Assembly: GCF_000372745.1 (NCBI RefSeq)
Contig: NZ_KB889664.1
Location: 195,665-259,664, forward strand
DNA: 64,000 nt
Direction: 5' to 3'
DNA from: Embleya scabrispora DSM 41855
GTDB lineage: Bacteria; Actinomycetota; Actinomycetes; Streptomycetales; Streptomycetaceae
Shown: in pieces, positions 1 to 64,000 of the stretch
How positions within the stretch are numbered: the first letter of the stretch is position 1
Layout: each line of letters opens with the position of its first letter
The notes under the pieces: generated by a model
Seen by the model: only the letters and a program-made list of their open reading frames with translations
What the model was told of the DNA's origin: nothing
Databases searched by the model: none
Position numbers and translations under genes: made by a program

Positions 1-1
1 G

Positions 2-2098
2 CGTCGGTTGGCGCATCCGGCGTATGTGATCTACACGTCGGGTTCGACGGGGCGGCCCAAGGGTGTGGTGACGCCGTATCGCGGTCTGACGAACATGCAG
101 GTCAATCACCGTCGGGAGATCTTCGATCCGGTGGTGGCGGCGACGGGTCGGCGGTTGCGGGTGGCGCACACCGTCTCGTTCGCGTTCGACATGTCCTGGG
201 AGGAGCTGCTGTGGCTGGTCGAGGGGCACGAAGTGCACGTGTGCGACGAGGAGTTGCGCCGTGACGCACACGCGCTGACCCGGTATGTGGACCGACACCG
301 GATCGACGTCGTCAACGTCACCCCCACCTACGCCCAACACCTGCTGGAGGAGGGCCTCCTCGACTCGGACCCCACCGCCGGACGCCACCGACCCGCCCTC
401 GTCCTGCTCGGCGGCGAGGCCGTCCCCGACGGCGTCTGGGCCGCGCTGCGCGACACCGACGGCGTGTTGGGCTACAACCTGTACGGGCCGACCGAGTACA
501 CCATCAACACGCTCGGGGCGGGCACCCAGGACAGCGCCACGCCCGCGATCGGTCGGCCGATCCTCAACACCGCCACCCACATCCTCGACGCCAACCTGCA
601 ACCGGTGCCCGTCGGCGTGCCCGGGGAGCTGTACGTCACCGGCATCGGCCTCGCCCGCGGCTACCTCAACGGCCCCGGGCAAACCGCCGCCCGCTTCGTC
701 GCCAATCCGTTCGGGCCGCCCGGCTCCCGGCTCTACCGCACCGGCGACCTGGCCCGGCGTCGTCCGGACGGCATCATCGACTACCTCGGCCGCACCGACG
801 ACCAGATCAAGATCCGCGGCCACCGCATCGAACCCGCCGAAATCCAGACCGTGTTGGACACACACCCCGAGGTGCGGAGGTCGGCCGTCGTGCCGAGCGC
901 GGACGGGACCCGATTGACCGCCTACGTGGTCGGCGGAGCCGATCCGCACGCGCTGCGCACGTGGGCGGCGGCCCGGTTGCCGGACTACATGGTGCCGAGC
1001 GCGTTCGTGCCGCTGGAGGTGCTGCCGCTGACCGTCAACGGAAAGCTGGATCGGGCCGCGCTGCCCGAGCCGGACTTCGCCGCCGCGGTCACCGACCGAG
1101 GGCCCCGGGACACGGTCGAGGCCGTGCTGTGTCGCGTCTTCGCCGAGGTCCTGGACCTGCCCCGGGTGGGTATCGACGACAACTTCTTCACCCTGGGCGG
1201 GCATTCGCTGCTCGCGGTCCGCCTGGTCGGTGCGATCCGGGCCGCCGACCTCGTGCGCGATGCCGACTCCGTCACGGTCGCGATGGTGTTGACCGCACCG
1301 ACGGTGGCCGATCTCGCGGAGCGGCTGCGTGCCGGCAGCGACACGGACGACCTGACCGCGCCCGTGTCGGTGTTGCGTGCCGGCGGCGACCTCCCGCCGC
1401 TGTTCTGCGTGCACGCCGGATTCGGGTTCGCCTGGCCCTACACGACCCTGCTCTCGTACGTGGGGGCCGATCGCCCGGTCTACGGGCTCCAGTCCGCGAT
1501 GTTGTCCGGTGCCGCGGCGCCGGCCCGGTTCGAGGACGTGGTCGCGGAGCACCTGCGCAGCATGCGTACGGTCCGGCCGCACGGCCCCTACCGGCTCCTG
1601 GGCTGGTCCTTCGGCGGCGAACTCGCGTACGCGCTGGCCGCCGAGTTGCAGCGCGCGGGCGAGCGGGTGGACCTGCTGGTGCTCGTCGACGCGGAGCCGC
1701 CCGTCCCGCGATCGTGCGCCGACGCGACCGCTGCGGGCAACGGGTTCGGTGAGGAGGCCGCGCGGGCGCAGCTGCTGCGGGCCACCCCGGCCGAGGTGGA
1801 CCTGGCCGGCGCGCTGGGCGAGGAGTTGGTGGCGGCCCTGTTGCGCACGCGGGTCGCGTACGAACATCTCGCGCCAGCCGACCCCTACCCGGCCTTTCGC
1901 GGTGACGTGTTGTGCGTCGCCGCCCACGGGAACGCCGAGCGCACCGGCCGTCGGGCTTGGGCGGACCACGTTCTCGGCGTGGTCGACGAGCACGTCGTCG
2001 ACCACGCGCACGACGATCTGCTGACCTCGGCCGCGGTGGACCAGTGGGGCCCGCACGTACGCCGACGGTTGGACGCACCACACCGAGAGAGGCTCTGA
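2..2098 (+). CDS. Siderophore NRPS, C-terminal part (A-PCP-TE)
   Basis: The 5' part lies outside the window; the frame is open from base 2 and enters at adenylation core motif A3 (YTSGSTGRPKG). An adenylation domain (about residues 1-355) is followed by a carrier domain (LGGHSLLA, phosphopantetheine Ser near 400) and a type I thioesterase (GWSFGG, Ser near 534; late His in HAHDD). Reading the ten specificity positions by eye gives D-M-E-N-L-G-L-I-N-K, the code reported for the L-N5-hydroxyornithine domain of coelichelin synthetase CchH. The last residue loaded is therefore probably hydroxyornithine, released by hydrolysis or cyclisation. A siderophore lipoprotein follows 6 bases downstream, and a hydroxylase and MbtH gene lie nearby. 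Family call is secure; the substrate is an inference from the code. Confidence 0.93.
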   Translation, partial: RRLAHPAYVIYTSGSTGRPKGVVTPYRGLTNMQVNHRREIFDPVVAATGRRLRVAHTVSFAFDMSWEELLWLVEGHEVHVCDEELRRDAHALTRYVDRHRIDVVNVTPTYAQHLLEEGLLDSDPTAGRHRPALVLLGGEAVPDGVWAALRDTDGVLGYNLYGPTEYTINTLGAGTQDSATPAIGRPILNTATHILDANLQPVPVGVPGELYVTGIGLARGYLNGPGQTAARFVANPFGPPGSRLYRTGDLARRRPDGIIDYLGRTDDQIKIRGHRIEPAEIQTVLDTHPEVRRSAVVPSADGTRLTAYVVGGADPHALRTWAAARLPDYMVPSAFVPLEVLPLTVNGKLDRAALPEPDFAAAVTDRGPRDTVEAVLCRVFAEVLDLPRVGIDDNFFTLGGHSLLAVRLVGAIRAADLVRDADSVTVAMVLTAPTVADLAERLRAGSDTDDLTAPVSVLRAGGDLPPLFCVHAGFGFAWPYTTLLSYVGADRPVYGLQSAMLSGAAAPARFEDVVAEHLRSMRTVRPHGPYRLLGWSFGGELAYALAAELQRAGERVDLLVLVDAEPPVPRSCADATAAGNGFGEEAARAQLLRATPAEVDLAGALGEELVAALLRTRVAYEHLAPADPYPAFRGDVLCVAAHGNAERTGRRAWADHVLGVVDEHVVDHAHDDLLTSAAVDQWGPHVRRRLDAPHRERL

Positions 2099-2104
2099 TC
2101 CATC

Positions 2105-3193
2105 ATGCGAACACTCGCAGCGCCGGCCTTCGTTCGCCGGCCCACCGTCCGTCGCTCCGGCCCCGGCCGGATCGCCGCGGCCGGGATAGCCGCGGCCCTC
2201 GTATTGGGCCTCGCGGCCTGCGGCGATGGCGACGACAAGAAGGACTCCTCCGGCAGCGGGCCCGCCCCGGCGCCGGCCTCTCCCGGGACGGGCGGAGCGG
2301 CGGCGACGTACCCGATCACGATCACGCACAAGCTGGGTACGACCACGATCAAGAAGGCGCCGAAGCGCATCGTGGCGCTGGGCGAGGGCGATCAGGACGC
2401 CGCGCTCGCGCTTGCGACCAAGCTGGCCGGCATGGTCGAGACGACCCCGCCGGACGGGGTGGCCCCGTGGGCCAAACCCAAGCTGGGCGGGGACAAGCCG
2501 CAGATCATCACGATGGGCGAGAACGGTGCTCCGCTGGAGAAGGTGCTCGCGCTCCAGCCCGATCTGATCCTGGCGAACACCGACTACTGGGTCGAGCAGG
2601 AGTACGAGAAGCTCAGCAAGATCGCGCCGACCACGGCGTTCGAGACCGGCCCTTCGCAGGACGGTTGGCAGCAGGTGACCCGGCAGGTGGGCAAGGCATT
2701 GGGCAAGTCCACCGAAGCCGAGAAGTTGGTGACCGATCTGGAGGCCAAGGTCGCCGGTGTCGCCAAGCGGTACCCGGCGATCGCCGGCAAGTCCTTCGCG
2801 CTGACCAACGCGCAGAACGCGGGCACGGTCGCGGTGCTCAAGGACAGGTCCGACACCTCGGTGAAGCTGCTCGCCGGGTTCGGGATGAGCTTTCCGGACA
2901 GTCTCGCGGGCCTGCCGGGTGCCGGGTTCGCGGCCGAGTTGAGCATGGAGCGGCTGGACGTGCTCGAAGTGGGCGTGTTGCTGAGCAACTACAACGGGGA
3001 CGACGGGCTGCGCAAGGCGATCGAGGGCAATCCGCAGTTCGCGAAGCTGAACGTGGTCAAGCGTGGCTCGTATGTGCCGCTCGACTCCAACGACTTCTGG
3101 GCCCTGCGCGCGCCCACCCCGCTGGCGGTGGAGTACGTGGTCGACAGGATCATGCCGCGCGTGGACGTCGCGGCGCAGGCGGCGAAGGGCTGA
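2105..3193 (+). CDS. Ferric-siderophore ABC transporter substrate-binding lipoprotein
   Basis: A 362-residue protein with a lipoprotein signal: basic start, hydrophobic run, lipobox LAAC with Cys39, then an acidic/lysine linker. The mature part fits the TroA/FepB-type periplasmic-binding superfamily, with early PKRIVALGEGDQDA and LALQPDLILAN segments. It would sit outside the membrane and hand ferric siderophore to the FecCD permease and ATPase at 7090-10107. It begins 6 bases after the NRPS stop, so it is probably in the NRPS transcript. Substrate identity is inferred from context. Confidence 0.9.
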   Translation: MRTLAAPAFVRRPTVRRSGPGRIAAAGIAAALVLGLAACGDGDDKKDSSGSGPAPAPASPGTGGAAATYPITITHKLGTTTIKKAPKRIVALGEGDQDAALALATKLAGMVETTPPDGVAPWAKPKLGGDKPQIITMGENGAPLEKVLALQPDLILANTDYWVEQEYEKLSKIAPTTAFETGPSQDGWQQVTRQVGKALGKSTEAEKLVTDLEAKVAGVAKRYPAIAGKSFALTNAQNAGTVAVLKDRSDTSVKLLAGFGMSFPDSLAGLPGAGFAAELSMERLDVLEVGVLLSNYNGDDGLRKAIEGNPQFAKLNVVKRGSYVPLDSNDFWALRAPTPLAVEYVVDRIMPRVDVAAQAAKG

Positions 3194-3438
3194 GCGCCGC
3201 AGACGTACCCGGAGGAGGGGGCGCCGCTGTCGGCCGGTGTGCGGCAGGCGGATGACGGCCGTTCCGCGGCCGGGGTCCACGGTCGTGCGGCTCGGCGGCG
3301 CCCCGTCCTCCTCCTCGTCGTCGCGCGGCATCAATGCCGTTCGGTCTCGAATTCCGTCCGCGAGGATGCCAACCTCCGCTCAGGGCAGCGGAGTCGAGTA
3401 AGCGGGCGGCAGCGTGGCGCGGCCGCAGGGAGTGGGCG

Positions 3439-3861
3439 TCAGAGTACGGCGATCGTGGTACCGGCGATCTGCCCCGGCATGCCGGGGACCGGCTCCGCCG
3501 GGTCGCTGCCCAGCGCGACGATCCGGTTGTCCGCGTCGACGTGCACCACGCGGGGTCGGTGCCCGGCGATCTCGGTCTCGTCCAAGAGCACGAATGCCAT
3601 CACGATGACCAGATCGCCCGGGTGGATCAGCCGCGCGGCGGCCCCGTTGGCGCCGATCACGCCGCTGCCGCGCGGGCCGGGGATCGCATACGTGGTCAGG
3701 CGTGCCCCGGTGTCGATGTCGACGACCTGGACCACCTCGCCCTCGGTGATGCCGGCCGCGTCCAGCAGGTCCTCGTCGACCGTCAGCGATCCGACGTAGT
3801 GCAGGTCGGCCCGGGTCACCCGGGTCCGGTGGATCTTGCCGCTCAGCAGCGTGCGCAACAC
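3439..3861 (-). CDS. panD: Aspartate 1-decarboxylase (pyruvoyl type)
   Basis: A 140-residue protein of normal PanD length. It starts [16 protein letters not shown] and carries the self-cleavage context YVGSLTVD, where Gly-Ser cleavage creates the pyruvoyl cofactor; the downstream GANGAAARL segment is also typical. It decarboxylates L-aspartate to beta-alanine. Start is GTG. It is the last gene of the hydroxylase-exporter-MbtH operon, 13 bases after mbtH, so it should be iron-regulated with them rather than in a pantothenate operon. Beta-alanine is a building block in some mixed-ligand siderophores, so a dedicated role here is plausible. Enzyme identity is firm; the siderophore role is inferred. 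Confidence 0.9.
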
Positions 3862-3874
3862 CGGTGCTCTCCGC

Positions 3875-4084
3875 TCAGTTCTCGGTGGCGGCCACGAGCG
3901 AGCGCGGCCGCATGTCGGTCCAATGGTTTTCGATGTGTTCCAGGCATTGCGCTCGGGACGCGGGTCCGTGCTCGGTGTGCCAGCCGTCGGGCGGGTCCAG
4001 GAACGCGGGCCACAGCGAGTACTGGCCCTCGTCGTTGAGCAGGGCCAGGAACGTCCCGGAATCGTCGTCGAAGGGGTTCGTCAC
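3875..4084 (-). CDS. MbtH-family NRPS chaperone
   Basis: A 69-residue protein with the family hallmarks: an N-terminal NPFDDD, the EGQYSLWP segment, [10 protein letters not shown], and the C-terminal [14 protein letters not shown]. MbtH proteins bind NRPS adenylation domains and help them fold or activate amino acids. Start is GTG, 6 bases after the exporter stop. Its place in the iron-regulated operon implies partnership with the NRPS that ends at 2098. Confidence 0.96.
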
Positions 4085-4090
4085 GGCGGA

Positions 4091-5494
4091 TCAGCCTTTC
4101 GTGGTCGTGGTATTCGTCGTCGGCGTGCCGGTGGGGGAGTCGGCGGTGGGTCCGGGGTCGGTGGAGGGCGAATCGGTCGTCGGGGTCGGTGTCGGCGCCA
4201 GGGCGGGCGTCGATGGCGTCGGTGTCGCGTCCGTCATCGGCCCGGAGATCGGCCCGGCCGCTCGCAGTGCGGGCAGGGCGCCGGCGACCGCGACGACTGC
4301 GGCGACACACGCCACGCCGCCCGCCACGAGGGTGGTGCCGGGGCCGAGCAGCCGGGCGACGCCACCGGAGAGCGCGTTTCCCGCGGCCGGGCCCGCGGTG
4401 GCCTGAGCCAGCCACAGGCTGCCGACCCGGCCCTGGAGCCGGTCGGGGGTGTACTGCTGGAGGAGGGCGCGGCGCAGGATCTCGGAGACCGTGTCGGCGC
4501 CGCCCGCGAGGGCCAGCAGGAGCAGGCCGAGCCACAGGTGCCGGCTCAGTCCGAACGCGGCGATCGCCGCGCCCCACAGGGCGGCCACCACGATCAGGGT
4601 CACCCCGGGGCGTTGCACTCGCCCGATCCAGCCGCCGGCCAGGGCGCCCAGGAAGGCACCCACGGCGGGCGCGGTGTAGAGCAGGCCGACCGCGGTGGGC
4701 CCGCCGTCGAAGACCTCGTTGCCCATCTCGGGAAACAGCGCGTACGGCATCGCCAGCACGACGGCGGCCAGGTCCACGAGCATGAGGGCGCGGATGACCC
4801 GGTTCGCGCGTACGTGCCGCAGACCGTCCAGGACGGCCTGCACCGGGTGTCGCGCCGCGGCGTGATCGGTGTCGGCGTCCTCGTCGGAGCCGGGCGGCAG
4901 GCGCGGCAACCGCGACAGCAGGACCGCGCCCAGCACGAATCCGGCCGCGTCGATCAGATAGCACACGGCAACGCCCGGGCCGGCGGCGATCAGCCCCGCC
5001 AGACCGGGGCCCACCATCGCGCCGAACTGGGTGGTCAGGGTAAGCAACGCCCCTGCGGCGGCCAGGTGTTCGCGGCCGGCGAGGGCGGGGGTGACGGCCA
5101 TCAGCGCGGGTGCGCCCAGGCCGCCGGCGAGGCCCGCGGCGATGGCGGCGAGGTAGACGAACCACAATTGCGGCTCGGGTGCGAGGGCGTTGCCGGCCAG
5201 GGCCAGGACCACGACGGCGGATCCGGCCCGGGTGACCAGGATCAGCCGGCGTCGGTCGGTGTGGTCGGCCAGGACGCCGCCGGCGAGCAGACCCACGCAC
5301 AGGCTGACGCCGATCACCAGGTTGACCAGCCCCACGTGCAGCGACGAGTTGCCCAGGTCGTACACCTGGATGCTCGCGGCGACCGAGGTCAACGCGGTGC
5401 CGAGCATGGACAGCGCGGTCGCGGTGAACAGCAGCCGGAAATCGCGGTTGGCGCGGAGCGGTGTGACGTCCACCGCGATGTCGCCCAGGCGCAC
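4091..5494 (-). CDS. MFS transporter, EntS-like siderophore exporter
   Basis: A 467-residue protein with about 12 membrane segments and an MFS loop motif (ADHTDRRR) after segment 2. It resembles the EntS/enterobactin-exporter branch of the major facilitator superfamily. The last ~45 residues are an unusual Thr/Pro/Ser-rich tail with no predicted membrane segment. Start is GTG, 3 bases after the hydroxylase stop, so the two are probably translationally coupled. Export of the finished siderophore is inferred from family and neighbours. Confidence 0.86.
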   Translation of the reverse strand: MRLGDIAVDVTPLRANRDFRLLFTATALSMLGTALTSVAASIQVYDLGNSSLHVGLVNLVIGVSLCVGLLAGGVLADHTDRRRLILVTRAGSAVVVLALAGNALAPEPQLWFVYLAAIAAGLAGGLGAPALMAVTPALAGREHLAAAGALLTLTTQFGAMVGPGLAGLIAAGPGVAVCYLIDAAGFVLGAVLLSRLPRLPPGSDEDADTDHAAARHPVQAVLDGLRHVRANRVIRALMLVDLAAVVLAMPYALFPEMGNEVFDGGPTAVGLLYTAPAVGAFLGALAGGWIGRVQRPGVTLIVVAALWGAAIAAFGLSRHLWLGLLLLALAGGADTVSEILRRALLQQYTPDRLQGRVGSLWLAQATAGPAAGNALSGGVARLLGPGTTLVAGGVACVAAVVAVAGALPALRAAGPISGPMTDATPTPSTPALAPTPTPTTDSPSTDPGPTADSPTGTPTTNTTTTKG

Positions 5495-5497
5495 GGA

Positions 5498-6871
5498 TCA
5501 GCCCTGTCGGGAGGACGTGACCGGGCCGGGCGCGGTGTCGGTCCGAGGCCGGGGCGCGGTTCGGGCCTCGGCGGCGGGGCTCGGGCCCGTGTGGTCGTTG
5601 ATCGAGGCGAGGATCTCGCCGGCGCGGACGGCGATGTTGGACAGGAGCGTGGAGCCGAGGCCGTGGGTGTGCTCGGTCCCGCCCTGGAGGTAGATCCCGG
5701 CGTCGAGCGGGGGTTCGGTGACCACGCGGTAGTCGCGGCCCAGCCGGGGGCGTCCGAACTCGTCGCGGGTACAGGCGCCGGCGGTGTCGCCCAGGAGGGC
5801 GAGTCCGTCGCCGGGGCGGTAGCCCGTCGCGTACACGACCACGTCGGCGCGCAGCGTCTCGGTCTTGCCGGTGGGCAGGAACTCGACGTCCACGTGCGCG
5901 GCTTCGGGGTCCTCGCGCACTTCCACGACGCGGGTGGCGTGGCGGATGTGCAGCCGCTGTCGGCCCTGCACGCGCTCCTCGTACACGCGCCGGTACAGTT
6001 CCTCGATCAGATCGCCGTCCACGACCGAGTAGTTCGTGTTGCGGTGGTAGTCCGTCAGTTGCCGTTTGACCTGTTCGGGCGCCTCGAAGTAGTGATCGAC
6101 GGCGGCGGGGTCGAAGATCCGGTTGGCGAACGGGCTGTCGTCGGCGGGGGAGTAGCCGTAGCGGCTGAAGACGGCGTGCACCTGCGCGTCGGGGAAGCGC
6201 CGGTGGAGGTAGTCGGCGGTCTCGGCGGCACTTTGACCGGCCCCGACCACCACCGCGGTGCGCACGCCGGCCGGATCGAGGCCGGCGACGTTGGGCACGA
6301 GGCGGGAATTGTGCCACACCCGCGTGGTGACGCCGACTCCGTCGGGCAGATGCGGGGTCAGGCCCGGGGCGAGGACCACGTTGCGGGCGCGGTGTACGAC
6401 GGGGTCGTTCGCGACGGCGACGTCGAAGGCGGTGATCCTGCCGTCGGTGACGACGGGTTCGATCGCGAGGACCTCGGCGCCGTAGCGAACCTGGTCGGCC
6501 ACGCGGGCCGCGGCCCATTCGAGGTAGCCGTGGAACTCGGCCCGGAGCGGGAAGAACACCTTGTGGTTGACGAAGTCGACGAGGCGGTCGATCGAGTGCA
6601 GATAGGCGACGAAGCTGAAGTCGCTGGTCGGATTGCGCAGCGTGGCAAGGTCCTTGAGGAATGAGACCTGCATCGTCGCGCCGTCGACGAGCATGCCGCG
6701 ATGCCAGCCGAAGGCCGGCTGTTTCTCCAGGAACAAGGCGTTTACCCGGTGGTCCGGGGCGGCGAGCGTGTTGTGTTCCTCGATCGCGACGGCGAGCGCG
6801 AGGTTCGAAGGCCCGAATCCGACCCCGACGAGGTCGTGAATGGTCTTTCCGTCGTGCCGAGATGAGGTCAA
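5498..6871 (-). CDS. L-ornithine/L-lysine N-monooxygenase (siderophore hydroxylase)
   Basis: A 457-residue flavoprotein with an FAD-binding motif near the start (GVGFGPSNLALA), an NADPH motif in the middle (VVGAGQSAAETA) and a late ATGYRPGD motif typical of class B N-hydroxylases. It would hydroxylate the side-chain amine of ornithine (or lysine) with NADPH and O2. Given the hydroxyornithine code of the NRPS, N5-ornithine is favoured. Start is TTG, behind GGAAGGGA at suitable distance. It is the first gene of its operon, about 60 bases downstream of a strong iron box. Confidence 0.93.
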   Translation of the reverse strand: MTSSRHDGKTIHDLVGVGFGPSNLALAVAIEEHNTLAAPDHRVNALFLEKQPAFGWHRGMLVDGATMQVSFLKDLATLRNPTSDFSFVAYLHSIDRLVDFVNHKVFFPLRAEFHGYLEWAAARVADQVRYGAEVLAIEPVVTDGRITAFDVAVANDPVVHRARNVVLAPGLTPHLPDGVGVTTRVWHNSRLVPNVAGLDPAGVRTAVVVGAGQSAAETADYLHRRFPDAQVHAVFSRYGYSPADDSPFANRIFDPAAVDHYFEAPEQVKRQLTDYHRNTNYSVVDGDLIEELYRRVYEERVQGRQRLHIRHATRVVEVREDPEAAHVDVEFLPTGKTETLRADVVVYATGYRPGDGLALLGDTAGACTRDEFGRPRLGRDYRVVTEPPLDAGIYLQGGTEHTHGLGSTLLSNIAVRAGEILASINDHTGPSPAAEARTAPRPRTDTAPGPVTSSRQG

Positions 6872-6931
6872 CGCACGCGTCCCTTCCGGTTGGTGGCCTC
6901 GAAGGGCGCACAGAACACTTACGGCCTTTCC

Positions 6932-6950
6932 ATAGGCGAGGCTAACCTAA
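6932..6950. promoter_or_regulatory. Iron box (DmdR/IdeR-type operator)
   Basis: The 19 bases ATAGGCGAGGCTAACCTAA match the actinobacterial iron-box consensus TTAGGTTAGGCTAACCTAA at 16 of 19 positions, with a complete right half. It sits about 60 bases upstream of the hydroxylase start, where a DtxR-family repressor would block transcription when iron is plentiful. Confidence 0.85.
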
Positions 6951-7089
6951 CTTTGTTCGATGTGGCCAGGGGTCGGAGCGGGACGGCCGGCCCTGTCCGT
7001 CGGCCTGTGTGCCGACGGCGGAGGCTGCCGCGTCGGTCCACGGCCGAGTGGCAACTCCTTTTGGCAGAAGGCCAATTGCATCCCGGTGT

Positions 7090-7932
7090 CTAGCGTCGGC
7101 CGCCGAGTGGGATGACCAGGGGGGTGCCCGCGATGGGGCATGTGATGACTGCGGCGCGCAGGTCGAAGACCTCCCGCACCAGGTCGGGGGTGACGACCTC
7201 GGCGGGCGGGCCGGCCGCGACCACCCGGCCGTCGCACATCGCGATGAGGTGGTCGGCGTACCGGCACGCGTGGTTGAGCTCGTGGATGACCATCACCACC
7301 GTGCGACCCTCGGCTCGCCCCAGCTCGGCCACCAGTTCCAGGACGTCGACCTGATAGGCCAGATCGAGGTAGGTGGTGGGTTCGTCGAGCAGCAACACCG
7401 GGGTGTCCTGGGCCAGTGCCATCGCGATCCACACGCGCTGGCGTTGCCCGCCGGAGAGTTCGTCGATGGCTCGGCCGGCCAGGGCGTCCACGCCGGTGGC
7501 CGACAGCGCGGCGTCGACGACGGTGTCGTCGGAGGAGGACCACTGTCGCCACCAGCGCTGGTACGGCGTGCGACCGCGGGCGACCAGATCGCGCACGGTG
7601 ATGCCCTCGGGGGCGGTCGGCGACTGTGGGAGCAGTGCGAGTCGCTGTGCGAAGTCCCGTCCGGACAGCCGGGCGACGCTCTCGCCGTCGAGCAGGACGG
7701 TGCCCTGACGCGGTTTCAGCAATCGGGCCAGTGCACGCAGCGCGGTCGACTTCCCGCACGCGTTGGGTCCGACCAGGGCGGTCACCCGGCCGGCGGGGAT
7801 GTCGAGGTCCAGGTCGCGGGCGACCACGCGCTCGCCGTAGCCCAGGGTGAGCCTTTCGGCGCTCATCCCGGGAGCGATCGCCGTGCCGTCCGGGCGCCCC
7901 GTCGGCCTGGTTCGTTCTGTCGCGATACCCAC
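7090..7932 (-). CDS. Ferric-siderophore ABC transporter ATPase (FepC-like)
   Basis: A 280-residue ABC ATPase with Walker A GPNACGKST, signature LSGGQRQR, and Walker B VLLLDEPTT followed by a switch His. Family and partner genes place it as the cytoplasmic engine of ferric-siderophore uptake. The GTG start at 7932 is backed by GGGAGG about 5 bases upstream; an internal ATG at 7866 would also give a complete domain. It follows the permease stop by one base, so the three transporter genes form one operon. Confidence 0.93.
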   Translation of the reverse strand: MGIATERTRPTGRPDGTAIAPGMSAERLTLGYGERVVARDLDLDIPAGRVTALVGPNACGKSTALRALARLLKPRQGTVLLDGESVARLSGRDFAQRLALLPQSPTAPEGITVRDLVARGRTPYQRWWRQWSSSDDTVVDAALSATGVDALAGRAIDELSGGQRQRVWIAMALAQDTPVLLLDEPTTYLDLAYQVDVLELVAELGRAEGRTVVMVIHELNHACRYADHLIAMCDGRVVAAGPPAEVVTPDLVREVFDLRAAVITCPIAGTPLVIPLGGRR

Positions 7933-7933
7933 G

Positions 7934-9022
7934 TCAGCCTCCCTTTCCGGCCCGGTTGTTCCGGGCGAGCAACCACAGCAGGTACGGCGCCCCGACGGCG
8001 CCGGTGACGATGCCGACGGGGAGTTCGGTGGGAAACGCGGTCCGGGCGACCAGGTCGGCCAGGACCACCAGGGCCGCGCCGACCAGACCGCTGACGACCA
8101 GGGGCAGCCCGGGGGTACCGGCCAGTCTGCGGGCGATCTGCGGGGCGGCCAGGGCGACGAAGACCACCGGCCCGGCGCACGCGGTCGCCGCCGCCGTGAG
8201 CGCGGTGGCGAGCACGAGCAGGGCGATCCGCGAGCGGGTGACCGGCATGCCCAGGCTCGCGGCGGTGTCGTCGTCGAACTGGAGCATGCGGTACGGCCGC
8301 GCGAGGGCGACGGTCGCGGGCACCAGCACGACGAGCGCGTAGCCGAGCCAGCGCACGTGGGCGTACTCGCGTCCGTCCAGACTGCCGGTCAGCCACGAAG
8401 TGGCCCGCGTCGCGGCGCCGATGTCCACGCGCGCGAGCATCCAGCGGGTGGACGCGGCCAGCATGCCGTTGACCGCGATGCCCACGAGCACGAAGCCGTA
8501 CCCGGAGATGGTGCCGCCGCGAAACGCCAACAGGTGGATGACAGCGGCAGTTGCCAGCGCGCCGATCAGGGCGCCGAGGGGGACCGCGCCGTAGGTCGTG
8601 GACCGCGTGGTGCTCACGCCGCCCAACAGGATCGCCAGGACGGCACCCGCGCCCGCACCGGCGGTGATCCCGATCAGGTCCGGCCCGGCGAGCGGATTGC
8701 GCGTCACGGCCTGGAACACCGCCCCGGACATCCCGAGCGCGAGTCCGGCCAGCATCCCCACCAGGGCGCGCGGAAGCCGGAGTTCGTGCACCACCAACTC
8801 CGCGTCGGCCGGTCCTGCCCCGAACAGGCCGGTGACCACGTCGCGCCACGCGAGCGGATAGTCGCCCAACGCCAACGACGCGATCAACCCGGCGAAGACC
8901 ACCGCGACCAGGACGACGACCGCGACGAGCGTGCGCGGGCGCACGGCGAACCCGAGCGGCCCGCGTTCCCACCGCACGACGCGCGGCGTGGGCCGGCCGG
9001 TCTTGATCAGGGCAGTCTTCAT
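7934..9022 (-). CDS. FecCD-family ferric-siderophore permease (second)
   Basis: A 362-residue inner-membrane permease with about nine hydrophobic segments. Conserved FecCD landmarks include LRLPRALVGMLAGLALGMSG, the TRNPLAGPDLIGI loop, and a late PELPVGIVTGAVGAPYL-like end. The ATG at 9022 overlaps the stop of the upstream permease by four bases (ATGA), which fixes this start although the frame stays open much further upstream. It forms a heterodimer with its neighbour around the ATPase. Confidence 0.92.
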   Translation of the reverse strand: MKTALIKTGRPTPRVVRWERGPLGFAVRPRTLVAVVVLVAVVFAGLIASLALGDYPLAWRDVVTGLFGAGPADAELVVHELRLPRALVGMLAGLALGMSGAVFQAVTRNPLAGPDLIGITAGAGAGAVLAILLGGVSTTRSTTYGAVPLGALIGALATAAVIHLLAFRGGTISGYGFVLVGIAVNGMLAASTRWMLARVDIGAATRATSWLTGSLDGREYAHVRWLGYALVVLVPATVALARPYRMLQFDDDTAASLGMPVTRSRIALLVLATALTAAATACAGPVVFVALAAPQIARRLAGTPGLPLVVSGLVGAALVVLADLVARTAFPTELPVGIVTGAVGAPYLLWLLARNNRAGKGG

Positions 9023-10107
9023 CCGGAGTGCTCCCCGATCCTTCCGCGCCTGACCAGATATATGAGGAACGGCGCCCCGAGGAAGGCGGTGACCACGCCG
9101 ACCTCCACCTCCGTCGGCCGCGCGATCACTCGCCCGATCACGTCGGCGAGCAGCAACAACACCGCGCCGGCCAGCCCCGAACACGGCACCAGCCAGCGGG
9201 CGTCGGGCCCGGTGAAGGCCCGCAGCACGTGCGGGACCACCAGGCCGACGAACACGATCGGCCCGGCGGCGGCGACCGCCGTGCCGGTCAGCAGGACCAC
9301 CACGAGCGCGCCCAGGGCCCGCGTGGTGCCCGCTCGTGTGCCGAGCGTGGTGGCGAGTTCGTCGCCCAGGGCCAACGCGTTGAGCCGGCCGGTCAGGGCG
9401 AGCGCGAGGCACCCACCGACCACGACGAACGGCAGCAGGAACAGCGTGGTTTCGCTGTCCCGGCCGGCCAGCGAACCGACCGCCCAGGAGCGGTAGCGGC
9501 CGAGCGAGTCGGGGTCGGTCAGCACGAGGGCTCCGGTGCCGGCCTCCAGCAGGGCGCTGACCGCGGCTCCCGCGAGCGCGAGCTTGGCGGGCGTCGCGCC
9601 GCCCACGCCGGCTCCGCCCACGAGGTATGCGATCGCGCCCGCGACGGCCGCGCCCAGGAAGGCGAACCACAGGTAGCCGTGCGATCCGGTCAGCCCGAGC
9701 AACCCCACGCTTGCCGCGACCGCGAATGCCGCACCGGCGCTGACCCCGATCAGGCCCGGGTCGGCCAGCGGGTTGCGGGTCACGTCCTGGGCGACCGCAC
9801 CGGCCATGCCGAGGGCGACGCCGACCAGGAGCCCCAGGAGCGTACGGGGCACCCGCAGATCGCGGATCAGCCCGGCGTCGCCCGCGCGTTCGCCGCCGAG
9901 CATGGCGAACACCTCGCCGGGCGCGACGTTGCGGGTGCCGATGGCCAGGGACGCGAACAGCGCGCCGAGCAACAGCACGGTCAGGAACACGAACAGCCCG
10001 AGCCGTCGCGAACGCCCGGGCGCGGCCCGGGCGTCGGGTGTGGCGACGGCGGCGGACGAAGCGTCGGGGGAGTCGACCCGTAGAGACACTCCAGTAAGGT
10101 AAGGCAT
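9019..10107 (-). CDS. FecCD-family ferric-siderophore permease (first)
   Basis: A protein of up to 362 residues with the FecCD pattern: LRVPRTLLGLLVGVALGMAG, TRNPLADPGLIGVSAGA and a C-terminal VGVVTAFLGAPFLIYL. It is the first gene of the uptake operon. The ATG at 10107 lies inside the iron box, which is awkward for a repressed promoter; a GTG at 10089 with GGAG directly upstream is an alternative start, removing only six residues outside any domain. Function as half of the permease is well supported; the exact start is not. Confidence 0.9.
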   Translation of the reverse strand: MPYLTGVSLRVDSPDASSAAVATPDARAAPGRSRRLGLFVFLTVLLLGALFASLAIGTRNVAPGEVFAMLGGERAGDAGLIRDLRVPRTLLGLLVGVALGMAGAVAQDVTRNPLADPGLIGVSAGAAFAVAASVGLLGLTGSHGYLWFAFLGAAVAGAIAYLVGGAGVGGATPAKLALAGAAVSALLEAGTGALVLTDPDSLGRYRSWAVGSLAGRDSETTLFLLPFVVVGGCLALALTGRLNALALGDELATTLGTRAGTTRALGALVVVLLTGTAVAAAGPIVFVGLVVPHVLRAFTGPDARWLVPCSGLAGAVLLLLADVIGRVIARPTEVEVGVVTAFLGAPFLIYLVRRGRIGEHSG

Positions 10108-10113
10108 ACCTGA
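10095..10113. promoter_or_regulatory. Iron box between uptake operon and reductase gene
   Basis: The bases TAAGGTAAGGCATACCTGA match the iron-box consensus at 14 of 19 positions and keep the AGG...CCT core spacing. The site overlaps the apparent permease start and lies 113 bases upstream of the divergent siderophore-interacting protein, so it could control both directions. Confidence 0.75.
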
Positions 10114-10225
10114 ATGGCTTGCCCAGTGCGCGTGTCATGGCGTCGTCCCGCCGAATGCCGCACCCATGGCGGGGCGCGCGACGGTCCGGCCCGAGAATCG
10201 AGTCCGCAACCACGAAGGAGTTCCC

Positions 10226-11077
10226 ATGGCGCGAGACGACGAGACCACCAACCGCCGCAGCAGTCCCGGGCGTTCGCCGATTCGCACCTGTCTGGCCACG
10301 GTCGTGCGCTCGGTCGAGGTGACGCCGAGAATGTTGCGACTCACCTTCGGCGGCGACGGGTTGCGCGGCTTCGACGGCGGCAGGCAGGCCGACGAACACG
10401 TCAAACTGTTCTTTCCACCGAAGGGCGAGCCGATCCCGGTACTGCCCGAATTCGGCCCCGAGGGCCTGGTCTTTCCCGACGGCGCCACACCGCCGCACGC
10501 GCGGAACTACACCGTGCGGCGCTTCGACCCGGTCGGGCTCGAACTCGACGTCGACTTCGTGATCCACGGCAACGGCCGAGCCGTCGAGTGGGCACGGGAC
10601 GCCCGACCGGGTGACGTACTGGGCATCGCCGGCCCCGCACCGGGTTCGCATCCGCCGGCCGACGCCGACCAGTTGCTGATCGCCGGCGACGAGACCGCAC
10701 TGCCGGCCGTCGCCTCGATCCTCGAACGCCTCGCCCCCGGCACCCGCGCGCACGTCTTCGTCGAGGTCGCCGATCGAAACGAGGAACAGTGCCTGGCCGC
10801 GGCCCCGGACACCGATGTGCGAGTGCGCTGGCTGCACCGCGACACGACGACCGACGCCGAGGAGGATCAACTGGCCGACGCGGTCTGTGAATTTCCCTGG
10901 CCCGACGGCACCGTGTACGCCTGGGTCGCCGGCGAGGCGCTCACCGTCCGCACCATCCGCCGCTACCTGCGCAACGAGCGTGGCATGAACCGGCACACCC
11001 TGCACGCCGCCGGCTACTGGCGCCGCGGGAAGACGGTGGAGGAGTGGCTGAGCGAACCGGAGGACACGGACCGCTGA
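10226..11077 (+). CDS. Siderophore-interacting protein (ferric-siderophore reductase)
   Basis: A 283-residue FAD-dependent member of the SIP/ViuB family. An N-terminal FAD-binding barrel carries the RNYTVRRFDP motif, and the C-terminal NAD(P)H-binding region contains DETALPAV and WVAGEA. These enzymes reduce Fe(III) in imported siderophores to release iron in the cytoplasm. The ATG at 10226 has AAGGAG five bases upstream, so a longer open frame from 10166 is rejected. It diverges from the uptake operon across an iron box. Confidence 0.92.
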   Translation: MARDDETTNRRSSPGRSPIRTCLATVVRSVEVTPRMLRLTFGGDGLRGFDGGRQADEHVKLFFPPKGEPIPVLPEFGPEGLVFPDGATPPHARNYTVRRFDPVGLELDVDFVIHGNGRAVEWARDARPGDVLGIAGPAPGSHPPADADQLLIAGDETALPAVASILERLAPGTRAHVFVEVADRNEEQCLAAAPDTDVRVRWLHRDTTTDAEEDQLADAVCEFPWPDGTVYAWVAGEALTVRTIRRYLRNERGMNRHTLHAAGYWRRGKTVEEWLSEPEDTDR

Positions 11078-11251
11078 CGGCCGACCGGCCCGGCCCCGCC
11101 GGCCCCGGGCCGAACGCCTCGACCCGGGCCCTGGTCCGTTCCGTCGACGGGCGTCCGCCTCGGAACCGGGCCCGAAGAATCTCCGACGCAGGGTGTTATG
11201 AAACCGCGCGGTCGAGGCGTTACTCGTGTGACGCCAACGTGTGGAGGCCCC

Positions 11252-11761
11252 ATGTCGGGAAGCAAGGCCGCGGACTTCGAAGAGTTCGCGCATGCGCGCA
11301 GCAGTCAACTGCTGCGCACCGCCTGCCTGCTCACCGGCGACTGGCACCTGGCCGAGGACCTGGTCCAGGAGACCTTCGGCAAACTCTTCCCCCGCTGGAA
11401 CCGGGTGAGCACGATGGACGCCCCCATGGCCTACGCGCATACGACACTGGTGCGCACGTTCTTGTCCGCCCGCCGGCTCAAACGGTGGTCGGAGCATCCC
11501 GCCGAGGAACTCCCCGAGCCACACGCGCCCGTCGACGACGACATCGAGCTGCGCCTGACCCTCCTGGAAGGTCTGGCCCGACTGTCCCCGGCCGACCGCG
11601 CGGTCCTGGTGCTTCGCTATTGGGAGGACTACTCGGTCAAGGAGACCGCGGACATCCTGCGGACCGCGCCCGGCACCGTACCGGTCCGCGCCAAACGGGC
11701 CCTGGGCCGGCTGCGCACCCTCCTGGGCACCGAACTGCGAGCCCCGGCGGCGGCATGCTGA
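11252..11761 (+). CDS. SigE-family ECF RNA polymerase sigma factor
   Basis: A 169-residue sigma-70 family protein. Region 2 shows LLTGDWHLAEDLVQETF and region 4 shows LSPADRAVLVLRYWEDYSVKETADIL, typical of the actinobacterial SigE-like ECF group. The ATG at 11252 is preceded by GGAGG at 11243-11247. Its stop overlaps or closely precedes a gene for a membrane protein, the usual sigma/anti-sigma arrangement. Target genes cannot be told from this sequence. Confidence 0.92.
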   Translation: MSGSKAADFEEFAHARSSQLLRTACLLTGDWHLAEDLVQETFGKLFPRWNRVSTMDAPMAYAHTTLVRTFLSARRLKRWSEHPAEELPEPHAPVDDDIELRLTLLEGLARLSPADRAVLVLRYWEDYSVKETADILRTAPGTVPVRAKRALGRLRTLLGTELRAPAAAC

Positions 11762-11820
11762 CCGGGCCCGAACGCCACCATCGACCCCGACCCCGACCCC
11801 GTGACCGCGACCGGAAGGAC

Positions 11821-13053
11821 GTGCAGGCCGTGTTCACCGATGCGGACCCGTTCAGCGACGAGGACTTCGAGCGGTACGAGCGGGAGTTGCCCGGGGCGCT
11901 GCGAACCGCCGGCGACACGTTTCCCGGGCCCAGTTCCGACCTGGTCGCCCGAGGTCTGGCCCGCGGCCGGCGACGCCGGCGGTTGCGAACCCTGCGTCGA
12001 AGCGCCCTCGCCGCCGCACTGGTGACGGCGAGCGTCGCCGGATGGGCCACCGTCGAGGGCGCGTTCGACACCTCGGATCCCGGACCCGCCGACCGCACCG
12101 GCGCCCTCTGGGTGACCAACGCGCCGCGCGACCTGGTGTCGCTCCTGGTCAACGCAGTTCCTTCGGGTCGCCAACTGATCGACGGAGATACCTACTTCGC
12201 GGCGGATTCGCCGAGAGTGCTCCGTTCCCAGGCACAAGTCCAGGCGACCTACACGACCACGTCCGGATCCTCCGAGATCAGCGTGGTGGTCTCCCGCCCG
12301 GTCCCCGGCGGCCGCGAGGACAACGAGGCGTACTGCGCCGAGACCCTCTCGAAGAACGCGTGCAGTCGGTCGCCGGAGCCGGACGGAGGCGCGCTCACCG
12401 TGCGCAGGACCGCCAAGGAGAAGGACGGCATCAACCAGTTGTGGAGCGCCCTGTACACCCGCCCCGACGGCGCGCGCGTCGACGTCCGGGTCGTGGGCAC
12501 GTACAGCGAGCCCGGTGGCGTCGCCGGTGTCTCGGGCCTGAGTATGGAGCAGATCATCGCCATCGCCCGCAACACGGGCTGGGAATCGGTCGGCGCGGCC
12601 GTACCCACTCCCGCGCAGCAGGTTGTCGGCTTGGTGCCCGCCCTGCTTCCCCCCGGGGCGCGCGTGCTCTCGGCCGACGGGTCGTGGGGCTCGGACGAGT
12701 TCGTCGTGGACACCGGCTCCGGGACCCACCGGCTGGACGTCCGCGTCGAGGCCGGCCCGATCGGCGAGCGCCCGGTCTGCCCACCCGCCGCCAAGGACGA
12801 TGCCAAGGCCGGTACCTGCGAGATCGTGAAACTGTCCGACGGGACCCCGGCGAGGATCGACCGCGCGCGCACCGAGAACGGCAGGTACGTACCGTGGGCG
12901 CTGACCGCATTCCGTGCCCGCGGACTCCGGATCCGCTTCGAGCAGGACCCGCCGTCCAAGACGGACGCGGGCGACAGATCATCTGCCGGACCCTCCGTGA
13001 TTCAGGACCAGGTGAAGGTGATCGCCGCCTCACCGCGCTGGGACGCCCCCTGA
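11821..13053 (+). CDS. Membrane-anchored protein paired with the ECF sigma factor
   Basis: About 410 residues: an acidic N-terminus (FTDADPFSDEDFERYERELP), an Arg-rich stretch, one membrane segment (ALAAALVTASVAGWATVEG) and a long extracytoplasmic domain I do not recognise. This layout and position directly after the sigma gene suggest an anti-sigma or sensor partner. No zinc-binding HxxxCxxC motif is visible. Start is uncertain: GTG 11821 or 11830 follow GGAAGG, while an ATG at 11755 overlaps the sigma stop but would add a low-complexity Arg/Pro/Asp leader. Confidence 0.7.
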   Translation: MQAVFTDADPFSDEDFERYERELPGALRTAGDTFPGPSSDLVARGLARGRRRRRLRTLRRSALAAALVTASVAGWATVEGAFDTSDPGPADRTGALWVTNAPRDLVSLLVNAVPSGRQLIDGDTYFAADSPRVLRSQAQVQATYTTTSGSSEISVVVSRPVPGGREDNEAYCAETLSKNACSRSPEPDGGALTVRRTAKEKDGINQLWSALYTRPDGARVDVRVVGTYSEPGGVAGVSGLSMEQIIAIARNTGWESVGAAVPTPAQQVVGLVPALLPPGARVLSADGSWGSDEFVVDTGSGTHRLDVRVEAGPIGERPVCPPAAKDDAKAGTCEIVKLSDGTPARIDRARTENGRYVPWALTAFRARGLRIRFEQDPPSKTDAGDRSSAGPSVIQDQVKVIAASPRWDAP

Positions 13054-13062
13054 CGCGCCGGC

Positions 13063-13264
13063 GGGCCTGATCCCCGGCCTGGGCTCCCGATTGCCCGGGC
13101 CGGGCCCCGCTCTCCCCTTCCGGCCCCGACTGCCGCTCCGGGCCCCGGACTTCCCGGCCCGGGCCCGATTGCCCGCGCCGGGCCCTCGATTCCCGGTCCC
13201 GGGCCGCCGAATGCGCACTCCCGGCCGCTGATTTCCCCGTCCCGGGCCCCGATCGCCCGGACCC
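13063..13264. repeat. Degenerate ~20-bp tandem repeat array
   Basis: About ten back-to-back units of 18-22 bases resemble GGGCCCCGATTCCCCGGCCC, each beginning with GGGCC or GGCC and ending in a C-rich tail. They fill most of the 350-base gap between the sigma-partner gene and gtrA. No convincing gene crosses the array. It could be a minisatellite, a transcription-blocking GC tract or a protein-binding array; its role is unknown. Confidence 0.7.
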
Positions 13265-13405
13265 CCGCCCCCGTCGGGCGCCCGATCCCCTGAGGCCCCC
13301 ACCGTCCCGGCCCGAACCCACCGCACCGGGACAGGCTTCGCGCTGCCCGCAAACGCCGAGCCGCGCGCATCGGACCCGCCCGCCAACAGCGACGAGAAAG
13401 CACCC

Positions 13406-13909
13406 ATGTTCCTTGCACCATTCGAGCGCCTGAGCCGCCTGGCACCGGAGGTATCGAGGTTCGCCCTGGTGGGCGGTCTCGGCTACGCGACCGATGTCGT
13501 CCTGTTCAACATCCTGCGGGCACTCCTCGAAACCCCGTCCCTCCTTGCGAAGTTCGTCTCGCTCGGTGTCGCCACCGTGATCGCCTACCTCGGCAACCGC
13601 CGTTGGACCTACGGCCACCGGGCCACGTCCGACGATGCCGCGGACGCACGACGGCGATTCCTGCTGTTCGTCGGCTGGAGCTGCGGTGGCCTGGCCATCC
13701 AACTCGGCTGTCTGTCGCTCTCCCGGGACGTCCTGGGCTTCGACAGCCTGCTCGCGGACAACATCTCCGGCAACGTGATCGGGATGGCCCTGGCGACGGC
13801 GTTCCGCTTCTGGGGCTACCGCACCTGGGTCTTCCGCGCCACGCCACCGGCTCCCGACGCGGCCTGCTCGGCGTCGAACGCCGACGACGTATCCGGACTC
13901 GCGCGGTGA
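13406..13909 (+). CDS. GtrA-family membrane protein
   Basis: A 167-residue protein with four membrane segments matching the GtrA/DPMS family (RFALVGGLGYATDVVLFN near the start, NRRWTYGHR between segments 2 and 3, FWGYRTWVF near the end). GtrA proteins are thought to help move polyprenyl-linked sugars across the membrane. The stop overlaps the start of the next gene (GTGA), so the pair is probably translationally coupled. Confidence 0.87.
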   Translation: MFLAPFERLSRLAPEVSRFALVGGLGYATDVVLFNILRALLETPSLLAKFVSLGVATVIAYLGNRRWTYGHRATSDDAADARRRFLLFVGWSCGGLAIQLGCLSLSRDVLGFDSLLADNISGNVIGMALATAFRFWGYRTWVFRATPPAPDAACSASNADDVSGLAR

Positions 13910-16266
13910 ACGCCGCCGCACTCGTGATCGCCCTGGTGTGCACGTCGGCCGGCTGCCTGCATCTCGCGTGCGCGAGCGGGATGCGTCGAGCGGTGGACAT
14001 CGTGCTGGTGTGGCTGCTGCTGAGCACGGCCCAACTGTCCGCGCTGACCCTGCTGGTCGGCGGCCTGCTGCGGCGCCTCGAAGCGGGCGCCCTGTTCGCC
14101 GCCGCGGTCGCGCTCGCCGCGGTGGAGATCGTGGCCACCCGACGGGCGGGCGCCGACGCGGCCCGACGCCGCGGGGTCGCCGTCGCAGCCGGGTTGTGGC
14201 CGCGCGTACGGCGCTGCGGGCGGCATCCGCTGGTCGTCGTCCTGACGCTGCTGGTGGCCGGCCAGTACTGCTGGCGTGCCGCGCTCGCCGTGTTCCTGGG
14301 CCCATTGGACTACGACGGACTGTGGTACCACCTGCCCGGGCCTGCCATCTGGCTCCAACAGGGCTACGTCGGGCACACCCCTCAGGTGTTGTGGGCCGAC
14401 GTCTACCCGCAGGGCCAGGAACTGCTCACCGGCTTCAGCGGCGCGTTCGTCGGCGACACCCGACTCGGCTGGGCATCCGGCCTGCCTTTCCTCGCCCTGG
14501 GCGCGGTCGCCACGGCCGGCCTCGCCCGAACCGCCGGCGCCCGTCGCGCACACGCCACCCTGGCGGGCCTCGGCATCCTGGCCGTCCCCGCGGTATTCCT
14601 GGAAGCCTCCACCACCTACGTCGACTTCGCCACCACCGCGACCACCCTGACCGCCCTGCACCTGACCCTGGGCATTCTCCCCGCCGTCCAAAACGCCATC
14701 GACCACGGTCGGGACGCGATCGGTTGTCTGCGCCGCCGGGTCCCGATCGTCGGGACCGCACTGGGACTGGCCATCGGCGTCAAGTCCTCGAACCTGCTGA
14801 CCGCCGTCGTGGTCGGCGCCCTCGTGCTGGTGCAGACCTGGCGCGTGGTCGGCGCCCTGCGCCGCGCCTCACCGCCCACGGAGCGGCAACCGGTGGCGCG
14901 CGCACGCCGGTTGCGCGCCCACGCCGCCGCGACCGCCCGGATCGCGCTGCCGAACGCGGCCGTACTGGGCCTGCTCGCGACGGCGTTGGGCGGCTACTGG
15001 TACATCCGCACCTGGATCAGGTACGGCAACCCGTTCCACCCGTTCACCATGCTCGGCTTCCACGGCAGGGGATCGGTCGACGAACTGATCATCGTCCACA
15101 ACACGGTTCCGCAGCTCGCCGGTGAGGGCAAGCTTCGCGCCACCTGGCACTCGTGGCTCTACGACCGCGAACGGGTGGCCTACACCCACGACCAGCAGCC
15201 GGGAGGCTTCGGCCTGCAATGGATCTACGTCCTGCTCCCGATCGTGCTGGTCGCCCTCGCCCTGTTCGTGCTCAGGCGCCGCTTCGACCTGCTGTGGGGG
15301 CTGCTGCTTCCGGTCCTCGTCTCGGCGACCGCGTCTCCGGCGCCGTGGTGGGCGCGATACCAATTGATCGTGCCGGCGTTCGGCTGCGTGTGCCTGGCCG
15401 CCGTGCAGACCGCCTTGGCGCCACGGCCGAGAGACCGCCCGGGAGCACCCCGTGTGATCGTGCCACCGCTGCTTCGACGCGGTGCGGCCGGGCTGCCGGC
15501 GGTCGCGTTCGTCGCGACCACGGCGATCTCCATGTGGTGGGCCACGCAGCCGACCAACACCTGGATCGGCGATCGAACGTTCGCCCACCGCGCGACCGTC
15601 CGCGAGACCCTGGACCTGATGGGCGACCCGAATCGCGACCGACACATCCTGCCCACGGCCGCCTACGCGGCGATGAACCGCGTCCCCGACGGCCGGACGG
15701 TGGCCTTCACCGAATTCACCCACCAGCGCTTCGTGCAACTGATCATGGGCGAACGCGGACAGCGGCGTGTCACCAGCCTGGGCGAACCGCGCGACGCCGC
15801 GGACTTCACCCGCCGACTGCGCGCATCCGGCGCCCGGTACGTACTGCTGACCACCGGCGGCCCGGATCGCGACCTGCTGCTCGCCGTCCTGAGCGACCGC
15901 GCCCACTATCGGCCGGTGGTGCGCGGGAACGGCGCGATCGGTTGGTTCGGCGGTGGATCCGGCGCGGAACTCTTCGAGGTCGGCGACTTCACCGCGACCG
16001 TATGCGCCGACCGACAGCCCCGACTGGCGGTCTCGAAGCCGGCCCCGGACACGATCGCCGTCTCGCTTCGGGACGCCTGCGCGGCACCGCTGTTCGAAGT
16101 CGAGGTGACGCTCATGGACGAGACCGGGAAGACGACCGCCCGCACGTGGACCACGGGGGAGGGCGAAGCGGTCCTGCGCATACCGTCCGACCTGGGCGGA
16201 AAGCCGCTGCGGGTGCGCTTCGCGGGCGACGGCTACCACGGCCCGGCCGAGACCGCCGCCGGCTGA
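13906..16266 (+). CDS. Large multi-pass membrane protein, GT-C glycosyltransferase-like
   Basis: A 786-residue protein with about a dozen membrane segments. A loop after the early segments contains DYDGLWYHLPGPAIW (Asp135, Asp137), resembling the acidic first-loop motif of GT-C enzymes that use lipid-linked sugars. About the last 90 residues form a soluble, probably beta-rich Ig-like tail (FEVEVTLMDETGK). The GTG start overlaps the gtrA stop, and pairing with GtrA supports a role in transferring sugars from polyprenyl carriers at the outer face. Donor and acceptor are unknown; the enzyme class is a motif-level inference. Confidence 0.65.
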   Translation: MNAAALVIALVCTSAGCLHLACASGMRRAVDIVLVWLLLSTAQLSALTLLVGGLLRRLEAGALFAAAVALAAVEIVATRRAGADAARRRGVAVAAGLWPRVRRCGRHPLVVVLTLLVAGQYCWRAALAVFLGPLDYDGLWYHLPGPAIWLQQGYVGHTPQVLWADVYPQGQELLTGFSGAFVGDTRLGWASGLPFLALGAVATAGLARTAGARRAHATLAGLGILAVPAVFLEASTTYVDFATTATTLTALHLTLGILPAVQNAIDHGRDAIGCLRRRVPIVGTALGLAIGVKSSNLLTAVVVGALVLVQTWRVVGALRRASPPTERQPVARARRLRAHAAATARIALPNAAVLGLLATALGGYWYIRTWIRYGNPFHPFTMLGFHGRGSVDELIIVHNTVPQLAGEGKLRATWHSWLYDRERVAYTHDQQPGGFGLQWIYVLLPIVLVALALFVLRRRFDLLWGLLLPVLVSATASPAPWWARYQLIVPAFGCVCLAAVQTALAPRPRDRPGAPRVIVPPLLRRGAAGLPAVAFVATTAISMWWATQPTNTWIGDRTFAHRATVRETLDLMGDPNRDRHILPTAAYAAMNRVPDGRTVAFTEFTHQRFVQLIMGERGQRRVTSLGEPRDAADFTRRLRASGARYVLLTTGGPDRDLLLAVLSDRAHYRPVVRGNGAIGWFGGGSGAELFEVGDFTATVCADRQPRLAVSKPAPDTIAVSLRDACAAPLFEVEVTLMDETGKTTARTWTTGEGEAVLRIPSDLGGKPLRVRFAGDGYHGPAETAAG

Positions 16267-16458
16267 CGTCGTGCGGCCGCGCCCGTCCCCGTCGCTGCGG
16301 TCGTTTCCCCAGGTGAGGACCGGTGCAGGTGGGAGCGGCCGGACCGAAGGCGGCGGATTCCGGGGCTCGGGTACTTGTCGTATCGGACAGAAGGGGTACC
16401 GGAGTCCTGGGTCTCCCGGACGAGGCGCACGGTGCGGTGGTTGCCTAGCGTCGGAGTC

Positions 16459-17628
16459 ATGAAATCAGATGATTTTCACCCACCCTGTGATACCGACAGT
16501 GCGCCGGCCGAGCCCCGGCACGGGCCGGCGTCGAACCCGGCCCGGGGCCTGATCCCGGTCCTGCCGCTGCTGGGCCTGGCCGCCACGGTCAGCACCGCAC
16601 CGGTGCGCACCGCCACCCCGTCGGCGATGCGCCCGGACATCACCGCCTCGCGCGGTGACCCGGCGGGTGCCCTGGCGCGCTCCGCGTACACGTTGGGCAG
16701 TATCGTCCCGGGCGGTTCCGCGGCGGATCTGCGGGCGTTCGACACGATGGTCCGCGGTGCGGAGGTGGTCGGCGTGGGCGCGGCCACGCACGGGTCGAGC
16801 GAGTTCTGCACGCTCAAGCACCGCCTGTTCCGGCACCTGGTCGAAAACCAGGGCTTCCGGAGCTTCGTCTTCGCCGCCGGTCGGGGAGCCGGGGTCCGCT
16901 TGGACGCGTGGGTACTGCACGGCACGGGCCATCTGAGGACGATCATGGACGAGGAGTTCCAAGCCGGCAGCAGCCACTGGAACACCACCGAGACGCGCGA
17001 CCTGTTCCGATGGATGCGGACCTGGAACGTGCGCCACCCCGACAGCCCGGTGCGCGTGGTCGGCGCCGGCGTCGACCACGCCGACCCCGCGCCGTTCGAC
17101 ACCACCGACGAAGCCGCGGCCGCGAAGCGCCACCGCGACCGGGTCATGGCCGACACCACCCTGTGGTGGCAACGCCACACCGGCACCAAGGTCTTCCTCT
17201 CCGCGCACAACAGCCAAGTCGCCGGCGAGACCCCGGTGCAGGTGTCCGACCACCGGCCCGAGACCCCCGGGCAACTCCTGCGCGAACACCTGGGCACCCG
17301 CTACGTCAACGCCGGATTCACCTTCGGCCAGGGATCCTTCAACGCCATCGACGCGAACGCCCCAGGCACGCCCTGGCGTCGCTTCGACATCGGTCCGGCC
17401 ATCGCACACGGCGGCGAGGACGTGTTGGAACAGGTCTCCCGACGCGACTGGTACCTCGACACCCGCACCGTGCCCCCCGGCACCGCACGCGACTGGCTCG
17501 CCGCCGCCCACCCGACCCGCGGCCTCGGTGCACACTGGCCGTGCAACGAATACGAGAACACTCGCCTGGGCCCGAGCTACGACATCCTCATCCATCTGCA
17601 CCACATCAGCGCGGCCCACCGACGCTGA
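16459..17628 (+). CDS. Erythromycin-esterase-family protein lacking catalytic residues
   Basis: A 389-residue protein with an N-terminal hydrophobic stretch (residues 30-46, possible signal) and an EreA/EreB-type domain from about residue 80. Family landmarks are clear: THGSSEF, KHRLFRHLVENQGF, WNTTETRDLFRWMRTWN. However, the motif usually written GEATHG reads GAATHG (Ala108 before His111), the next acidic site usually FALEAD reads FVFAAG (Ala139), and the HN.H motif reads AHNSQV (Gln253). Three positions implicated in EreB catalysis are therefore altered. It is probably not a normal esterase. No resistance partner lies alongside. Start ATG at 16459 has only a close CGGAG. Confidence 0.8.
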   Translation: MKSDDFHPPCDTDSAPAEPRHGPASNPARGLIPVLPLLGLAATVSTAPVRTATPSAMRPDITASRGDPAGALARSAYTLGSIVPGGSAADLRAFDTMVRGAEVVGVGAATHGSSEFCTLKHRLFRHLVENQGFRSFVFAAGRGAGVRLDAWVLHGTGHLRTIMDEEFQAGSSHWNTTETRDLFRWMRTWNVRHPDSPVRVVGAGVDHADPAPFDTTDEAAAAKRHRDRVMADTTLWWQRHTGTKVFLSAHNSQVAGETPVQVSDHRPETPGQLLREHLGTRYVNAGFTFGQGSFNAIDANAPGTPWRRFDIGPAIAHGGEDVLEQVSRRDWYLDTRTVPPGTARDWLAAAHPTRGLGAHWPCNEYENTRLGPSYDILIHLHHISAAHRR

Positions 17629-17703
17629 CCCACCGGAGCGGCTGTCGGCGTCGTCCCTGCCCGGCGGGCGCCCTACCGGCGGCCCACAGGCGTCGTCCCG
17701 ATG

Positions 17704-18594
17704 TCAGACCCTCGTCGGCCTCCTCGCGGTGAACGCGTCCGCGTGGTCGCGGGCGAAGTCCGCCACGCTCCGGGGCCTGCGGCCGGTGACGTCCTGGACA
17801 TCGGTGGTGGTGAAGTCTCCCCGGCCCAGGGCGTATGCCTGCGCGTACTCGGTCAGCATCTCGACGATCCAGGGCGGCATGCCGAACCCCAGCAGCCGGG
17901 CCTCGCGTGCGTCGTCCGTGGTCGGGATGTAGCGGACCGGGGCCCCGATCACCCGCTCGAATTCCTCCGCCACCTCGGCGAAACCGATCGATCGGGGCCC
18001 GGTGGGGGTGTAGATCCTGCCGTGGTGCGGGTTCGGGCCGTCGGCGAGTATCTTGGCGGCGAGTTCGGCGATGTCGCGTGCGTCGACCATGCCGAGGCGA
18101 CCGTCCGCCGTATTGAGTCGGATGGTTCCCTCGGTCGCGATGTCGTCGGCTTCGTTGAGCAGGTTCTGCATGAACCAGTGCGGTCGCAGGATCGTCCAGC
18201 CGAGCCCGGACCGTTCGACCTCGTGGTCGGACAGCGCGTGCAGGCGCCCGCTGCGGGTCGGGGCGTCGTGGGCCGCGTGCACCGCGGACAGGCGTACCAC
18301 GCGCTCGACGTTCGCCCGGCGAGCCGCCCAGATGGCGTTCATGCCGTTCTCGGACGCGCGCGGGCCGTTGGGGGTCAACATCCACAGGTCGTCCACGCCT
18401 TCGAAGGCCGGCGGCAGGGAGCGCGGGTCGTCGAGATCGCCGGTGACCGCGTCGACGCCGCGTGCCCGCAGTGTGTCCGCCTTCGACGGGTCGCGGACCA
18501 GTGCCCGCAGCCGGAAACCGGAGCCCTCCAGTGCGTCGATCAAGGCGCCGGACACGGTCCCGGTGGCTCCGGTGATCAGCAGGGTGCGATTCAA
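17704..18594 (-). CDS. NmrA-like NAD(P)-binding protein
   Basis: A 296-residue atypical short-chain dehydrogenase of the NmrA/QorB type. It begins with a Rossmann motif (LLITGATGTVSG), has LRALVRDPSKAD after strand 2 and an ILRPHWFMQN segment in the substrate region. No catalytic YxxxK is evident, as usual in NmrA proteins, which act as redox sensors or quinone/other reductases. It lies 36 bases downstream of the EamA transporter gene on the same strand and may share its transcript. Confidence 0.85.
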   Translation of the reverse strand: MNRTLLITGATGTVSGALIDALEGSGFRLRALVRDPSKADTLRARGVDAVTGDLDDPRSLPPAFEGVDDLWMLTPNGPRASENGMNAIWAARRANVERVVRLSAVHAAHDAPTRSGRLHALSDHEVERSGLGWTILRPHWFMQNLLNEADDIATEGTIRLNTADGRLGMVDARDIAELAAKILADGPNPHHGRIYTPTGPRSIGFAEVAEEFERVIGAPVRYIPTTDDAREARLLGFGMPPWIVEMLTEYAQAYALGRGDFTTTDVQDVTGRRPRSVADFARDHADAFTARRPTRV

Positions 18595-18630
18595 TGTTCC
18601 TCGTCCTTCATGGGGGAGATACCTCGTTGG

Positions 18631-19572
18631 TCAGCGAGGTGCGCCGGGGTTCCCGCGGATCAGGGAGCGGGCGGCGTCGGGGGTGAGCTGGGCGGCTGCG
18701 ATCGACAGCAGGGCGAGCACGAACCCCACGCCCTGGAGCGGGGTGAGGGACTCGTCCAGCACCAGCCAACCCAGCGCCGCGGCCACCGCCGGTGACAGCA
18801 GGGTCAGGAACGAGACTGCCGTGACCGGCAGTCGGCCCACGCCCTGGAACCACAACGAGTGGGCGAGCGCCGTGGCGACGACGGCCAGCCAGGCGTATCC
18901 GCCGAGCGCCGCGGCGTCCGGCGCCGGCGGCAACCCCTCGACGGCGAGCGCGACGGGTGCGAGCAACAGGCCGCCCGCGGTGAGCTGCCAACTGGTGAAG
19001 GCCAGTGTCCCGACGCCCGGCGGACGCCCCCAGCGCTTGGTCAACACGACCCCGACCGCCATCGACGCGGCGCCGCCGAGGCCGGCGAGGATGCCGATCG
19101 GGTCGAAGGAGATCTGCCCGCGGAGCACGATCAGGCCGACGCCGACCACGCCGGCCACACCCCAGCCGAGCTGCCACCGCGTCGGGCGCACGCCCAGCAG
19201 CACGAAGGCGATTCCGGCGACCAGGAGCGGTTGTACGGCGCTGAGCGTGCCCGCGACACCGCCGGGCAACCGGTAGGCGGCGACGAACAGCAGCGCGAAC
19301 AGCGCCCCGATGTTCAGCGCGCCGAGTACGGCCGAACGCCACCACCAGTCGCCACGCGGCAGCGTTCGGGAGATCAGGAGCAGGAGCAGGCCCGCCGGAA
19401 GCGCACGGATCACGCCGGCGCCCAGCGGAACGCCCGGGGGCAGGTATTCGGTGGTCACCAGGTAGGTCGTGCCCCAGGTCATCGGCGCCACGGCGGCGAG
19501 GCCGGTGTACCCCCAGGTTCGCGCGGGGCTCTTCGTGATGGCGGGGCCGGCGACTTCGCGTGTTTGGGCCAT
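18631..19572 (-). CDS. EamA-family (DMT) transporter
   Basis: A 313-residue protein with about ten membrane segments arranged as two EamA repeats (PMTWGTTYLVTT in the first, LPVTAVSFLTLLSPAVAA in the second). DMT-family members export amino acids, metabolites or drugs; the substrate is not deducible. The ATG at 19572 is chosen over an upstream open frame because GGAAG precedes it and the upstream part lies inside operator repeats. It is divergent from a MarR gene and probably repressed by it. Confidence 0.9.
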   Translation of the reverse strand: MAQTREVAGPAITKSPARTWGYTGLAAVAPMTWGTTYLVTTEYLPPGVPLGAGVIRALPAGLLLLLISRTLPRGDWWWRSAVLGALNIGALFALLFVAAYRLPGGVAGTLSAVQPLLVAGIAFVLLGVRPTRWQLGWGVAGVVGVGLIVLRGQISFDPIGILAGLGGAASMAVGVVLTKRWGRPPGVGTLAFTSWQLTAGGLLLAPVALAVEGLPPAPDAAALGGYAWLAVVATALAHSLWFQGVGRLPVTAVSFLTLLSPAVAAALGWLVLDESLTPLQGVGFVLALLSIAAAQLTPDAARSLIRGNPGAPR

Positions 19573-19582
19573 CGCGCTTCCT

Positions 19583-19655
19583 TTCAACGTTGAACTGTTC
19601 AACGTTGGCGAAGGTAGCGCTGCTGTTAGCATCAGGTCAAACAGTTCAACGTTGA
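19583..19655. promoter_or_regulatory. Three copies of palindrome TTCAACGTTGAA (MarR operator)
   Basis: A perfect 12-base palindrome TTCAACGTTGAA lies at 19583-19594. Near-copies lie at 19598-19607 (TTCAACGTTG) and 19645-19655 (TTCAACGTTGA). They fill the 91-base gap between divergent eamA and marR starts, and the last copy abuts the marR ribosome site. This is the expected layout for a MarR repressor controlling both genes. Confidence 0.82.
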
Positions 19656-19663
19656 GGAGTGCC

Positions 19664-20176
19664 GTGCGGGACAACGTCGACTGGCGACTGGACCAGTGGA
19701 GAGTCGAGCGACCCGACATCGACCCCTCGCCGATGGGCGTGGTCGGCCGGATCCAGCGCGCGTCCCGCTTCCTGGACCGCGAGCTGCATCAAAACTTCGG
19801 CACCCACGGCCTGCAGCTGTGGGAGTTCGACGTGCTGGGCACCCTGCGCCGGGCCGGGGCGCCCTACCGGCTGACCACGGGCGCTCTGGTCGAAGCGTCC
19901 ATGGTCACCTCCGGGGCGATCACCAACCGCATCGACAGACTGGTCGCCAGAGGATTGGTGACGCGCGAAACCGATCCCACCAATCGGCGCTGCGTCCTGG
20001 TCACCCTGACCGATCGGGGCCGCGAACTCGTCGACGAAATCCTGCTGGACCACGTCGACTTCGAGAAGGAACGGCTGAGGCCGCTGAGCCTCACCGAACA
20101 GGAACAGCTGGCCGAGTTGCTGCGCAAACTGCTCATCGGCCTCGGCGACCGGCCACCGGACCAGGGCGCGCCGTGA
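19664..20176 (+). CDS. MarR-family transcriptional regulator
   Basis: A 170-residue winged-helix repressor. The recognition region reads LTTGALVEASMVTSGAITNRI, followed by the wing with ETDPTNRRCVLVTLTDRG. GTG at 19664 follows GAGGAG and is preferred over a longer frame that would run through the operators. It probably represses itself and the divergent EamA transporter, with an unknown ligand relieving repression. Confidence 0.92.
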   Translation: MRDNVDWRLDQWRVERPDIDPSPMGVVGRIQRASRFLDRELHQNFGTHGLQLWEFDVLGTLRRAGAPYRLTTGALVEASMVTSGAITNRIDRLVARGLVTRETDPTNRRCVLVTLTDRGRELVDEILLDHVDFEKERLRPLSLTEQEQLAELLRKLLIGLGDRPPDQGAP

Positions 20177-20218
20177 GGGAATGGGATCCGGGCACCGTCC
20201 ACGAACTTCCGTGCGACC

Positions 20219-20257
20219 CCCGGTGGCCCGGTCCGATATCCGGAACGGGCCACCGGG
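20219..20257. terminator. Hairpin downstream of marR
   Basis: A perfect 12-base stem (CCCGGTGGCCCG with its complement) encloses a 15-base loop. It begins 43 bases past the marR stop. No U-tract follows, as is common in high-GC actinomycetes. Confidence 0.55.
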
Positions 20258-20479
20258 TGCGGGGTCGGCGGGTTTCGATCAGCGCGCGAGCGAGCGTCCC
20301 GGGTCGATGTTCGTAGCCGGCGACCGGGTCCGAACGCCCGGTCCACTCGCCGTACAACTGAATGATCACGCGTGACTTCCCACCTCGGCGCGATAACCGA
20401 AGGAAGTCGGCCAATCACTGTCAGCTAATGCATCGCAGGTGGCTTTTGCGCCAACTCGTGTGGCGGTGGCGGCGTTCGA

Positions 20480-20989
20480 TCAGTCGATTCCCTGGTCGCG
20501 CAGGCCGCATTCGAACTCCCGGAGGCGTTGCGGCAGCGGTTCGGTCGCCGAACCGCCCTCCGGGGTGGGGCCGGCGTCCGGGGTTGCCGGGCGCGGCTGA
20601 GGCCAGGCGTCGAGGGCGTAGAGGATGTCGAAGTCGCAGAGGTCCATCCAGCCGATGGGGTGGTCGGGATCATGCTCCGCGTCGCCGAGCAGGACGGCCG
20701 CGGTTCCCTCGTGTGGGCGCAGGTCGACGGCATGGCGCACGGCAAGCACCCGGACCAGCCCCGGGGAGAAGTCGGCCGTGGGTGCGAAGTCCGCGCGTAG
20801 GCGCCAGGTTTGGCCGGACTCGGCGATCAGCCAGGGCGAACCGTCGGCGAGCCGCTCGCATGCCACGCGGGTGGCCGCCTCCCGGCCGAGAAGATCGTCG
20901 GTCATGAAGACGTCGATCCAGGCGTTGACGAGGGCCCCGGCGGCCTGGGCGCCGAGGATTTGATCGATGTGCTTGTCGTCGGGGTTCAC
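20480..20989 (-). CDS. Hypothetical protein
   Basis: A 169-residue soluble, acidic protein that I do not recognise. Visible features are an N-terminal NPDDKHIDQILGAQAAGA, a central AESGQTWRLRADF and a DLCDFDILYALDAWPQ segment, then a Pro-rich stretch. There is no signal peptide or membrane segment. GTG at 20989 is preceded by AGGAGAG, which supports translation. It stands alone between non-coding stretches. Confidence 0.6.
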   Translation of the reverse strand: MNPDDKHIDQILGAQAAGALVNAWIDVFMTDDLLGREAATRVACERLADGSPWLIAESGQTWRLRADFAPTADFSPGLVRVLAVRHAVDLRPHEGTAAVLLGDAEHDPDHPIGWMDLCDFDILYALDAWPQPRPATPDAGPTPEGGSATEPLPQRLREFECGLRDQGID

Positions 20990-21689
20990 GGAACTCTCCT
21001 GAGGTGACGGCCCTGGGGGAAGGGGCCGGCGGACGGTGGTCGACTGCGGGTGGGTGGTGGATCCGACTGACGATGGCGCGGGTTCGGCGGGGTGTGCGGA
21101 GTGCGTGTGAGTTTCATGAACGCTGCGGGCGGCGGCGCCGGATCGTCCGCCGACCGGCACCCGATCCGGGACAACACGGGGGATGGCGAGGCCCATTCCG
21201 GCGAGGAGTGTGATCCTGTCGGCACCACGCGGGGGAGCGATCGCCGCTCGGTGCGGGCCGAGGCGGAGGGATGTGCGTGGTGCGGGGCTGCGTGGGTGCC
21301 CGGCATGTCGGCCCCTACCTGAATACGAATTCCGGGTCCGCCCGGTTGCCCCATGCGGCGCTTCTTCTTCGTCGGAACACGCGCGGCCGCCCGATCACCG
21401 CCGCCCGGGCGCCGGTTCGAGGGGCATACGTGGGTTCCGGGACGCGCTCGGTCGCGACGAGTTGTACGAACGGCCCGTGCCCAGGGACCCGGGCGCCGCC
21501 GGTATCGGCCACGTGAGAGCCTGGCACCGGCTTCGCCAAGATCGGTACCGGCGCACCTACGGCGCACACGAGTCTCCCGCAGCAATCGGGGAGCGCGCCG
21601 GGGGAGGCGCCGACGGCAGCCTCCACCCCGAAGAGGTCACCCACGACCGGAAAGTCGCCGCGCCGCCCCGAAGCCGCGGGCGGGTTCGG
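20990..21689. other. About 700 bases without a recognisable gene
   Basis: Open frames here are overlapping, lack ribosome sites and resemble no family known to me. The stretch between the hypothetical gene and the acyl carrier protein gene may hold decayed sequence, but I cannot name a parent gene. Confidence 0.4.
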
Positions 21690-21926
21690 TCACGGGGTGC
21701 CTTTGGCGGTGTCGATGGCTGCCGTGATGTCCTCGATCGTGGTCAGGCCGTCCCTCGTGGTCAGGGTGACGCCGTATTCCCGTTCCAGATTGAGGAGCAG
21801 TTCCGCCTTCTGGATCGAGTCGAACCCCAGGTCGGTCTCCAGGTTCGTTGTCCCGGTGATCTCGTCTATTCCGACCCAGGCCAGATTGGCTGCGGCCCCG
21901 ATGACGGCCTTCTCGGACGTGGTCAA
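21690..21926 (-). CDS. Orphan acyl carrier protein
   Basis: A 78-residue carrier protein with the attachment motif DLGFDSIQKAELLLNLE, in which Ser carries phosphopantetheine, plus the acidic helix that follows. Length is normal for a free-standing ACP. I chose TTG at 21926 because GGGAG lies at correct distance; a longer frame adds only Arg/Pro residues. No ketosynthase, ligase or other assembly-line gene is adjacent, so its partner enzymes are unknown. It is divergent from the MsrA-like gene. Confidence 0.82.
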   Translation of the reverse strand: MTTSEKAVIGAAANLAWVGIDEITGTTNLETDLGFDSIQKAELLLNLEREYGVTLTTRDGLTTIEDITAAIDTAKGTP

Positions 21927-22189
21927 TTCGTACTCCCGGGTTCGCGGTCGAGCGGGCGGCCCGGCCCTGAAAGCCGCGCGCCTGCGACCGGTGCGGTGGC
22001 GCACGGCCCGTTCAGGATCAGGATCTCACGATCCCGTCGGCGCCAAACAACGATTGGGTGTCTCCATGGTTGCCATGCGGGAGCGGGAGGCGCGACGCGG
22101 ACGAAAAGGGTTTCATCCGGTAACCGAAAGCTTCGATCCTGCTACTGTTCGGCGCAGAATGCGGAAGTGGGTTCCGGGGGAGGATTCCG

Positions 22190-22738
22190 ATGGCCGAGGC
22201 AATGTCCGAAGACAAAAATGTCGAGACCGTGACGCTTGGTCCCGGCTGTTTCTGGTCCTTTGACGCGGTGGCGCGCCGAACTCCGGGGATCACTTCGAGC
22301 GTCGCGGGATACGCCGGGGACAACGGTCCGCCGCCGGACTACGAGGGTTACGTACGCCACGGGCTCAACCCGCAGAAATTCGTCGAGGCGGTACGGCTGA
22401 CATTCCGGCCCGAGGAGATCTCCTTCGAAGAAGTACTGATCTTCTTCTTCCGGAGCCATGACCCGACCACGCCGAACCAGAGCGGCGCGGACCACGGCTC
22501 CATCTACCACTCGACGATCTTCTACGCCGACGAGGAACAACGCGTGCGGTCCGAGAAGGTCATGGATTCGGTACGGCGGCAACTCGGTCGGGATATCGTG
22601 ACCGACCTGCGGCCGTACGGTCAGTTCTTCGAGGCGGAATCCGACCAGCAGGACTTCTACAACAAGCATCGTGTCGAGCCGTATTGCCGGGCGGTAATCG
22701 AACCGAAGCTTCGCACGCTGGGCCTGGACGTCGACTGA
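22190..22738 (+). CDS. Peptide-methionine (S)-S-oxide reductase-like protein (MsrA family)
   Basis: A 182-residue MsrA-fold protein with the nucleophile motif GCFW, a GYAG turn, FFRSHDPTTPNQ and a C-terminal EPYC that could resolve the disulfide. It would reduce S-methionine sulfoxide using thioredoxin. Several family positions differ: GCFWGxE is GCFWSFD, and the QYRS motif is IYHS. It is therefore a divergent member whose substrate may differ. GGGGGAGGA before ATG 22190 is a strong ribosome site. Confidence 0.82.
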   Translation: MAEAMSEDKNVETVTLGPGCFWSFDAVARRTPGITSSVAGYAGDNGPPPDYEGYVRHGLNPQKFVEAVRLTFRPEEISFEEVLIFFFRSHDPTTPNQSGADHGSIYHSTIFYADEEQRVRSEKVMDSVRRQLGRDIVTDLRPYGQFFEAESDQQDFYNKHRVEPYCRAVIEPKLRTLGLDVD

Positions 22739-22906
22739 GCACCGACCGATCCCACGTGACGCATCCCGTGGGTGCACGACGATCCGACCGGAGACCGCGG
22801 CGGTCGCCATGACGGACGCGACCGCGGTCGATGCCCCGGGCCGCGGGTGACGCGCGCGGTGACGCACCCCCGGAGACCCTTGCGGTGCTCCTTTGCGCTT
22901 CAATAC

Positions 22907-22919
22907 AATGTCACACATT
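22907..22919. promoter_or_regulatory. Inverted repeat AATGTcacACATT in an AT-rich patch
   Basis: Perfect 5-base arms with a 3-base spacer, in one of the few AT-rich patches (about 22899-22925), roughly 100 bases upstream of the mini-ORF and racemase. The GT-N3-AC core resembles sites of GntR-type regulators that often govern proline or hydroxyproline catabolism. No regulator gene is adjacent. Confidence 0.4.
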
Positions 22920-23003
22920 ATTGAGGGGTTGCCCGGCCGCGACGGCGTTGTTCCGGCGGTCCACCGGAGGAGCGCCCGCTCACCGTCGAGGAAAGGCGTT
23001 CGC

Positions 23004-23072
23004 ATGACCACCACCGACCTGCCGATCGCGTGTCGTCCGGCACGCTCGTTCCGTGCCGAGGCGGCGCGTTGA
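23004..23072 (+). CDS. 22-residue upstream mini-ORF coupled to the racemase gene
   Basis: ATG at 23004 has a strong ribosome site (GAGGAAAGG, 22988-22996) at 7 bases. The predicted peptide is MTTTDLPIACRPARSFRAEA plus two residues. Its TGA overlaps a TTG in frame with the racemase (TTGA). The racemase frame itself has no good ribosome site, so translation could be handed over from this mini-ORF. The peptide matches nothing I know. Confidence 0.45.
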   Translation: MTTTDLPIACRPARSFRAEAAR

Positions 23073-24115
23073 ACACCGCGTCGAGCGCCGAGCGCGTGAA
23101 CATCGAGACCGTCGACTACCACACCGCCGGCGAACCCTTCCGGATCGTCTCCGGTGGCCTGCCCGTCATCGCCGGCGACACCGTCGCCGAGCGCCGTGCG
23201 ATCGCCCTCGGCGCGGGCGGTACCGCCACCGCGCCGCGTCCGGGGCCGCTCGACGACATCCGACGGCTGCTCACCCACGAACCGCGCGGACACAGCGGCA
23301 TGTACGGCGGCTTCGTGGTACCGGCGGACGACGACGAGGCACACCTGGGAGTGCTCTTCTGGCACAAGGACGGCTACTCCACCGCCTGCGGCCACGGCAC
23401 CATCGCGCTGGGCGCGTGGGCCGTCGAGTCGGGGCTGGTCACGGCCCCCGCGGACGGTCCGGCACGGGTGTACATCGACGTCCCCTCCGGCCGAGTCACC
23501 GCCATCGTCCGGCGCCGAGCCGGCCGCACCACCTCGGTGACCTTCCGCAACGTGCCCACCGCCATCGCGGCCCGGAAGATCCCGGTGGCCACCTCCCGCG
23601 GACTCGCGCACGTCGACCTCGCCCACTCCGGAGCGTGCTACGCCTCCGTCTCCGCGACCTCGCTCGGCCTCTCCGTCTCCGCGGACCGACTTCCCGAAAT
23701 CACCGCGATCGGCCGGGAGATCCGTGCCGCCCTCGCCGACGAACCCGCCACCCGGCACCCCGACGATTCGCGACTCTCCGGCGTCTACGGTGTCATCCTG
23801 TACGAGGAACTCCCGGCCACCGCGGCAGGACCCAACCAACGCAACGTCACCGTTTTCGCGGACGGGCAGATCGACCGATCCCCCTGCGGCTCCGGGACCT
23901 CCGCCCGGCTGGCCCTGCTGGCCGACAGCGGTCTGCTGGGACCGAACGACGAACTGCGCCACGAATCCATCATCGGCACGGTGTTCACCGGCAAGGTCGT
24001 CGCATCGCATCCCGCCGGAGTGATCACCGAGGTCACCGGCACGGCACGGCGCACCGGCGAACACCGCTTCATCCTCGATGCCGACGACACCCTCGGAACG
24101 GGATTCCTCCTGTGA
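23069..24115 (+). CDS. Proline racemase / hydroxyproline 2-epimerase family enzyme
   Basis: About 348 residues from TTG 23069 (GTG 23096 is another possible start). The family begins near NIETVDYHTAGEP. Both catalytic cysteines are present, in ACGHGT and in RSPCGSGTS. Two cysteines fit racemases or epimerases; the related trans-3-hydroxyproline dehydratases usually have Thr at the second site. It would epimerise proline or 4-hydroxyproline at C2. Its stop overlaps the next start (GTGA), linking it to an ornithine-cyclodeaminase-type enzyme. Confidence 0.88.
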   Translation: MNTASSAERVNIETVDYHTAGEPFRIVSGGLPVIAGDTVAERRAIALGAGGTATAPRPGPLDDIRRLLTHEPRGHSGMYGGFVVPADDDEAHLGVLFWHKDGYSTACGHGTIALGAWAVESGLVTAPADGPARVYIDVPSGRVTAIVRRRAGRTTSVTFRNVPTAIAARKIPVATSRGLAHVDLAHSGACYASVSATSLGLSVSADRLPEITAIGREIRAALADEPATRHPDDSRLSGVYGVILYEELPATAAGPNQRNVTVFADGQIDRSPCGSGTSARLALLADSGLLGPNDELRHESIIGTVFTGKVVASHPAGVITEVTGTARRTGEHRFILDADDTLGTGFLL

Positions 24116-25119
24116 CGGCGGATCAACTCCCCACGATCCCGGTCCGGTTGACGCCGATCGAGGCCGTCGAGACGATCGAGCAGACGCTGCTGGCGGGGCT
24201 GGATCCCGAGTGTGTCCCGCCGCGTTCGAGCGTCGCCGTGCCCGCCGGTGAGCTCCTGCTGATGCCTGCGGCCGGGTCTTCGCACGTGGGCGTCAAGATC
24301 GCCGGAGTGGCCGCGGGAAACCCGGCCAGGGGCCTGCCTCGCATCACCGGCAGCTACCTGCTGCTGGACGGACCCACGCTCCGGCCGCTGGCCCTGTTCG
24401 ACGGTGCCGCGCTCACCGCCGTGCGCACCCCCGCCGTCACCGCCGTCGCCATGCGCCGCCTCGCGGTTCCGGACGCCTCGCACCTGGTGCTGTTCGGCAC
24501 CGGCCCCCAGGCGTACGGGCACCTGGACGCGATGGCCGCCATCCGTCCGCTGACCCGACTCACCGTGGTCTCCCGCAGTGCCGCCCCGGCCCGGGAACTG
24601 GCCGAGCACGCACGCTCCCTCGGGCTCGCGGCGACGGTCGGCAAGCCGGACGCCGTGGCCGACGCCGACCTGGTGGTGTGCGCCACCACGGCTCGTACTC
24701 CGCTCTTCGACGGCACCCTGGTGCCCGCCCACGCGGCCGTCGCGGCGGTCGGCTCCCACGAACCGACCGCGCGTGAGGTGGACACGGCACTGGTACGTCG
24801 CTCCGCGGTGTACGTCGAGGCCCGCGCCGCCGCGTCCCGGGAAGCCGGGGACCTGCTGGTCGCCGGGTGGGACGAGATCTTCGACGGGGAATCCGGGCCG
24901 GGCAACCTCGCGGAATTGGTGCGGGGGCGGATCACCGTCCCCGACGACCGGCCGCGCCTGTTCAAGAGTGTGGGCATGTCCTGGGAGGACCTGGCCGTCG
25001 CCGTCGCGCTCTACCGTCGCAGCCTGAACGACCCCGACACACCCTCGGCGGGGCGCCCTTCGACGTCCGGCTCCGCCGCCCCGGCAGCGCACCGCCCACC
25101 CCGGCCCGGACGACCGTGA
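24112..25119 (+). CDS. Ornithine cyclodeaminase / mu-crystallin family reductase
   Basis: A 335-residue NAD(P)-dependent protein with the Rossmann motif FGTGPQAYGHLDAM and the family's KSVGMSWEDLAVA end. Members include ornithine cyclodeaminase and the Delta1-pyrroline-2-carboxylate reductase of hydroxyproline catabolism. Coupling to the racemase by a GTGA overlap favours imino-acid reduction in proline or hydroxyproline metabolism, but ornithine cyclisation is not excluded. Confidence 0.85.
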   Translation: MTADQLPTIPVRLTPIEAVETIEQTLLAGLDPECVPPRSSVAVPAGELLLMPAAGSSHVGVKIAGVAAGNPARGLPRITGSYLLLDGPTLRPLALFDGAALTAVRTPAVTAVAMRRLAVPDASHLVLFGTGPQAYGHLDAMAAIRPLTRLTVVSRSAAPARELAEHARSLGLAATVGKPDAVADADLVVCATTARTPLFDGTLVPAHAAVAAVGSHEPTAREVDTALVRRSAVYVEARAAASREAGDLLVAGWDEIFDGESGPGNLAELVRGRITVPDDRPRLFKSVGMSWEDLAVAVALYRRSLNDPDTPSAGRPSTSGSAAPAAHRPPRPGRP

Positions 25120-25137
25120 CCGCGCCGCGCCCGGTGG

Positions 25138-25660
25138 TCAGCGGCGATCCGGGGGCGGGGGTCGGGAGGTGACGGTTGTTCCGAGGCCGACCGGGGCCGG
25201 TGTGGTGGCGCGGTCGGTCAGATGACGCAGGGCGTGGGCGGCGGGGGAGCCGGCGGGGGCGGTGTAGATCGTCATGGTCAGGTCGGCGTCGTCCGGGGCG
25301 CGCATCGCCACGTAGTCCAGGGCGAGTTCGCCGAGGCGCGGGTGGGCGAAGCGTTTGCGGCCGCGGGTTTTGGCCCGGACGTCGTGGCCGACCCACAGGC
25401 GGCGGAAGTCGGCGCTGCCCTGGGAGAGTTCGCATACCAGGGTGGCCAATCGCGGGTCGTCGGGGTGGCGGCCGGCGTCCAGGCGTTGCGGGCCCGGCCC
25501 TGTTCCAGGCGGGTGTGGTAGTCGACGCTCACGCCCGCGAGCTGGGCCGGTTCCTCGCGGCGCAGACTCGGAACGCGGCGTTGGCCGCCGAACCCGCCGG
25601 CGCCGACGTCGTTCGGGCTCAGCCGGGCCCGCCGGGGCCGGCTGGTGTCACCGGCGGTGC
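25138..25660 (-). pseudogene. Broken MmyB-type helix-turn-helix regulator
   Basis: One frame (near 25490-25650) reads RARLSPNDVG and SLRREEPAQLAGVSVDYHTR, typical of the DNA-binding half of XRE/MmyB regulators. A different frame (25138-25490) reads PDDPRLATLVCELSQGSADF, then KTRGRKRFAHPRLGELALDY, the end of the ligand-binding domain. The middle, normally over 100 residues, is absent and the two halves are out of frame. I therefore read it as a deletion plus frameshift remnant. Confidence 0.8.
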
Positions 25661-25703
25661 GGGGACGGGCGCATCGAGGGGTGCTCCGCGCACGGTACGG
25701 CCG

Positions 25704-27638
25704 TCAGCGGTCCGTCGCGTCCGCGTCGCAGGCGGGTCGCCGCGCGGCGGGGCGGGGCGGGGCAGGGAGCGGTGTGGCGGGCTCGTGGACCGAGGACGGC
25801 GCCGCCGGTTGCGCGATGGTGGCGGCGGTCACCGGGGGGCCGGGTACGGCGCCGAAGTTGCGGGCGCGCTCGGTGTAGGTGGTGATGGCCTGCCACAGGT
25901 CGCGGCGGTCGACGTCGGGCCAGCGAGTGTCGCTGAAGTGCAGTTCGGCGTACGCGGCGTGCCAGGGCAACAGATTGGAGGTGCGCTGTTCGCCGCCGGT
26001 GCGCCACAGGAGGTCGACGTCCGGAAGGTCGGGTAGGGCCAGGTGGGCGGCGAACACGCGCTCGGAGATGTGCGCGGGGTCGATTCCACCCGCGGCGGCG
26101 GCCCGGGCCAAGGAGGCGGCGGCCTGGGCGAGTTCGATCCGACCGCCGTAGTTGATGCACAGGGTCAAGGTCAGGCCGGTGCGTTCGCCGGTGCCGTGTT
26201 CCAGGCGGACCAGCTTTTCCAGGATGTCCTGGGGCAGTCCTTCGACGGAGCCGGCCCAGCGCACGCGGATGTCGTGGTCGAGGACGGTCTCTTCGACCAT
26301 GTCGTCGCGTACGAGTGCGAGCAGGCCGTCGATCTCCTCGGGGCGGCGGCGCCAGTTCTCCGTGGAGAAGGCGTAGAGCGTCAGGTGGCGCAGGCCGATT
26401 TCCAGGGCGCCGTGGACGACGTCCTGCATCGATTTCCCGCCCGCGCGGTGGCCTTCGGTGCGGGGGAGACCCCGGTCGGTGGCCCAGCGGCCGTTGCCGT
26501 CCATCACGACGGCCACATGGCGCGGGAGTCGGTGCGCGGGCCAGGTCGGCGGGACGGTGCCGGAGGAATGCGGCCGGGGAGGGGTGGGAGTGTCGGAGCG
26601 GGGGGTCGGCAGCAGGCCGGCCAGGGTCGGTGCGCGCGGTGTCGTGCCGTCGTGTCGAGACCGCGCGGGGGCGATCGGCGTCAGGAACTTCCAGGCGACG
26701 TGCGCCTTCACCTGGGCGGGCAGCAGGATGCGCCAGGTCGCCGTGCGGGGCAGGCGGGGTTTGCGGCGCAGCAGCTTGGTCCCCGTGCGTTCGATGCGGT
26801 CCAGGCGCAGCCGGCCGACGTCGGTCACCGCGCGCGCCACCACCGCCAGTGCGGGGGGCAGTTCCCGGAACAGGTCGGGCTGGGCGAGCCAGGTCCGGGC
26901 CTGTGCGGCCAACCGGCCGATCAGGGCCTCGACGGGGGCGCCCGGCGCGTCGTGCGGGGCGCCGTCGCGGGTCGCGCTTCGGGCGGCGCTCACCAGGTCC
27001 GCCGCCGTGAGGGCGTGGTCGGCGAGGACCTCCATGGGCATGGTGATCCGGCCCTGGGCAAGGTCCTCCGCGAGGTCTTCGAGGTTGTCGATGATGCCGA
27101 GGGCGTCCACCCACTGCCGGGCGGCCTCCAGGTAGCGCAGCCGCAGGGGCAGATACAGCCCGGCGGCGGCCAGCAGGGCCGCGCCCTGGGCGAAGAAGGA
27201 CGTGTTGACGGCTTGGGAGTAGGCGCTCCACGCCTTCCAGGTGGGATGGGTACGGCCGTCGATGTCCGCGCGGGTCGCGGCGAAGGCCGCCGTCAGACCG
27301 TCGGTCGGCAGATCCCACGTCCGCATCGTGTGCACCAGGGCGCGACGTACCGGATCCGTGCTGTCGCCGCGCCGCAGGTCCTCGTGGAACGCGGTGGTCC
27401 AGGCGTCGAACAGGGCCTCCCTGCCGGAGGGTTCCCCGGCGTCGGCGATGTCGTCCATCACTCGGCCGGCCGCGTAGATCGCCCACAGGGCCGGTCGTAA
27501 CGCCGGTGGCATCAGCCGGGCCGTTCGATACTCCGTACCGCCCGCCCTGCGGACCTCGGTGCGGCAAGCCTCATAGGCTTCGACGAGCCGCGGGTCCTCG
27601 ATCGCGGCCGCGCGGTAGACGGAGCGGGGACGGGGCAT
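25704..27638 (-). CDS. Fusion of squalene/phytoene synthase-type and cis-prenyltransferase domains
   Basis: A 644-residue protein. Residues 1-325 form an all-alpha trans-isoprenoid head-to-head synthase-type domain with two acidic motifs, DDIAD (62-66) and DNLEDLAED (184-192), the Mg-diphosphate sites. A Pro-rich linker (330-370) leads to a complete UppS-like domain (373-600) with HVAVVMDGNGRWA (catalytic Asp380), GHRAGGKSM, YAFSTENW and RTGGEQRTSNLLPW. A Pro/Ala tail ends it. Both active sites look intact, so one polypeptide could make a cis-prenyl diphosphate and also condense or cyclise prenyl diphosphates. ATG 27638 has GAGGAG upstream. Products are unknown. Confidence 0.88.
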   Translation of the reverse strand: MPRPRSVYRAAAIEDPRLVEAYEACRTEVRRAGGTEYRTARLMPPALRPALWAIYAAGRVMDDIADAGEPSGREALFDAWTTAFHEDLRRGDSTDPVRRALVHTMRTWDLPTDGLTAAFAATRADIDGRTHPTWKAWSAYSQAVNTSFFAQGAALLAAAGLYLPLRLRYLEAARQWVDALGIIDNLEDLAEDLAQGRITMPMEVLADHALTAADLVSAARSATRDGAPHDAPGAPVEALIGRLAAQARTWLAQPDLFRELPPALAVVARAVTDVGRLRLDRIERTGTKLLRRKPRLPRTATWRILLPAQVKAHVAWKFLTPIAPARSRHDGTTPRAPTLAGLLPTPRSDTPTPPRPHSSGTVPPTWPAHRLPRHVAVVMDGNGRWATDRGLPRTEGHRAGGKSMQDVVHGALEIGLRHLTLYAFSTENWRRRPEEIDGLLALVRDDMVEETVLDHDIRVRWAGSVEGLPQDILEKLVRLEHGTGERTGLTLTLCINYGGRIELAQAAASLARAAAAGGIDPAHISERVFAAHLALPDLPDVDLLWRTGGEQRTSNLLPWHAAYAELHFSDTRWPDVDRRDLWQAITTYTERARNFGAVPGPPVTAATIAQPAAPSSVHEPATPLPAPPRPAARRPACDADATDR

Positions 27639-27979
27639 GTGACTCCTCAACCGGACGTGACGGTATCCGCCGTGCGGCGGGCACATCGATGCGGGTCGGG
27701 CGCACCCGCCGAAGGCGGAGACCGCGCGGGTCCCACCCGGCTCCGGGCAACTCCGCTGCCACGACGCGGCGTTGGCGCGGTTCCCGAACACATGTAGAGG
27801 CAACCGGCTATCGACTCGCCATGTCACGCGAATGGGTCAAAGATGCCTCGTAGGGGTGACGTTGCCAGGGCCGAACGGGTGACGGGTGACGGCCGCCGGC
27901 CGTGGATGCGACGACCGCGTCGACGGCCCGCGTGTGTCCGGAACGCATCGGTCCGCACGATCCTGCCCGCGTATGGAGC
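27639..27979. other. Upstream region of the fusion gene, no gene seen
   Basis: About 340 bases between the fusion start and the possible small membrane protein. I saw no supported coding frame, clear operator or hairpin. Promoters for the fusion gene must lie here. Confidence 0.4.
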
Positions 27980-28297
27980 TCACGTGCTCGCCGCGTCGCG
28001 GTCGACGGAGGACAGCGGTGGGGCGATGTCCTCGAGGGAGTGGCGTTCGGCGTCGATGGCGAGGAACCCGGCGACGATGCCCGCGGCGAGCATGAGGCCG
28101 GCACCGATGCAGAAGGCGAGGACGGTGTCCGAGACGTCGCCGGACTTGGTCGGGTCGCGGTGACGGCGACCCGGATTCGCCGACCTCGGGGGGTGCGGAC
28201 GTGCGTGGGGGGCGGGTTCGCCGAGCGCGCGTCGAGCCGCACCTTGCGAATACGCCCCCCGCACGCTCTCCCGGCGCGGACGAACACGGCACAGCAT
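27980..28297 (-). CDS. Possible small membrane protein
   Basis: A frame of up to 105 residues ending in one clear membrane segment (VLAFCIGAGLMLAAGIVAGF) and an acidic tail (SLEDIAPPLSSVD). The N-terminal half is Arg/Pro-rich and unconvincing, and no good ribosome site or internal start is visible, so only the C-terminal half may be genuine. It lies between the fusion gene and the divergent ABC transporter. Confidence 0.35.
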   Translation of the reverse strand: MLCRVRPRRESVRGAYSQGAARRALGEPAPHARPHPPRSANPGRRHRDPTKSGDVSDTVLAFCIGAGLMLAAGIVAGFLAIDAERHSLEDIAPPLSSVDRDAAST

Positions 28298-28354
28298 GTT
28301 CAACCCGCACCCTGTCCGGGGCGGACCGAGCAACGAGACGATCGAGGGATGCCC

Positions 28355-30433
28355 ATGGCCCAGGACACCCGACAGCCGCCGGCGGCCCGCCCGTTGCGCC
28401 GCCGTGCCCGCGGCGAAAGGCGACGCGCCCGCGGCGAAAGGCGACGCGCCGCACACGACGCCGCGCGTACGGCGGGAGACACCACCGCCGCCACCCTGTT
28501 CGGAGGCAGCCTCACCCCCGCCTGGAGCGGATACCAACACCGGCGCCAGTCGACGGAGTTGTCCTTTCCGGGCACGCTGCGTCGGCTGCCGCGGCTGGTC
28601 GCGCGGTCCTTGCGGCTGGGGTGGCAGGCCGATCCGGGGGCGCTGGTGATCGTGGTGATCGCCGAGATCGGCCAGGGGTTGACCGCCGCATTCGGCCTGT
28701 TGGCCACGAATCAGATCCTGCTGGAACTGTTCTCCGCCGGACCCACACCCGATCGGGTCCGTTCCGCCGCGCCGGCCCTGCTGACCGTGGCGATCCTCGG
28801 CTGTCTCGGGGCGCTGCTGCGGGCCGCCTCCACGGCCGCCACCGGTCGACTGGAGCCGAAAGTCGAACGCGCCGCCGAGGTCGAACTCCTGGAGCGGGTC
28901 ATCCGGGTGGAGATGACCAAGATCGAGGACCCCGAGTTCAAGAAGCTGATGAGCACGGCCCGCTACGGCACCAATGCCAGTCGCCTGATGATCACCTATG
29001 GCGTCCAGGTCGTGAACGCCCTCGTGTCGCTGATCGCCGTGGGCACGGTGCTGGCCGTCCTGCACCCGCTGCTGCTGCCGCTTCTCGTGCTGATCATCGT
29101 GCCGCAGGGCTGGGGGACGGTGCACTCGGCGCGCCGGAGGTATCGCTCCGTGTCGGCCTGGACGAACCACAGTCGCCAGCAGAGCGAGATCGCCTACTCC
29201 CTGTCGCACCACAGCACCGGCCAGGAGATCCGGGTCCACGGAGTCGGGTCCTACCTCCTGCACCACTATCGGGTCATGGCGCGATGTTCCGAGGCGGAGC
29301 AGACTCGGCTCGCCCGCGCGGATGCCACGACCGACCTGCTCACCTCGGGACTGTCCGGCGTCGCGTCGGGCATCACGTACGCGACGCTCGCGTGGCTCGT
29401 CCTGGGCGGCCACACCGGTCTCGCGACCTCGGGCACCGCGGTGCTCGCCATTCGGACCGGCACCGCCAATCTCGGCGCGCTCGTCCGGGCGATCAACAGC
29501 CTGTATGCCCAGGCCCTGTGGCTCAACGACCTCGAACAGGTCTGCGCCATCGCCGACACCCACGCGATCCCCGACACGGGAGCCTCGCTCGGTCCGCCGA
29601 CGACGATCGAGGTACGCAACGTGTCGTTCACCTATCCCGGCCGTGACCGGCCCGCCCTGGACGACGTGACCCTGACGCTGCCCCGCGGCAAGGTCATCGC
29701 CCTCGCGGGGGAGAACGGCTCGGGCAAGTCCACCCTCGCCAAGATCCTCGCCGGCCTGTACCTGCCCTCCGAGGGGCACGTCCTGTGGGACGGCGTGGAC
29801 ATCCGCGAAGCCGACCGCACCACGTGGTTCGAGCACATCGGCCTCGTCCAGCAGGACTTCGCCCGTTGGGACCTCACCGCCCGAGCCAACGTCGTCATGG
29901 GCCGCCCCGACGTCGCGGCACCCCCGGACCCGATCCTGTTCCAACAGGCGTCCGACTACGCCCAGGCGCACAAGGTCACCGACGAGCTTCCCCGGGGCTG
30001 GGACACCCTTCTCGACCAGACCTACGACGGCGGTGTCGAACTCTCCGGCGGCCAATGGCAACGCCTGGCCCTGGCCCGGGCCCGATTTCGCAACGCGCAC
30101 GTGGTCGTCTTCGACGAACCGACCGCCGCTTTGGACGCGCACGCCGAACACGAGGCGTTCACCCGCATGCGCGAACTCGTGCACGAGGGCGTCACCGTCA
30201 TCCTGATCACCCACCGGCTCGCCTCCGTACGACGGGCCGACCACATCCACGTGCTCGACCACGGCCGCGTCGCGGAGTCGGGCACGCACGAGGAACTGGT
30301 GGCCGCCGACGGGCCGTACGCCCGGATGTACCGGATCCAAGCCGACCAATACCGCCAGGAACACCGGGAGTCGGCGTCGTCCGCACCGGACACCGCACAC
30401 GAGGGCGACCCGTCCACGGACTGCCGGTCGTGA
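28355..30433 (+). CDS. ABC half-exporter (fused membrane and ATPase domains)
   Basis: A 692-residue protein. After an Arg-rich leader comes a six-segment membrane domain (about residues 90-400), then an ATPase with Walker A GENGSGKS, signature LSGGQWQRLALARA, and Walker B VVVFDEPTAALD. Type I exporters of this design work as dimers and export lipids, peptides or drugs. ATG 28355 is six bases past GAGGG; an ATG at 28349 is too close. It is divergent from the prenyltransferase fusion and ends exactly where the convergent acyltransferase ends. Confidence 0.9.
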   Translation: MAQDTRQPPAARPLRRRARGERRRARGERRRAAHDAARTAGDTTAATLFGGSLTPAWSGYQHRRQSTELSFPGTLRRLPRLVARSLRLGWQADPGALVIVVIAEIGQGLTAAFGLLATNQILLELFSAGPTPDRVRSAAPALLTVAILGCLGALLRAASTAATGRLEPKVERAAEVELLERVIRVEMTKIEDPEFKKLMSTARYGTNASRLMITYGVQVVNALVSLIAVGTVLAVLHPLLLPLLVLIIVPQGWGTVHSARRRYRSVSAWTNHSRQQSEIAYSLSHHSTGQEIRVHGVGSYLLHHYRVMARCSEAEQTRLARADATTDLLTSGLSGVASGITYATLAWLVLGGHTGLATSGTAVLAIRTGTANLGALVRAINSLYAQALWLNDLEQVCAIADTHAIPDTGASLGPPTTIEVRNVSFTYPGRDRPALDDVTLTLPRGKVIALAGENGSGKSTLAKILAGLYLPSEGHVLWDGVDIREADRTTWFEHIGLVQQDFARWDLTARANVVMGRPDVAAPPDPILFQQASDYAQAHKVTDELPRGWDTLLDQTYDGGVELSGGQWQRLALARARFRNAHVVVFDEPTAALDAHAEHEAFTRMRELVHEGVTVILITHRLASVRRADHIHVLDHGRVAESGTHEELVAADGPYARMYRIQADQYRQEHRESASSAPDTAHEGDPSTDCRS
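28406..28447. repeat. Perfect 21-bp tandem duplication in the ABC gene
   Basis: Two identical adjacent copies starting GCCCGCGGCG encode a repeated Arg-Ala-Arg-Gly-Glu-Arg-Arg in the cytoplasmic leader of the exporter. The exact identity suggests a recent slippage event. Confidence 0.8.
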
Positions 30434-31645
30434 TCAGCCGAGATGGGGTTCGTGTTCGGGTGCGGTCGACTTTCGGGGTGCGGGGGCGCGCATTGCGCCG
30501 GCGTCGACCGGTGTGGGATCGGCGGATGCGCCGGTGCGGGGGCGGGCCCATCGGCGCATGATCGGGAGTTCGTAGTACCGGTATACGGCCAGGGACAGGG
30601 CGATGGAGAGCACGGTCAGGGTCACGACGAACAGGGCGCCGGGCAGGACGGCGAAGGTCTTCTCCGCTCCGAGCATGTGGCGAATGGTCAGCATGAGCGG
30701 GTAGTGGGTCAGGTAGAGCGCGAAGGACGCCTCGCCCAGTGCGACGAGGCGTGGGTGGCGCATCAGGCGGGCGCGGCCCTGGATGTCGGCCCGGGTGAGG
30801 GCGGCGATGATCAGGGCGAGCGGGGCGGCCATGGCCATGCCGAAGGCGTACTGGGTGGGCAGGAACGGCAATGCCCCGAACACCACCACTGCGGGGGCGG
30901 CGACCCGGGTCCGGTTCAGGTGGGGCAGGCGGCCGGTTTGCACCAGGCGGGCGGTGAGGATGCCCAGGACGAACTCCGACAGCCGCACCGGCGGGCAGAG
31001 GTAGACGAACCAGATGCTGGTCGCGTTGGTGGGCATCCAGTCGTACAGCTGCGGCCCCGGCACGAAGGTGGACACCAGCGGCATCAGGAGGGTCGCCGCG
31101 GCGAGCGCCGCCCAGTGGTTGCCCAACCGCCGCGTGGGGATCTTCGACACGGCGGCCAGGAGGACGGGGAAGAGAGCGTAGAAGAAGGCTTCGCAGGAGA
31201 TCGACCAGGCGGGGGCGTTGAAGCTGAAGAAGAAGCCCGCGTCCGGGATCCAGCTCTGCACCAGGAACAGGCTCGCCACCGCGGCGCCGGCACTGTCGCC
31301 GTCGGGCATCACGGTGGCCGGCGTGGCGACGATGACGGTGAAGAAGGCGACGGCCAGGGCCCAGCCGATGACGTGGGTGGGGACAATCCTCCAAAAGCGT
31401 CGGCGCCAGAACGCCCGGTGCGACTCCCCCGGAACGTGGGCCCAGGTGAGCACGAATCCCGACAGCACGAAGAAGCCGCTCACCGCACTGGTGGCGATCG
31501 GCTCCATCACCCGCAGTGGGCTGTCCGGTTCGAGGTCGAAGATGCCCGAGATGAGGGACAGATGACACAGCACCACGCAGAGCGCGAGGACGAAGCGCAG
31601 GCCCGTCAGCGAGGGAAGCCGGGCGGGGAGGACCTTGTCGGGCAC
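30434..31645 (-). CDS. Membrane acyltransferase (acyltransferase-3 / OafA-like family)
   Basis: A 403-residue protein with about ten membrane segments. The family start is clear (LTGLRFVLALCVVLCHLS, with the conserved early His), as are the FVLSGFVLTW and ISCEAFFYALFP segments. Such enzymes acylate sugars, lipids or antibiotics using acyl-CoA. GTG at 31645 is preferred because AAGGAG precedes it; the frame is open to 31678 without a ribosome site. Its stop directly abuts the convergent ABC exporter stop with no spacer. Confidence 0.88.
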   Translation of the reverse strand: MPDKVLPARLPSLTGLRFVLALCVVLCHLSLISGIFDLEPDSPLRVMEPIATSAVSGFFVLSGFVLTWAHVPGESHRAFWRRRFWRIVPTHVIGWALAVAFFTVIVATPATVMPDGDSAGAAVASLFLVQSWIPDAGFFFSFNAPAWSISCEAFFYALFPVLLAAVSKIPTRRLGNHWAALAAATLLMPLVSTFVPGPQLYDWMPTNATSIWFVYLCPPVRLSEFVLGILTARLVQTGRLPHLNRTRVAAPAVVVFGALPFLPTQYAFGMAMAAPLALIIAALTRADIQGRARLMRHPRLVALGEASFALYLTHYPLMLTIRHMLGAEKTFAVLPGALFVVTLTVLSIALSLAVYRYYELPIMRRWARPRTGASADPTPVDAGAMRAPAPRKSTAPEHEPHLG

Positions 31646-32487
31646 TGGCTGATCTCCTTGGCCAGCGGTCGTCGGCACGCTGGGGAGGCGTAACGGCTGT
31701 GATCCTCGGGCGGTCGGGCGCCCGTGCCCGGGGTCTCACCGGGGAGGACACCCGGAGGAAACGGTGACGTGCGGCTTCCCGTCGGACCTCACCGGGCGTC
31801 TCCCGGCCCGGCCGGGCCGGTGGTGTGCACGGGCAGGCTGTGCGGGTGCCGCAGACCGCCCCGGTGCCAGGACGGTTCGGCCGGGTCGCCGGCCGGTGTG
31901 AGCCGGGGCGGGCGGTGCCATGCGCCAGGCGCTGTGGTGGAACGGTGCGGCCAGGCGCAGCAGTTCCTCCACCACGGCTTCGGCGTGACCGCCCACGCGG
32001 GCAGCCCGCCGGCCGGCCGCACCGCCATCACACCGGGCCGTGCCGTCGGCGCCGCGTACCGCTCGGCGAAGTCCTGTGCGGGCACCGCCGGGCAGTACAG
32101 GGGCTGGGCACGCGACCAAGGCGCAGACAACGACTGTGGCAAAGTCATGGATCTCCGAACCATCGGGAGATGGCGGCCCGACGAGCCGTCACCGACGGGT
32201 CGAAGCGTATGAGCGGGGTATTTGGGAACGAAATTGATCGGTCACACAAGTAAGCCGGGTGGCGGGCAGGTGCACACCCGGCTCGGGGCTCGGCAGGGAT
32301 GCGTCCGGGCCTGCACTGTCCGTACGACGACGTGGGGGCGTGTGGACACGGACCAGCGCGTCATGGTCGGCGAGGGTGGGCGGGGCGGCGGGGTATCGGG
32401 ACATCACCCGCGCCGCGCCCGCGTTCGCCCTGACCGTGACGCGCTCGTGGCGTTGTTCGTCGACCCGGTCGCCCGAGGCCGGGTCGG
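31646..32487. other. About 840 bases with no confident gene
   Basis: Reverse-strand frames near 31740-32160 include EELLRLAAPFHHSAWR and, in another frame, LRHPHSLPVHTTGP. These look protein-like but do not form a recognisable single gene. A decayed gene is possible. I can name no parent family with confidence. Confidence 0.3.
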
Positions 32488-32934
32488 TTACTCCGCGTCC
32501 GCCACGGTCCGGCTGCCGCCCGCCTGGTCGTTGTCCTTGAGCGTGCCCCAGCCGTGCCAGCGGTCGATCCGGATCCAGGCGCTGACTCGGCCCCGGTTCC
32601 GCTGCGGGTATTCCTGGTCGGTGTAGTGACGGGCCAGCCGGTCGATGTCGACCATGTCCTTGTCGTCGCGGATCTCGTCGATGTGGCCGACGATGCTGAG
32701 GTGCGTGTACCAGTTCCCGGTTTCGAGCACGGTGAGGGAGACGCGGGGATCGTTGCGGATGTGGTCGAGCCGCTTGCGTCCCTCGTCCATGTTGAGCAGG
32801 ATGCGTCCCTCGTCCCACAGGTACCAGGTCGCCGTCGAAACGGGCTGCCCGTCGGCCCGAAGCGTGGTCACGACTGCGGGATTGGGCTGCCGCAACATCG
32901 CGATCGCCTCTTCGGGCAGCGGCGGCTTCGACAT
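32488..32934 (-). CDS. PPOX-class (pyridoxamine oxidase-like) flavin/F420 protein
   Basis: A 148-residue split-barrel protein. It shows PNPAVVTTLRADGQPVSTATWY at the start, the KRLDHIRNDPRVSLTVLE cofactor strand and YTHLSIVGHIDEI. Actinobacterial members of this group bind F420 or flavin and act as small oxidoreductases; the exact cofactor cannot be assigned here. Length is typical and ATG 32934 is natural. It stands alone. Confidence 0.88.
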   Translation of the reverse strand: MSKPPLPEEAIAMLRQPNPAVVTTLRADGQPVSTATWYLWDEGRILLNMDEGRKRLDHIRNDPRVSLTVLETGNWYTHLSIVGHIDEIRDDKDMVDIDRLARHYTDQEYPQRNRGRVSAWIRIDRWHGWGTLKDNDQAGGSRTVADAE

Positions 32935-33251
32935 GTGTCCTCCTCGTCGGTGTCCGGCCGCGGTGGGAGTCGCGGCGAGTTCGCCGCACCGGACCGCAAC
33001 GAAACAGTACTCCGGGGCTCACCCGGATCTCGGGTGTGCCGCAGGCGGGAACAGGGGTCGGCCGCGAACATGGCGACGGCGCAGCCGATCCGTACGGCAT
33101 GTGTACGGCGGATGCGCGGGACGAAAGCCCTTGGAGTGGCATCCGGGAACCGCCCTCGTGTCTGCGTCGACCCGGGGCCACATGCGTTTAGGGTGGCGGC
33201 GGCGCGTCCGGAAGGTCGGCTTCCGGCGATGAGGGATCCAGGTGTGTCCGT

Positions 33252-33671
33252 ATGTCGCTCAGCATCCGTAACCGGTTCAACGGCACCGCGACCTCGGTGA
33301 CCACCGGCGAGGTGATGGCCACCGTCAAGGTCCGGCTCGACTCCGGCCGCGAACTCACGGCCGCGATCACCGTCGACGCGGTCACGGACCTCGGCCTGGC
33401 CGAGGGCAGCGCGGTGCTGGTCCTGGTCAAGGCCACCGAGGTATCGCTCGCCACCGGCGCCGTCGGCGGCTTGAGCATCCGCAACCGAATCCCCGGCATG
33501 GTGACCGAGGTCGCCCTCGGCGGCGCGATGGCCGGGGTCAAAGTCGCCACCGATGACGGCGAGTTGACGGCCGTCGTCACCGCCGAAGCCGCGCACGACC
33601 TCGGCCTGGCGTCGGGTTCCTCGGTGACGGCCCTGCTCAAGTCGACCGAGGTTGCGCTCGCCTCGATCTGA
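33252..33671 (+). CDS. Protein with two tandem Mop (molybdate-binding) domains
   Basis: A 139-residue protein made of two ~69-residue Mop/TOBE repeats, each starting LSIRNR and containing VTxV, KV and an ALLKSTEVALA-like end. Di-Mop proteins bind molybdate or tungstate as oligomers for storage or homeostasis. There is no ModABC transporter or molybdoenzyme next to it. The ribosome site is weak, but the internal duplication makes coding certain. Confidence 0.9.
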   Translation: MSLSIRNRFNGTATSVTTGEVMATVKVRLDSGRELTAAITVDAVTDLGLAEGSAVLVLVKATEVSLATGAVGGLSIRNRIPGMVTEVALGGAMAGVKVATDDGELTAVVTAEAAHDLGLASGSSVTALLKSTEVALASI

Positions 33672-33785
33672 TCTCTCGTCCGCCGGGTTCGATCTCGCCG
33701 ACCCCGGAGACATCGCCGCCGTCCCCGAGGACGGGCGATGGGCGGGCCGCCGGTGACGACGGCCGCTGCGCCCACGCGCGCGAGG

Positions 33786-34570
33786 TCATCGCCCGCGCAG
33801 CGTGGTCGGCAGGATGCCGCCGCCGTCGACCTCGAAGGCGTTTGATCAACTCCGCTTCGGCAGCGGTCCATTCCGCGCAACCGGCGGTGTCCGGCTTGGT
33901 CATCGCCAGGCCCGCGAGGCGCTGGTACTCGGGGTTGTCGACGGCACTGAAGATGAGGCCCTCGGGCGGCTTGGGCCCGGAGAAGAACGGGAGGTTCTGA
34001 TCGGGCGTGGGCACCGAGACCTCTTCCATCCCGCCGCCCGCAGCGCCTCGGCGGCCCGGGTCACGTCGTGCGGCGGGAGGTTGGCGGTGATCGAGTCGGT
34101 GGGGCAGGGCGGTGTCATCGTGGTGCCGAGTCGGGTCGCGGCCACACCCTTGCCGCCGGTGGCCACCGCGCCGAGCTGCTTGAGGTCGAGCGCGGCGACC
34201 AGGGCCCAGCGCACCCGGGCATCGGCGGTGACGCGGTTCGGGGCCTCGTTGAACAACAGCCGGCCGAGGGTCCCGCCGGGTCTCGAACCCGAGGCCGGCC
34301 GCGGTCAGGCGGGCGCGATCGGAACCGACGACCCGCGCGACGTCGAGCTGCCCGCCCGGCAGCAGGTTGGTCCTGGCGGACTCGTTGCCGACGAACTTGA
34401 AGACCACCCGATCCGGTGTGTCGCCGACGCCCGTCCGGGCCGCCTTCGCGCTCCTGGGCGCAGGCCGGGCGATCACCTCGTGGCGGGCGTGTCTTCGTCG
34501 ATGACCGGGCAGCGGTCGGCCGATCGGGGTGACGAGACGTGTGGCGTGTTGCCCACGACGTCGATCGGGC
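33786..34570 (-). pseudogene. Decayed family-5 (peptide-type) solute-binding protein
   Basis: Fragments in alternating reverse frames add up to the C-terminal two thirds of an SBP_bac_5 protein: VVFKFVGNESARTNLLPGGQ, then FNEAPNRVTADARVRWALVA in another frame, then NPEYQRLAGLAMTKPDTAG, and a final FEVDGGGILPTTLRGR. At least three frameshifts separate them, and the signal peptide and N-terminal domain are missing. No permease genes remain alongside. Confidence 0.82.
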
Positions 34571-34920
34571 CCGTTCGTGCCGCGTCGAAAAGCGCCGCGC
34601 CGGTCCGGCCGGCCCCACGGGGGGAGGGTCGGCCGAACCGGCACGGGTCGTCGTCGCGAACCTGGAGAACCGGTGGTTCGCGACGATCGCACACGTCCGG
34701 TACGGACCGGACGCGGGTCGGGTGGTTCACCGGGTATCCCGGTGGGGTGGCTGATCCCATGGTCACAGGGATCGCCTCCGGTGCGCGTCGCCCTGCGGTC
34801 TGACGGGGAGCGTCACTCCGACGGCCGAGTGGGCCTACCGCAGGAGGAGAAGAAACCGGTCGTGTCCGGCGCAGACCGGTACGCGGGTACCGGGACTCCT
34901 CCCCGTCGCGCCCACATCCG
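34571..34920. other. About 350 bases with no gene seen
   Basis: Region between the decayed binding protein and the small membrane protein. It may include further eroded N-terminal sequence, but I can support no feature. Confidence 0.35.
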
Positions 34921-35202
34921 GTGGCACCGAGGGGAGTTGCGCCGCGGCGCCGCCCGGGCATGGGCGTGGTCCGCGTGGCGAACCACCTCGTCACGGCAGG
35001 GGTGGGCCTGTTGGCGTGCACGATCGGCTGCTCGTTGTTGCTGCTGTTGCGGGTGGCCACCGGCACCGTGACCGCGGCGGTGCTCACCGCGTCGGCCGCG
35101 GCGTGGTTCCTCGGCTGGTGGCTCGTCCTGCCGTTGGTCCTTCGCCCGCGCGAACCGGAGTCGCAGGCGGGGGAGGCGAGTCCGGACCGGCACGCGACCT
35201 GA
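34921..35202 (+). CDS. Small two-segment membrane protein
   Basis: Up to 93 residues with two hydrophobic segments (LVTAGVGLLACTIGCSLLLL and AAWFLGWWLVLPLVL) and a polar C-terminus (PREPESQAGEASPDR). I do not recognise a family. The start is unclear: GTG 34921 or ATG 34960, neither with a well-placed ribosome site. Confidence 0.55.
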   Translation: MAPRGVAPRRRPGMGVVRVANHLVTAGVGLLACTIGCSLLLLLRVATGTVTAAVLTASAAAWFLGWWLVLPLVLRPREPESQAGEASPDRHAT

Positions 35203-35234
35203 GAGATCGCTGCGCCGCCGGTCCCGCGGCGTGG

Positions 35235-35639
35235 TCACGGGAAGGCGAGCGGGATGAACAGGTGTGCGGTGTCGGTGACTTCGAGCAGGCGGCCGAGTCT
35301 GTCGCCGGGCGCGAGACCGAAGCGCGTCCCGGTTTCCTGGGCTCTGGCCCGCGCGTACAGCAGGGCGTGAAGACCCGTACTGTCGCAGAACGTGAGGGTG
35401 CGCATGTCCACATCCACCCGGTGCGCCCCGGTGTCCAGCGCGATGTCGAGGGCGCGGCGCAGGTGTGGTCCGGTGTCGATGTCGAGTTCACCGCCGATCC
35501 GCAGCAGGACCCGGTCGCCGGCGACGCTCACCCGAATGCGCAGGTGCTTCGGCGCGGTTTCGGGGCGGTCGGTTCGGCGGGTCCTGGGGCGACCCGGGGG
35601 GTGGGACGGGTGGCGGGTGGCGGGGCGTCGTGGGGCCAT
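35235..35639 (-). CDS. STAS-domain anti-anti-sigma factor
   Basis: A 134-residue protein: a basic Arg/Pro-rich leader (about 40 residues) and a STAS domain with GGELDIDTGP and the phosphorylation loop FCDSTGLHALL. The Ser in CDST is the residue phosphorylated by anti-sigma kinases in SpoIIAA-type proteins. It should bind an anti-sigma factor and free a stress sigma factor; neither partner is adjacent. ATG 35639 is preceded by GGAGGGAAG. Confidence 0.88.
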   Translation of the reverse strand: MAPRRPATRHPSHPPGRPRTRRTDRPETAPKHLRIRVSVAGDRVLLRIGGELDIDTGPHLRRALDIALDTGAHRVDVDMRTLTFCDSTGLHALLYARARAQETGTRFGLAPGDRLGRLLEVTDTAHLFIPLAFP

Positions 35640-35830
35640 GACGGGCTTCCCTCCCTCGCGTATCGGGCGGGGACCTCGATCGTTCGGCGGCGGCATCGGA
35701 TGTCTCATGGTCGAGTCGCTCTGGCCTTCGTGGTCTCCAGCATCGGTTGTCGCCGAACATACGTCAAGAAATTCATGAACTGCAATTCGTGTGTCGAGTT
35801 GCCGGAATGATCGAGCCTATGATGGTCGGC

Positions 35831-36214
35831 ATGAGCGATGCGGAGCAGTCCCGGCCGTCATGGACGTTCTTCACCAATCACGCCCGTGTGCTCTCGGTGA
35901 TCGCCCGTGATCCGGAAGTGCGGGTGCGTGACATCGCCGCGGCGTGTCTACTGACCGAGCGCGCGGTTCAGGCCATCCTGGTGGACTTGGAGGACGGCGG
36001 GTATCTGACCCGTCAGCGCAGCGGACGGCGCAACATCTACCGGGTCGTGCCCGGAACCGAGGTTCGACATCCGGCCGATCGTGGCCGGGCCGTCGCCGAC
36101 GCCCTCGACCTGCCCGAACAGGAGCTGTCGAGCGGGGCGGACGCGAACGCGGTTTCGGCCGACGCGGGTGAGCGGGAGTTCGGACGGCACGATCGCATGG
36201 ATTCCGGAGGTTGA
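35831..36214 (+). CDS. Winged-helix transcriptional regulator
   Basis: About 127 residues. The DNA-binding part reads SWTFFTNHARVLSVIARDPE, RDIAAACLLTERAVQAILVD and a wing with YLTRQRSGRRNIYRVVP. This is a common actinomycete MarR/ArsR-like group of unknown ligand. Several in-frame ATGs (35807, 35819, 35831) are close together and none has a strong ribosome site, so the start may be off by a few residues. It diverges from the STAS gene. Confidence 0.82.
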   Translation: MSDAEQSRPSWTFFTNHARVLSVIARDPEVRVRDIAAACLLTERAVQAILVDLEDGGYLTRQRSGRRNIYRVVPGTEVRHPADRGRAVADALDLPEQELSSGADANAVSADAGEREFGRHDRMDSGG

Positions 36215-36385
36215 GCAGCGCTCCTGCGCCTACGCCGTGCGGGTCTCGGAGGCGGGCCGACGCAGCGCGGTTCACCGCTCGGTGTCGGTCCGGGCCTTCC
36301 CCGCCCGTCCCGCATGTCTGCGCAGGCATCGGGTAGCGGCTCGGTGTTCGAGCGTCGGATCGCGCGAAAAACGAGGTGAGCGACC

Positions 36386-36709
36386 ATGCCGAGGGGATCG
36401 AGTCCCAAGCGGGAACGCCAGTACGAGCACATCAAGGAGAGCGCGAAGAAGCGCGGCGAAAACACCAAGCGTGCCGAGGAGATCGCGGCCCGCACGGTGA
36501 ACAAGGAGCGCGCCCGGTCCGGTGAGGCCCAGACCGCGAGCCGCACCTCGCTCCAGGACATGTCCTCCTCCCGACGCGGAGGCCAGCGCTCGCACAGCGG
36601 CGCGCAGGGGCCCACCTACGACCAGCTCTATGCCGACGCCAAACGTCGCGGCATCAAGGGCCGTTCGTCGATGAACAAGAAGCAACTGCAGCAGGCACTC
36701 GGCCACTGA
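36386..36709 (+). CDS. Small basic protein with Rho/SAP-like C-terminus
   Basis: A 107-residue highly charged protein: KRERQYEHIKESAKKRGE at the start, a Ser/Arg-rich middle, and GIKGRSSMNKKQLQQALG at the end, which resembles the short Rho N-terminal/SAP-type helix pair. Similar streptomycete proteins are often called plasmid-stabilisation proteins without direct proof. Nucleic-acid binding is plausible. GAGGTGA precedes ATG 36386. Confidence 0.78.
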   Translation: MPRGSSPKRERQYEHIKESAKKRGENTKRAEEIAARTVNKERARSGEAQTASRTSLQDMSSSRRGGQRSHSGAQGPTYDQLYADAKRRGIKGRSSMNKKQLQQALGH

Positions 36710-36733
36710 CGGTCACCGGTCGGACCGGGCGTT

Positions 36734-36765
36734 CGGAGTCGACGTCGCACCCGACGTCGACTCCG
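36734..36765. terminator. Bidirectional hairpin between convergent genes
   Basis: A perfect 14-base stem (CGGAGTCGACGTCG and complement) with a CACC loop sits between the small basic protein and the convergent decarboxylase, so it could end both transcripts. Confidence 0.75.
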
Positions 36766-36783
36766 TCGCCGGTCGGGGTGTGT

Positions 36784-39099
36784 TCAGCCGGGCGAGCCTC
36801 GGGTGCGGCCCGCGACCTCGATCAGGTAGGTGCCGTTTTCGTCGATGGTCACGCCGTGGGTCTCGCTGCCGAAGGCGGGGAAGCGTCGGTCGAAGGCTTC
36901 CAGCGCGCTCAGATAGCGCAGCAACGGGCCGTCGGCCGCGCCGATTTCCTCGCCCGGCATCAGGACCGGGATCCCTGGCGGGGTGACGCACACCATCGCC
37001 GCGGCGACGCGGTCGGCGGCGGCGCTGAGCGGGACGCGTTCGGTGTCGCCCCGCATGAGCCGGCGGAAGGACACCTGTGGCGCGGTGGCCGCGCGGGGCA
37101 GGGTGCGGAAGGCATCGTCGAGGAGCCCGACCAGGTCTACGTCCCGCAGGTGTTCGTGCATCGACGTGCACAGGTCGCGCAGCGTCAGGTCCCGGTAGCG
37201 ATGCGGATGCGCGGCCACGATCTCGGGCAACGCCTCTGCCAGAGGCGCGCCTTCGTCGTACCGAGCCTTGAAGTCGGTGAGCGCGTCGAGCAGCGTGCCC
37301 CATTTGCCCTTGGTGATGCCCAGGGAGAACAGGATCAGCGTGCTGTAGGCGTCGGTCTTCTCGACCATGACCCGCCGGGTCTCCAGGTACGCGGTCAGGA
37401 TTCGAGCGGGGATACCCCAGTCGGTCATCGTGCCGCGGGCCGTGGTGCCCGGGCAGGTGATGGTCACCTTCACCGGATCCAGCAGGCACCAGCCCTGGTC
37501 CAGGTCCGGGAAGCCGTGCCACGCGGCGCCGGGGGCGAGTTGCCAGCAGGAGGGGTCGGTGCGCAGCAGATCCGGTGGGGCGTCCGCGAACGGCACCGTC
37601 TCGCCGGTGGTCGGGTCGACCACCTCCTCGGGCTGCCACACCCCGAAGAACCATGCGGGGCGGTCGCCGGCGGCGGCGATCCTGCGGCCCAGGTGCACCA
37701 TCGCCCGGCGAAAGCGCACCGCCTCGGTCACCGCCTCGTCGATCAGACAGCGACCCTGCGGCCCGTCCATCATCGCGGTGGCCACGTCGAGCGAGGCGAT
37801 CATCGGGTAGAGCGGCGAGGTCGAACCGTGCATCATGTACGCCTCGTTGAACCGGTCGTGTGCCACCGGCGCCCGAGGCGTGTCCCGCACATGCACCATC
37901 GCGCTCAGCGAGAGCGCGGCCAGCAGCTTGTGCGTGGACTGGGTCGAGAACACCGTCGGCCGCTCCGGCCCGGGCAGCGTGTCCGGCCCCACCGCCATCG
38001 CGAAGCGATGCGCGTACAGCGGGTGAAAGCGCGCGTACGCGAACCACGCCTCGTCGAAGTGCACGCGCGCGACGCTCTCCCCGAGCGTGCCCGCCGCGCG
38101 CACCGCGTCGTAACACAGGCCGTCGTACGTCGAGTTGGTCAGCACGGAGTACACGGGCACGGGCGAGACCGCGTCCGCCGTCAGCGGGTGCTCCGCGATC
38201 CGCGCCCGCAGTGCCTCCGGGGCCAGGGCACTCGCCGGGACCGGGCCGGCGAGTCCGTATCCGTTGCGGGTGGGTACCAGATACACCGGCCGGGCCCCGG
38301 ACATCACCAGGCCGTGCAGGACCGACTTGTGGCAGTTGCGGTCGATCAACGCGATCTCGTCGAGCCCGATCGAGGCGTGCCCCACGAGGCGGTCGGCGGT
38401 CGAGTCGCCGCCGAGCATGAAGTAGGTGCGATCCGCGCCGAACACCCGCGCAGCGTTGCGCTCCGCCGCGCCGATCGGCCCGGTGTGCTCGAACAACGAA
38501 CCCAACTCGGCCACCGACACCGACAGATCGCTGCGAAAGAGCTGCTCCCCGAAGTACTCGTGGAACATGCTGCCGACCGGGGACTTCAGGAACGCCACCC
38601 CGCCCGCATGGGCCGGCGTGTGCCACGAGTACTCGAACGAGTCGTCGAACCGGCGCAACGCCGCGAAGAACGGCGGCAGCAGAGCGTCCAGATAGGTGCG
38701 TGCCGCGTGGGCGATCCGGCCCGCGATGAAGCCGGGGGTGTCCTCCGACAACCACACGTAGCCGACCACGGTCTCCGCGACGAACAATGGCAGATCCGCC
38801 GGATCGTGATGGCTGAGAACCAGAAACACGGGCAGGTCCCGAAAGCGCTCGCCCACCCCGCGCAACACGGCGGCCGCGTCCGAATCGCGGTCCTCGGCTT
38901 CGAGTTCCCAATCGACCACGGCCGCCACCACGCGCGGGTCGGACCGCAACACGCCCGCCGCGTCGCGTGCCCGGGTCACCCACCGCACGTCGAAGCCGTC
39001 GGCCTCCAGTGCCGTGCGGATTCGGCGCAGTTGTTCGGCCTCGACTCCCGCGCCGTCGGCCGCCTCGGATATCGCGAACACAACCGTTCCAGGAGACAT
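36784..39099 (-). CDS. Orn/Lys/Arg decarboxylase (PLP fold type I)
   Basis: A 771-residue decarboxylase of the long bacterial class: an N-terminal response-regulator-like wing (1-130), a PLP core with HFDEAWFAY (Asp349) and the Schiff-base lysine in STHKLLAALS (Lys391), and a large C-terminal domain. It would convert ornithine, lysine or arginine to a diamine and CO2, for acid resistance or polyamine supply. The usual GTSTxNK phosphate loop reads GGDSTADR. ATG 39099 has AAGGAG upstream. A MarR gene is divergent; no antiporter is next to it. Confidence 0.9.
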   Translation of the reverse strand: MSPGTVVFAISEAADGAGVEAEQLRRIRTALEADGFDVRWVTRARDAAGVLRSDPRVVAAVVDWELEAEDRDSDAAAVLRGVGERFRDLPVFLVLSHHDPADLPLFVAETVVGYVWLSEDTPGFIAGRIAHAARTYLDALLPPFFAALRRFDDSFEYSWHTPAHAGGVAFLKSPVGSMFHEYFGEQLFRSDLSVSVAELGSLFEHTGPIGAAERNAARVFGADRTYFMLGGDSTADRLVGHASIGLDEIALIDRNCHKSVLHGLVMSGARPVYLVPTRNGYGLAGPVPASALAPEALRARIAEHPLTADAVSPVPVYSVLTNSTYDGLCYDAVRAAGTLGESVARVHFDEAWFAYARFHPLYAHRFAMAVGPDTLPGPERPTVFSTQSTHKLLAALSLSAMVHVRDTPRAPVAHDRFNEAYMMHGSTSPLYPMIASLDVATAMMDGPQGRCLIDEAVTEAVRFRRAMVHLGRRIAAAGDRPAWFFGVWQPEEVVDPTTGETVPFADAPPDLLRTDPSCWQLAPGAAWHGFPDLDQGWCLLDPVKVTITCPGTTARGTMTDWGIPARILTAYLETRRVMVEKTDAYSTLILFSLGITKGKWGTLLDALTDFKARYDEGAPLAEALPEIVAAHPHRYRDLTLRDLCTSMHEHLRDVDLVGLLDDAFRTLPRAATAPQVSFRRLMRGDTERVPLSAAADRVAAAMVCVTPPGIPVLMPGEEIGAADGPLLRYLSALEAFDRRFPAFGSETHGVTIDENGTYLIEVAGRTRGSPG

Positions 39100-39230
39100 C
39101 CGTACTCCTTCCCGCCCCGGGACGACCCTCCGGTCGCCCTGCTTCACGATCCGATCCCCGATGGCCGAAGATGAGGGCTTTCACCGGTGACAACCCGAAT
39201 GGCCTAAACACGCGCACACGAGAGATTGCT

Positions 39231-39244
39231 TGCTTGTACAAGCA
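39231..39244. promoter_or_regulatory. 14-base perfect palindrome upstream of marR
   Basis: TGCTTGTACAAGCA is a perfect 14-base palindrome, 17 bases upstream of the MarR ATG and within the divergent gap with the decarboxylase. TTG-N-CAA type palindromes are typical MarR operators. Confidence 0.75.
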
Positions 39245-39261
39245 GTGTGTAGGTTGAGGTC

Positions 39262-39735
39262 ATGTCGGACTTCACACCGACCGGCGAGCCCGAGGCGGAG
39301 CCCGCCGGTGATGACGAGGACGACCGCTGGTGCATGGCGGTGCGTCTGTTGGGGCGGATCGAACAGCGGTTGGACAAGGCTCTGCGATTGGCCCATGGGT
39401 TGCAGCTCTCGGAGTATCGCGCGCTGTGCGCACTGAGCCGGGAGGACAGCGGGGGAAGCCTGCGCATGGGGGAGTTGGCGGAGCGCATCGGCCTGAAGGT
39501 CAGTTCGGTCACCCGACTCGTCGGGCGACTGGAGGCCCAGGGCATGGCCGAACGAACCTCCGTCGGCGGGGAGGACGGCCGAGGGGTGCGAGCCACCGTC
39601 AGTACGGCCGGACACCTGCGCTACGAGCAGGCGACGGCCACCTACCGCGCCGCGCTCGGCGCGGAGTTGCACGCCGCCCGCGAGAACGTTCACCTCGCCG
39701 AACTGGCCGCCTGGGTCCGCGGCACCCGACCCTGA
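39262..39735 (+). CDS. MarR-family transcriptional regulator
   Basis: A 157-residue regulator with an acidic N-terminal stretch, the helix-turn-helix LRMGELAERIGLKVSSVTRL and the wing region ERTSVGGEDGRGVRATV. AGGTTGAGG precedes ATG 39262. It should bind the palindrome at 39231-39244 and control itself and perhaps the divergent decarboxylase. Confidence 0.9.
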   Translation: MSDFTPTGEPEAEPAGDDEDDRWCMAVRLLGRIEQRLDKALRLAHGLQLSEYRALCALSREDSGGSLRMGELAERIGLKVSSVTRLVGRLEAQGMAERTSVGGEDGRGVRATVSTAGHLRYEQATATYRAALGAELHAARENVHLAELAAWVRGTRP

Positions 39736-39954
39736 CCCTGACCCTGGCGCGCCGCGCGCCGCGCGCCGGAGCGCGACGACACGACGGGCCCGCGCGGGAC
39801 GCGGATTCTGCACGCCGTCAAGGTCTGATCCCGCAGCGGCCCCGGTACGGCCACGGCCCGCGTCCCGATGTGATGCGAACAGACCCCGGGTGCCGGCCCG
39901 AACACCCCGCCGACAATCCCCAAGCCCGTACCGGGCAGATCGTGAGGACCGACC

Positions 39955-40515
39955 ATGACGGACACGACCGATCCGACCAGAAGGGGCGACCTGTTCGTCG
40001 GCGTCGCCGGCAACCGCCGCTTCGACGGCCCGACCACGGGGGACGAGCGAGCCGTCCTGGCCGACGTCCTGGCCGCCCAGCGCACGACGCTGGAACTCAA
40101 GTGCTCCGGGCTGGGCCCGGAGCTGGCCCGGCGATCCGTGGAACCCTCCACACTCTCGCTGCTCGGTATCGTGCGCCACCTCGCCGACGTGGAGCGCCGC
40201 TGGTTCCGGCAGGTTCTGGCCGGACAGGACGCACCGGCCCGCTTCTCCTCCCCCGCCGACCCCGACGGCGACTTCGACGGAGCGGTGCCCGACGCCGAGA
40301 CCGTCGAGCAGGCATGGGACGCCTGGCGCGCGGAGGTCGCCTTCGCCGAGCGCTTCACGATCGAGGCGCCCGACCTCGACGTGGCGGGCGAGGACGCGTG
40401 GCGCGGAACGGTGTCGCTGCGCTGGGTGCTGATCCACATGGTCGAGGAGTACGCGCGCCACAACGGCCACGCCGACCTGCTGCGCGAACGCATCGACGGA
40501 GCCGTCGGCCTGTGA
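39955..40515 (+). CDS. DinB-like (DUF664) metal-dependent protein
   Basis: A 186-residue four-helix-bundle protein of the DinB/mycothiol-transferase-like group. Conserved His residues appear in LLGIVRHLADVERRWF and IHMVEEYARHNGHADLLRE, the presumed metal triad. Related actinobacterial enzymes transfer mycothiol or bacillithiol to substrates. Substrate unknown. GTGAGGA precedes ATG 39955. Confidence 0.87.
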   Translation: MTDTTDPTRRGDLFVGVAGNRRFDGPTTGDERAVLADVLAAQRTTLELKCSGLGPELARRSVEPSTLSLLGIVRHLADVERRWFRQVLAGQDAPARFSSPADPDGDFDGAVPDAETVEQAWDAWRAEVAFAERFTIEAPDLDVAGEDAWRGTVSLRWVLIHMVEEYARHNGHADLLRERIDGAVGL

Positions 40516-40689
40516 CCCGCGTCCCGGGCCGCGGGGCGACGGACCGCCGGTGACGGCGCAGGACCGTGGGCCGGGACCGTGGGCGTGCGACGTCCGTCAC
40601 GTGTGCCGGCGTTCTGCGGAAGATCGTGACACAACTGATCTGACGGGTCGTCAGTTCGGTTGGCGGCCCCTGGATCCGGGAGCCGTCTC

Positions 40690-42150
40690 GTGGCAACCGC
40701 CGTACCTTCGTCCAGTCTTCGTTCCCGTCTGATCGTGCCGACCCTGGCCTTCGGCGGCACCCTCATGGCACTCATGCAGACGGTGATCGTGCCGCTGCTG
40801 CCCGCGCTGCCCGGCGATACCGGGTCGTCGCCGGGAACGGTGAGCTGGATGCTGACCGCGACGCTGTTGTCCGGTGCGGTGCTCAACCCGGTGCTGGGGC
40901 GCGCCGGCGACATGTACGGCAGGCGTCGCATCCTCGTCGGCGCGCTCGCGGTGATGACGGTGGGATCGGCCCTGTGCGCGATGACGTCCGACATCGGCGT
41001 CCTGATCGCCGCGCGCGCCTTGCAGGGTACGGCCGCCGCGGTCGTGCCGCTGGCCACCGGCATCCTGCGGGACGAGCTGCCGCCGCACCGGGTCGGCTCG
41101 GCGGTCGCGCTGATGAGTTCGACGGTGGGGATCGGGGCCGCGGCCGGGCTGCCGCTGGCGTCGGTCGTGGTGCAGCACGCCGATTGGCACGTGTTGTTCC
41201 GGGTGACGACCGGCCTGGGTGTGTTCGGCGTCGTGCTCTCGTGGTGGGTGGTGCCGCGGTCGTCGACGCGTACCCCGGGTCGTTTCGACGTCGTGGGTGC
41301 CCTGCTGCTCACCACCGGCCTGGTGGGCGTGCTGCTCGCGGTGTCCAAGGGCGGGGACTGGGGGTGGACGAGCCCGGTGGTGCCGGCGGTCGGCGCGGCC
41401 GGCGCGCTCGTGTCGGTGATCTGGGGTCGGCATCAGTTGCGGGTGCGCGAACCCCTCGTGGATCTGCGACTGGCGGCCCGCCGCACGGTCCTGCTGCCGC
41501 ACCTGGCGGCCCTGGTGACCGGGTTCGCCTTCTATGCCAACTGGCTCGCGACCGTGCAACTGGTGCAGGCGCCCGAGGAGACCGGATACGGCCTGGGCGC
41601 CTCCGCGTTGGTGGCGAGCCTGTGCCTGCTGCCCGGCGGGCTGACGATGGTGGTGATGTCGCCGGTGTCGGCACGGTTGTCCGCCGCGCGCGGCGCGCGC
41701 TCGACGCTTGTGGCGGGGGCGTCGGTGATCGCGGGGGCGTACGTGGTGCGGGTGTTCACCAGTGAGCAGATGTGGACGATCGCGGCCGGGGCGACGCTGT
41801 GTTCGGTGGGGACCGGGCTGGTGTATTCGGCGCTGCCGACTCTGGTGATCCAAGCCGTGCCGGCGGAACAGACGGCGGCGGCGACGGGCTTGAACGTGCT
41901 CATGCGCACGATCGGCCAGGCACTGTGCAGCACGGTGGTCACCGTCGTGTTGACGACCGTGACATCGACGCTGCCGACCGGTGCGGGGGGTGCCACGTAC
42001 GCCTCACTCGACGCCTACCGCCTCGTCTTCGCGCTCGCCGCCGCGGCGGCACTCGTCGCGGCGATCACCGCGGCGGCGATCCCACGTGCCGCCCCCGCCG
42101 CGGCCGAGACCCGCGACCCTCTCCGCCACGCCTCCCGAACGTCCTCCTGA
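40690..42150 (+). CDS. MFS drug-efflux transporter (DHA2, 14 segments)
   Basis: A 486-residue protein with about 14 membrane segments and the DHA2 landmarks GRAGDMYGRRR (motif A) and LVGALAVMTVGSALCA. Family members export drugs or dyes with protons. GTG 40690 has GGGAG eight bases upstream and replaces an earlier TTG. No dedicated regulator is adjacent. It is convergent with the GH3 gene. Confidence 0.9.
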   Translation: MATAVPSSSLRSRLIVPTLAFGGTLMALMQTVIVPLLPALPGDTGSSPGTVSWMLTATLLSGAVLNPVLGRAGDMYGRRRILVGALAVMTVGSALCAMTSDIGVLIAARALQGTAAAVVPLATGILRDELPPHRVGSAVALMSSTVGIGAAAGLPLASVVVQHADWHVLFRVTTGLGVFGVVLSWWVVPRSSTRTPGRFDVVGALLLTTGLVGVLLAVSKGGDWGWTSPVVPAVGAAGALVSVIWGRHQLRVREPLVDLRLAARRTVLLPHLAALVTGFAFYANWLATVQLVQAPEETGYGLGASALVASLCLLPGGLTMVVMSPVSARLSAARGARSTLVAGASVIAGAYVVRVFTSEQMWTIAAGATLCSVGTGLVYSALPTLVIQAVPAEQTAAATGLNVLMRTIGQALCSTVVTVVLTTVTSTLPTGAGGATYASLDAYRLVFALAAAAALVAAITAAAIPRAAPAAAETRDPLRHASRTSS

Positions 42151-42238
42151 CCCCCGGAGTGGGTGTTCGCACCCCACCCGGAAGCCGACGCCCGGGGACA
42201 CCGAGGCGGCCGCGCCCGGCACACCCGCGACGGTTCCG

Positions 42239-44023
42239 TTACCGGGGCGCGTGTGGGTGGCCGCAGCGAAACAGCGGTTCGCGGGTGTCGAAAGGCACGT
42301 CCTCGCGGGAGTCCTCGACGGCCCGCATGGACGAGGGCAGGTCGAAGGGCAGGGTTCCGGGGGTGGGGTTGTTGCCGAAGACGGCGTCCAGGACCAGGTC
42401 GTCGTCGGCGCCGAAGTCGGCCAGGAGGGTGGCGGCGCAGCCGGCGAGTTCGGTGAGGATCGCGGCACGGTCGAGGAAGACGTCGACGGCCGTGGGTACG
42501 GTCGCGCACAGCTTGCGCAGTCGCTCGACCTCGCCGGCGGGGAAGTCGAGGGATCCGGCGTGGAAGTGGCGTTCCAGGAGACCTTCGCGGGGTTCGTAGG
42601 GGGCGTCGATCCGGATCACGGCAAGGTCCGCGTCCTCGGGTCGTTCGACCACCGTGCCGTAGCGGGCGGCGACTTCGGGGTCGATGTTCTCCACGTACAG
42701 TCGGCACCGCGGCGGGGTCGCCGCGAAGGGTTCTCCGGTCAGGCGGACCAGGGAGCGCTGTTGTACGCGACGGCCGAGTCCGGTGCGCGTGGGGTGCCCC
42801 ACGACCTGTTCGGCGACCTCGGGGTCGACGTACGGGTCGTCGAACAGGCCGAGTCGGAACTTGTCGCGCAGGATGCGTCGTGCCGACGCGTCGATGCGGG
42901 TCTCCTCGACGGCGCCGGAGCGTACCGCGTCGACGATCAGGTCGGCCCGGGTCTCGCCGCCGAACTGGTCGACGCCGGCGTGCACCATCATCGCCGCCTG
43001 CTCGGCGAGGGAGAGGTGTTCGACGCCCCAGTTGCGTGGCGGCAGGGTCACGACGCCGGGGATCTCCATGCCGGTGAGCACGTTGAAGTCGCTGCACACC
43101 ACGCCGTCGAAGCCGTAGCGGTCGCGCAGCAGGCCGGTGAGGACGTCGCGGTTGAACGAGGAGCCGACCTCGGCGAGCGCGGTGCCCACGGGGATCGAGT
43201 AGCACGTCATGACCTGGGCGGTGCCGACCTCGAAAGCGGCCTCGAAGGGCCGCAGGTGGTATTCGAGGTTCCCACCGGGGTAGACGGTGCGGGTGCCGTA
43301 GGCGAAGTGCGGGTCCTCGCCGCCCTCTTGGGGGCCGCCGCCGGGGAAGTGCTTGGTCATGCAGGCGACGCTGTCCGTGCCCAGGCGCTCGCCCTGCATG
43401 CCCCGGATATAGGCGGCCAGGATGCGTGCGGCGCGGTCGGCGTCCTCGCCGAAGGTGCCGCTGGTGCGCGGTTTGCGGGGTTCGGTGGCCAGGTCGGCCA
43501 TCGGATGGATCGCGACGCGGACGCCGACGGCGCGCAGTTCGGCGGCCATGGCCGCGGCGTACGCCTCGACGAGTGCGGGGTCGTCGGTGGCGGCGAGACC
43601 GATCGGTTCGGGGCCGCGGCTGAAGGCGCCGCCGGTGAACGCGGTGGCCGGGTTCTCGGTGAAGCCGTGTCGGGGGTCGGAGGCGAGGGTGACCGGGATG
43701 CCGAGCCGGGTGGCGGCGGCCAGGTCCTGAACGTGGTTGTTCCACCGGGCCATCTCGACCGGTGAGGGCATGGCGGTCAGGCCGAAGGTGTTGATGCCGC
43801 GTTCGGTGATCAGTTCGGCGCCGGAGGGTACGCGGGCGCCGCCGCCGGGGATCATCCGGCCGCAGCACATCAGTCCGGCCTTCTCCTCCAGGGTCATCCG
43901 GCCCACCAGGTCGGTGACGCGTTCGTCGATCGGGAGCCGGGGGTCCTCGTAGGGCTCCATGGTCCCGTTGTGGTTGAGGTCGCGAAAGCGGGTGCCGTCG
44001 TGGTGGCGCAGTGTCCGGGGCAT
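42239..44023 (-). CDS. Glycoside hydrolase family 3 enzyme (beta-glucosidase-like)
   Basis: A 594-residue GH3 protein. It begins with an EF-hand-like loop (DLNHNGTMEPYED), then MTLEEKAGLM, SGTFGEDADRA, KHFPGGGP (224-231) and the nucleophile motif VVCSDFNVLTG (Asp312). A C-terminal alpha/beta domain follows. No signal peptide is visible, so it probably cleaves imported oligosaccharides or glycosides in the cytoplasm. No sugar transporter adjoins. A short inverted repeat (44091-44104) upstream may be its operator. Confidence 0.9.
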   Translation of the reverse strand: MPRTLRHHDGTRFRDLNHNGTMEPYEDPRLPIDERVTDLVGRMTLEEKAGLMCCGRMIPGGGARVPSGAELITERGINTFGLTAMPSPVEMARWNNHVQDLAAATRLGIPVTLASDPRHGFTENPATAFTGGAFSRGPEPIGLAATDDPALVEAYAAAMAAELRAVGVRVAIHPMADLATEPRKPRTSGTFGEDADRAARILAAYIRGMQGERLGTDSVACMTKHFPGGGPQEGGEDPHFAYGTRTVYPGGNLEYHLRPFEAAFEVGTAQVMTCYSIPVGTALAEVGSSFNRDVLTGLLRDRYGFDGVVCSDFNVLTGMEIPGVVTLPPRNWGVEHLSLAEQAAMMVHAGVDQFGGETRADLIVDAVRSGAVEETRIDASARRILRDKFRLGLFDDPYVDPEVAEQVVGHPTRTGLGRRVQQRSLVRLTGEPFAATPPRCRLYVENIDPEVAARYGTVVERPEDADLAVIRIDAPYEPREGLLERHFHAGSLDFPAGEVERLRKLCATVPTAVDVFLDRAAILTELAGCAATLLADFGADDDLVLDAVFGNNPTPGTLPFDLPSSMRAVEDSREDVPFDTREPLFRCGHPHAPR

Positions 44024-44090
44024 GGCGGATCAGTCCTCGTGGTGGATGAGCCGGACGGCGGATCCGGCGGTCGTGCATCGACCCAGAGAA

Positions 44091-44104
44091 GTGGCACAAC
44101 TGCC
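44091..44104. promoter_or_regulatory. Inverted repeat TGGCAcaacTGCCA
   Basis: Perfect 5-base arms around a 4-base spacer, about 68 bases upstream of the GH3 start and in the divergent gap with the secreted hydrolase. The rest of the 300-base gap shows nothing else I can name. Confidence 0.4.
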
Positions 44105-44327
44105 AGATGACAGTAGTGCAAAGTCTTGCGGTGGGGAAGATCGCGACCCGGGTGCGGACCGATGCGCGAGCATGCGGACCACTCGCGCCCGACCGGCCCG
44201 CCCCGCCGGTTCTACGCGTGCCCGACCCGGCTGCGCCCGGCGGTTGGCCGACTTCGCGTCGGTCACAGCTTGGTAACGTCCAGTCATCTCGGTGGTTATG
44301 CAATTTCACATGTCACATCATTCGTGC

Positions 44328-45953
44328 ATGAGAAAAGTCATAGCCCTGTTCTCCGCAGCCGTGGCGCTCGTGGCCCTCGGCGGAGTCTCCGTCGGCGCCG
44401 CACCCGACTCCACCGGCGTCGAGGACACCGGGCAGGGAAAACTCGTCTGGAGCTCCTGTAACGACGCCACCACGCCCGCGCTGCAGTGCGCGATGCTCGA
44501 CGTGCCGGTGGACTACGCGACCCCGCACGGCCCCAGGATCAAGATCAAGGTGAACCGGCTTCCCGCCACCGCGCCCAGGAACAGGCAACAGGGTCCGATT
44601 CTGCTCAACCCCGGCGGCCCCGGGAGTTCCGGGCTCTGGATGCCCGCGTTCATCTCCGGGCAGATCCCCCAGGACGTCGCCTCGACCTACGACTGGATCG
44701 GCTTCGACCCGCGCGGCACCAACGGCAGCGAGCCCCATGTCGTCTGCGACGCCGAATACTTCCACGGCGAGCGGCCCGACTACCAGATCAGCCAGGGCAC
44801 TTCGAAGGCGTGGCTGACGAAGGCGGCCGGGTACGCCGCCGACTGCGCGGCCGACTGGTCCTGGCTGATGCCGCACATGACCACCGTCGACAACGCGCGC
44901 GACATGGACAGCATCCGGCGGGCGCTCGGCGCGTCGAAGATCAACTTCTACGGCGGCTCCTGGGGCACCTCGCTGGGCTCCACCTACGGCCAACTCTTCC
45001 CCTCGCGTGTCCGGCGCATGGTGCTGGACAGCATCGTCGGCCCGACCATCCCCTGGTACGACCACAACATCCTGCAGGACCAGGAACACCAGCGCCGCTT
45101 CGACGCGTTCGCCGACTGGACGGCCAAGGCCGACTCGGTCTACCACCTGGGCACGGACGCCGCCGCGGTGAGGAAGGCGTACGACCAGGTGGAGGCCGCC
45201 CTGCGGACCGACCCGGTGGACGCCGCCCCGGCCCCCGGCAGGATCGGCCCGGCGGAATTCGAGGACACCTTCTACGGCGGCGGCTACAACTTCCTGCGCT
45301 GGCCCCGGATGGCCACCGTGCTCTCGGCCTACGTCACCCGTCACGACACCCGGCCGCTGAACATCGCCTACAACCGCTACGCGGCGCCGGGCACGGACGA
45401 CGGCGCCTTCCCGGCGTACAACGCGGCGCAGTGCAACGAGAACGCGTGGCCGCGCGACTGGGAGTTCTGGAAGAAGGACCAGGCCAGGGTCAACGCCACC
45501 GCGCCCTTCTACACCTACAACAACATGTGGTACAACGCGGCCTGCATGTTCTGGCCCGGACAGGGCAATCCGGCCGGACGCCTGAAGATCACCGGCAAGG
45601 GTCTGCCGCCCGTCCTGCTCTTCCAGGCCACCGAGGACGCCGCCACCCCGTACGAGGGTGGCCTGGCCATGCGTGACGCCTTGCCCGGTTCCAAGTTGGT
45701 CGTGCAGACCGGCGGCAGCTTCCACGAGATCCTGTTCCACGGCAACGCCTGCCTGGACGACACGTTCACCGCGTACCTTCGCGACGGCAGCCTCCCCAAG
45801 GGCGGCGGCCGCATCGCCAAGACGTGCGCCCCCGGGCCCGACCCCGAGCCCGTCTACGTGAGCCCGCCGCCGGACCCGACGGCCAAGTCCGCCGGTACGG
45901 CCACGCCCCTTTCACCCACCGACCCCGAGGCCGTGCGCGGCGTCCTGCGGTAG
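44328..45953 (+). CDS. Secreted alpha/beta-hydrolase (tripeptidyl aminopeptidase type)
   Basis: A 541-residue protein with a signal peptide (MRKVIALFSAAVALVALGG, cleavage after GAA) and an alpha/beta-hydrolase of the streptomycete tripeptidyl-peptidase family. Visible are the oxyanion segment NPGGPGSSG, nucleophile GGSWGTS (Ser211), acid residue in QATEDAATPY and His in GGSFHEILFHGNACLDD. It would trim peptides outside the cell. Earlier starts (44292, 44298) are in frame; ATG 44328 gives the best signal peptide but no ribosome site is obvious. Confidence 0.88.
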   Translation: MRKVIALFSAAVALVALGGVSVGAAPDSTGVEDTGQGKLVWSSCNDATTPALQCAMLDVPVDYATPHGPRIKIKVNRLPATAPRNRQQGPILLNPGGPGSSGLWMPAFISGQIPQDVASTYDWIGFDPRGTNGSEPHVVCDAEYFHGERPDYQISQGTSKAWLTKAAGYAADCAADWSWLMPHMTTVDNARDMDSIRRALGASKINFYGGSWGTSLGSTYGQLFPSRVRRMVLDSIVGPTIPWYDHNILQDQEHQRRFDAFADWTAKADSVYHLGTDAAAVRKAYDQVEAALRTDPVDAAPAPGRIGPAEFEDTFYGGGYNFLRWPRMATVLSAYVTRHDTRPLNIAYNRYAAPGTDDGAFPAYNAAQCNENAWPRDWEFWKKDQARVNATAPFYTYNNMWYNAACMFWPGQGNPAGRLKITGKGLPPVLLFQATEDAATPYEGGLAMRDALPGSKLVVQTGGSFHEILFHGNACLDDTFTAYLRDGSLPKGGGRIAKTCAPGPDPEPVYVSPPPDPTAKSAGTATPLSPTDPEAVRGVLR

Positions 45954-45985
45954 TCGAATCCAACAGTCCGATACCCGGATGTGAT

Positions 45986-46020
45986 CCGCCGGCCGTCGGC
46001 TCGCAGCCGACGGCCGGCGG
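45986..46020. terminator. Perfect 16-bp hairpin after the hydrolase gene
   Basis: A perfect 16-base GC-rich stem with a 3-base CGC loop, 33 bases downstream of the hydrolase stop. No U-tract follows. Confidence 0.75.
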
Positions 46021-46228
46021 CCGGGTGATCCGCTCACCCGGCTCGATGTCCACACCGGCGCGCGTCGGCCGGACGGTCGAGGTGTGGCTTGGATGCCCTG
46101 GTCGAGCCCTCGAATGGCGTGGATTCGGCTCCTCAAGGCGTGATCACCAATGCGACGATCTGGTGATCGACGGAGGCTTCCGCCTGGTGCGGCGGCGTTT
46201 CCCCTCGCGACCGAAAGGGATCACCCTC

Positions 46229-46987
46229 GTGGACTCGCTGGATCTGAAGACGGTGCGCACCAGCCTCGAAGAGGCGGTTCTACACGTGCGGCTGGCCCGC
46301 CCGGAGACAGGCAACGCGCTCGACGAGCAGATGTTGGACGACCTCTTGGCGGTGCTCTCCCATCTGCGTACGCGAACCGACGTGCGGGTGCTCGTCCTGT
46401 CCGGGGAGGGAGATTCCTTCTGCCTCGGCGGTGATCGCGGCGAGTTCCTACGCCTGGCGGCCGAGGATCCCGGCGGACCGGCCGTGCGCCGGATCGGCGA
46501 CAAGGCGCGGTCGGTATGCGAAGGGTTGGCGGCGGCCGATCCGGTCACCATCGCGCGCGTCCACGGCCGGGTGGTCGGGGCGGGGCTGGCCCTGGCGGTC
46601 TTTTGCGACCTGCGGGTGGGCGACATCGAGACACGGTTCCGGATGCCGGAGTTGGCCCTGGGACTGCCGACCGCGTGGGGCGGCGCGATGGCCCGACTGA
46701 TCGGCGAGGTCGGCGCCGCCCGCATCCGCGAACTCGTGTTGACCGCGGACGCGTTCGACGCCCACACCGCACACCGGCTGTCGATCCTGCACCAGGTCGT
46801 GCCGGCCGACGAACTCGACGCGGCGGTGAGCCGCTGGGTCAAACCCGTCGTACGCAGGCCCGTCGCGGCACTGCACGCGTCCAAGACGCTGATGAACGCC
46901 TACAGCCGGAGCGACCGGCTCGGTGATCTCTCCATGCTCGACGGGCACTTCCTGTCCGCGTTCCTGGGCGCCGGGATCGCGCGCTGA
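46229..46987 (+). CDS. Enoyl-CoA hydratase/isomerase family protein
   Basis: A 252-residue crotonase-fold protein: RPETGNALDEQMLDDL, the first oxyanion segment SFCLGGDRGEF, and HGRVVGAGLALAVFCDLRVG, where a Gly-rich turn builds the second half of the oxyanion hole. Members hydrate, isomerise or hydrolyse acyl-CoAs. GTG 46229 has GAAAGGGA eight bases upstream. It stands alone; the substrate cannot be inferred. Confidence 0.88.
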   Translation: MDSLDLKTVRTSLEEAVLHVRLARPETGNALDEQMLDDLLAVLSHLRTRTDVRVLVLSGEGDSFCLGGDRGEFLRLAAEDPGGPAVRRIGDKARSVCEGLAAADPVTIARVHGRVVGAGLALAVFCDLRVGDIETRFRMPELALGLPTAWGGAMARLIGEVGAARIRELVLTADAFDAHTAHRLSILHQVVPADELDAAVSRWVKPVVRRPVAALHASKTLMNAYSRSDRLGDLSMLDGHFLSAFLGAGIAR

Positions 46988-46992
46988 CGCCG

Positions 46993-47033
46993 GCGGGGTC
47001 CGGTCGCATCGGTGTGATGCGACCGGACCCCGC
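46993..47033. terminator. Perfect 17-bp hairpin between convergent genes
   Basis: Arms of 17 bases (GCGGGGTCCGGTCGCAT and complement) enclose a 7-base loop and are followed by TTT on the plus strand. It lies between the enoyl-CoA hydratase and the convergent P450. Confidence 0.85.
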
Positions 47034-47044
47034 TTTGCGCACGC

Positions 47045-48298
47045 TCAGCGCACGCTCACCGGCATCCGGGTGATCCGGCGAAAGGCCAGTCGAGGCTCCC
47101 AGGTGGGCGGTGCCACCACCCGCAGCGCGGGCAGGCGACGCAGGACCGCCTCCAGCAGCACACCGGCCTCCAGACGGGCCAGGCCCGCCCCGATGCAGTA
47201 GTGGATGCCGCCGCCGAAGGAGATGTGCCGGGCCCGACGCGTGACATCGAAGGCGTGCGCGTCGGGCGTCAGGGTCGGGTCGTGATTGGCCGCGCCCAAC
47301 ATCGTGTGCACGACCTCGCCGCGGGTGATGGGTATGCCGCCCAGGAGCAGGTCCCTACCCGCGTATCGGGTGGTCACGTGGATCGGCGGGTCGTAGCGGA
47401 AGACCTCCTCGACGGCATTGGCCAGGGCCGCCGGGTGCGCGCGCAGCCACGCGCGCTGCGCCGGGTGCCGGTCGAAGGTCCAGATCATCGTGGACAGCAG
47501 CGTGGAGGTGGTCTCCAGGGACGCGATGACCACGAACATGGCGAGCGAGTAGACGTTCTCGTCGGCCAGTTCCCGATCCGGCTCCAACGCGTCCCACGCG
47601 CGCAGCCACCCGGAGATCACGTCGTCGCCGGGGTCGGCCCGACGCCGCGCGACCAGGGCCGTGAAGTACTCGCGCAACCCCCGGATGGCGTCGTCCGCCG
47701 CCAGGAGTTGCCGTTTGGTGGGGAGCAGCTCCTGGGCGTACGCCTGCGCGTGGGTGAGTGCGCGGAGCAGGTCGAAGTCCTCGGGCGGCAGGCCCAGCCA
47801 GTGCCCGACGGTGGCCACCGGCAGTTGTTCGCCGACGAGTTCGGCGAAGTCCGCGTGCGCGTCACCGGCGTGCTCGATCAGGGTGTCGAGCAGTGTGTCC
47901 GCCACCCGCTGCACCGTCGGGCGCAGCGCTTCGAGGGTGCCGCGGTCGAAGATGTTGTTCACGGACCTGCGGATCCGGGTGTGCTCCGGCGGATTGAGCG
48001 CCACCAGGGTCTGTTCGAGTTCGCGGGACGACGGTGTCGACCAGCGCGAGCCGTCGGTCTGTCGGGCGCGCCACGCCCGGTCCAGGGCGAGCCAATCAGG
48101 GCTGCGCAGGACCTCGTCGCACGCGTGGTGGCCGGTCACCAGGAACCCACCCCAGGGCGCGGGCACCACGTCGCCCATCTCCCGTAGACTCGCGTACAGC
48201 GGCAGGGGGTCCGCCTGACCGGCGACGGAACGCAGCCGGGACAACAGGGCGACGACACTTCGGCTGTCGATGACGGTGGTGGGCGCTGGAGACTGCAC
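47045..48298 (-). CDS. Cytochrome P450 at the end of the conservon
   Basis: A 417-residue P450 with the ExxR motif in EEVFRYDPP and the haem-Cys motif FGGGIHYCIGAG. The I-helix reads VIASLETTS, without the usual AGxET. GTG 48298 has AAGGAG upstream. It lies ~320 bases after the conservon P450 on the same strand; CYP154/CYP157 tandem pairs are known in streptomycete conservons, and this could be the CYP154-like partner. The redox substrate is unknown. Confidence 0.9.
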   Translation of the reverse strand: MQSPAPTTVIDSRSVVALLSRLRSVAGQADPLPLYASLREMGDVVPAPWGGFLVTGHHACDEVLRSPDWLALDRAWRARQTDGSRWSTPSSRELEQTLVALNPPEHTRIRRSVNNIFDRGTLEALRPTVQRVADTLLDTLIEHAGDAHADFAELVGEQLPVATVGHWLGLPPEDFDLLRALTHAQAYAQELLPTKRQLLAADDAIRGLREYFTALVARRRADPGDDVISGWLRAWDALEPDRELADENVYSLAMFVVIASLETTSTLLSTMIWTFDRHPAQRAWLRAHPAALANAVEEVFRYDPPIHVTTRYAGRDLLLGGIPITRGEVVHTMLGAANHDPTLTPDAHAFDVTRRARHISFGGGIHYCIGAGLARLEAGVLLEAVLRRLPALRVVAPPTWEPRLAFRRITRMPVSVR

Positions 48299-48616
48299 GA
48301 CGGGCTCCTTCTGACTCGACAAGAGGTCGGCTGACGACTCGGCACAGCGTTGATCGACCGGCCGCCCCGGATGCGGGCGGCCGACGGTGAAGGGTGTCTG
48401 CGGTTGGTTCGCGGCTGCCCCGCGTTCGTCGCGCGGGGTGTTAGGGGCATGCGTCATCCCCGCTCCGCTCGGGGGCGCCGACGCCCGGCCCGGGAGAGAG
48501 CGACTCCCCCGGGCCGGGGCCACCGGCCTCGGTGGGCCGCGGCCCGCCTCATCTGGGCGGTCCGCGCCGGCACCGGTGGTGGTCGCGGCCCGCCTGGCGC
48601 GGCGGTCAGGGTTCGG
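48299..48616. other. Spacer between the two P450 genes
   Basis: About 320 GC-rich bases, without a supported frame. The gap is long compared with the overlapping genes upstream, so the second P450 may have its own promoter here. Confidence 0.4.
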
Positions 48617-50011
48617 CTATTGGCCTCGCCACCAGTTCAGGAAGGAGCTCCACACCCCGCCCTTGCGCGCGCCGGGATCCGGGCGCTCGGGTGGGGTGGC
48701 CGAGCGTGCGGGCGCCTGATCCGCGGGCCGGGGCGCGGTGCGCGGCAGGCTCGGCGTGAAGCGGGCCGGCAGCGCGGTGAGCGCCCGGTTGAAGGGGCCG
48801 GGCCGCCAGTCCAACTCCGCGACCGGCACCGCGAGTTCGAGGTCGGGCAGCCGGTTGAGCAGCTTTTCGATCGCGGCGGTGGCGATCAGCCAGGCGGAGT
48901 CCTTGGCCGGGCAGGCGTGCGGTCCCGCGCTCCAGGCCAGGTGAGAGCGGTTGCTCGGTCTGCGGCCGTTCGCGAACAGGGCGGGGTCGCTGTTGGTGGC
49001 GGCGAAGCTGATCACCACCGGGGTGCCCCGGCGGAGCGTGACGCCCGCCAGGTCGACGTCCCGCACCGGATAGTGCACGGCGTAGTTGGCCATCGGCGGA
49101 TCGGTCCACAACACTTCGTCGAGCGCGTCCTCGACGGACGCCCCACCGCCGAACAGGCTGACCGAGAACCGCTCGTCGGAGAGGATCAACCGCAACCCGT
49201 TGGCGATGAGGTTGCGTTGCGGTTCGGTGCCGGCGCTCATGAGCATGACGAGTTGATGGATCATCTCCTCGTCGTTGAGCCTGTTGGGGTGGGCCATCAG
49301 CCACGAGGTGACGTCGGAGCCGGGTTGTTCGCGTTTGAGCGCGACGAGTTCGACCAGGGCACCGGTCAGCATTGCGTTGGCCGCCTCCGCGTCCCCGACC
49401 GCGTCGAAGATGCCGGCGATGCCGGCGACCAGGCGGTCGCCCAACTCGGGCGGGCTGCCGAAGAGTTCGCTGAACACCAAAAGCGGCAGGGTCTTGGCGT
49501 AGGAGTTCAGCAGGTCGACGCTGCCGGTCTGCGCCCACTGGTCGACCAGGTAGTCCGAGCTGCGCTCGACGAAACGACGCAGCTGGTACGGGTCGATCCG
49601 GTCGAGGCTGTCGGTGACGGCCTGGCGCAGCCGCAGGTGCTCGGCGCCGTCGGAGAACAGGCAGTTCGGCCGGTACATCATCATGGGTACGACCGGGCTG
49701 TCGGCGGGCACCGTGCCGTCCGCCAGCGCGAGCCAGCGTCGGGGGTCCTTGGCGAACAGCTCGGGGGAGTGCAGCACGCGCAGCGCGGCGGCGTGGTCGG
49801 TGACCAGCATCGCGTCGACCCCGGGTGCCAGTTCCACCGGGCCGGCCACGCCCTGTCGGCGTAGGTGTTCGTACACGGCGCGGGGGTCGGCGGAGAACGC
49901 CTTGTCGTGCAGGGGGACGGCTGCGCCGGCGTGGTGTGCGGGGCAGCCCGGGGGCGGCGTGGGGTGATCGCCGGATGAGGGTGCCGGACGATCGAGTGGG
50001 CCAGTGTTCAC
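48617..50011 (-). CDS. cvnE: Conservon cytochrome P450 lacking ExxR (CYP157-like)
   Basis: A 464-residue P450-fold protein with the haem-Cys segment WSAGPHACPAKDSAW, the usual conservon form. The K-helix ExxR reads DEVLW, i.e. Arg is replaced by Trp, as reported for CYP157 enzymes such as CYP157C1 (EQSLW). The C-terminus is Pro-rich with a final Trp-rich SFLNWWRGQ. Its GTG overlaps the GTPase stop by four bases. It may signal or catalyse together with the GTPase and the second P450. Confidence 0.9.
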   Translation of the reverse strand: MNTGPLDRPAPSSGDHPTPPPGCPAHHAGAAVPLHDKAFSADPRAVYEHLRRQGVAGPVELAPGVDAMLVTDHAAALRVLHSPELFAKDPRRWLALADGTVPADSPVVPMMMYRPNCLFSDGAEHLRLRQAVTDSLDRIDPYQLRRFVERSSDYLVDQWAQTGSVDLLNSYAKTLPLLVFSELFGSPPELGDRLVAGIAGIFDAVGDAEAANAMLTGALVELVALKREQPGSDVTSWLMAHPNRLNDEEMIHQLVMLMSAGTEPQRNLIANGLRLILSDERFSVSLFGGGASVEDALDEVLWTDPPMANYAVHYPVRDVDLAGVTLRRGTPVVISFAATNSDPALFANGRRPSNRSHLAWSAGPHACPAKDSAWLIATAAIEKLLNRLPDLELAVPVAELDWRPGPFNRALTALPARFTPSLPRTAPRPADQAPARSATPPERPDPGARKGGVWSSFLNWWRGQ

Positions 50012-50616
50012 GCGAGTTCCTTGGATGCCCGGAGCTGGAGGTAGCGGACGAGGGCCATCAGGGCCTCGGTCGAGGAGGCGCGGTCGCGGGCGTCGCAGGT
50101 GACCAGAGGCGTCTCCGGCAGCAGGTCGAGCGCGGTGCGCAGCTTCTCCAGGGGATGTTCGACGGCGCCGTCGAACCGGTTGATGGCGACGGCGTACGGC
50201 ACGTCGTACTCCTCCAACAGGCCGATGACGTCGAAGGATTGGTCGAAGCGTTGGGGGTCGATCAGGACGAGGGCGCCGAGTGCGCCCAGGGTCATGTCCT
50301 TCCACACCTGGGCGAAGCGCTGCTGCCCGGGCGTGCCGAAGAGGTAGAGCACGAGTCGGTCGCTGAGGGTGAGTCGACCGAAGTCCAGGGCGACCGTGGT
50401 GGTGGTCTTGCGGCCCGCGCCCGTCAGGTCGTCGACGTGTGCGCCGGCCTGCGTCATCGTCTCCTCGGTACTGAGGGGGCGAATTTCCGACATGGTGCCG
50501 ACGAAGGTGGTCTTGCCGACGGCGAAGTGCCCGACCACCAGGATCTTCGCCGCGACCTTGACGGAGTCGGCCAGGTAGACGTCGGTGGTGGCGCCGCTAG
50601 AGACGGGCGAGTCCAT
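50008..50616 (-). CDS. cvnD: Conservon Ras-like GTPase
   Basis: A 202-residue small GTPase with P-loop GHFAVGKTT, switch-II-like GTPGQQRF and base-recognition NRFD. CvnD proteins bind membrane-associated complexes with CvnA-C and link a kinase-like sensor to downstream effects on development or antibiotic production. ATG 50616 overlaps cvnC by 20 bases, ensuring coupled translation. Confidence 0.94.
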   Translation of the reverse strand: MDSPVSSGATTDVYLADSVKVAAKILVVGHFAVGKTTFVGTMSEIRPLSTEETMTQAGAHVDDLTGAGRKTTTTVALDFGRLTLSDRLVLYLFGTPGQQRFAQVWKDMTLGALGALVLIDPQRFDQSFDVIGLLEEYDVPYAVAINRFDGAVEHPLEKLRTALDLLPETPLVTCDARDRASSTEALMALVRYLQLRASKELA

Positions 50617-50965
50617 CCAGCACCTCCTGTAGCAGTTGGGTCTTGGGAAGCTCGGCGGTGGGGATGGGTCGGCGGGTGGCCACCAGGCCGGTGTCCATGA
50701 GGTCGGACAGCAGCACCTTGACCACGCCGATGGGCAGTTTCAGGTGCGCGGCGACCTCGGCGACCGAGAGGATCCCGCCGCGACACAGGGCGAGCAGGCG
50801 CGTGCTCTCGGGGTCGAGGATGTGCGGGGACTCGTCGCCGGGCAACGCGATCACCAGACTGACCAGATCCAGACCCTCGCGGGTCGGGTGGCCGCGGCCG
50901 CGGGTGATGACGTAGGGGCGTACTAAGTCGGGGGCGTCGGATTTCGCCGTGGGATCGTTGGTCAT
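50597..50965 (-). CDS. cvnC: Conservon DUF742 protein
   Basis: A 122-residue DUF742 protein with LVRPYVITRGRGHPTREGLD at the start, the helix-turn-helix-like LSVAEVAAHLKLPIGVVKVL and a short C-terminal helix. CvnC is the winged-helix-like component of the conservon signalling complex. ATG 50965 overlaps the cvnB stop (ATGA). Confidence 0.94.
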   Translation of the reverse strand: MTNDPTAKSDAPDLVRPYVITRGRGHPTREGLDLVSLVIALPGDESPHILDPESTRLLALCRGGILSVAEVAAHLKLPIGVVKVLLSDLMDTGLVATRRPIPTAELPKTQLLQEVLDGLARL

Positions 50966-51363
50966 ACCGAATGGTCCGCATTCCGTCGGGGCGGGCTGGT
51001 CATTTCCTTTCCGAGTTGGCGTACCAGCTGTTGCATACGGAACGTGATGATCTCCATGTCCACGTTCTGCGTGGCCGATACAGCCAGATAGGCGCCGGGA
51101 CCGGCCGCCACCAGGAAGATGAATCCGTCGCCGAACTCGACGAGCGTCTGACGCCACGGGGTCTCGGAATCGCCGATGAACTCCGCCGTGCTCCGGCTGA
51201 TCGATTGCAGCCCGGACAGCGCCGCGGCCTGACGGTCGGCTTCGTCCCGGGATATCCCGTCGGAATGCGCGCGCAATATTCCGTCCGCGGACAACAGGAT
51301 GGCGTGCCGCGCCTCCGGGACCTTGAGGGCGTCGTTGAGAATCCAGGCCAGGTCGTTGTTCAT
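50962..51363 (-). CDS. cvnB: Conservon roadblock/LC7 protein
   Basis: A 133-residue roadblock/LC7-domain protein (NNDLAWILNDALKVPEARHA, then AILLSADGILRAHSDGISRD). In conservons it acts as a scaffold or regulator of the CvnD GTPase. The ATG overlaps the cvnA stop (ATGA), and its stop overlaps cvnC. Confidence 0.94.
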   Translation of the reverse strand: MNNDLAWILNDALKVPEARHAILLSADGILRAHSDGISRDEADRQAAALSGLQSISRSTAEFIGDSETPWRQTLVEFGDGFIFLVAAGPGAYLAVSATQNVDMEIITFRMQQLVRQLGKEMTSPPRRNADHSV

Positions 51364-52667
51364 CGGTTTTCTTGCCCTTTGTCGTCTGTATCGGGAACGC
51401 GGCCGGAGCGGGTTCCGCGCAGGAACGCGCCCATCAGCCCCGCCGTCTCCGCATCCGATCGGTCGGATGCGTCCGTCGGCGCGGGTTGGTGCGTGCGGTC
51501 GACCGGCAGCGGGGCCCGGCGGCGGCGCTGCGGCAGTTCTCCGTCCAGGGCGGCGGTTCCTTCGTCGGCGACGGGAGTGGTGGTCGCGGGCGCGGCGGGC
51601 CGCACCTCGCCGGCCGCGGCGCGGGGAACGCGGGCGACGCGGCGTTGTGCGGGGACCGGGGCGGGCTCGGTGTCCACTGCGGTGGTGAGCAGTTCGGAGG
51701 GGAGCATCAGCACCGCGCGCATGCCGCCGTAGGGCGATCGGGTGTCCACCGAGACGGTGAAGCCGTACTGGGCGGCGAGCATGCCGATGACGGGGAAGCC
51801 GAACTGGGGCGGGTGGCCCAGGCGGGTGATGCCGACCGGCTCGGTGGCGCCGAGGTAGCGGGCCGCGCTTTGCCGCGCCTCCTCGTGCATGCCCACGCCC
51901 GCGTCGTCGACCATGACGCACACCCCGTTGGGCACGGTCTGGAAGTTGATCTCGACGGTGGTGTGCGGCGGTGAGTAACTGGCGGCGTTGTCCAGCAGTT
52001 CGGCGACGGCCAGGGCGACCGGCTCGACCGCCCGGCCGATGACGGCGACGTTGGATTGCATCCGGATCTCCACGCGGAGGTAGTCGCGGATGCGGCCCTT
52101 CGCGCCGCGCATAACGTCGTACAGCGGCGCCGCCGCGCGTTGGCGTCCGGTCCATCCGCCGCAGAGCGCGGCGATGACCTGGGCGCGGCGGCCGAATTGC
52201 GAGTTCATGTGGTCGATCGCCAGCAGATCCTGGAGCAGTTGCGCGTCGACGTAGTTGTTCTGCATTTCGGAGATCGCCAACTGCTGTTCGCCGGCCAGCG
52301 CCTGGAGGGTGCGCATGGCGGCCTTCAACGCGTTCTTGGCCGAATGGTCGGCCCGGTCGCGGGCGTCCTCGACGGCGGTGGTGAACATCTCCACGACCGT
52401 CTCGATGTTCTGTGCGTACGGCGTGGCGCGCAGCTCATCGTGGAGGAGAAGCGATCCCTTGAGTCGTTCCCCGGTCTCGACCAGGGCCGGCAGCAGCACC
52501 CGGACGACATTGTCGATCTCGTCGTCGCGCATGCGTACGTCCTCGGCCAGCAGGCGATTCCTCTCCCTCAGGTTTCTGACGGTTGTTCGGCTGCGGGCCA
52601 CGTAAACGGCCGCGGCGCAGGTGCCGGCCACCCCGTACCAGAGTGCGGGGTCCTGTACAAAATTCAT
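51360..52667 (-). CDS. cvnA: Conservon sensor histidine-kinase-like protein
   Basis: A 435-residue protein: one N-terminal membrane segment (about residues 8-25), an Arg/Glu-rich coiled region, a helical linker, and a HATPase domain with N-box AELLDNAASYSP and DDAGVGM. CvnA proteins have an ATPase domain but no classical phosphorylatable H-box; none is evident here. A long Pro/Ala/Arg tail follows. ATG 52667 is the best start. It is the first gene of the conservon operon. Confidence 0.93.
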   Translation of the reverse strand: MNFVQDPALWYGVAGTCAAAVYVARSRTTVRNLRERNRLLAEDVRMRDDEIDNVVRVLLPALVETGERLKGSLLLHDELRATPYAQNIETVVEMFTTAVEDARDRADHSAKNALKAAMRTLQALAGEQQLAISEMQNNYVDAQLLQDLLAIDHMNSQFGRRAQVIAALCGGWTGRQRAAAPLYDVMRGAKGRIRDYLRVEIRMQSNVAVIGRAVEPVALAVAELLDNAASYSPPHTTVEINFQTVPNGVCVMVDDAGVGMHEEARQSAARYLGATEPVGITRLGHPPQFGFPVIGMLAAQYGFTVSVDTRSPYGGMRAVLMLPSELLTTAVDTEPAPVPAQRRVARVPRAAAGEVRPAAPATTTPVADEGTAALDGELPQRRRRAPLPVDRTHQPAPTDASDRSDAETAGLMGAFLRGTRSGRVPDTDDKGQENR

Positions 52668-53439
52668 TCCCACGGTCCTCGTCGCGCATTCGGGCGGGCA
52701 ACGGCGCGCGCAGCGGGTTGATTTCGGCCTCGACCGTGTGCACGAGGAACGCGACACGGTCTCCGTCCGACGCGTCGCCGTTGGCGCGACCCGCCCGCTG
52801 CACGTGTCACTCTCCGCTGCTCTCTCGTCGATGGGGCGTTGCGAGTGTAGTGGCGTCGACTTCCCCATTCCGGGAGGCCATGACACTTCTTCTTTCACAT
52901 CGACTACACGCGGGTGACCATTCCCGGGATCGAGTTATATGTCCGTTATATCGATCGATGGATACCGAATTCGATGCGCCGGATGTGGGGGGTGGATATT
53001 CGGGAGCCCGGCCGGACGGAGGTGGGGAATGGCTTGTATGCATGGGTCATTCGGAGCATTGCGACCATTACGACCGCCGAATCCCGGGCGTGTCGGAGGA
53101 GAGCCGGACGGCATGATGCCCGGCGTGCCGAGCGCCGACGGCCTTGCCCGACGGCCAGTCCGAGGAGATGTTGTGAGGATGTTCACGCACGGAGGGTGGT
53201 CCCAGGCGCGCCGGTGCACCGGCAGCGCGCAGCGCGTCGGACGGTTTATTGACGGCCCGTCAAGTGTGTGCGCCCCCCGCCGGTCGGGCGCACCGCCGGC
53301 CGAACGTCCCCGCCCCCGCTCCCTCGGCGGCCCCGACTCGGGAGTCCACTCCACGTGAATCACGCTCATCACGCCGAGTATCTGGTTGGCTACGATCGAG
53401 GCGCGGCGAGCGCGTCCACGACACCTGAGGCAGGTAGTG
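52668..53439. promoter_or_regulatory. Region upstream of the conservon, with AT-rich patch
   Basis: About 770 bases without a supported gene. An unusually AT-rich stretch near 52840-52975 contains two copies of GTTATAT exactly 11 bases apart (52934-52940 and 52945-52951). Read on the conservon strand, these give ATATAAC twice, -10-like boxes on the same face of the helix. This is the likely cvnA promoter/operator. Confidence 0.5.
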
Positions 53440-53862
53440 ATGAGCAGCGCCACGGCGAATCAGGCGGAAGAGCGCACCAACCCCGCGATGCGGCTGGATC
53501 TCGTGCCCGGTCAGATCGTCCAGGAGGTCGGCTACGACGAGGACGTCGACCAGGACCTCCGCGAGGGCATCGAGTCGCTGACCGGTCAGGATCTTGTCGA
53601 CGAGGACTACAACGATGTCGCCGACGCCGTACTCCTCTGGTTCCGCAGCGAGGACGGTGACCTCACGGACGCACTGATCGATGCGATCGGCCTGCTCGAC
53701 GAGGGTGGCGTGATCTGGATCCTCACCCCGAAGGAGGGGCGGGACGGCTACGTCGAACCCGGCGACGTCAGCGACGCCGCGCACACCGCCGGCTTGGCCC
53801 AGACGAAGCCCGTCAGTGCAGGAAGGGACTGGAGCGGCAGCCGCCTCGTCAACGCCAGGTGA
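53440..53862 (+). CDS. DUF3052 family protein
   Basis: A 140-residue acidic protein characteristic of actinobacteria (PGQIVQEVGYDEDVDQDLRE, then VIWILTPKEGRDGYVEPGDV). DUF3052 proteins include mycobacterial Rv2239c and are often near pyruvate dehydrogenase or peroxiredoxin genes; no such genes are here. The biochemical role is not established. GAGGCAGG precedes ATG 53440. Confidence 0.9.
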   Translation: MSSATANQAEERTNPAMRLDLVPGQIVQEVGYDEDVDQDLREGIESLTGQDLVDEDYNDVADAVLLWFRSEDGDLTDALIDAIGLLDEGGVIWILTPKEGRDGYVEPGDVSDAAHTAGLAQTKPVSAGRDWSGSRLVNAR

Positions 53863-53909
53863 TAGCCCATTGGGACCGGGCCGCGCCGCGCCGGCCGGCC
53901 GGCGGAGGA

Positions 53910-53945
53910 GATCGCCTCGCGTGCACGCGTACACGCGAGGCGATC
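53910..53945. terminator. 14-bp hairpin after the DUF3052 gene
   Basis: A perfect 14-base stem (GATCGCCTCGCGTG and complement) with an 8-base loop, between two convergent genes. Confidence 0.75.
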
Positions 53946-54011
53946 CGGCAGGCGCGCTTTGGTACCCCGTACGCCCTCGCGGAGGTCGCCGAGCCCGCGA
54001 TGCGGGCGGCG

Positions 54012-55154
54012 CTACGAGGCCGCGTCTGCGGCCGGCTTTGTCGTGGTCCTGCCTCGATAGGGGCAGGCGAGTTGGGACAGGATCGCCTGAGCCATCAAAT
54101 CCTCGGGGCCCTTCAACGCGTCCGCCAGTTCGCGGTCGAGGGGGAACACCATCTCCGCCGCGACGTTGTCCTGCACGATTCGGGCCAGGTTGTCGAGGGC
54201 GACGAAAACGGGGTCGGCGGGTGGTGCGGCCGTCGGGACGTCGATCAGGTGCGAGTCGGCCTTGGCGGGGTCCAGGAAACGCTTGACGATGATCGAGTTC
54301 TGGTTGAGGGCGGACGTCGTCCAGATCGACAGAACGACGATGTACAGCCCGGGCCAGTCCACCGTGCCGACCTTGTCCCGCCAGCGTGTCATGAGGGCTT
54401 CCACGCCTTCGATCTGAGCCCGCGCCGCATGTTCGATGTTGGTGGCGATGTCGTCCGTCAACCCGCTCGTGTAGCTCTCGAACGACGTGATGTCGATGGA
54501 ACTCCGCCGCATGGACGCGACGGACGCGACGGACGCCTCGACGAATTCGAGCGACGCGTCGAGAATTCGCGTGCTCGACGCCTCGAGTTCCTGTGGCATG
54601 CGCGCGTCGCCGAGCCGCCGGCGGGCGTTGCTCAGGGTGGTGGCGAACGACTGAAGCGGACCCAGCCAGTCGGTTGTTCCGGGCCCTTTGAAGGCCACCA
54701 TGTCCACATCGTGCCGGTCGAGGCGCGTCGAGCCGGGCGGGCCCGGGATCCGGTGGCTCAGGTACGGCGCGATGATCGAGTAGATGCCGAGGGGCGCATG
54801 GGCGATCGACTTGGCCGACTCGAAGATGTCGGACACCGGGTGCAGGGATTCCTGCGCTCCGTTGTGGATGAGGGTGTATCGGCCGCCCCGGTAGTCGTTC
54901 TGGACGACGATGACCGGGCTGAGGTGTCGGATCAGTTCGGCTCGGAGCGCGTCGTAGTGCGTCCGGGTGTCGGTGTCGATCGCGAAGACGGCGTTGCGGG
55001 CCCGCAGCTGCTGCGCGAACGGGTCCGGGTCCGGGGCGGGATCAGGTGCCGGGCCCGCGTCCGCCGCGCCCGCGGCCTCGCCGATGCCGAGGAACGTCAT
55101 GGCACCGGCGGCGGTGGTGGTGACGCCGCCGAGGAACTTCCGTCGCGTGGTCAA
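54012..55154 (-). CDS. Tat-exported protein of unknown function
   Basis: A 380-residue protein with a twin-arginine signal (TTRRKFLGGVTTTAAGA) and an Ala-Gly-Ala cleavage region, so it should be folded before export. The mature part starts with an Asp/Pro-rich spacer (DPAPDPDPF) and continues as an alpha-rich domain I do not recognise, with IDTDTRTHYDALRAELIRHL and LRARNAVFAI segments. No lipobox or membrane anchor is visible. TTG 55154 has GGAGGGG seven bases upstream. It stands alone. Confidence 0.72.
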   Translation of the reverse strand: MTTRRKFLGGVTTTAAGAMTFLGIGEAAGAADAGPAPDPAPDPDPFAQQLRARNAVFAIDTDTRTHYDALRAELIRHLSPVIVVQNDYRGGRYTLIHNGAQESLHPVSDIFESAKSIAHAPLGIYSIIAPYLSHRIPGPPGSTRLDRHDVDMVAFKGPGTTDWLGPLQSFATTLSNARRRLGDARMPQELEASSTRILDASLEFVEASVASVASMRRSSIDITSFESYTSGLTDDIATNIEHAARAQIEGVEALMTRWRDKVGTVDWPGLYIVVLSIWTTSALNQNSIIVKRFLDPAKADSHLIDVPTAAPPADPVFVALDNLARIVQDNVAAEMVFPLDRELADALKGPEDLMAQAILSQLACPYRGRTTTKPAADAAS

Positions 55155-55495
55155 TGTCCGCCCCTCCCCGTTCGAGCCTCGATCGGGCGATCGATCGCCG
55201 CGGCTGTAGGGGTCGGAATCCGTACCGAAACGTCGACTTCACCGACGGCGACAACAGGCTCCCGACATGCCGTACACCGCGTGAAGCGATGCGACGCGAT
55301 GCGGTTTCGCCCCGAACTCCCCACGTCGGGTCAACGGTCCCGCGACCGGGTAGGACACGGTCCCGGTCCGGAACGCGCCACGACGGACGGGTCGAACGCC
55401 CGTCCGTCGCAGGTGCCTTCGGCAGCCGCGTCCGATCGGCGCCGGCGCGGCGACGGGTCGCCGGCTCGTACCGACGGTCCCGGCCGGGACCACTC
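55155..55495. other. About 340 bases with no gene seen
   Basis: Spacer upstream of the Tat-exported protein gene and downstream of the stress-like gene. I saw no clear operator or hairpin. Confidence 0.4.
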
Positions 55496-55984
55496 CTACT
55501 CGTTGTGCTCGTCCTGCTCGTCCTCGCTGTGGGCGTAGAGCTTGAGCACCGGGACGCCGACCTTGTGGCGGGCTCGGCTCGCCCAGTCCCGGTGGAAGAA
55601 CTCCTCGACCAGGTGCGGGGCGGTCAATACGACCACCTCGTCGGCGCCGATCTCGTCCACGACCGATCGCAGAAGGTCCAGCGGGTGGCCTTCGACGATC
55701 TGGCCGACGGCCTCGCAGCCGGCCTCGCGCAGCAGGCGGAGTGTGTGCTCCAGCGCGAGAGCGGCGGGTCGGCGGGCCTCCTCGCCCTCGGGCTCGTCGC
55801 CTTCGTGGACCGCCTCTTCCAGTTCGCCGAGGGCGACATCGTCGATGGTACGGAGCAGTCGGTCCTCCGAGCCCCGCGGGTTCATCAGGACGACGAACGA
55901 CATCTCCTCGTCATGGAGGGTGGTGACGAAGTCGACATCGGTCACGGACAACGGTTGCTCGACCATCAGGACGCTCGTGAACAC
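55496..55984 (-). CDS. Conserved actinobacterial stress-like protein (UspA-like fold)
   Basis: A 162-residue acidic protein (DVDFVTTLHDEEMSFVVLMN, then VVDEIGADEVVVLTAPHLVE and FFHRDWASRARHKVGVPVLK). The alternating strand/helix pattern and the ADEVVVLTAPH segment resemble the C-terminal half of universal-stress proteins; relatives are sometimes mislabelled indole-3-glycerol phosphate synthase. GTG 55984 has GGGAAGG upstream. The role is unproven. Confidence 0.8.
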   Translation of the reverse strand: MFTSVLMVEQPLSVTDVDFVTTLHDEEMSFVVLMNPRGSEDRLLRTIDDVALGELEEAVHEGDEPEGEEARRPAALALEHTLRLLREAGCEAVGQIVEGHPLDLLRSVVDEIGADEVVVLTAPHLVEEFFHRDWASRARHKVGVPVLKLYAHSEDEQDEHNE

Positions 55985-56063
55985 GGCGGACCTTCCCTGG
56001 GCGCACTCGAACCGGCGCGGACGGGGAGTAACGATAGCGACCCCGCTCGGCCCTGCTCCCGAC

Positions 56064-57146
56064 CTACCCCAAGGTCGCACTTCCGGCGCGTCGCCCCTCC
56101 CGACGTCCGTCGCCCGTTCGCGCGCCCGGGTCCCGGACGGCACCGGCGACATGATCGCCACGATCGACGCCTGTGCGACGTTCGCGGCGGGGTCGGTGGT
56201 CGTCGAGTTCAGCCAGGATTACGCCGCCGATGATCAGGAGGCCGCCGGCCGTCTGGGAGGTGGTTGGTGTCTCGTCGATCAGTAGCCAGGCGAAGCCCAC
56301 ACTGGCGACGATTTCCAGCAAGGCGACGAACGAGGCCGTGCGTGCGCCGAGTCGGCGGCTCGCCGCGGTTCCCGTCGTGTAGGCCAAGGCGGCGGTGACC
56401 ACGCCGAGCAGGAGCACCGGCAACCACCAGGGCGCGGCACCGGTCGCGTAGGAGGCCGGCTCGACCGTGGCGTGCATCGGCAACAGCCCGACGGCCGCGA
56501 GGGCGGCGAGGGTGAGCGTGCCGATCATGAGACCGGCACCGGTCAGGGCCACCGGCGGCAGGCCGGTGTCGGTGTCCGCCGCGATGAGGAAGTACGCCGT
56601 CAGGCCCACCATCGCCGCGAGCGCCCAGGCCACGCCCGACCAGGCCAGGTCGGCGCCGGAGATCAGGTCGACGGCCGGCACCAGGCCCACGGCCGCCATG
56701 CCGGCGCCGGCCAGGGTATAGGGCCGCGGGCGCAGGCCCCGACGCGCCCACAACCACGCAACGACGGCCGCCGGAGCGGTGTACTCGATGAGCAGCGCCG
56801 GTGCGACGTCCATGGTGGTGACCGCGGAGAAGAAGCAGAACTGGGCGCCGGCCAGGCCCAGTACGCCGTACACCAGCACGGTGCGGGCCTGTGCGCGCAG
56901 TCGATGCCAACGGCCGCGCAGGGACGCGGCGGCGAACGGCGCGACGACGAGCGCGGCGATGCCGATCCGGGCCAGGACGATCGCTCCCGGACTCCAGCCG
57001 GAGGAGAGCAGCCCTCGCGCCAACGACCCGGACATGCCGAAGGACGTCGCGGAGACGACGGCGAGGAAGAGGCCGCCGCCGAGGCCGCCGGAGGAGGTGC
57101 GTACACGCAGCGCGTCACCGGCCGCGTCATTGGCAACATGGGTCAT
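56064..57146 (-). CDS. EamA/RhtA-type DMT transporter
   Basis: A 360-residue protein with about ten membrane segments in two EamA halves (SATSFGMSGSLARGLL in the first; PALLIEYTAPAAVVAWLW; SFVALLEIVASVGFAWLLI in the second). RhtA-like members export amino acids such as threonine or homoserine. A charged C-terminal tail of ~40 residues follows. Only 38 bases separate its ATG from the divergent regulator gene. Confidence 0.88.
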   Translation of the reverse strand: MTHVANDAAGDALRVRTSSGGLGGGLFLAVVSATSFGMSGSLARGLLSSGWSPGAIVLARIGIAALVVAPFAAASLRGRWHRLRAQARTVLVYGVLGLAGAQFCFFSAVTTMDVAPALLIEYTAPAAVVAWLWARRGLRPRPYTLAGAGMAAVGLVPAVDLISGADLAWSGVAWALAAMVGLTAYFLIAADTDTGLPPVALTGAGLMIGTLTLAALAAVGLLPMHATVEPASYATGAAPWWLPVLLLGVVTAALAYTTGTAASRRLGARTASFVALLEIVASVGFAWLLIDETPTTSQTAGGLLIIGGVILAELDDHRPRRERRTGVDRGDHVAGAVRDPGARTGDGRREGRRAGSATLG

Positions 57147-57184
57147 AGGCCATGACGGTAAAGGTAGGGATGTAAGATGTCAAA

Positions 57185-57751
57185 ATGATTTTTGGTCATG
57201 ACACCGAGTCCGCCCTACAGGCGGCGGTGGCGCTGGCGAACAGTGCGGAGGGGTCGGACACCCTCACCACCGTCCGGGAGTTGGACGAGTGGTACGCCGA
57301 GCATCGCTACACCGGGCGCCGGGACGGCGATGCCGCCGAACTCGCGAGTCTTCGCGCGTTGCGGCCCGTGCTGCGCGATCTGTTGACCGCCGACCGCGAG
57401 CGCGCCGCGAGCCTGGTGAACACGATGCTCGCCGACGCCCGTGCCCTGCCACAGCTCGTCCGACACGACGACCAGGACTGGCATCTGCACGCCGTGTCCT
57501 CCGACGCCCCCCTGGCCACCCGCGTCGTCGTGGAAGCCGCGATGGCCATGACCGACGTCGTGCGCGTCGACGAGTTGTCCCGCCTGTCCGTGTGCGCGGA
57601 CCAGGGCTGCCAGGGCATCGTCCTGGACCTCACCCGCAACCGCTCGCGTCGCTACTGCAGCACCGCGTGTGCCAATCGCAACGCGGTGGCCGCCTACCGC
57701 GCCCGCCTCGGCGCGCGGCAACCCTCGGGCGAGCCGAACACGGGAACGTGA
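57185..57751 (+). CDS. CGNR zinc-finger regulator (ABATE family)
   Basis: A 188-residue protein with an ABATE-type N-terminal domain (ALANSAEG, then RDGDAAELASLRALRPVLRD) and a C-terminal zinc finger (CADQGCQG, RRYCSTACANRNAVAAYRAR), the CGNR group. These bind DNA and probably a ligand. It is divergent from the EamA transporter with a 38-base gap, so it very likely controls that gene. The short gap suggests a leaderless or near-leaderless transcript. Confidence 0.9.
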   Translation: MIFGHDTESALQAAVALANSAEGSDTLTTVRELDEWYAEHRYTGRRDGDAAELASLRALRPVLRDLLTADRERAASLVNTMLADARALPQLVRHDDQDWHLHAVSSDAPLATRVVVEAAMAMTDVVRVDELSRLSVCADQGCQGIVLDLTRNRSRRYCSTACANRNAVAAYRARLGARQPSGEPNTGT

Positions 57752-58287
57752 CGGGCGGCGCCGCGAAGCCCGGCCCCGCGCTCGGCGTCCGGCGCCCGGC
57801 GGTCCTGCGGTGCGGTGGCACTTCGCCCCCGCCGTCCCACCCCCCGCCCCGCGCGTGAACGGACGAGCGCGCCGATCGGCGGGACCGCCCTCGGGACGGC
57901 GGGACGCCGATGCCGGCCACATGGGCATGCCGGCCGAGGATCCGGTCGACGAGGAACCTCGCGTCCCGGTCCTCCACCCACGACAGGCGCACCACTCGCG
58001 GCCCTGGAGTTCGCCGACCCGGCAGGCACTCCTGATCACGGCGAAGGGGTGGCCCCGGGCGGTGCTCTCGCTGTCGACGTGGAGCTCGCCCTCGCCGGTG
58101 ACCGGCGAATCCGGACCGTCGGCGATCACCCCACTCCGGGTGAACGGGTAGGCGAGGTCGATCACCGGCCGGTCGTGCGGGTCGACGGACGACGACCCGC
58201 ACGCCGTTCCCACAGCCCGAGGGCGCGTACCGCCACACGCCCGCGCCGACCTTGAGCCGAAGCTCTGAATAGTGGTTCACTGCTTAC
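57752..58287. other. About 540 bases, possible gene remnant
   Basis: Reverse-strand frames include VIDLAYPFTRSGVIADG followed, in another frame, by VEDRDARFLVDRILGRHAHV. They look coding-like but shifted relative to each other and match no family I know. A decayed gene is possible. Confidence 0.25.
58271..58281. promoter_or_regulatory. Inverted repeat AGTGgttCACT upstream of tetR
   Basis: Perfect 4-base arms around GTT, ending six bases before the TetR start, in a locally AT-rich patch. It is a plausible auto-repression operator for the tetR-acyl-CoA dehydrogenase operon. Confidence 0.5.
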
Positions 58288-58929
58288 ATGGCCTACCGCA
58301 AGACTCCCGCCGAACACGACCGTCTGAACGCGGCCCGCGAACACCTGATCGAGCAGGCCACCACGGTGGTCGCCGACGTGGGCTGGGCCAATGCCTCGGT
58401 GACGGCGGTGGCGGCCGCGGCGGGCATGTCGGCCGGCTCGGTCTACCAGCACTTCCCGTCCAAGGCCGCCCTGGCGGTGGAGGTCTTCCGCCGGGCATCC
58501 GGGCGCGAACTGGAGGTCCTGGGCCAGGTCCTGGACGGCGGGGACGGCGATGCCGCGCACCGGCTCGCGCAGGGCGTCGCGGTGTTCGCCCGCCGCGCCC
58601 TGGAACGGCGCGGCCTGGCGTACGCCCTGCTCGCCGCCCCCGCCGAACCCGCCGTGGGCGAGCAGCGGCTGGAGTTCCGCCGCCGCTACCGAGAGCTGTT
58701 CGCGCGGGTGGTCCGCGAAGGCATGGCCGCCGGGCTCATGCCCGCCCAGGACCCGGAGATCACCGCCGCCGCCCTCACCGGCGCGATCGGCGAGGTCCTG
58801 GTCGACCCGTCGGCCGCACCGGCCCAAGAGGCCGTCGAGGATCTCGTCGCCGAACTGATCGCGATGTCCCTGCGCTGCGCGGGCACCCGCGTCAACGCAC
58901 CTTCCGTCCACCGAGGAGGTTCCCGATGA
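58288..58929 (+). CDS. TetR-family transcriptional regulator
   Basis: A 213-residue repressor with the N-terminal helix-turn-helix SVTAVAAAAGMSAGSVYQHF PSKAALAVEVF and a ligand-binding helical C-terminus. Its stop overlaps the start of the acyl-CoA dehydrogenase (ATGA), so both are translated together and it probably regulates that enzyme. Confidence 0.92.
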   Translation: MAYRKTPAEHDRLNAAREHLIEQATTVVADVGWANASVTAVAAAAGMSAGSVYQHFPSKAALAVEVFRRASGRELEVLGQVLDGGDGDAAHRLAQGVAVFARRALERRGLAYALLAAPAEPAVGEQRLEFRRRYRELFARVVREGMAAGLMPAQDPEITAAALTGAIGEVLVDPSAAPAQEAVEDLVAELIAMSLRCAGTRVNAPSVHRGGSR

Positions 58930-60599
58930 CCGTGATGGCGACTCCGCCGCAGCACAGCAACCCGACCGCCCGCACCCACGAAGTCACCAACCAGGCCCCA
59001 CCGCTCGTCGGACACGACGTCGCCGACGACCCGGTGCTGCTGGAGGGCATCCGGCGCGAGGGCGCCGAGTGGTACGAGGCGGATCTGCACCGCCTCGGGC
59101 GGCTCGCCGGCAGCGAGGAGGTCCGGCTCCGGGCGGAGCAGGCCAACCGCTGCGAGCCGGTGCTGCACACCCACGACCGCTATGGCAACCGCATCGACGA
59201 GGTCGAATTCCACCCCGCCTACCACCAGTTGCTGGACGTCGCGGTACGCGAGGGACTGGCCGCGGCGCCCTGGGCCGACCCCCGCCCGGGTGCGCACGTG
59301 GCCCGCGCGGCCGGGTTCATGGTGTGGACCACCGCCGAGGCCGGGCACGGTTGCCCCGTCTCGATGACCTACGCCGTCGTCCCGGCGCTGCGTGTCGCCC
59401 CCGAACTCGCCGCGGTGTACGAGCCGTTGCTCACCAGCCGCAGCTACGATCCCGGCCTGCGCGTGCCCGCGTCCAAGCGCGGCCTGCTCGCCGGCATGGG
59501 GATGACCGAGAAGCAGGGCGGCACCGACGTCCGCGCCAACACCACCAGCGCCACCGAACACGCCGACGGTACCTGGCGGTTGCGCGGCCACAAGTGGTTC
59601 ACCAGCGCTCCGATGAACGACCTGTTCCTGGTCCTCGCCCAGACACCCGGCGGCCTGTCCTGCTTCCTGGTACCCCGCGTGCTCCCCGACGGCAGCCGCA
59701 ACACCTTCCGCATCCAGCGGCTCAAGGACAAGCTCGGCAACCGCAGCAACGCCAGCAGCGAACCCGAGTTCGACGACACCGTCGCCTGGCTGGTCGGCGC
59801 CGAGGGCCACGGCGTGCGCACCATCATCGACATGGTCACCATGACCCGGCTCGACTGCGTCCTCGGCTCCGCGTCCGGCATTCGCGCCGCCCTCGCGGAG
59901 GCCGCCCACCACGTGCGGCACCGCTCGGTGTTCGGCCGCAAGCTGATCGACCAGCCGCTGATGCGCAACGTGATCGCCGACCTCGGCGTGGAATCGGAGG
60001 CCGCGAGCACGCTCGCCCTGCGCGTCGCCGGCGCCGTCGACCGGGCCCAGCGTGGCGACGCCCACGAACGAGCCTTCCTGCGGCTGGCCACCGCGGTGGC
60101 CAAGTACTGGGTGTGCAAGCGCCAGCCGGTGGCCGTCGCCGAGGCGCTGGAGTGCCTGGGCGGGAACGGATACGACGAAGCCTCGGGACTGCCGCGGCTG
60201 TACCGCGATGCTCCGCTCAACGGCATCTGGGAGGGTTCCGGCAACGTGCAGGCGCTCGACGTCCTGCGCGCGCTCCGGCGCGAACCCGAGTCCCTGGACG
60301 CGTTCGCCGCCGAAATCGACGCCGCGTCCGGCGCCGACGCCCGCCTCGACACCGCCTGGCGCGCGCTCCGGGACGAACTGGTGCCGACGCCGGACATCGA
60401 ACTGCGGGCCCGCCGTCTGGTCGAACGGATGGCCCTCGTCCTCCAGGGTTCCCTGCTCGTGCGGTACGCGCCGACCGCCGTCGCCGACGCCTTCTGCGCC
60501 TCCCGGCTGACGCCCGAACGCGGCCTGGCCTTCGGCACCATGCCCGGCGGCCTGGACCTGGCCCCCATCCTGGACCGCCTGCCGGGACGCACAGGCTGA
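58926..60599 (+). CDS. Acyl-CoA dehydrogenase, AidB-like
   Basis: A 557-residue flavoprotein of the AidB branch. It opens with NQAPPLVGHDVADDPVLLEG, typical of AidB, and has the FAD/substrate segments GMGMTEKQGGTDVRANTT, GHKWFTSAPMNDLFLVLAQ and LGGNGYDEASGLPRLYRDAP. AidB proteins are linked to alkylation response in E. coli; actinomycete relatives may act on acyl-CoAs. The ATG overlaps the tetR stop. Confidence 0.9.
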   Translation: MTVMATPPQHSNPTARTHEVTNQAPPLVGHDVADDPVLLEGIRREGAEWYEADLHRLGRLAGSEEVRLRAEQANRCEPVLHTHDRYGNRIDEVEFHPAYHQLLDVAVREGLAAAPWADPRPGAHVARAAGFMVWTTAEAGHGCPVSMTYAVVPALRVAPELAAVYEPLLTSRSYDPGLRVPASKRGLLAGMGMTEKQGGTDVRANTTSATEHADGTWRLRGHKWFTSAPMNDLFLVLAQTPGGLSCFLVPRVLPDGSRNTFRIQRLKDKLGNRSNASSEPEFDDTVAWLVGAEGHGVRTIIDMVTMTRLDCVLGSASGIRAALAEAAHHVRHRSVFGRKLIDQPLMRNVIADLGVESEAASTLALRVAGAVDRAQRGDAHERAFLRLATAVAKYWVCKRQPVAVAEALECLGGNGYDEASGLPRLYRDAPLNGIWEGSGNVQALDVLRALRREPESLDAFAAEIDAASGADARLDTAWRALRDELVPTPDIELRARRLVERMALVLQGSLLVRYAPTAVADAFCASRLTPERGLAFGTMPGGLDLAPILDRLPGRTG

Positions 60600-60747
60600 C
60601 GCGCGGGCCGGCTCCGACGGCCGTCGGCGGGGCCGGGTGGTACGCGCCGGGCTCACTCGCAGTCGGTGTCCCACTTCGCGACGCGAATGAATCATGATGC
60701 CGGATCCGGGTAGGCCGTTGGGCGAGCGACCCGAGGGAGAGAATCCG

Positions 60748-60891
60748 ATGACCATCCCCATGCCGGTCGACCCGGACACCCGCCCGCCGCGGCCGTCACC
60801 GTTGGAGCCCGATCCGGTGCCCGAGCCGCCCCCGTCACCGATACCGCCCAACCCCGATCCGGAGCCGGAGCCCGAGCCGCAGCCCGTGTAG
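60748..60891 (+). CDS. Small Pro/Glu/Asp-rich protein
   Basis: A 47-residue peptide, almost half proline, with the pattern PDPxPEPPP and a Glu-Pro tail. ATG 60748 follows a good ribosome site (GAGGGAGAG), and a hairpin follows the stop, so it may be genuinely expressed. No domain or signal is visible and the function is unknown. Confidence 0.5.
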   Translation: MTIPMPVDPDTRPPRPSPLEPDPVPEPPPSPIPPNPDPEPEPEPQPV

Positions 60892-60895
60892 GACC

Positions 60896-60920
60896 GGGGG
60901 CGCCGGCGTCCGGCGCCCCC
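60896..60920. terminator. Hairpin after the Pro-rich gene
   Basis: A perfect 11-base stem (GGGGGCGCCGG and complement) with a 3-base loop, beginning 5 bases after the stop. Confidence 0.7.
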
Positions 60921-61004
60921 GCCGGCACACCGCGGATCCGCCCGCCCCGCACCGGGGACGGGCGTAGCGTTGACCGGGAGGGCGTCGCACGAGGCAGAAC
61001 GGAT

Positions 61005-61460
61005 GTGAGTGTCGTGATCGTCATCGGACTCCTCATCGCGGCGGCGAGCGTTGCATTCGCGGCCCTGCTCGTCGCGTACAACACCTCCGGGGGCCCCGAG
61101 TACACGGTGAGCATGTTCGACCAGAACATGGTCACCCTCGATACGTTGTCGGCGTTCCTGGCCGGCCTCGCCTTGGCCCTGCTGTTCTGCGCGGCGCTGG
61201 CACTGGTTGCCATGGGAATGCGGATGCGGACGCGGCGGCGCCATGCCTCGGCCCGCGTATCCGAGGTGTCGGAGTACGACAGGAGCGGGCGCGCGGCTCG
61301 ATACGCCGCTGTGCATCAACACGAAGGCGCGCACGGACCCGAGGCCGCGCAGGAACACGAATGGGAGGCCGAGCCCACCGCCGGGTCCCGACGGGCCGGC
61401 CTGCGCCGGGACGCGGGGGAGCCCCCGGAGTCGCCCGAGCCGCCGACCGCGAACCGTTGA
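61005..61460 (+). CDS. Small two-segment membrane protein
   Basis: A 151-residue protein with two membrane segments (VVIVIGLLIAAASVAFAALL and LAGLALALLFCAALALVAMG) and a long charged cytoplasmic tail (SEVSEYDRSGRAARYAAVHQ). I recognise no family. GTG 61005 or 61014 may be the start. It is convergent with the SRPBCC gene, only 9 bases apart. Confidence 0.62.
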   Translation: MSVVIVIGLLIAAASVAFAALLVAYNTSGGPEYTVSMFDQNMVTLDTLSAFLAGLALALLFCAALALVAMGMRMRTRRRHASARVSEVSEYDRSGRAARYAAVHQHEGAHGPEAAQEHEWEAEPTAGSRRAGLRRDAGEPPESPEPPTANR

Positions 61461-61469
61461 CGTTCGGCG

Positions 61470-61925
61470 TCAGTCCGGGGCGATGCGGCTGCGTTCGATG
61501 TCGTCGTGTCGGCCGTGGGTTTCGACGAACTCCTTGAAGCGCAGCAGGTCGCCCTTGACGCGCCCTTGGGTGAACGGCGGTGCGGCGTCGGTTTCGCAGA
61601 GTCCTTCGGGTTCGACTTCGGTGACGACATTCACCGTGGTGTGCGCGGCGTCGACCGCCCGGAAGGTCACGAGGGCGTGCTGCCGGGGTTCGTCCGACAC
61701 CGTGCGCCACGACAGCCGCTCGTCCGGCAGTTCCTCGACGGTCTCGGTGCCGAACTCGCGGGTCATATCCCCGGTGAACGTCCTCCAGTAGTGGTGGTGC
61801 GCGTCGAGCCGAACCACCTCCTCGACCCCGTCCATGAACTGCGGGAAGTCCTCGAATCGGGTCCACTGGAGATACGCCGTGTGCAGCGGGACGTCCACAT
61901 CGACGGATTCCGTCACAGCGGCCAT
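61470..61925 (-). CDS. SRPBCC / polyketide-cyclase-like protein
   Basis: A 151-residue single-domain START-like protein (VDVDVPLHTAYLQWTRFEDF, then TFRAVDAAHTTVNVVTEVEP). This fold binds hydrophobic ligands; many actinomycete members are annotated as cyclases or dehydratases without evidence. No polyketide genes are nearby. ATG 61925 is the only sensible start. Confidence 0.85.
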   Translation of the reverse strand: MAAVTESVDVDVPLHTAYLQWTRFEDFPQFMDGVEEVVRLDAHHHYWRTFTGDMTREFGTETVEELPDERLSWRTVSDEPRQHALVTFRAVDAAHTTVNVVTEVEPEGLCETDAAPPFTQGRVKGDLLRFKEFVETHGRHDDIERSRIAPD

Positions 61926-62050
61926 ACCGGTCACCTCCCAAGGTCGGACGGACCGTACACCTGCGGCGTGCCCGACGGCCGGGCGCCCAAACGACGCCGG
62001 GGCCGCCCGCGTCCCAAGGCCCCGAGGCCCTGTCTCCGACGCCGAGGACT

Positions 62051-62692
62051 TCAAGGACTCGACGTGCGCAGGCGCTCCGCCGGGCGGGGCGGGGCCGGGT
62101 CGGCCACCGGGAGGTCGTACATCCGGAAGAGGCGGGCGCGGACCGCGGCCAGCGGGTACGTGTCGGGGTAGACGGCCAGCTTGAAGATCACGCCTTCCAA
62201 GACGCTGCGCAGCGTGGCCTCCTCGGCGCCCGGGTCGGCCGCGCCGCGTTCGGCGAAGATCGCCCGGATGCCATCCTCGGCCGCCTCCAGCGCGGCCAGG
62301 TTCGCTTGCTCGGCCTTGGCGTACGTCGCCCGGGTGGTCGGCTGCAACATGAGCGACAACAGGAGCCGCTGCACATCGACGCTCGCCGCCGCGCCCTGAA
62401 GCGTCCGGTCGATGAGCCCGGCCAGTCGCTCGTCGGCGGTCCGCTCTCCCTCCAGGGGTGCGACCGCCCCGTACATGACCTGCAACGCCTCGGACAGCAA
62501 CGTCTCCAGCAGCTCGTCCTTGGTCGAGAAGTAGTAGGTGACCAGACCCCTGGCGACCTCGGCACGGGAGGCGATCCGGGAGATGGTCGCTCCGGCGTAG
62601 CCCCGCTCGGCGAAGACCACGAGCGCGGCGTCGAGGATGCACCGGCGCGAGCGCTCACGCAGCTCCTCGTTGGCCGAAGGCGTCCGTGGCAT
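62051..62692 (-). CDS. TetR-family transcriptional regulator
   Basis: A 213-residue regulator with the helix-turn-helix GATISRIASRAEVARGLVTY YFSTKDELLETLL and a helical ligand domain (RLLLSLMLQPTTRATYAKAE). A GGAGGGG-type site precedes ATG 62692. It is the gene upstream of the SRPBCC protein on the same strand; target unknown. Confidence 0.92.
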   Translation of the reverse strand: MPRTPSANEELRERSRRCILDAALVVFAERGYAGATISRIASRAEVARGLVTYYFSTKDELLETLLSEALQVMYGAVAPLEGERTADERLAGLIDRTLQGAAASVDVQRLLLSLMLQPTTRATYAKAEQANLAALEAAEDGIRAIFAERGAADPGAEEATLRSVLEGVIFKLAVYPDTYPLAAVRARLFRMYDLPVADPAPPRPAERLRTSSP

Positions 62693-62960
62693 TTGTCCCA
62701 CCCCTCCCCAAGACACGCGACCTTTTGAGCCATTGTTCCGGACGCGTGGGCCGGAAACACCGCCGGCCCACGGATGCAGGGACGCCGCCGCCCGGCAGGT
62801 GATCGAGGCGGCCGATCCCGGCCGCGAGGTCGCCGGGCTCCCAGCGACCGCTTCGGCGCCCGCGTCGCACACCGCCGCCCGCAGCCCGCCGCGTGCCGGC
62901 GTGGGGCCGAGTGTCCGGCCGGCCGACGGACACGGCAGGTCGGGGCTCGAAGGCGGGTGG

Positions 62961-63704
62961 CTATGGCCTTCCCGGTGCGGATACGTTCGTCCACCACCAG
63001 GTTTCGAGGTCGTCGGCGTCCGAGGCTTCGGTCGGAGGGCGGTGTTCCGGGGGTGTGTCGACGGCGAGGGCCCGGGTGCGGCGGACGATGGCGCGCAGGT
63101 CGCGGACGGCGGGGATCTCGGCGAGTTCCTCGATGTCGTACGGGCAGCCGACCGGGCCGTCCAGGAGCGTGTGGCAGCCGTGCGAGTACCACGTGGCGAT
63201 CAGTTCCCGGTCGCCGTGCTGCTCGGCGGCGACCGCGAGTTCGCGAACCACGTCGATCAGCGGGACGGGCTGCGGGGCGATCGCGTCCGGGCCGCCGAGC
63301 CGGCCGGAGTCGACCATGCGCCGCCACAATCGCGAGCCCGCGTCGCAGTACAGCAACGGCGGATCGACGTAGCCGTCCTCGAGCCAGGAGGCGTAGCCGT
63401 CGAAGTCGTCGGCCTCCTCCGCGTCGTCGTCGAAGGTACGCAGCGCGGTGAACTCGGTCAACGCGTCGAAATGGTCGCGTCGTTGCGCGTAGTCCGGGTG
63501 CCGGTCGAGCGGGAACGCGTAGGTGAAGCGGCGGCGCACCAGGATGTCCATCACCCGGAAATGCGTGAACGAGCAGTCGAACCGGTCCTGGAACCCGTAC
63601 AGCACGGCGAACCACTCGCGCAGGCGCGGCTCGTCGGGCCCGTGGTGGGCGTGCAGAATCCTGATCGAGTCCTCCACCAGATCCTCGATCTCGTGCATCG
63701 ACAC
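62961..63704 (-). CDS. Hypothetical protein
   Basis: A 247-residue acidic protein with several Cys/His/Trp-rich segments (HAHHGPDEPRLREWFAVLYG, YSHGCHTLLDGPVGCPYD and a final ETWWWTN). No signal or membrane segment. I do not recognise a family; GTG 63704 has GGGAG seven bases upstream, which supports translation. Confidence 0.65.
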   Translation of the reverse strand: MSMHEIEDLVEDSIRILHAHHGPDEPRLREWFAVLYGFQDRFDCSFTHFRVMDILVRRRFTYAFPLDRHPDYAQRRDHFDALTEFTALRTFDDDAEEADDFDGYASWLEDGYVDPPLLYCDAGSRLWRRMVDSGRLGGPDAIAPQPVPLIDVVRELAVAAEQHGDRELIATWYSHGCHTLLDGPVGCPYDIEELAEIPAVRDLRAIVRRTRALAVDTPPEHRPPTEASDADDLETWWWTNVSAPGRP

Positions 63705-63784
63705 CGCGAACTCCCGCTTCTCGACTCCTCGTCCCGCCGGTGACCCGTGGGTGATCCGCCGGGATCCGCCGGGGGACGGCCCGG

Positions 63785-63922
63785 ACGGTAGCGCTCCCGA
63801 CCGACAATCGACGATGCGGCCGCGGACGACGGTGCCGTCACGGCTTTCGACCGGGCCGACGCCGACGGTGACGTACAGGACCTGCCCGAGGGCGTGCGAG
63901 TGCCAACGGCGGGCCGGGGACG
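63785..63922 (-). pseudogene. Cupin-domain remnant
   Basis: A reverse frame reads PSPARRWHSHALGQVLYVTV followed by GVGPVESRDGTVV, the metal-binding core of the small cupins that often sit next to alcohol dehydrogenase genes. It is cut off after that core and has no start codon of its own; it directly follows the dehydrogenase stop. I read it as the truncated remains of that partner gene. Confidence 0.65.
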
Positions 63923-63924
63923 GG

Positions 63925-64000
63925 TCACACGGTGAGAAGGGCCTTGATGGCGCGGCGTTCGTCCATGGCTCGGTAGGCGTCGGCGGCCTGGTCGAGGGGG
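63925..64000 (-). CDS. Zinc-type alcohol dehydrogenase/quinone oxidoreductase, C-terminal end
   Basis: Only the last 24 residues lie in the window: PLDQAADAYRAMDERRAIKA followed by LLTV and a stop. This is the typical end of medium-chain zinc-type alcohol dehydrogenases. The gene continues past the right edge. The substrate cannot be judged. Confidence 0.75.
   Translation of the reverse strand, partial: PLDQAADAYRAMDERRAIKALLTV

Follow-up and report, generated by a model that had tools for sequence, protein, structure and literature searches.

A fused squalene/phytoene-synthase-like and cis-prenyltransferase protein of Embleya scabrispora belongs to a family recurring in Streptomyces

Results and discussion

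A two-domain protein in a single reading frame

A gene of Embleya scabrispora, located in the 64,000-nucleotide stretch of DNA that was analysed (the window), encodes a protein in which a squalene/phytoene-synthase-like domain (domain 1) is fused to a cis-prenyltransferase (cis-PT, domain 2). Each domain is of a known kind and the combination appears to be new. The design is that of a family and is not unique to this genome. Taking prenyl transfer, head-to-head coupling and ionisation with quenching together, the protein is very likely a two-step enzyme of some kind.

Features of the gene are provided in Table 1. The first-pass annotation had placed it exactly, with the ATG at 27638 and the end of the frame at 25704 on the minus strand, and had rightly assigned both domains to one protein: the frame of 644 codons is uninterrupted and each domain scores above its Pfam cut-off (104.5 bits against 26 for PF00494 and 232 against 27 for PF01255). 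All motifs that it quoted are found in the protein. Domain 2 also exceeds the cut-off of the NCBIfam uppS model TIGR00055 (222 against 109.55 bits). A scan for promoters and terminators found none. Directly downstream (25138-25620, minus strand) lies the remnant of an XRE/MmyB-type regulator, of which an HTH-like peptide (recognised by eye) and a PF17765 ligand-binding domain occupy different frames and the middle is missing.

Table 1. Position of the fusion gene, its parts and the adjoining exporter gene in the window.
Feature	Position	Strand	Remarks
Fusion CDS, 644 aa	25704..27638	-	Single open frame, ATG start at 27638; NBC_00888 orthologue intact
GAGGAG, probable ribosome-binding site (Shine-Dalgarno-like)	27643..27648	-	Sequence read directly
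Squalene/phytoene-synthase-like domain (PF00494), aa 30-298	26745..27551	-	Pfam, 1e-29
First Asp motif, D62-D-I-A-D66	27441..27455	-	Domain 1
Second Asp motif, D184NLEDLAED192	27063..27089	-	Domain 1
Pro-rich linker, aa 321-370, weakly constrained	26529..26678	-	pLDDT <50 at 327-349; dN/dS 0.69
cis-Prenyltransferase domain (PF01255), aa 378-596	25851..26507	-	Pfam, 7.8e-69
ABC exporter (permease-ATPase, PF00005), divergent, start uncertain	28346..30433	+	Adjoins fusion

Distribution of the fusion

A search of the kind suggested by the first-pass annotation, for the same domain order in other proteins, shows that the architecture recurs across Streptomyces. In 392 genomes of a genus taken as Streptomyces (g9), which belongs to the same family as the window genome, the domain 1 profile finds 49 places at 222 bits or more, spread over 46 genomes, with the next match at 156 bits. 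All 49 places were inspected and 41 (38 genomes) hold both domains in one frame, including one (L058) where the N-terminal part of domain 1 is absent from that frame. Elsewhere the domains lie in two frames (L056), the first domain is broken while in frame with the second (L067), a contig end cuts the match (L048, L060, L173 and L175) or a cis-PT was not found (L052/L178 and L163). Among the most closely studied producers of antibiotics the family is frequent (fusion confirmed in 38 of 392 genomes, strong match in 46 of 392), and one genome (G336) carries a second copy (L085). Near one of the fusions (L171, minus strand) a second, unfused cis-PT-like frame is present (147 bits).

In a class-wide sample of 394 genomes, five matches reach 390-522 bits (G000, G011, G033, G759 and G806), all of them from the taxonomic family of the window genome; the other 33 matches at E 1e-40 or better score 139-171 bits. 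Among the matches listed (at least 20 loci, with one non-fusion), the named hosts include Streptomyces natalensis, S. humidus, S. flavochromogenes, S. pseudovenezuelae, S. massasporeus and S. coeruleorubidus. Conservation was assessed on 44 distinct fused frames, two of which (L058 and L067) have an incomplete first domain.

Selection and phylogeny

The closest relative of the window protein is found in Embleya sp. NBC_00888; it is 83% identical, and its gene, also one open frame, is carried by a linear replicon of 5.7 Mb that the record lists as a plasmid. Between these two orthologues (NG86 method, own script, 606 codons) dN/dS amounts to 0.215 for domain 1 (308 codons) and 0.157 for domain 2 (228 codons), against 0.69 for the linker (50 codons) and 1.02 for the C-terminal tail (only 20 codons). 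The low ratios in the domains and the high ratios elsewhere indicate purifying selection on the two domains, with linker and tail exempt. A sequencing or frame artefact was considered and rejected, as the frames of the orthologue and the family are intact.

A tree was built from 94 first domains, after copies and partial rows had been removed by hand and three identical rows dropped. All 43 fusions form one group in it with a support of 100/99, most simply explained if the first domain in its fused form arose once. The ten CqsB4/DmtC-like rows, whose only proven members are near-copies of CqsB4, fall in a separate clade in this tree, whose deeper nodes are weak and in which long branches come together. 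Five standalone sequences are placed nearest to the fusions, a position that rests on long branches; a cis-PT was not found in their 1.5-kb flanks, nor among genes called across some 20 kb of surrounding sequence (by a caller that missed the standalone gene of L149). Distances of domain 1 and domain 2 correlate strongly (r = 0.953, with 0 of 2000 permutations as high), as shared ancestry alone would give. One subclade (L165, L166, L169, L170, L172 and L174) has common neighbours with no obvious isoprenoid link, as judged by eye.

Class of the first domain

The first-pass annotation described domain 1 as a head-to-head prenyl synthase. This label is doubtful on sequence grounds: the domain stays far below the cut-offs of such enzymes, carries Asp in the second motif and lacks their small-residue stretch. 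Its scores miss the NCBIfam equivalog cut-offs for HpnD (86.6 against 278.6 bits), HpnC (73.7 against 250.45) and cyanobacterial CrtB (53.5 against 550). Both Asp motifs are retained in the family, the first with all three Asp in 43 of the 44 fusions (the other has a gap) and the second with D184, D188 and D192 in all 44.

To name the comparison groups we used the NCBIfam scores of ten representatives (only the HpnC and HpnD of the window genome itself pass a cut-off), identity to a CqsB4 fragment (97, 97 and 70% for the CqsB4-like rows) and, for some regions, neighbouring genes that by eye resemble cyclodipeptide synthases. In the groups so named, which do not derive from assays, the second motif starts with Asp in 43/43 fusions, 3/3 CqsB4-like, 7/7 other prenyltransferase-like and 5/5 nearest standalone rows, against Asn in 34/34 CrtB-like or other standalone rows and in the genome's own HpnD, and Glu in its own HpnC (Asn in 35 of the 36 rows of head-to-head type). 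R59 is kept in all 36 head-to-head-type rows, in 10 of 43 fusions and in none of the ten prenyltransferase-like rows of the same groups. The small-residue stretch after the conserved Tyr matters for head-to-head coupling; following Tyr 140 it reads VAGTVG in HpnD and SAAVIG in CrtB-like rows, is replaced in the fusions shown and reads AYSQAVNTSFFAQG in the window protein. Position 147 is Pro in 41 of 43 fusion rows and Ser in the window protein and its orthologue. Judged by the second-motif Asp and the absent small-residue stretch, the fusions resemble phytoene-synthase-like prenyltransferases.

The window protein and its orthologue have the most head-to-head-like set among the fusions, as they keep R59, Y140 and E191 (the last in these two of the 44 fusions), which makes the case against head-to-head coupling less strict for them than for most other members. 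In human squalene synthase the second motif begins with Asp, so that Asp at this place is compatible with head-to-head coupling. Hopanoid squalene synthesis was considered as a role and rejected, given that the genome's own HpnC/HpnD pair scores above cut-off elsewhere.

An AlphaFold model of the window protein (25 sequences, mean pLDDT 70.1) reaches a pLDDT of mostly 77-97 in domain 1 (with two blocks at 61), while the cis-PT half is poor (below 50 in most of 381-399 and 536-644). The best match of the domain 1 model (residues 3-328) is LvqB4 (Z 28.8, 308 residues, 3.1 Å), tied with CqsB4 (Z 28.1), which in turn is tied with a CrtM-like structure (Z 27.3, 273 residues); HpnC (Z 24.5), YisP (3we9, Z 21.3) and human squalene synthase (Z 19-21) come lower. 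The model of domain 1 is at least as close to the carbazole prenyltransferases LvqB4 and CqsB4 as to enzymes of the CrtM type.

The cis-prenyltransferase domain

All 15 positions checked in domain 2, which we take to be catalytic or IPP-binding, are present in the window protein and are kept in 43-44 of the 44 fusions. At the C-terminus, NFG stands in place of the RXG motif in the window protein and its orthologue, Arg being replaced by Asn; among the 43 fusions having this region, RxG is found in 36, HxG in five and NxG in these two. In known cis-prenyltransferases the Arg and Gly of the motif bind Mg2+ and the acceptor phosphate (PMC8131916). Full ordinary elongation activity of the window protein is thus not certain, and since domain 2 matches its profile, the loss limits the claim on activity and not that on the fold. 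The position of UPPS A69 is occupied by A in 25, T in 16, L in two and M in one of the 44 fusions, and is presumably linked to chain length.

The closest solved relatives of domain 2 make C50-C60 products: it is 52% identical to the dodecaprenyl diphosphate synthase of T. fusca and 46-49% to Rv2361 (decaprenyl). Identity to 22 other fused cis-PTs is higher (58-65%) than to the nearest paralogue in its own genome (50%). As that genome holds three further cis-PTs, a role as the housekeeping UppS was rejected.

Gene neighbourhoods

Context was surveyed at 44 fusion loci (flanks of varying length, one duplicate record with L072 = L091), where neighbours are partly annotated and loci with short flanks tell little. 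Genes for an ABC ATPase and an ABC-2 permease lie upstream in the same direction at 19 of the 44, in several subclades. A DUF6230 and DUF6114 pair is seen at seven loci, a YihY-like gene (named by eye) also at seven, and a P450 gene with a divergent cholesterol-oxidase-type GMC gene (342.6 bits against a model cut-off of 850) at four, three of which also have the DUF pair. Acceptor-making genes lie beside few of these partly annotated loci, and none was found among the nine window neighbours scanned with Pfam. At L079, L088 and L089 the DUF pair sits between the P450 gene and the fusion. This association with the P450 gene and the fusion may help to assign a function to both DUFs.

Around the fusion in both Embleya-type genomes, order and orientation are kept at window positions 20480-22004 and 32488-32934, the conserved flankers being a small acyl-carrier-protein-like gene, an unnamed 238-aa protein and a PPOX-family protein; the genes in between differ. 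The ABC exporter gene of Table 1 and an acyltransferase gene beside the window fusion have no nucleotide counterpart around the NBC_00888 orthologue (L108). Upstream of that orthologue stand, in line, genes for a salicylate synthase (375.7 bits, cut-off 325.15), an AurF-like protein (20.5 bits, below the Pfam cut-off of 29.6) and a P450 (L108:10597-14587), which hints at an aromatic acceptor in the NBC_00888 strain. None of these three lies beside the window gene; homologues of the salicylate synthase (45% identity) and the AurF-like protein (59% identity) sit on other contigs of the window genome.

Proposed mechanism and alternatives

Fusion of a cis-PT with a squalene-synthase-like enzyme suggests that both act on the same molecule and hence that the donor is a cis-prenyl diphosphate; to our knowledge, the squalene-synthase-like transferase fold is otherwise known mainly with DMAPP and trans donors. 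The first-pass annotation had likewise proposed channelling from the second domain into the first. With motifs intact and both domains under selection, a two-step route through a cis-prenyl diphosphate is the natural reading; its head-to-head part is not supported.

Our leading candidate, favoured tentatively, is a route in which domain 2 makes a Z-prenyl diphosphate that domain 1 ionises and transfers. Domain 2 would add IPP to an all-trans starter (most likely FPP) to give a Z,E-prenyl diphosphate. Domain 1 would bind this through Mg2+ at D62-D63-D66 and D184-D188-D192, ionise it and attach the prenyl group to an acceptor, which would not be another prenyl diphosphate, much as NzsG, CqsB4 and DmtC1 do. 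In many Streptomyces relatives the product would probably be exported or handled at the membrane, via the upstream ABC ATPase and ABC-2 permease or DUF6230/DUF6114. The activity of each domain, the order of the steps, the non-prenyl acceptor and the benefit of tethering are what we infer from the evidence at hand. This transfer route is favoured by the scores above cut-off, the conserved motifs, dN/dS, the single clade, the second-motif Asp and the loss of R59, and further by the structural matches to LvqB4 and CqsB4, the precedent of NzsG, CqsB4, DmtC1 and NozPT, the unfused parallel at L153 (see below) and the loci with an ABC-2 permease. Against it count that the tree separates the fusions from the CqsB4/DmtC-like rows, that R59, Y140 and E191 are kept in the window protein and its orthologue, that the Z-scores of LvqB4, CqsB4 and the CrtM-like structure are close, and that few acceptor-making genes are nearby, as a special aromatic acceptor would need. 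The loss of the RXG Arg, the Asp of human squalene synthase and the naming of comparison groups without assays weigh on the same side.

Small operons without acceptor genes point either to a common primary metabolite as acceptor or to domain 1 ionising the cis-prenyl diphosphate, followed by quenching with water or cyclisation, to yield a Z-prenol or cyclic terpene. The latter needs no acceptor genes, which fits the small ABC-transporter operons, and the P450 and GMC genes beside 4 of the 44 fusions agree with it. YisP, which has a terpene-synthase- or phosphatase-like reaction with FPP, is among the structural matches, but is a weaker match than LvqB4, CqsB4 and the CrtM-like structure, and we regard this outcome as conceivable though not likely. 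The same economy speaks for a product built from prenyl diphosphates alone, in which domain 1 would couple two of them, at least one being cis, into a hydrocarbon resembling squalene or phytoene but Z-configured, with oxidation or export to follow; the P450 and cholesterol-oxidase-type GMC genes at the four loci would suit a squalene-like substrate. Such coupling agrees with the fold and Asp motifs of domain 1, and with the R59, Y140 and DNLEDLAED that the window protein keeps. Nonetheless it is unlikely, as domain 1 falls far below the HpnC, HpnD and CrtB cut-offs, the second-motif Asn is Asp in every one of the 43 fusions, R59 is lost in 33 of 43, and the VAGxVG-like stretch is replaced (with Pro at 147 in 41 of 43 and Ser in the two Embleya proteins).

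It might also be argued that domain 1 is a non-catalytic scaffold or chain-length regulator of the cis-PT and that the product is a bactoprenol-like lipid carrier, since the solved structures closest to the cis-PT domain belong to enzymes making long chains (the dodecaprenyl enzyme of T. fusca, 52%; the decaprenyl enzyme Rv2361, 46-49%). The six Asp positions of the metal motifs are nevertheless kept in 43-44 of the 44 fusions, domain 1 is under selection of its own (dN/dS 0.215) and the genome has three further cis-PTs, which makes this explanation improbable.

Significance

The fusion may yield a terpenoid or lipid of a new kind. More speculatively, the family may amount to a one-protein pathway, with one polypeptide both making and using the chain, to an undescribed class of Z-terpenoids or prenylated lipids, coupled to an ABC exporter or a DUF6230/DUF6114 module and present in about one tenth of Streptomyces species. 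The first-pass annotation knew of no characterised enzyme of this design, and our literature search, which covered papers available without subscription, found none either. A Streptomyces tendae plasmid record annotates its copy as 'polyprenyl diphosphate synthase', after the second domain; given that only this name is used, the chemistry of the fusion could have escaped notice. As the transporter-linked operons are compact enough for expression as a whole, the question is directly testable.

Comparison with known systems

Like HpnC/HpnD and CrtB/CrtM, the fusions belong to the same Pfam family and share the fold and a DDxxD-type first motif; they differ in scoring below the cut-offs, in having Asp for Asn, in mostly lacking R59 and in the replaced VAGxVG-like stretch. 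Actinobacterial long-chain cis-prenyltransferases (Rv2361; T. fusca 7cpm/7cpn) have 46-52% identity and the catalytic positions in common with domain 2, whereas they are unfused and keep the RXG motif whose Arg is missing from the window fusion.

Comparable to domain 1 are NzsG, CqsB4, LvqB4, DmtC1 and NozPT, which combine the squalene-synthase fold with two Asp motifs as the fusions do. Transfer of prenyl groups to carbazoles or indoles by this fold is established for NzsG and CqsB4 (PMC7466098), DmtC1 (PMC6173783) and NozPT (PMC10156859). The five proteins act beside acceptor-making genes, and the text consulted describes no cis-PT domain for them. Phytoene-synthase-like prenyltransferases also share the second-motif Asp with the fusions (10 of 10 aligned relatives), but the fusions form a clade of their own and bring their own cis-PT.

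The closest parallels to the proposed route are found in separate proteins. One CqsB4-like/DmtC-like region (L153), the only one of six (L152-L157) with a cis-PT among its called genes, has a prenyltransferase-like gene 1.7 kb from a separate cis-prenyltransferase gene. Cyclodipeptide-synthase-like and methyltransferase-like genes (both recognised by eye) are also present there (L153:6493-10659), and the region may make a cis-prenylated diketopiperazine. In the lavanduquinocin pathway, cyclolavandulyl diphosphate synthase, whose product is an irregular C10 unit and which is remotely related to the window cis-PT, is reportedly paired with LvqB4. Lavanduquinocin itself carries a cyclolavandulyl group. 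A cis-PT-fold enzyme and a squalene-synthase-like transferase thus presumably act there in sequence, as proposed for the fusion, although in lavanduquinocin biosynthesis they are separate proteins and in the fusion they are one.
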